Shown here: one piece after another, positions 1-13,668 of the stretch
Numbering within the stretch: position 1 is the first letter of the stretch
Layout: every line of letters begins with the position of its first letter
Assembly: GCA_014804085.1 (NCBI GenBank)
Contig: JAAVAM010000070.1
Location: 1-13,668, forward strand
DNA length: 13,668 bases
Source: Treponema sp.
Lineage (GTDB): Bacteria; Spirochaetota; Spirochaetia; Treponematales; Treponemataceae
Direction: 5' to 3'
Made by a program: the position numbers and the translations under genes
Notes under the pieces: model-generated
The model's database searches: none
What the model was told of the DNA's origin: nothing
Seen by the model: the letters and a program-made list of their open reading frames with translations, nothing else

Positions 1-1
1 G

Positions 2-154
2 GAAACAGACTGTTTCTTCCGCATGAAACAATGTGTTTCTTCAGTAGGAAACAGACTGTTTCTTCCGCATGAAACGAAGTGTTTCTTCCGTAGGAAACAG
101 ATTGTTTCTTCCGTAGGAAACAATCTGTTTCACCCTATGAAACATGCTGAAACA
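2..154. repeat. Tandem array of 15-bp palindromes, 23-bp period
   Basis: Six copies of a 15-bp inverted repeat start at 2, 25, 48, 71, 94 and 117, exactly 23 bp apart. Each is GAAACA-NNN-TGTTTC (copy four reads GAAACG). The central triplets differ: GAC, ATG, GAC, AAG, GAT, ATC. The 8-bp linkers are variants of TTCCGCAT or TTCCGTAG. A decayed seventh unit follows at 139-154, where GAAAC appears twice in direct orientation. The linker also creates an offset palindrome, GTTTC-N8-GAAAC, so the array can fold in two registers. The window starts inside the array, so its left end is not visible. It lies about 100 bp upstream of the yifB start. Short frames run through it on the minus strand, but a 23-bp period with varying triplets does not look like coding selection. 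It is not a CRISPR array because the linkers are too short and conserved. Function unknown. Confidence 0.9.
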
Positions 155-258
155 TTCGTCTTGTGCAGTCGAGTACTTCGTTCGTAAAAAAGCATCTTTT
201 TTTGTGTTTTTTGGGGAAAAATGCAATTTCTGTGTCTATAAGAGTACCGAGGGGTGCT

Positions 259-1836
259 ATGCAGATTTTTTCGTTTTCTCCGTTTGGGTATGAGGGCGCG
301 TTGGTCGCCGTAGAAGTGGACTTGCGGCGCGGGATTCCCGCCGTTGACGTGGTGGGGCTTGCCGACGGCGCGGTCAAGGAAAGCCGCGAGCGGATGCGTT
401 CGGCAATTCGGAACAGCGGGTTTCCGTTTCCGCCGGAGCGCGTGCTGATCAGCCTGTCTCCTGCCGACTTGAAGAAGGAGGGAGCCGGGTTCGATTTGGC
501 GCTGGCACTTGCCGTGCTGTCCGCGAATGACCGCAAGAACGCTGCCGGTTCGGAACATGCCGATCCGTCGGATGCCGTGCTGGTGATGGGCGAGCTGGAG
601 CTTTCCGGCGCGCTCCGCCCGGTAAAAGGCGTGAACGCGGCGGCAACAACGGCGGCGCAGGCGGGGATTACGCGGTGCGTCGTGAGCGCGGCGAATGGCG
701 CGGAAGCCCGTGAGGTGCACGGCATGAAGGTGTTTGCCGCGGCAAACCTTGCGGAAGCCTACGCCGCGCTTTCCCGTCCCGAACTGTTCACGAGCGGTGA
801 GCCGGTGGGGCGGTCGTCCGTGCCGCCGGGCGCGGTGGACGTGGACGGCGTGCTGTTTCCCGCGCTCCGTGCCGACGGCGACATGCGCGACGTGGCGGGG
901 CAACGCCGTCTGGTGCGCGCGCTGCATGTTGCGGCGGCGGGCGGGCATAACGTGCTTGCGTTCGGTCCGCCTGGGTGCGGCAAGACGCTTGCCATGCAGC
1001 GGTTTCCGTCGTTGCTGCCGCTGCTCACGGTGGAAGAAGCGCAGTCGGTGACGCGCGTGCACAGTGTTGCGGGGCTGCTTTCCCCGCAGCAGCCGCTTAT
1101 CCGCGAGCGTCCGTTCCGGCAGCCGCACCAGACGGCGAGCATTGAAGGCATGTGCGGGGGCGGCGCGTACTGCCGTCCGGGAGAAATCTCGCTCGCGCAC
1201 CATGGCGTGCTTTTTCTGGACGAGGCGGCGGAATTCAAGACGAGCGTGTTGCAGATGCTGCGCGTTCCGTTGGAAAGCGGGACGGTTTCGCTCAGCCGTG
1301 CCGGTCGCACGACGGTGTACCCCGCGCAGTTCCAGCTGCTGCTCGCGGCAAATCCGTGCCCGTGCGGGAATTATGGCGTGAGCGGCAAACTCTGCCTGTG
1401 CAGCGGCAAGGCGGTGGAGCAGTACTGGCGTAAGTTCAGCGGTCCGCTCCTTGACCGTGTGGACATCCGTGTTCCCGTCTCCGTTCCCGACGAGCGGAGT
1501 GCGGACGCTCCGTACCGGTGTTCGAGCGAATCGCTGCGGGTGGAGATTGCGCGGGCGGTTGCCGTTCAGCGGCGGCGGCAGGGCAAGCGCAATGCGTATC
1601 TTATTCCGCAGGAAGTGGTGCAGTGGTGTCGGCTTGATACGGCGGGGCAGTCGTTTTTGGACACGGCGGCCGCGAACAACGATTTTTCCCCGCGCGCAGT
1701 CAGCAGTTGCCTGAAGCTTGCGCGCACGATTGCCGACATGAGCGGCTCGGAACGCATTGCGGTGGCGCACCTCAAGGAGGCGATCGATTTGCGCAGGAAT
1801 GACGGGCCGTTCGCTTTTTTCGGCGGCGATGTATGA
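259..1836 (+). CDS. yifB: YifB/ComM-family Mg-chelatase-like AAA+ ATPase
   Basis: A 525-residue member of the YifB/ComM family, cytoplasmic AAA+ ATPases. ComM of transformable bacteria is a hexameric branch-migration helicase acting during recombination; the role in spirochaetes is not established. The N-terminal ChlI-like domain (about 1-185) opens with the family signature around VEVDLRRGIPAVDVVGLADG. Walker A is GPPGCGKT at 236-243 and Walker B is LFLDEAAEF at 318-326. The family-typical cysteine motif NPCPCG is at 365-370, followed by CLCS. LLDRVDI supplies the arginine-finger region, and a Mg-chelatase C-terminal domain covers about residues 430-515. Length is normal for the family. I chose the ATG at 259 because GAGGGG sits just upstream and family similarity begins there. 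The same frame is open back to 163, but that stretch is AT-rich leader. A possible -10 (TATAAG, 237-242) lies just upstream, without a convincing -35. It is transcribed toward the minus-strand tRNA gene. Confidence 0.95.
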   Translation: MQIFSFSPFGYEGALVAVEVDLRRGIPAVDVVGLADGAVKESRERMRSAIRNSGFPFPPERVLISLSPADLKKEGAGFDLALALAVLSANDRKNAAGSEHADPSDAVLVMGELELSGALRPVKGVNAAATTAAQAGITRCVVSAANGAEAREVHGMKVFAAANLAEAYAALSRPELFTSGEPVGRSSVPPGAVDVDGVLFPALRADGDMRDVAGQRRLVRALHVAAAGGHNVLAFGPPGCGKTLAMQRFPSLLPLLTVEEAQSVTRVHSVAGLLSPQQPLIRERPFRQPHQTASIEGMCGGGAYCRPGEISLAHHGVLFLDEAAEFKTSVLQMLRVPLESGTVSLSRAGRTTVYPAQFQLLLAANPCPCGNYGVSGKLCLCSGKAVEQYWRKFSGPLLDRVDIRVPVSVPDERSADAPYRCSSESLRVEIARAVAVQRRRQGKRNAYLIPQEVVQWCRLDTAGQSFLDTAAANNDFSPRAVSSCLKLARTIADMSGSERIAVAHLKEAIDLRRNDGPFAFFGGDV

Positions 1837-1846
1837 TAGCGGGCAA

Positions 1847-1869
1847 TAAAAAACGCGCGGGTGCGCGTT
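1847..1869 (-). terminator. Intrinsic terminator of tRNA-Leu
   Basis: Read on the minus strand, AACGCGC-ACCC-GCGCGTT (1869-1852) forms a 7-bp GC-rich hairpin followed by a T run (complement of A at 1848-1853). It lies about 40 nt past the tRNA 3' end. No T run follows on the plus side, so it should stop minus-strand transcription before it enters yifB antisense. Confidence 0.8.
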
Positions 1870-1907
1870 CTCGAATGTCCGTCAGTCCGTTGCGGAAAGA
1901 CGGCTGA

Positions 1908-1990
1908 TACCGGCTCTGAGACTTGAACTCAGACGCTTTTAGGGGCAAAGGATTTTGAGTCCTTCGTGTCTACCATTCCACCAAGCCGGC
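1908..1990 (-). tRNA. tRNA-Leu (anticodon CAA)
   Basis: An 83-nt class II tRNA. The acceptor stem GCCGGCT pairs with AGCCGGT (one G-U at the end), with discriminator A. The D arm has a GTG/CAC stem and the GGTAGA loop typical of leucine tRNAs. The anticodon stem AAGGA/TCCTT encloses the loop CTCAAAA, giving anticodon CAA, which reads UUG. A variable arm of about 15 nt follows. The T arm is CTGAG-TTCAAGT-CTCAG. CCA is not encoded (TCA follows the discriminator), so it must be added by a CCA-adding enzyme. The gene stands alone, with its own promoter upstream and terminator downstream. Confidence 0.96.
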
Positions 1991-1999
1991 GTGTTCCTC

Positions 2000-2029
2000 A
2001 CTATAGCAGAAATGCGCCGGGTTTGGCAA
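2000..2029 (-). promoter_or_regulatory. Sigma-70-type promoter of tRNA-Leu
   Basis: On the minus strand, TTGCCA (2029-2024) is separated by 18 bp from TATAGT (2005-2000). A TGC directly before the hexamer makes it an extended -10. The predicted start is about 1993, only a few bases before the mature tRNA 5' end, so the 5' leader would be very short. Confidence 0.75.
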
Positions 2030-2075
2030 GGGGGCGTGGGGAGATTTTTCGGCTTTTGCCCGTGCCGCCGGAAGA

Positions 2076-2104
2076 TTGGAAAAACGCGCGGAATATGGTA
2101 GTAT
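2076..2104 (+). promoter_or_regulatory. Probable promoter of recQ
   Basis: TTGGAA (2076-2081), a 17-bp spacer and TAGTAT (2099-2104). Transcription would begin near 2111, downstream of the first in-frame ATG of the long open frame (2076). This rules that ATG out as the start and favours the GTG at 2112 or the ATG at 2121. Confidence 0.6.
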
Positions 2105-2120
2105 CAGAGCGGTGGTTGCC

Positions 2121-4070
2121 ATGTTGCAAGATTTTACCCATGCCGCGCCCGAAGCGGTGCTCAAGAGCGTGTTCGGCTATGATTCGTTCAGGCTCTTGCA
2201 GAAAGAGACGATTGACCACGTGCTGCACGGCCGCGATACGCTGGCGGTCATGCCGACGGGCGGCGGAAAGTCGCTGTGCTATCAGATTCCCGCACTCATC
2301 TTTGACGGGCTGACGGTGGTCGTTTCGCCGCTTATCTCGCTCATGCAGGATCAGGTGGCGGGCTTGCAGGCGGCGGGCATCAACGCGGTTTTCCTGAACA
2401 GCACGGTGGAATGGGGCGATTACCGGGACGCGGCGGATTCGATTCGTCGCGGCGACACAAAAATCGTCTATGTGTCGCCCGAAGGACTTGCCACGGCGCG
2501 TATCCGCGATTTATTGACCGACGGACGCGTGACGGTTCGGTGCATGACGATTGATGAGGCGCATTGCGTGAGCGAGTGGGGGCATGATTTCCGCCCCGAC
2601 TACCTTGAGATTGCGGCGGTCAGGAAGCAGTTTCCGTCTGCGGTCTGCCTTGCGCTGACGGCAACGGCGACCAAACAAGTGCGCGACGACATCGTGCGCA
2701 ACCTGCAATTGCAGAATCCGGCAGTGCTGGTCTCCAGCTTTGACCGCGCGAACGTGTACCTGAACGTCGTTCCCAAGCAGAACGGGCTGGGGCAGATTGT
2801 GGACTGCATCCGCCGGCATTGGGGCGAAAGCGGCATTGTCTATTGTTTCTCGCGCCGGCAGGTGGATTCGCTGACGGCGCAGCTCGAAAAGCTGGGCTAC
2901 GCCGTGCTGAATTATCACGCGGGCTTGCCCGACACCGAGCGCGCCGCGCATCAGAACAAGTTTATCCGCGATGAAGTGCAGATTATGGTGGCGACGCTTG
3001 CGTTCGGCATGGGAATCGACAAGCCGAACGTGCGGTTTGTCATTCACCATGAGCTGCCCAAATCGCTCGAACAGTATTATCAGGAAATCGGGCGGGCGGG
3101 GCGTGACGGCTTGCCTGCCGAGGCGTTGCTGCTGTACAGCGCGGGCGACATGCACAAAATCCGGTACTTTTTTGACGAAGCCGCCGACAAGGAAAAATCG
3201 GAGCAGCTTTTGCAGGGCATGATTTCCTACGCCGCCGGTCGCACGTGCCGCCGGAAGGCTTTGCTCGGCTATTTTGGTGAGCGGTATAGTCCGGGCGAGG
3301 CGAATCGTCCTGCCGCGACGTGCTGCGACATCTGCGACCGTGGCGAGCTGCCGCTCGTTGACGTGACCGTTCCCGTGCAGAAACTGCTGAGCTGCATTAT
3401 CCGCACGAACGCGCGGTTTGGCGCGCAGTATGTGATTGACGTGCTGCTCGGCTCGCGGCAGAAACGCATTCTTGACAATCACCATGACGCGCTTTCTACC
3501 TACGGCATTGGGCGCGAGCTTGACCGGGAGCAATGGTTCGCCGTGGTGAACGCGCTGCTTGACGCGGACTACCTGCGCAAGACCGAAGACTATGCCGTCT
3601 TGCAAATTACGGACAAAGGCGCGACCGCATTGCGCAACCGGGACGCGGTGCGGCTGCCGCTTGCCTTTGCCCGCGCAACTCCGGCGGCACAGTGGGGCGC
3701 GGACGGCGTGTTCGTGCCAAAGCAGCGCGCTGCGGCGGGCGCGAATGGCGGCATGCTGTTCCCCAAGCCGACGGGCAAGAAGTCAAAAAAACAGCTTTCC
3801 GCCGAGTACAACCAGAAAGTGGCGGACTCGCTTGCGGAGCGCGCCGAAAACCGCGTGCTGATTGACGCGCTCAAAAAATGGCGGCGCAGGGAAGCGGGCG
3901 AACAGAACGTGCCGCCGTACATCATTTTTGGCGACAAGACCTTGTACGAGCTTGTCGCCCTGCGCCCGCAGACGGCCGAGGACTTGCTGATGGTCACCGG
4001 CATTGGCGAAAGCAAGGCGGAGAAGTTCGGCGAGGCGATCCTGCGGGTCATCCGCGAGAACGCCGAGTAA
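2121..4070 (+). CDS. recQ: ATP-dependent DNA helicase RecQ
   Basis: A 649-residue RecQ, a 3'-to-5' superfamily 2 helicase acting in recombination and stalled-fork repair. Motif I is TGGGKS at 46-51 and motif II is DEAH at 145-148, followed by the RecQ aromatic-rich loop (CVSEWGHDFRPDY). Motif III is ALTATAT near 178. Motif V/VI is in GMGIDKPNVRFV and QEIGRAGRDG. Zinc ligands are C376 and the C401/C402/C405 group. The adjacent-cysteine arrangement differs from the E. coli CGNCDIC pattern but occurs in other RecQ relatives such as WRN. A winged-helix RQC region and a C-terminal HRDC domain (about 570-649) complete the standard bacterial architecture. The start is uncertain. The ATG at 2121 has no clear ribosome binding site, and an in-frame GTG at 2112 coincides with the predicted transcription start. 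The stop codon directly abuts that of the convergent gene. Confidence 0.97.
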   Translation: MLQDFTHAAPEAVLKSVFGYDSFRLLQKETIDHVLHGRDTLAVMPTGGGKSLCYQIPALIFDGLTVVVSPLISLMQDQVAGLQAAGINAVFLNSTVEWGDYRDAADSIRRGDTKIVYVSPEGLATARIRDLLTDGRVTVRCMTIDEAHCVSEWGHDFRPDYLEIAAVRKQFPSAVCLALTATATKQVRDDIVRNLQLQNPAVLVSSFDRANVYLNVVPKQNGLGQIVDCIRRHWGESGIVYCFSRRQVDSLTAQLEKLGYAVLNYHAGLPDTERAAHQNKFIRDEVQIMVATLAFGMGIDKPNVRFVIHHELPKSLEQYYQEIGRAGRDGLPAEALLLYSAGDMHKIRYFFDEAADKEKSEQLLQGMISYAAGRTCRRKALLGYFGERYSPGEANRPAATCCDICDRGELPLVDVTVPVQKLLSCIIRTNARFGAQYVIDVLLGSRQKRILDNHHDALSTYGIGRELDREQWFAVVNALLDADYLRKTEDYAVLQITDKGATALRNRDAVRLPLAFARATPAAQWGADGVFVPKQRAAAGANGGMLFPKPTGKKSKKQLSAEYNQKVADSLAERAENRVLIDALKKWRRREAGEQNVPPYIIFGDKTLYELVALRPQTAEDLLMVTGIGESKAEKFGEAILRVIRENAE

Positions 4071-5414
4071 TCAAAATAGCCGCCGCGCCTCGACATAAAA
4101 GCGTTTTTCGCTCGCTTCGCCCATGGAAAAACTTTTGCGCGGGAGCGGACCGCGGCCGTTTATCGTGACAAAAAAACTGTCCTTTGCAATCGGCGGGAGC
4201 AGGATGCCCAGCTGCCCGTCCGTGCTGCCCAGCTGTACGGTTTCGTCCGTTCCGTGGATATAGTCGATTTCGATGCCTGCCGCTTGGTGCGCCGCGATGT
4301 ATTCGTCCAGCGCGGGCTGGAGCGCGGCGATCGCAAGGTCGGTGATCGCCGTTTGCAGCAGTTGATACGTCGTTTTTCCCGCGTCCGTGGTGATAAGCCC
4401 GAACGGCGCGCCCTTTGCCGCGCGGTCGCTCACGCGGCGTTCCAGCTCTGCCGCGCTTCCGATTGTTTCCACTGTGCCGCCCAGTTTTTGCCGCAGGAAG
4501 GCAATCAAGTCGGCATTGTCTGCGTTGAACACGACGCGGTGGATCGGCTCAAAGGTCGGCCCGGCATCATAGATGTTCACCACCTCCACGAGGGCATAGC
4601 GCACGGGGCTTGCGCTGATTTCCGCCTCGCTCTTGCCCTGCGCCCGCAGCGTTTTTTTGTGTTCGTCCCAGACGGCTTTTGCGGTGGCAAGGCTGTGGTT
4701 GCCGTCGCCCACGGCAAACAGGAACGTATTGCCGTCTTTGTCCGTGCCTTTTTGGGCGATTGCGTCCAGCGCGCGCGCGACGTGTTCGTATGCCGCCTCA
4801 CCGCAGACTGCCCAGCCCGTGAGGTGACCGCTTTCCTGCTGCAAGTCGCCGTCGTACACGGGGTTTCCGGCCTTGGCGAGTTCGCCCGTCTTTCCCACGA
4901 GCGCGTCGTCCGGGTCGTCGGCAAGCAGCATGATGTGCGGCAGCTCAAGCGGCGCGCCGGTGCGGATTTTCATGCGCGGCGGGATTCGTTCGGGCACGGT
5001 TGCTTCGGTGGCGCGGATCATCGCCTTGCTGAACGGCTGCCATTCGTACTTGTCCAGATCGACGGCAAGAATCAGCCCTTTGCGAGTTCGCCCGTATGCC
5101 GTCGTGCGCTCGATATACATGAACCCCTGCCGCGCGGGCGCGAACACGCCGCCGTCAAGGTAGCGGCGCATGGTCTGCTTGATACGCGCGATTCGTTCGT
5201 CCTTGTCCGCGTCCGCAAGGTACGCCTCAGGAAAAATCAGGCCGAGCGTGGACGGCCCGTCGCCCGCAACCTGCGCGGCCTTCTGCCAGTACGAGCGGTC
5301 CTGCGTGTACTGGTCGCACGCAATCACCGCCCAGCGGCGCAGGTCGATCTGTTCCGGCAGCAGGATCTCCGGCACTGCCACGCCATAAGCCTCATACGTT
5401 TCAAATGCTGTCAT
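4071..5414 (-). CDS. DUF1015 family protein
   Basis: A 447-residue protein of the DUF1015 family, which is of unknown biochemical function and widespread in clostridia and spirochaetes. Family hallmarks seen here are the N-terminal IACDQYTQD segment, the GDGNHSLATAKAVW motif (DGNH at 237-240; many relatives have DGHHR here), the IHGTDE motif at 386-391, and the C-terminal PRKSFSMGEASEKRFYVEAR segment. There is no signal peptide or membrane segment, so it is probably cytoplasmic. The ATG at 5414 has a good GAGGAG site 6 nt upstream. A promoter lies 40-70 bp upstream. It is convergent with recQ: its TGA occupies 4073-4071 and the recQ TAA ends at 4070. No terminator separates them, so 3' ends probably overlap antisense. 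It is monocistronic, so context gives no hint of function. Confidence 0.93.
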   Translation of the reverse strand: MTAFETYEAYGVAVPEILLPEQIDLRRWAVIACDQYTQDRSYWQKAAQVAGDGPSTLGLIFPEAYLADADKDERIARIKQTMRRYLDGGVFAPARQGFMYIERTTAYGRTRKGLILAVDLDKYEWQPFSKAMIRATEATVPERIPPRMKIRTGAPLELPHIMLLADDPDDALVGKTGELAKAGNPVYDGDLQQESGHLTGWAVCGEAAYEHVARALDAIAQKGTDKDGNTFLFAVGDGNHSLATAKAVWDEHKKTLRAQGKSEAEISASPVRYALVEVVNIYDAGPTFEPIHRVVFNADNADLIAFLRQKLGGTVETIGSAAELERRVSDRAAKGAPFGLITTDAGKTTYQLLQTAITDLAIAALQPALDEYIAAHQAAGIEIDYIHGTDETVQLGSTDGQLGILLPPIAKDSFFVTINGRGPLPRKSFSMGEASEKRFYVEARRLF

Positions 5415-5452
5415 GCTTTGCTCCTCAACGACCGTTCCCGTCGTCTCACCTC

Positions 5453-5482
5453 AGTATACCGCACAACCCCGCAAGACGGCAA
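5453..5482 (-). promoter_or_regulatory. Promoter of the DUF1015 gene
   Basis: On the minus strand, TTGCCG (5482-5477), an 18-bp spacer and TATACT (5458-5453). The predicted leader is about 32 nt and contains the GAGGAG ribosome binding site. Confidence 0.6.
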
Positions 5483-5496
5483 AGGAAAAAACGCCG

Positions 5497-5837
5497 TTCC
5501 CCCGTGCGGAGGAACGATTACGAACGAACGCGGGCTTTCTACGCTTGTAGAAACGCTGCCCATGCGGAAAACATGCTTTCTACGTTTGTAGAAAACCTGC
5601 CCGGACGAAAAGCAGGTTTCCTCATTTTGCGGAAGGCTGACTTTTCGCCGGACGGCTTTCCTCGTCTTGCGGAACGCCGACTTTTCGCCGGGCGGCTTTC
5701 CTTATTTTGCGGAAAGGCGACTTTTTCGCCGGGCGACTTTCCTCGTTTTGCGGAAGGCTGACTTTGCTCCGGGCGACTTTCCGCATTTTGCGGAACGCTG
5801 ACTTTATGCCGGGCAGTTTTCCGCAAAATGCGGAAAC
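5497..5837. repeat. Palindrome array with ~40-bp period
   Basis: Units begin at 5536, 5577, 5617, 5657, 5697, 5738, 5778 and 5819, spaced 40-41 bp. Each starts with an 18-bp palindrome or remnant. The first two are TTTCTACGCTTGTAGAAA and TTTCTACGTTTGTAGAAA. The middle ones are TTTCCTC...TTGCGGAA versions. The last two approach the perfect form, ending in TTTCCGCA-AAA-TGCGGAAA at 5819-5837. Units 3-7 carry a second conserved block of about 22 bp (GCYGACTTTTCGCCGGGCRGC-like) that is itself partly self-complementary. A diverged further unit, with TTCC...GGAA arms, sits at 5497-5514, again about 40 bp earlier. The array fills most of the gene-free interval 5415-5954 and stops 11 bp before the -35 of the next gene. 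Long open frames cross it on both strands, but a 40-bp period shifts frame with every unit, so I treat it as non-coding. Function unknown. Confidence 0.88.
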
Positions 5838-5848
5838 ACGGCTCTGTG

Positions 5849-5877
5849 TTAAAACGGATGTAAAAAGTCTGTATACT
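5849..5877 (+). promoter_or_regulatory. Probable promoter of the TPETPG lipoprotein gene
   Basis: TTAAAA (5849-5854), a 17-bp spacer and TATACT (5872-5877), starting 11 bp after the palindrome array. The predicted start is about 5884, giving a ~70-nt leader. A second -10-like hexamer, TACAAT (5914-5919), lies closer to the gene but lacks a good -35. Confidence 0.5.
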
Positions 5878-5915
5878 ACAAAAAAAAAACAGTATTTTTA
5901 TCTTCTTGTGTAGTA
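5874..5915. promoter_or_regulatory. Inverted repeat flanking an A10 tract in the leader
   Basis: TACTACA (5874-5880) and TGTAGTA (5909-5915) are perfect inverted repeats 28 nt apart. The left arm overlaps the -10 hexamer. Between them is a run of ten A residues (5880-5889, sharing one base with the arm). This could be an operator pair, and the homopolymer could be prone to slippage. Both readings are inference. Confidence 0.4.
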
Positions 5916-5954
5916 CAATACTAATATCACATTCATCTTCAAGGAGAAAAGAAA

Positions 5955-6644
5955 ATGATGAAAAAACTTTCAAAATTGGCGACGTTGCTTTTTGCGGCAA
6001 CGTTCTTGTTCGGATCGGCGTTTGCGTTCGTCTCTTGCTCAGACGACGATGAGGGTGGCACGGGAGCAACACCGGAGACACCAGGCACACCGGAAACTCC
6101 GGGAACACCTGAGACTCCGGAGGTTACTACCGTGGACGCAGTGTGGACATTCCAAGGCGTGGCTTTGGGTGAAGGCACGATGGCGGGACTCACGAGTGGA
6201 AGCAAGATTAAAAGCGATGTAGAACTTGCTGCGACAAGTGGCACGGGCGCAACGCTTACGGCTCTTAGTGAAAGTACATTCAAGGAAGACAGCGGGAGCA
6301 ACAACCGTGGTCTCAAAACGGACGCGAGCAAGAAGTTTTCTGCGATTGCCGATGTCACGTTCGGTGTCAATGGCATTGGCTCAAGCGATGCTTCAAAAGG
6401 CGCAATCAAAGGTGCGCTCAAGTTGGTACTTTCTGCCGACGCTACGGTAGTGCTCAAGGGGTTAGTCTCTGGCTCTGCGGACACAAGATACTTATTGCTT
6501 GCTAGTGCCGACGAGCAAATCCTTAAAATCGTTCCAGAGACGAAGGGAGACACAGCGGAGCAGACAATCGAGCAGGAATTGGCGGCAGGAACATACTGCA
6601 TCGGACTTGACGGTTTTATCCTCGCTTCTGTTGAGTGCAAATAA
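5955..6644 (+). CDS. Small secreted lipoprotein with TPETPG repeats
   Basis: A 229-residue predicted lipoprotein. The N-terminal signal peptide (MMKKLSKLATLLF...) ends in a relaxed spirochaete lipobox, FVSC, with the acylated cysteine at C28. An acidic stretch (SDDDE) and three TPETPG-type repeats (about 39-55) follow, a flexible surface tether. The rest (about 58-229) alternates small hydrophobic and polar residues in a beta-rich pattern and ends with AGTYCIGLDGFILASVECK. This resembles the C-terminal beta-sandwich modules often attached to treponemal secreted carbohydrate-active proteins, but I see no catalytic motif. The ribosome binding site AAGGAG (5941-5946) lies 8 nt before the ATG. 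The codon mix uses more ACA, GGA and CTT and appears less GC-rich than the neighbours, suggesting membership of a recently spreading paralog family or horizontal acquisition. It is monocistronic, with its own promoter and terminator. No specific function is assigned. Confidence 0.85.
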   Translation: MMKKLSKLATLLFAATFLFGSAFAFVSCSDDDEGGTGATPETPGTPETPGTPETPEVTTVDAVWTFQGVALGEGTMAGLTSGSKIKSDVELAATSGTGATLTALSESTFKEDSGSNNRGLKTDASKKFSAIADVTFGVNGIGSSDASKGAIKGALKLVLSADATVVLKGLVSGSADTRYLLLASADEQILKIVPETKGDTAEQTIEQELAAGTYCIGLDGFILASVECK

Positions 6645-6650
6645 ACGTCG

Positions 6651-6677
6651 TTGATACAGGACATCGTTCTGCATCAA
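6651..6677 (+). other. Stable 3'-UTR hairpin after the lipoprotein gene
   Basis: TTGATACAGGAC and GTTCTGCATCAA form a 12-position stem (ten Watson-Crick pairs, one G-U, one A-C mismatch) with a 3-nt loop. It starts 6 nt after the stop codon and is not followed by a T run. It is separate from the true terminator at 6691 and might protect the mRNA 3' end. Confidence 0.6.
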
Positions 6678-6690
6678 TGACCCACACCTT

Positions 6691-6728
6691 CCCCGAAGAG
6701 CGTTGCCCTTCGGGGATTTTTGTTTTTT
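6691..6728 (+). terminator. Intrinsic terminator of the lipoprotein gene
   Basis: CCCCGAAG (6691-6698) pairs with CTTCGGGG (6708-6715) around a 9-nt loop, followed by ATTTTTGTTTTTT. It is a strong rho-independent terminator 46 nt past the stop codon. Confidence 0.92.
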
Positions 6729-6777
6729 CGTACCTTGTCCGCCGTGCGCAGAAAATTTCCCAAATCGCCGTTTTTTG

Positions 6778-6786
6778 TGCTATAGT
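6778..6786 (+). promoter_or_regulatory. Extended -10 promoter of rpoN
   Basis: TGC followed by TATAGT (6781-6786) matches an extended -10. No good -35 is present at the expected distance. The hexamer ends 6 nt before the ATG at 6793, so transcription would start at or next to that ATG. Confidence 0.6.
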
Positions 6787-6792
6787 AAAGGC

Positions 6793-8325
6793 ATGGGCGA
6801 ACCGTTTTCGCAGGGGATGAGACTTTCCGCGCGCGCCGTGCAGGCGCAGCAGCAGCGCATGAGCCAGCAGCAGATTATGTCGCTCAACGTGCTCGCGCTG
6901 GCAAGCGTCGATCTGCGCGACGAAATCTACGCGCAGGCGGCAAAGAATCCCGCGCTTGAGATCGTGCGCGACAGCCTTGCGGCGGGGGCGAAGACGGCGC
7001 GGGAGCGGCAGAGCCAGTTTTCCGACAACACGCGGTACGGAGCGGCGACGGCGGCTGGCGAGCTTGCAAGCGATACGTTTCAGGCGGCGTTGGAAAGCTG
7101 TGCCGACGAGCGGGAGACGCTGCGGGAGCATTTGGAACGGCAGTTCAACAGCGTGCGGCACACGGACGCGGAGACGGTCGTGGGGCTTCGCCTTATCCGC
7201 AACCTTGACTCGCGGGGATTTCACCTGCTCGCGCCCGTCTCGCTGCTAGATAAGGACAATCCGGCGCACACAGCGGCGTTGTTGCAGTCGTGCATGGAGA
7301 CGATCCGCGCGCTCGACCCGATCGGGACGTGCACGTCCGGCGTGGAGGAAAGCCTGTTGGTGCAGGCGGCTGTCCGTGGCGACGCGCCCCCGGCCGCGCT
7401 GTTCATACTGGACGGGCATCTTGACGTGCTGAATCCGCCGCAGGCGGCGCGGGTGGCGAAAAAAATCGAATCGCTCGTGCGGGACAATGCGGCGTTGTCG
7501 TTCGGCGGCGGAACACAGCCGGACGCGCCGTCGTTTTCCGAGTCCGAGGTAGCCGAGGCGATTGCCTATATCCGCACGCTCGACCCGTACCCGGCACGCA
7601 ATTTCGGCATGGATCAGGCGCAGTTCATCGCCCCCGACGTGTTCGTGGAGAAAATCCCGCCGGCGGAGGCGGACGAGGCGAATGGCATTGTGGCGGCGGA
7701 CGGGTGTTCGTTCAGGGTGACGCTCGCGCGGGATGCCGTGCCGCGGCTTGCCGTCTCAAAAGCATTCGCCGCGTTCAGCGCGCAGACCGAAAAGCCGCAG
7801 GATGAGCGGCAGAAAGCCGAACGCCGGTTCGTGCAGGATTCCGTGCGCGAGGCGAATGTGTTTATCGAAAGCGTGCAGTTCCGGGAAGCGACGATTGCCA
7901 AGGCGGTCGCGGAAATCGTGCGGCGGCAGGCGCGTTTTTTTTGCGAAGGACCGCGGTTTCTGGTGCCGTTGCGGCAAAAAGATGTCGCCGAGTCGCTCGG
8001 CGTGCATGAGGCGACTATTTCGCGCATGGCAAACGGGAAATTCTTGCAGTGCGAGTGGGGATTGTTCGCGATCGGCTATTTTTTTACGAACGCGGTTGGC
8101 GGCGCGGAGCAGACGGCGCAGGCGGATGGCGACGGGGCGGCGCATTCAAAGGCAGCCGTCAAGTACGAAATCGCGCAGCTGCTGCGCGCGCATAAAGACG
8201 ATAAAAAGCCGCTGAGCGACCAAAAAATCGCGGACGCGCTTGCGGCAAAAGGGATCGCCGTCGCGCGCCGGACGGTGGCAAAATACCGCGCGGAGCTGCA
8301 TATCAATTCGTCATACGAACGCTAG
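6793..8325 (+). CDS. rpoN: RNA polymerase sigma-54 factor RpoN
   Basis: A 510-residue sigma-54, which directs core RNA polymerase to -24/-12 promoters and needs a AAA+ enhancer-binding activator. Region I is the glutamine-rich N-terminus (about 1-55: QAQQQRMSQQQIMSLNVLALAS...). A core-binding domain follows (about 100-290). The DNA-binding domain has a helix-turn-helix at about 397-416 (DVAESLGVHEATISRMANGK), followed by the conserved YFF. The RpoN box ARRTVAKYR is at 491-499, near the C-terminus as expected. Length is typical. The start could be ATG 6793 or ATG 6817. The first aligns better with other RpoN N-termini but leaves essentially no leader. The second has GCAGGGG placed too close to act as a normal ribosome binding site. 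No activator gene or clear -24/-12 promoter is visible in the window. It converges on ydbC with only 6 bp between stops. Confidence 0.96.
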   Translation: MGEPFSQGMRLSARAVQAQQQRMSQQQIMSLNVLALASVDLRDEIYAQAAKNPALEIVRDSLAAGAKTARERQSQFSDNTRYGAATAAGELASDTFQAALESCADERETLREHLERQFNSVRHTDAETVVGLRLIRNLDSRGFHLLAPVSLLDKDNPAHTAALLQSCMETIRALDPIGTCTSGVEESLLVQAAVRGDAPPAALFILDGHLDVLNPPQAARVAKKIESLVRDNAALSFGGGTQPDAPSFSESEVAEAIAYIRTLDPYPARNFGMDQAQFIAPDVFVEKIPPAEADEANGIVAADGCSFRVTLARDAVPRLAVSKAFAAFSAQTEKPQDERQKAERRFVQDSVREANVFIESVQFREATIAKAVAEIVRRQARFFCEGPRFLVPLRQKDVAESLGVHEATISRMANGKFLQCEWGLFAIGYFFTNAVGGAEQTAQADGDGAAHSKAAVKYEIAQLLRAHKDDKKPLSDQKIADALAAKGIAVARRTVAKYRAELHINSSYER

Positions 8326-8331
8326 CGGCAC

Positions 8332-8559
8332 TCAGTCGAGCGGCGTGTCCGCGAGCAGTTGCCTGAGCGATTCCAAGTCCTCTTTGGTGAGCGTGACACC
8401 TTTTCCCATTTTCTGGTGGTCGGGTGACCATGAGCGGATGTCGTATTTTGCGGGTCTTCCGCCCCAGGACACTTTGTTCAGCTCCAAGTTCCATCCGCCC
8501 TTGCCTTCGGAAATCACGCCGAGCGATTTTTCTATCGAAAAACTGAAATCATCTGCCAT
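8332..8559 (-). CDS. ydbC: YdbC-family PC4-like ssDNA-binding protein
   Basis: A 75-residue protein matching the YdbC family (PC4-like fold), small proteins that bind single-stranded DNA as dimers. The Lactococcus YdbC structure established the link to eukaryotic PC4. Diagnostic segments are GWNLELNKVSWGGRPAKYDI and RSWSPDHQKMGKG, followed by a C-terminal helix (TKEDLESLRQLL). The ribosome binding site AAGGAG lies 6 nt before the ATG at 8559. It has a near-consensus promoter and shares its upstream region with the divergent lipoprotein operon. It is convergent with rpoN with no terminator in the 6-bp gap, so the mRNAs probably overlap. The cellular role in spirochaetes is unknown; transcription or replication/repair on ssDNA is plausible. 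Confidence 0.88.
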   Translation of the reverse strand: MADDFSFSIEKSLGVISEGKGGWNLELNKVSWGGRPAKYDIRSWSPDHQKMGKGVTLTKEDLESLRQLLADTPLD

Positions 8560-8592
8560 AAAACACTCCTTGCCGAAAATCTCTGTTTCTTC

Positions 8593-8622
8593 ATTATATG
8601 CCGTATTTCAAAAATTTGCCAA
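8593..8622 (-). promoter_or_regulatory. Strong promoter of ydbC
   Basis: On the minus strand, TTGGCA (8622-8617), an 18-bp spacer and a perfect TATAAT (8598-8593). The predicted leader is about 28 nt with a good ribosome binding site. It is the best sigma-70 match in the window after the rrn promoter. Confidence 0.8.
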
Positions 8623-8630
8623 GAACATTG

Positions 8631-8659
8631 TTGCGCACAACGGCTTTATGCTTTATGAT
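8631..8659 (+). promoter_or_regulatory. Promoter of the lipoprotein-LysM operon
   Basis: TTGCGC (8631-8636), a 17-bp spacer and TATGAT (8654-8659). It is back to back with the ydbC promoter, the -35 elements being 8 bp apart, so one regulator could affect both. A second -10-like hexamer, GATAAT (8664-8669), follows. Confidence 0.6.
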
Positions 8660-8701
8660 TGTAGATAATACGTGAGTTTTTTCAACTTTTGGGAGGAACG
8701 A

Positions 8702-9766
8702 GTGAAGATTATACGAATCGTGGCGTTGGTGTGCGCCGTGGCGGCGTTTGTCGCATGTAAGTCTACCGAAGTCGCGCCTGAGCCGCAGCCAGAGCCGGTT
8801 GTTGAGCCAACGCCGGAGCCTGAGCCGGAACCGTCGTCGGATTTTTCTGCCGCCAATCAGGCTTTGCTGGAGAAACTGGACGCGGCGCGTGAAAAGGCGG
8901 TCGAAGCCGACGCAAAATCGTACTATCCCAAAGAATTTGCCGACGCGGATGCGCGGGGCGATCGGGTCAAAAAAGATACGGAAGCGCACCCGGACACTGA
9001 TTTTTCTGCCGACATCAACGATGTCATCGCCCGTTATGAGGCACTTGCCGCCGCCGCTGAAGCCCAGCGCATGAGGAAGCGCGCCGATGACATGGATTTT
9101 TCTGCGTTCGACAAAGCCGCGTATGACGCTGGTGCCGCCGCGCTGGATAAATTCGCGCAGGACGATACGGGCGCGGCGCAGTTGGTCGATGCCCGTGCCG
9201 CGTATGAGTCGTACAAATTGTTGCTGAACAAAGGATTTGTCGCGCTTGCGGGAAAGGAACGTGCCGCCGCGCTTGACGCAAAAAAAATGGCGGACAGCGT
9301 AAAAGCCGGCGTGTCGCAGAAAGAAGCCTACGGAAAAGCCGCCGACGCGTTCAAACGGGCGGATAGCAATTATGTGACTAAAAGCATTGAGGCGGCATAC
9401 GAGGGCTACAAATCGGCAAAAGAGACGTTCAGCGGTTTGTACGAGACAGTCTCTGCCGCCCGCGCCGCCGCCCAAGCCGCCATTGCGCGCGCAAAGCAAC
9501 GTGCCGCAGACAGCGCGAGTTATGCCGCCGACGCGGACGAAATCGCCCCGATTTCCGGGGACGTGCAGGGCATTGAGGATGAGAACGCCGTGTTGCTCGA
9601 AGAGGATGAGTGGGCAAATCCCGACGACGCGGTTATTGACGTGAGCGAAGGAGCGACCGCGCAGGCTGCTGAATCTGCCGCCGCTGCCGCAATCGCCGCC
9701 GAAGAGATTTTTGACAATGCGACCGAAAATCTGATTGATTCGGCACTGAATGGAGACAAAAAATGA
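8702..9766 (+). CDS. Alanine-rich helical lipoprotein
   Basis: A 354-residue predicted lipoprotein. The signal peptide MKIIRIVALVCAVAAFVAC carries a FVAC lipobox with the acylated cysteine at C19. A Pro-Glu-rich tether follows (about 25-45, PEPQPEPVVEPTPEPEPEP). The mature part is almost entirely helical and Ala/Lys/Asp/Glu-rich. It shows loosely repeated helix pairs (segments such as AREKAVEADAKSYYPKEFADAD and AYGKAADAFKRADSNY), reminiscent of TPR-like or DUF4398-like spirochaete lipoproteins. The GTG at 8702 is chosen because GGAGG (8692-8696) precedes it; an in-frame GTG at 8672 lacks such a site. Its TGA overlaps the next ATG (ATGA), implying translational coupling. It is likely anchored to a membrane, perhaps scaffolding the LysM partner at the cell wall. 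Function inferred only. Confidence 0.87.
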   Translation: MKIIRIVALVCAVAAFVACKSTEVAPEPQPEPVVEPTPEPEPEPSSDFSAANQALLEKLDAAREKAVEADAKSYYPKEFADADARGDRVKKDTEAHPDTDFSADINDVIARYEALAAAAEAQRMRKRADDMDFSAFDKAAYDAGAAALDKFAQDDTGAAQLVDARAAYESYKLLLNKGFVALAGKERAAALDAKKMADSVKAGVSQKEAYGKAADAFKRADSNYVTKSIEAAYEGYKSAKETFSGLYETVSAARAAAQAAIARAKQRAADSASYAADADEIAPISGDVQGIEDENAVLLEEDEWANPDDAVIDVSEGATAQAAESAAAAAIAAEEIFDNATENLIDSALNGDKK

Positions 9767-10464
9767 AAAAAGTGCTGATGACCCTTGCGGTGCTGTTTGC
9801 CGCGTCGTTCGTGTTCGCCGCGAGCTACAAAAACAATACGTACCAAAAACTCGCCGACGAATACACAAAAAAGGCGGAGCAGGCGTTGGACGCGGGCGAA
9901 TACGCGCTTGCCGAAGAATATGCCGCCAAGGCAGAAGAGAATGCCGCGCTTTCCGAAGCGTACATCAAGAAAATGCTTGCCAAGACCGATTGTGACAAGG
10001 CGATGAAAGATGCGTCGAAACGGCTGGACTACGCCAAGTCGATTCATGCGGACCGGAATTTTCCGATGGCGTTCACCGCCGCACAGCAGGCGTATGCGAC
10101 CGCGCAAGAATCTTACGACGGCGAAGATTACGCGGCGGCGACTGCCTACGCGAATCAGGTGCTTGCCGCGCTTGCCGATGTCCGTGAGATTACGCCGCTT
10201 CCCGAATTCTATGTGGTTCGCCCTTGGGCAGACACCAAAGACTGCTACTGGAACATTTCCGGTCGCGCCTATGTGTACAATAATCCGCTGTTGTGGGAGA
10301 ATTTGTACCAAGACGTGGAAAACAAGCAGAACATGCCGCGTCCGTCCGACCCTAACCTGATTTTGCCCGGCATGAAAATGAAAATTCCGAGCATTACGGG
10401 AGAATTCCGGGAAGGCACATACAATCCCGCAAAGAGTTACGAGCCGTACAACGCCAACCGCTAA
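9763..10464 (+). CDS. Secreted TPR-like protein with C-terminal LysM-like domain
   Basis: A 233-residue periplasmic protein. The signal peptide MKKVLMTLAVLFAASFVFA is probably cleaved before ASYKNN; there is no lipobox cysteine. Residues 25-145 form alanine-rich helices with TPR-like pairs (ALDAGEYALAEEYAAKAEE, NFPMAFTAAQQAYATAQES, DGEDYAAATAYANQVL). Residues about 150-210 (YVVRPWADTKDCYWNISG...NPLLWENLYQDVENKQNMP...NLILPGMKMKIP) follow the LysM pattern: a start resembling YxVxxGDTLWxIS, a central helix, and a final LxPGxxLxIP. This suggests peptidoglycan binding. The DTKDCYWNISG version is divergent. The ribosome binding site GGAG (9752-9755) lies inside the end of the upstream lipoprotein gene, with a 4-nt overlap. 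The pair probably forms an envelope complex. A terminator follows immediately. Confidence 0.87.
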   Translation: MKKVLMTLAVLFAASFVFAASYKNNTYQKLADEYTKKAEQALDAGEYALAEEYAAKAEENAALSEAYIKKMLAKTDCDKAMKDASKRLDYAKSIHADRNFPMAFTAAQQAYATAQESYDGEDYAAATAYANQVLAALADVREITPLPEFYVVRPWADTKDCYWNISGRAYVYNNPLLWENLYQDVENKQNMPRPSDPNLILPGMKMKIPSITGEFREGTYNPAKSYEPYNANR

Positions 10465-10470
10465 GGATAT

Positions 10471-10494
10471 ATCCCGCCCTGTGCGGGATTTTTT
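10471..10494 (+). terminator. Intrinsic terminator of the lipoprotein-LysM operon
   Basis: ATCCCGC (10471-10477), loop CCTGT and GCGGGAT (10483-10489), followed by five T residues. It begins 7 nt after the stop codon. Its T run overlaps the last bases of the convergent Nudix gene stop codon (10493-10495). Confidence 0.92.
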
Positions 10495-11050
10495 ATCGGT
10501 GCGCGAGGTATTCCCGGTACAGCGACAGCCCTGCCGACATCAGCGCATGCGGAAATGCTTTCGTTCCCATGTTTGCGTAAACTTCCTGCTTGGGAAGTTC
10601 AAAATACTGCACGTATTCGTCTTCGTCCAAATGCTGTCCGCCTGCCGGTCGCAGGTCGGTTGCGACAAAAACATGCACGTGGTTGCTCATCAGCGCAGGA
10701 TTCGGATTCATCGCGCCCAGCTTAATCAGTTTTCCTGCCGAAAATCCCGTTTCCTCTGCCAGTTCGCGCGCAGCTGCCTGTTCGGGCGTTTCGTCACGCT
10801 CAATCACGCCGCCCGGAAATTCGATGCTCAGCGCGTTCTCGCCGTGCCGCCATTGCTTGACGAGCAGGAACGTGTCGCCCGCGTCGGGAATGACGATCAC
10901 CCAGTCGGGCGCGTCCATGACGATGTAGTTGCCTTTCAGCCCGTCGCTCGCCGTCGATTCGATGGTTGTTACGTCCAGCACGGGGGTTTTAAGGAGCGTC
11001 GTCTTTTTTCCGCGCGTCCAGGTCAGTTTTCCGTCGTCCGTCCCTGTCAT
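10493..11050 (-). CDS. Nudix hydrolase, ADP-ribose pyrophosphatase type
   Basis: A 185-residue Nudix hydrolase. The Nudix box G-x5-E-x7-R-E-L-x-E-E-x-G-F is perfect at residues 81-103 (G81, E87, R95, E96, E99, E100, G102), so the metal-binding glutamates are intact. The preceding LLVKQWRHGENALSIEFPGG segment and the N-terminal beta strands (WVIVIPDAGDTF) are typical of ADP-sugar pyrophosphatases of the NudF/ADPRase group, which split ADP-ribose into AMP and ribose 5-phosphate. Substrate cannot be fixed from sequence alone. The ATG at 11050 has GAGG 8 nt upstream. The frame is open much further upstream, but that extension overlaps the divergent gene antisense and lacks family similarity. The gene is divergent from the cytidylate-kinase-like gene and convergent with the LysM operon. 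Confidence 0.93.
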   Translation of the reverse strand: MTGTDDGKLTWTRGKKTTLLKTPVLDVTTIESTASDGLKGNYIVMDAPDWVIVIPDAGDTFLLVKQWRHGENALSIEFPGGVIERDETPEQAAARELAEETGFSAGKLIKLGAMNPNPALMSNHVHVFVATDLRPAGGQHLDEDEYVQYFELPKQEVYANMGTKAFPHALMSAGLSLYREYLAHR

Positions 11051-11074
11051 TTCGTGTACCTCGCATGGCAGACC

Positions 11075-11103
11075 TTTACTTTCTGCCGATTTCGTTTTAT
11101 GAT
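11075..11103 (+). promoter_or_regulatory. Promoter of the cytidylate-kinase-like gene, overlapping a divergent -10
   Basis: TTTACT (11075-11080), a 17-bp spacer and TATGAT (11098-11103). On the opposite strand, TATCAT (11104-11099) overlaps the same bases and could be the -10 for the divergent Nudix gene, although its -35 is poor. If both are used, the two promoters would compete for polymerase. Confidence 0.55.
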
Positions 11104-11155
11104 AGAGACAGCATAAATCCAAAAGCCGATACTGGCAAGTCTCAAGGAGGTGCGT

Positions 11156-11980
11156 ATGGCAGTTTTGACGATTTCCCGGCAAGTCGCCGCGTTTGGTGAT
11201 GAAATTGCCGCCGCGACCGCGGCAAAAATCGGCTACCGTTTTGTCACCCGCACCGACATCGAGCGGCGTATCGTCGAGCTGGGCTTTCCTGCCGAAAAAC
11301 TGCGCCGGTACGATGAGAAAAAGCCCGGATTCTTTGCGTCGCTCACCAAAGACCGCGACGAATATCTGGATTATTTGCAGACCGCCATTCTGGAAAACGC
11401 CGCGGACGGAAATGTCATCCTTATCGGTCGCGGCTCGTTCATCATTCTGGAGGATTTGCCCAATCACCTTGCGTTCCGTTTTATTGCGCCCGACGAAATC
11501 CGCCTTGAGCGGCTCAAGCGCGAATTTAATTGGAACGACCGGCAGGCACTCAAGCGCATTCAGGAGAGCGATTCAAACCGGCTTGGTTTCCACAAAAGTT
11601 TTTTCAATTACGACAGCACCAATCCCGCGTTGTTTCATCTCGTGATTAACACCGGAATGCTTGATGTTGAGAGTGCCGCCGTGATGATTGCGGAGACCGT
11701 CAAGTCCACCATAACGCCCGAAAAAGAGGCTGCCGGTCAGCGGCGCGTGGACGATTTGCTCATCGGGCAACGTATCGTCAATATGCTCGTTTTTGATTAT
11801 CATCTCAACATCAGTTTTTTGCGCGCCGGTATCAAAGACAAAAAAGTCACTTTGCAGGGCATTGCCGATTCCACCGCAATCGTGGATCGCGCCATGGCGA
11901 TTGCTTCGAGCGAGCTTCCCGGCTATACCGTGGAGAGTGCTATCAGCGTGGTGCAGGATTTTAAGGCGTACCCGCACTGA
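11156..11980 (+). CDS. Cytidylate-kinase-like protein with BON-like C-terminus
   Basis: A 274-residue protein of the cytidylate kinase-like (AAA_26) family, related to CMP kinase. The N-terminus VLTISRQVAAFGDEIAAATAAKIGYRFV aligns with the canonical ISREYGSGGREIA...LG start, but the glycine-rich nucleotide loop reads AAFGD instead of GSGG, so normal ATP binding is doubtful. The GNVILIGRGSFIIL motif (GRGS at 91-94), the APDEIRLERLKRE helix and the LFHLVINTG strand match the family. Residues about 200-272 add a BON-like domain (VTLQGIADSTAIVDRAMAIASSELPGYTVESAISVVQDF); BON domains usually bind phospholipids or other ligands. The ATG at 11156 follows a perfect AAGGAGG (11144-11150); an in-frame GTG at 11150 overlaps that site and is rejected. 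The protein is probably cytoplasmic, with no signal peptide. A regulatory or pseudokinase role is possible. pgsA follows 69 bp later with its own promoter. Confidence 0.88.
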   Translation: MAVLTISRQVAAFGDEIAAATAAKIGYRFVTRTDIERRIVELGFPAEKLRRYDEKKPGFFASLTKDRDEYLDYLQTAILENAADGNVILIGRGSFIILEDLPNHLAFRFIAPDEIRLERLKREFNWNDRQALKRIQESDSNRLGFHKSFFNYDSTNPALFHLVINTGMLDVESAAVMIAETVKSTITPEKEAAGQRRVDDLLIGQRIVNMLVFDYHLNISFLRAGIKDKKVTLQGIADSTAIVDRAMAIASSELPGYTVESAISVVQDFKAYPH

Positions 11981-11985
11981 TTTTT

Positions 11986-12009
11986 CCGCCGCTCGGTGCG
12001 GGGCGTTTT
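11986..12009 (+). terminator. Possible weak terminator after the cytidylate-kinase-like gene
   Basis: CGCCGC-TCGGT-GCGG(GG)CG can form a short GC stem with a 2-nt bulge, followed by TTTT. It lies a few bases after the stop codon and before the pgsA promoter. Confidence 0.4.
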
Positions 12010-12013
12010 GCTC

Positions 12014-12042
12014 TTGACTTCTTGCCCATGATTTTAGATACT
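12014..12042 (+). promoter_or_regulatory. Promoter of pgsA
   Basis: TTGACT (12014-12019), a 17-bp spacer and GATACT (12037-12042). The hexamer ends 7 nt before the ATG at 12050, so transcription should start on or beside the start codon. No ribosome binding site is present, which is consistent with a leaderless mRNA. Confidence 0.6.
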
Positions 12043-12049
12043 ATAAAAC

Positions 12050-12661
12050 ATGAAACTTTCCAATAAGTTTACGTTGATGCGCGTCTGTTTCGCCCCTGTT
12101 TTTTTCCTCATCTACTCTATTCCGATTTGGACGGGCAGCGTGCTGTTGCAGCAGATTTCCGCATATTGCATGATTCCGTTGCTCATTATTTTTGAACTGA
12201 CCGACTTTTTTGACGGCTACTATGCGCGAAAACGCGGCGAGGTCGGCGATTTTGGCAAGCTTTTCGATCCTTTTGCGGATGTCATGCTCAACTTGACGGT
12301 GTTTCTCTGCGCCATGAGTTCCGTAAACCGCATTTTCGGCGGATATATGCCCTCGCTTATCTTCGTGCTGATTTTGTACCGCGAACTGAGCATGAATTTT
12401 TTGCGTATGATTGCCTCAAAACAGGGCGTTGCGATTGCGGCGCGCAAGGGCGGCAAGCTCAAGACCGTATCGTATATTGTTTCGGGCTTTTTTGCGCTTG
12501 CCGTGGAAAGTGCGCTCCGACTAGGATATGGACTTGGCGGGTACGGCTCTGAACTGCATACGGCGGCGGTTGTGTTGTTTTCACTCTGTTTGGTGCTCAG
12601 TTATCTTTCGTTTATCGATTATCTGCGGATTTTTGCGTCGATCTTGAAAAAAGATTTGTAA
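12050..12661 (+). CDS. pgsA: CDP-alcohol phosphatidyltransferase, PgsA-like
   Basis: A 203-residue integral membrane enzyme of the CDP-alcohol phosphatidyltransferase family. The catalytic signature D-G-x2-A-R-x8-G-x3-D-x3-D is complete: D55, G56, A59, R60, G69, D73, D77, located after two N-terminal hydrophobic segments. Four further hydrophobic segments follow (about 80-95, 100-112, 137-155, 170-195), giving the usual six-helix layout. The short N-terminus (MKLSNKFTLMRVCFAPVFF) is typical of CDP-diacylglycerol--glycerol-3-phosphate 3-phosphatidyltransferase, which makes phosphatidylglycerol phosphate. Assignment to PgsA rather than another alcohol acceptor is by similarity and length. There is no ribosome binding site before the ATG. 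The stop codon ends at the edge of the A-tracts of the ribosomal promoter, with no terminator between, so read-through into the rRNA leader is possible. Confidence 0.88.
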   Translation: MKLSNKFTLMRVCFAPVFFLIYSIPIWTGSVLLQQISAYCMIPLLIIFELTDFFDGYYARKRGEVGDFGKLFDPFADVMLNLTVFLCAMSSVNRIFGGYMPSLIFVLILYRELSMNFLRMIASKQGVAIAARKGGKLKTVSYIVSGFFALAVESALRLGYGLGGYGSELHTAAVVLFSLCLVLSYLSFIDYLRIFASILKKDL

Positions 12662-12730
12662 AAATTTCTGAGAAAAAGTGAGAAAAAGTTGGTTTGGTTA
12701 TTGACAAGGTGTGCCGGGTAGTGATATAGT
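12660..12730 (+). promoter_or_regulatory. rRNA operon promoter with upstream A-tracts
   Basis: A consensus TTGACA (12701-12706), an 18-bp spacer and TATAGT (12725-12730), with TGA before the hexamer (extended -10). Transcription would start near 12737. A-tracts at 12660-12664, 12673-12677 and 12683-12687 lie roughly one helical turn apart upstream of the -35, as in an UP element or intrinsic bend. The tracts begin inside the pgsA stop codon. Confidence 0.88.
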
Positions 12731-12738
12731 CATTCTTA

Positions 12739-12775
12739 CCCGCCGCCGAGGGGCAGGCGGGGAGTTCTTTGAGAC
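12739..12775 (+). promoter_or_regulatory. boxB-boxA antitermination signal of the rRNA leader
   Basis: A hairpin, CCCGCC (12739-12744) with GGCGGG (12756-12761), is followed at once by AGTTCTTTGAGAC (12763-12775). The latter closely matches bacterial rrn boxA elements (compare TGTTCTTTGAAAA in Bacillus). BoxA RNA is bound by NusB-NusE during rRNA antitermination. Confidence 0.75.
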
Positions 12776-12800
12776 GAGACGAGGGAAGGGGGAAGAGGAC

Positions 12801-12874
12801 GGAGGGCGGAGGCCCTCCGGGAAGCACGGACGGCAGTGAGATTTGGAAGAAATACTGCGCCTTTCGGGGCGCAG
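12801..12874 (+). other. Two processing-type hairpins before 16S
   Basis: GGAGGGC (12801-12807) pairs with GCCCTCC (12812-12818) around a GGAG loop. CTGCGCC (12855-12861) pairs with GGCGCAG (12868-12874), ending about 5 nt before the 16S 5' end. Between boxA and the first hairpin, bases 12771-12800 are almost all purine. The hairpins may guide leader folding or RNase processing. No T run follows either, so they are not terminators. Confidence 0.55.
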
Positions 12875-12879
12875 GAAGG

Positions 12880-13668
12880 ATCATGGAGAGTTTGATCCTG
12901 GCTCAGAACGAACGCTGGCGGCGCGTCTTAAGCATGCAAGTCGGGCGGCGAGGTGGTGGCTTGCCACCACCCTAGAGCGGCGGACTGGTGAGTAACGCGT
13001 AGGTGACGTACCCTCCGGACGGGGACAGCCCCTAGAAATAGGGGGTAATACCGGATACGGCCGCGGGCGCTAGGGGCCTGCGGGGAAAGGGGCTTCGGCC
13101 CCGCCGGGGGATCGGCCTGCGTCCCATCAGCTAGTCGGCGGGGTAACGGCCTGCCGAGGCGACGACGGGTACCCGGCCTAAGAGGGCGGACGGGCACATT
13201 GGGACTGAGATACGGCCCAGACTCCTACGGGAGGCAGCAGCTAAGAATATTCCGCAATGGGGGGAACCCTGACGGAGCGACGCCGCGTGGACGACGAAGG
13301 CCGGAAGGTTGTAAAGTCCTTTGGCCCGCGAGGAATAAGCGCGCAGGTAATGGCGCGCGGTGACTGTAGCGGGAGAACAAGCACCGGCTAATTACGTGCC
13401 AGCAGCCGCGGTAACACGTAAGGTGCGAGCGTTGTTCGGAATTATTGGGCGTAAAGGGCACGCAGGCGGCGCCGCAAGCCTGGAGTGAAATGCCGGGGCT
13501 CAACCCCGGGACTGCTCTGGGAACTGCGGCGCTGGAGTCAGCGAGGGGCAGCCGGAATTCCAGGTGTAGGGGTGAAATCTGTAGATATCTGGAAGAACAC
13601 CGATGGCGAAGGCAGGCTGCCGGCGCATGACTGACGCTCAGGTGCGAAGGTGCGGGGAGCGAACAGGA
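12880..13668 (+). rRNA. rrs: 16S ribosomal RNA (5' part, truncated by window end)
   Basis: About the first 789 nt of 16S rRNA. GAGTTTGATCCTGGCTCAG aligns with E. coli positions 9-27, placing nucleotide 1 near 12880. ACTCCTACGGGAGGCAGCAG starts at 13221 (E. coli 338) and GTGCCAGCAGCCGCGGTAA at 13396 (E. coli 515). The window stops just before ATTAGATACC (E. coli 787). GAATATTCCGCAATGG and GTGAAATCTGTAGATATCTGGAAG are typical of Treponema 16S genes. The variable helices are markedly GC-rich. Open reading frames across it on either strand are spurious. The anti-Shine-Dalgarno end lies outside the window. Confidence 0.98.

Follow-up and report, generated by a model that had tools for sequence, protein, structure and literature searches.

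The palindrome array at 5497–5835 of the window, the window being the whole stretch of 13,668 nucleotides that was analyzed, is on balance probably a stray, or orphan, member of a family of arrays coupled to DUF6261 genes. The home of this family would be directly upstream of DUF6261 genes, and its arrays would be recognized by shape and spacing. Tandem arrays of closely similar period are associated with DUF6261 genes in the Treponema genomes examined.

Structure and copies of the window array

Nine palindrome units, each of 17–18 bp and followed by a spacer, were found in the array (Table 1). Successive unit starts lie 39, 41, 41, 40, 40, 41, 40 and 40 bp apart and tandem repeat finding concurs for 5617–5836, which confirmed the original prediction of eight units and a diverged ninth at 5497 with a period of 40–41 bp. 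The array end had been placed 11 bp before a -35 element. This is right within 1–2 bp, depending on the array end chosen, as the final 17-bp palindrome extends to 5835 (or to 5836 if one further flanking pair is counted) and the -35-like hexamer TTAAAA begins at 5849. An 18-bp palindrome had been claimed for every unit; it was found in the units at 5497, 5536 and 5577, the six others being 17 bp long. Arm matching within the window was likewise partial, with perfect 7-bp arms in four of the nine units and one or two mismatches in the units from 5618 to 5739 and in the edge unit at 5497.

Table 1. Coordinates of the palindrome units, the regular array and the neighboring features in the window.
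Feature	Position	Strand	Remarks
DUF1015 gene	4071..5414	-	left neighbor
Promoter-like site	5453..5482	-	9 of 12; probably the DUF1015 gene's; outside the array
Unit 0	5497..5514	.	diverged 18-bp palindrome, mismatch at pair 5
Unit 1	5536..5553	.	18-bp palindrome TTTCTACGCTTGTAGAAA, 7-bp arms perfect
Unit 2	5577..5594	.	18-bp palindrome TTTCTACGTTTGTAGAAA, 7-bp arms perfect
Unit 3	5618..5634	.	17-bp palindrome, mismatch at pair 5
Unit 4	5658..5674	.	17-bp palindrome, mismatches at pairs 5 and 7
Unit 5	5698..5714	.	17-bp palindrome, mismatches at pairs 5 and 6
Unit 6	5739..5755	.	17-bp palindrome, mismatches at pairs 5 and 7
Unit 7	5779..5795	.	17-bp palindrome, arms perfect
Unit 8	5819..5835	.	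17-bp palindrome, arms perfect
Regular array	5536..5835	.	eight units, 40–41 bp steps; read as stray DUF6261-coupled type
Promoter-like site	5849..5877	+	9 of 12; probably the lipoprotein gene's; outside the array
Putative lipoprotein gene	5955..6644	+	judged from its N-terminus; no Pfam match

The edge unit is terminator-like toward the DUF1015 gene, on the minus strand. Orientation switches inside the array, the spacers after the two TTTCTAC units running one way and the next five the opposite way. RNA folding of the array gave z-scores of -7.6 on the plus strand and -6.6 on the minus strand, with none of 100 shuffles as stable, and its five Rfam matches at E up to 1 were all far under the gathering scores. 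Open frames cross the array; a coding role is unlikely since steps of 40–41 bp shift the frame and the indels seen in the sister species would break it.

The genome containing the window (G000; the window is contig C66) is an assembly of 2.7 Mb in 75 contigs with a completeness of 89.75 and a contamination of 3.57, and the closest named relative found was the metagenome bin CAMWTK010000012.1, whose DUF1015 is 96% identical. The window copy was not alone in a genome-wide search. Blastn with the window array returned 21 places in this genome, and a two-unit covariance model returned at least 162 matches, a lower bound that counts both strands and overlapping unit pairs and derives from 150 scored out of 1802 candidates. 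Once duplicated contig stretches were dropped, at least 14 array loci were obtained, of which three separate divergent genes, five convergent ones and six tandem ones and none is within a gene, as judged from uncurated intergenic calls based on open frames and codon-position GC (the stop codon of a neighbor on C39 is seemingly masked by N). A fifteenth locus lies upstream of a DUF6261 gene on C43. Array orientation did not track gene orientation. The dropped stretches were handled as duplicates because they are near-identical or identical to others: C21:1-12810 has 98.1% identity to the window and its copy of the array is unchanged, C75 is 97–98% identical to C51 and C74 is 100% identical to C29 over 3309 bases. 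The assembly may consequently mix strains or repeat pieces, and copy counts need care.

Two further palindrome repeats were observed. Positions 1–131 of the window hold another array with a 23-bp period (GAAACA...TGTTTC), which has matches on seven other contigs, the duplicate C21 not counted; no place listed adjoins a DUF6261 match. In the sister genome a repeat whose period is roughly 21 bp (TTCCCCAACATCGGGGAA-like) is present at G216:C35:21634 and G216:C54:71-150.

Among 200 genomes of the same genus the two-unit pattern was found in 27, of which about 11 had palindromic arrays and most others had single matches with unpaired cores, among the matches listed; a reversed control pattern matched 2 genomes. 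The covariance model, with 28 candidates scored per genome, returned 30 of the 200 at E <= 1e-4 and 11 at E <= 1e-12, Treponema saccharophilum DSM 2985 probably being one of these 11 genomes with strong window-type arrays. Ten of them were placed in a DUF1015 tree of 29 genomes (without G095, which has 40 residues), where they did not form one clade and required at least 5 changes, with 3 of 500 shuffles as low. Blastn of 38 relatives with the window array returned no match, a search that is insensitive to such arrays.

Covariation of the stem arms

Inner stem pairs covary well above chance across 26 related arrays. These arrays, with 195 units, were chosen by outer half-site and spacing, and the register was taken from the outer four pairs. 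Copies on the duplicates C21, C75 and C74, N-containing units and chains of fewer than three units were left out before counting; C39 and C28 contribute no units on the last of these grounds. Across the related arrays the 17-bp unit reads TTCC, two bases, A, a three-base loop, T, two bases and GGAA, and the 18-bp form is exemplified by TTTCTAC, four bases, GTAGAAA. The spacer was 23 nt in 111 of 169 steps and 24 nt in 41, counts that are conditioned on 22–24 nt since the chains were assembled from such spacers; a unit step of 40 or 41 bp follows.

In the 17-bp units, pair 5 was matched in 121 of 159 cases against 66.6 if the arms were independent and pair 6 in 119 of 159 against 75.2, and the first loop position was matched in 25 of 159, below the 45.5 expected. 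The 36 units of the 18-bp form had pair 3 matched in 26 (17.6 expected) and pair 5 in 28 (17.2). Altogether 455 of 585 were matched, as compared to 426.5 +/- 5.0 with a maximum of 445 when the 3' letters were shuffled within arrays, and none of 5000 shuffles reached the observed total. After removal of the sister arrays, and of one array from a pair that is nearly identical, the counts were 93/125 (51.3 expected) and 92/125 (58.1) for the 17-bp form and 16/18 (9.0) and 13/18 (7.0) for the 18-bp form. A second alignment of 40 distinct rows, picked beforehand for at least 5 of 7 pairs, contained 67 cells in which both sides had changed, as compared to 35.8 +/- 5.4 upon shuffling. Along the length of a single array (L014) the arms shift from GTA/TAC via GTA/TGC to GCA/TGC.

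The covariation that had been read from the arms of the window is therefore borne out over the 26 arrays; the case rests on the other arrays and not on the window's own arms. The accompanying claim, namely preservation of the hairpin or dyad itself, is supported by the excess at pairs 5 and 6 across arrays, which does not amount to proof of selection, since template switching in replication can create and keep matched hairpin arms, as parts of PMC8794818 describe. Mismatches in one spacer orientation comprised 47 A-C and 21 G-T, pooled from own, sister and other groups with units that are not independent. If the hairpin acted solely as RNA, this excess would fit G-U tolerance on the opposite strand, though array orientation does not follow the genes.

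Arrays upstream of DUF6261 genes

The arrays of G000, G212, G081 and G210 adjoin the same gene, which Pfam assigned to DUF6261 for the three proteins tested; this connection lay beyond the stretch on which the original prediction was based. DUF6261 was found in 12 of 20 chosen Treponema genomes, namely 9 of 11 with strong arrays, 2 of 3 with weak arrays and 1 of 6 others, and G000, G081 and G212 have 26, 23 and 21 matches, respectively, some of them partial. Out of 112 DUF6261 places, 93 were in the loci examined (19 were left out) and 8 of these had too little upstream sequence. A 38–44 bp tandem array was present within roughly 1.1 kb upstream of 75 of the 85 testable genes in the 12 genomes, counts that are not independent because genomes and gene copies are related. 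Downstream an array was found in 1 of 89 cases, and that one has a glycine/serine-like coding look. For DUF1015, which served as control, an array lies upstream in 2 of 29 cases, namely that of the window and the sister's copy of it, and downstream in 0 of 29. The median distance from the array end to the chosen DUF6261 start codon was 99 bp, with start codons set by a rule that was wrong in at least one case (G000:C51, start hidden by N). Among the 10 genes without an array by repeat finding, G175:C35 has a decayed array according to the model. The palindrome of the consensus unit was clear in 34 of the 75 linked arrays, at a score reached by 9% of shuffled units, and many DUF6261-linked arrays are not visibly palindromic in consensus.

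The array period followed the protein. A tree of 82 DUF6261 proteins (11 of the 93 were left out) has two superclades, on which the 42-bp label needs 7 changes as compared to a shuffled mean of 27.7, with 0 of 500 shuffles as low. Sorted by N-terminal motif, the 79 longer proteins without ambiguous residues gave a period of 42 bp in 37 of 38 for clade A and 40–41 bp in 28 of 29 for clade B. The window-type model matched 8 of the 93 loci and these are all 8 members of one subclade (support 98/98) from seven genomes. This test was partly blind, as 5 of the 8 loci had been picked for their arrays, 2 were already known and 1 (L242) was blind. A very weak window-type match of 12.1 bits was obtained at the T. 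saccharophilum DUF6261 gene when few bases were searched.

The base sequence of the array appears to be less tied to the DUF6261 protein than the period is. The orthologous loci G212:C17 and G000:C43 carry TTCCGTA/TACGGAA and TTTCCCAC/GTGGGAAA arrays, respectively, with adjoining flanks that are 98.3% and 97.2% identical (92.8% further out), and the difference spans the first palindrome to approximately codon 8. A second array type with a GAGGCCTC core occurs in the genome of the window at four DUF6261 genes and at five places lacking a DUF6261 match (C13, C38, C42:8 kb, C29:65 kb and C32); the C32 array lies at a contig end and its neighbor may therefore be missing. Counting against the orphan-array reading, the tree contains no matching-clade gene from 5 of the 11 strong window-type genomes (G054, G062, G095, G133 and G183), and in two of these, G062 and G095, DUF6261 was not matched anywhere. 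The completeness of G054 is 99%, whereas others are partial bins.

Five distinct DUF6261 loci were found in plasmid and phage collections: one of Prevotella nigrescens, two of Parabacteroides distasonis and two on faecal contigs deposited as phage. One P. distasonis record, labelled plasmid, bears der and era. The clade B query had no match in the plasmid or phage collections, the Parabacteroides query had none in phages and DUF6261 queries had none in viral contigs. Upstream motifs were spaced 41, 41, 41 and 41 bp in P. nigrescens, where the array overlaps the annotated DUF6261 gene start, 42, 42 and 41 bp in the first P. distasonis locus and 41, 42, 41 and 42 bp in the second. The first faecal contig has a spacing of 41, 42, 41 and 42 bp with four more loose, irregular matches, and the second has 41 and 41 bp with up to 7/20 mismatches. 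The tandem repeat finder reported an array in 2 of these 5 loci. Autocorrelation ranked a period of 41 or 42 bp first in 4 of 5, where it also exceeded 95% of shuffles, and in the fifth 41 bp came second, just below that line. The three Bacteroidota loci and the two faecal contigs have a similar array layout, some of them weakly.

The genes just downstream of DUF6261 often encode BspA-type leucine-rich repeat, ankyrin or Ig-like repeat proteins: of ten such neighbors per clade, hand-picked for distance, strand and length, 9 did so in clade A and 4 in clade B. Repeats of 66–72 bp were present in 33 of the 93 DUF6261 loci and in 0 of 29 controls, and are likely a trace of such repeat-protein genes. 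Downstream of one window-type DUF6261 locus, L261:2819-3691 encodes a CAP12/Pycsar-type TIR domain and is possibly a defence neighbor. In clade A loci, a GCCGC...GCGGC-type hairpin precedes the ribosome-binding site within the last 75 nt before the start codon in 18 of 46.

Proposed reading and alternatives

Under the orphan-array reading the DUF6261 product or a partner would recognize the array by its shape and not by its base sequence, the shape being that of a ladder whose rungs are hairpins or cruciforms, one unit per roughly four helical turns. Recognition of geometry is favored because the period is constant, a palindrome is present in many arrays and the bases vary. A partner may be involved, since DUF6261 proteins are acidic (median pI 5.8 and 5.2) and alanine-rich; such acidity is unusual for a DNA binder and counts against this reading. 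Copies of the array would reach other intergenic sites, gain or lose whole units and drift, and the copy in the window would not specifically serve the lipoprotein gene. A search of the PDB by sequence returned no significant match for DUF6261 (best E 0.046).

More tentatively, DUF6261 and its upstream hairpin array might be the two halves of a novel sort of system that occurs in at least two phyla. The protein or its partner would read the geometry of the ladder, with the array free to drift or to be swapped for another palindrome as long as the period is kept. In some Treponema the system would have multiplied, giving more than 20 DUF6261 matches in a genome, and would have released strays like the array of the window. 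If true, the uncharacterized DUF6261 family would gain its first functional handle and a class of intergenic repeats in Treponema and Bacteroidota would gain a partner gene, and recognition of repeats via spacing and shape instead of sequence would be unusual. In the literature searched, DUF6261 was mentioned in one paper, whose title and abstract are unrelated, and searches on palindromic or REP repeats of Treponema, or on repeats upstream of unknown or BspA families, gave no such system by title or abstract (subscription papers and preprints were outside the search).

We consider it unlikely that the arrays are neutral or selfish repeats that spread by slippage and recombination, with arms kept by hairpin-templated errors and the DUF6261 link reflecting old functionless insertions. 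Arrays at loci common to the two sister species do show gaps of whole units and of single bases and numerous substitutions between flanks that remain similar, imperfect units were amplified too, including in the G133 array, and both the template switching noted above (PMC8794818, in the parts compared) and the lack of correspondence between array and gene orientation agree with such an origin. Unused insertions would however hardly stay upstream of so large a share of the DUF6261 genes, with a period matched to the clade and a like layout in another phylum. Perfect arms were moreover commoner in linked than in stray 17-bp units (21/28 vs 68/131, Fisher p 0.035, units not independent).

Quite unlikely is a system resembling type III toxin-antitoxin modules, in which the array would yield a repeat RNA that neutralizes or regulates a DUF6261 toxin and strays would be stray antitoxin copies. 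Type III systems such as ToxIN, in the parts of PMC5086642 compared, likewise have tandem repeats ahead of a single gene that are constant in length but vary in sequence, with periods of 34–36 nt in the examples as opposed to 40–42 nt here. A promoter-like site between array and gene was found at 1 of 40 clade A loci (1.4 expected); in the absence of enrichment there, the clade A array could be in a leader. Nor were promoter-like sites in excess ahead of the arrays in clade A (2 of 40, 2.1 expected), which counts against the toxin-antitoxin reading. Clade B had such sites before the array in 5 of 31 and between array and gene in 6 of 31 (2.8 expected for each). The eight window-type loci had one between array and gene in 3 and before the array in 2, and a TATA-like box was seen by eye before the gene at two more, so that a DNA element is mildly favored there. 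Terminator-like sites between array and DUF6261 gene were above chance but not the rule, at 13 of 75 loci on the gene strand and 24 on the other, with 6.1 expected. Profile searches returned no match to ToxN/CptN/TenpN-type endoribonucleases, Pfam reporting only DUF6261 for three proteins and PADLOC and NCBIfam nothing convincing for four, and many stray arrays have no adjacent DUF6261 gene.

It is highly improbable that the arrays are a REP/BIME family driven by a Y1 (RAYT) transposase. They resemble REP/BIME elements, as treated in parts of PMC2817692 and PMC3733652, in being short, dispersed and clustered extragenic palindromes with pairing kept and with a gene family that co-evolves with the local repeat. 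The partner here is however DUF6261 and not a Y1 transposase, the arrays lie upstream only (75/85 vs 1/89) and not on both sides in inverted orientation, and they are tandem arrays phased at 40–42 bp that have no conserved GTAG or CGTC tag (GTAG/CTAC in 2 of 163 spacers and CGTC/GACG in 40 of 163, anywhere in the spacer). In the genome of the window, which is about 90% complete, no Y1_Tnp (PF01797) was over the cut-off, a single partial match having 20.5 bits against a cut-off of 23, and Y1_Tnp was over the cut-off in 3 of the 11 strong array genomes, one with an internal stop, as compared to 58 of 200 overall. On present evidence a RAYT is not the driver in this genome, unless the missing tenth holds an intact copy. 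Defining features of REP/RAYT and of type III toxin-antitoxin systems were looked for and not found, though these two are the nearest analogues and still serve as working analogies.

Genome-wide intergenic stem-loops are also known from the bacterial stem-loop and REP families in parts of PMC2267715 and PMC12306157. Of these, PMC12306157 mentions REPs of Spirochaetota and PMC2267715 names T. pallidum as without clusters; the word Treponema is absent from the main text of both and the parts compared contain no protein partner like DUF6261. Unlike CRISPR, which has near-identical repeats and unrelated spacers, the arrays have varying palindromes and spacers that are alike within an array.

A role as operator or leader for either the lipoprotein or the DUF1015 gene is very doubtful indeed, for although the array lies between two promoter-like sites, the sister species has it without the lipoprotein, the sister's is the only other array among nine DUF1015 upstream sequences read and the 14 arrays occupy gaps of every kind. 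The proposed tie to the lipoprotein gene was consequently not supported, and that gene looks incidental to the array, which in the sister species occupies the same place, between DUF1015 and an rpoN-like gene (a name given from sequence alone). Arm covariation beside a gene need not mean regulation of that gene. In three other species (L025, L026 and L027) DUF1015 adjoins the rpoN-like gene with no array, and in L022 (84% identity) DUF1015 has a different neighbor. The simplest reading is that the lineage to which the window and its sister belong gained the array here.
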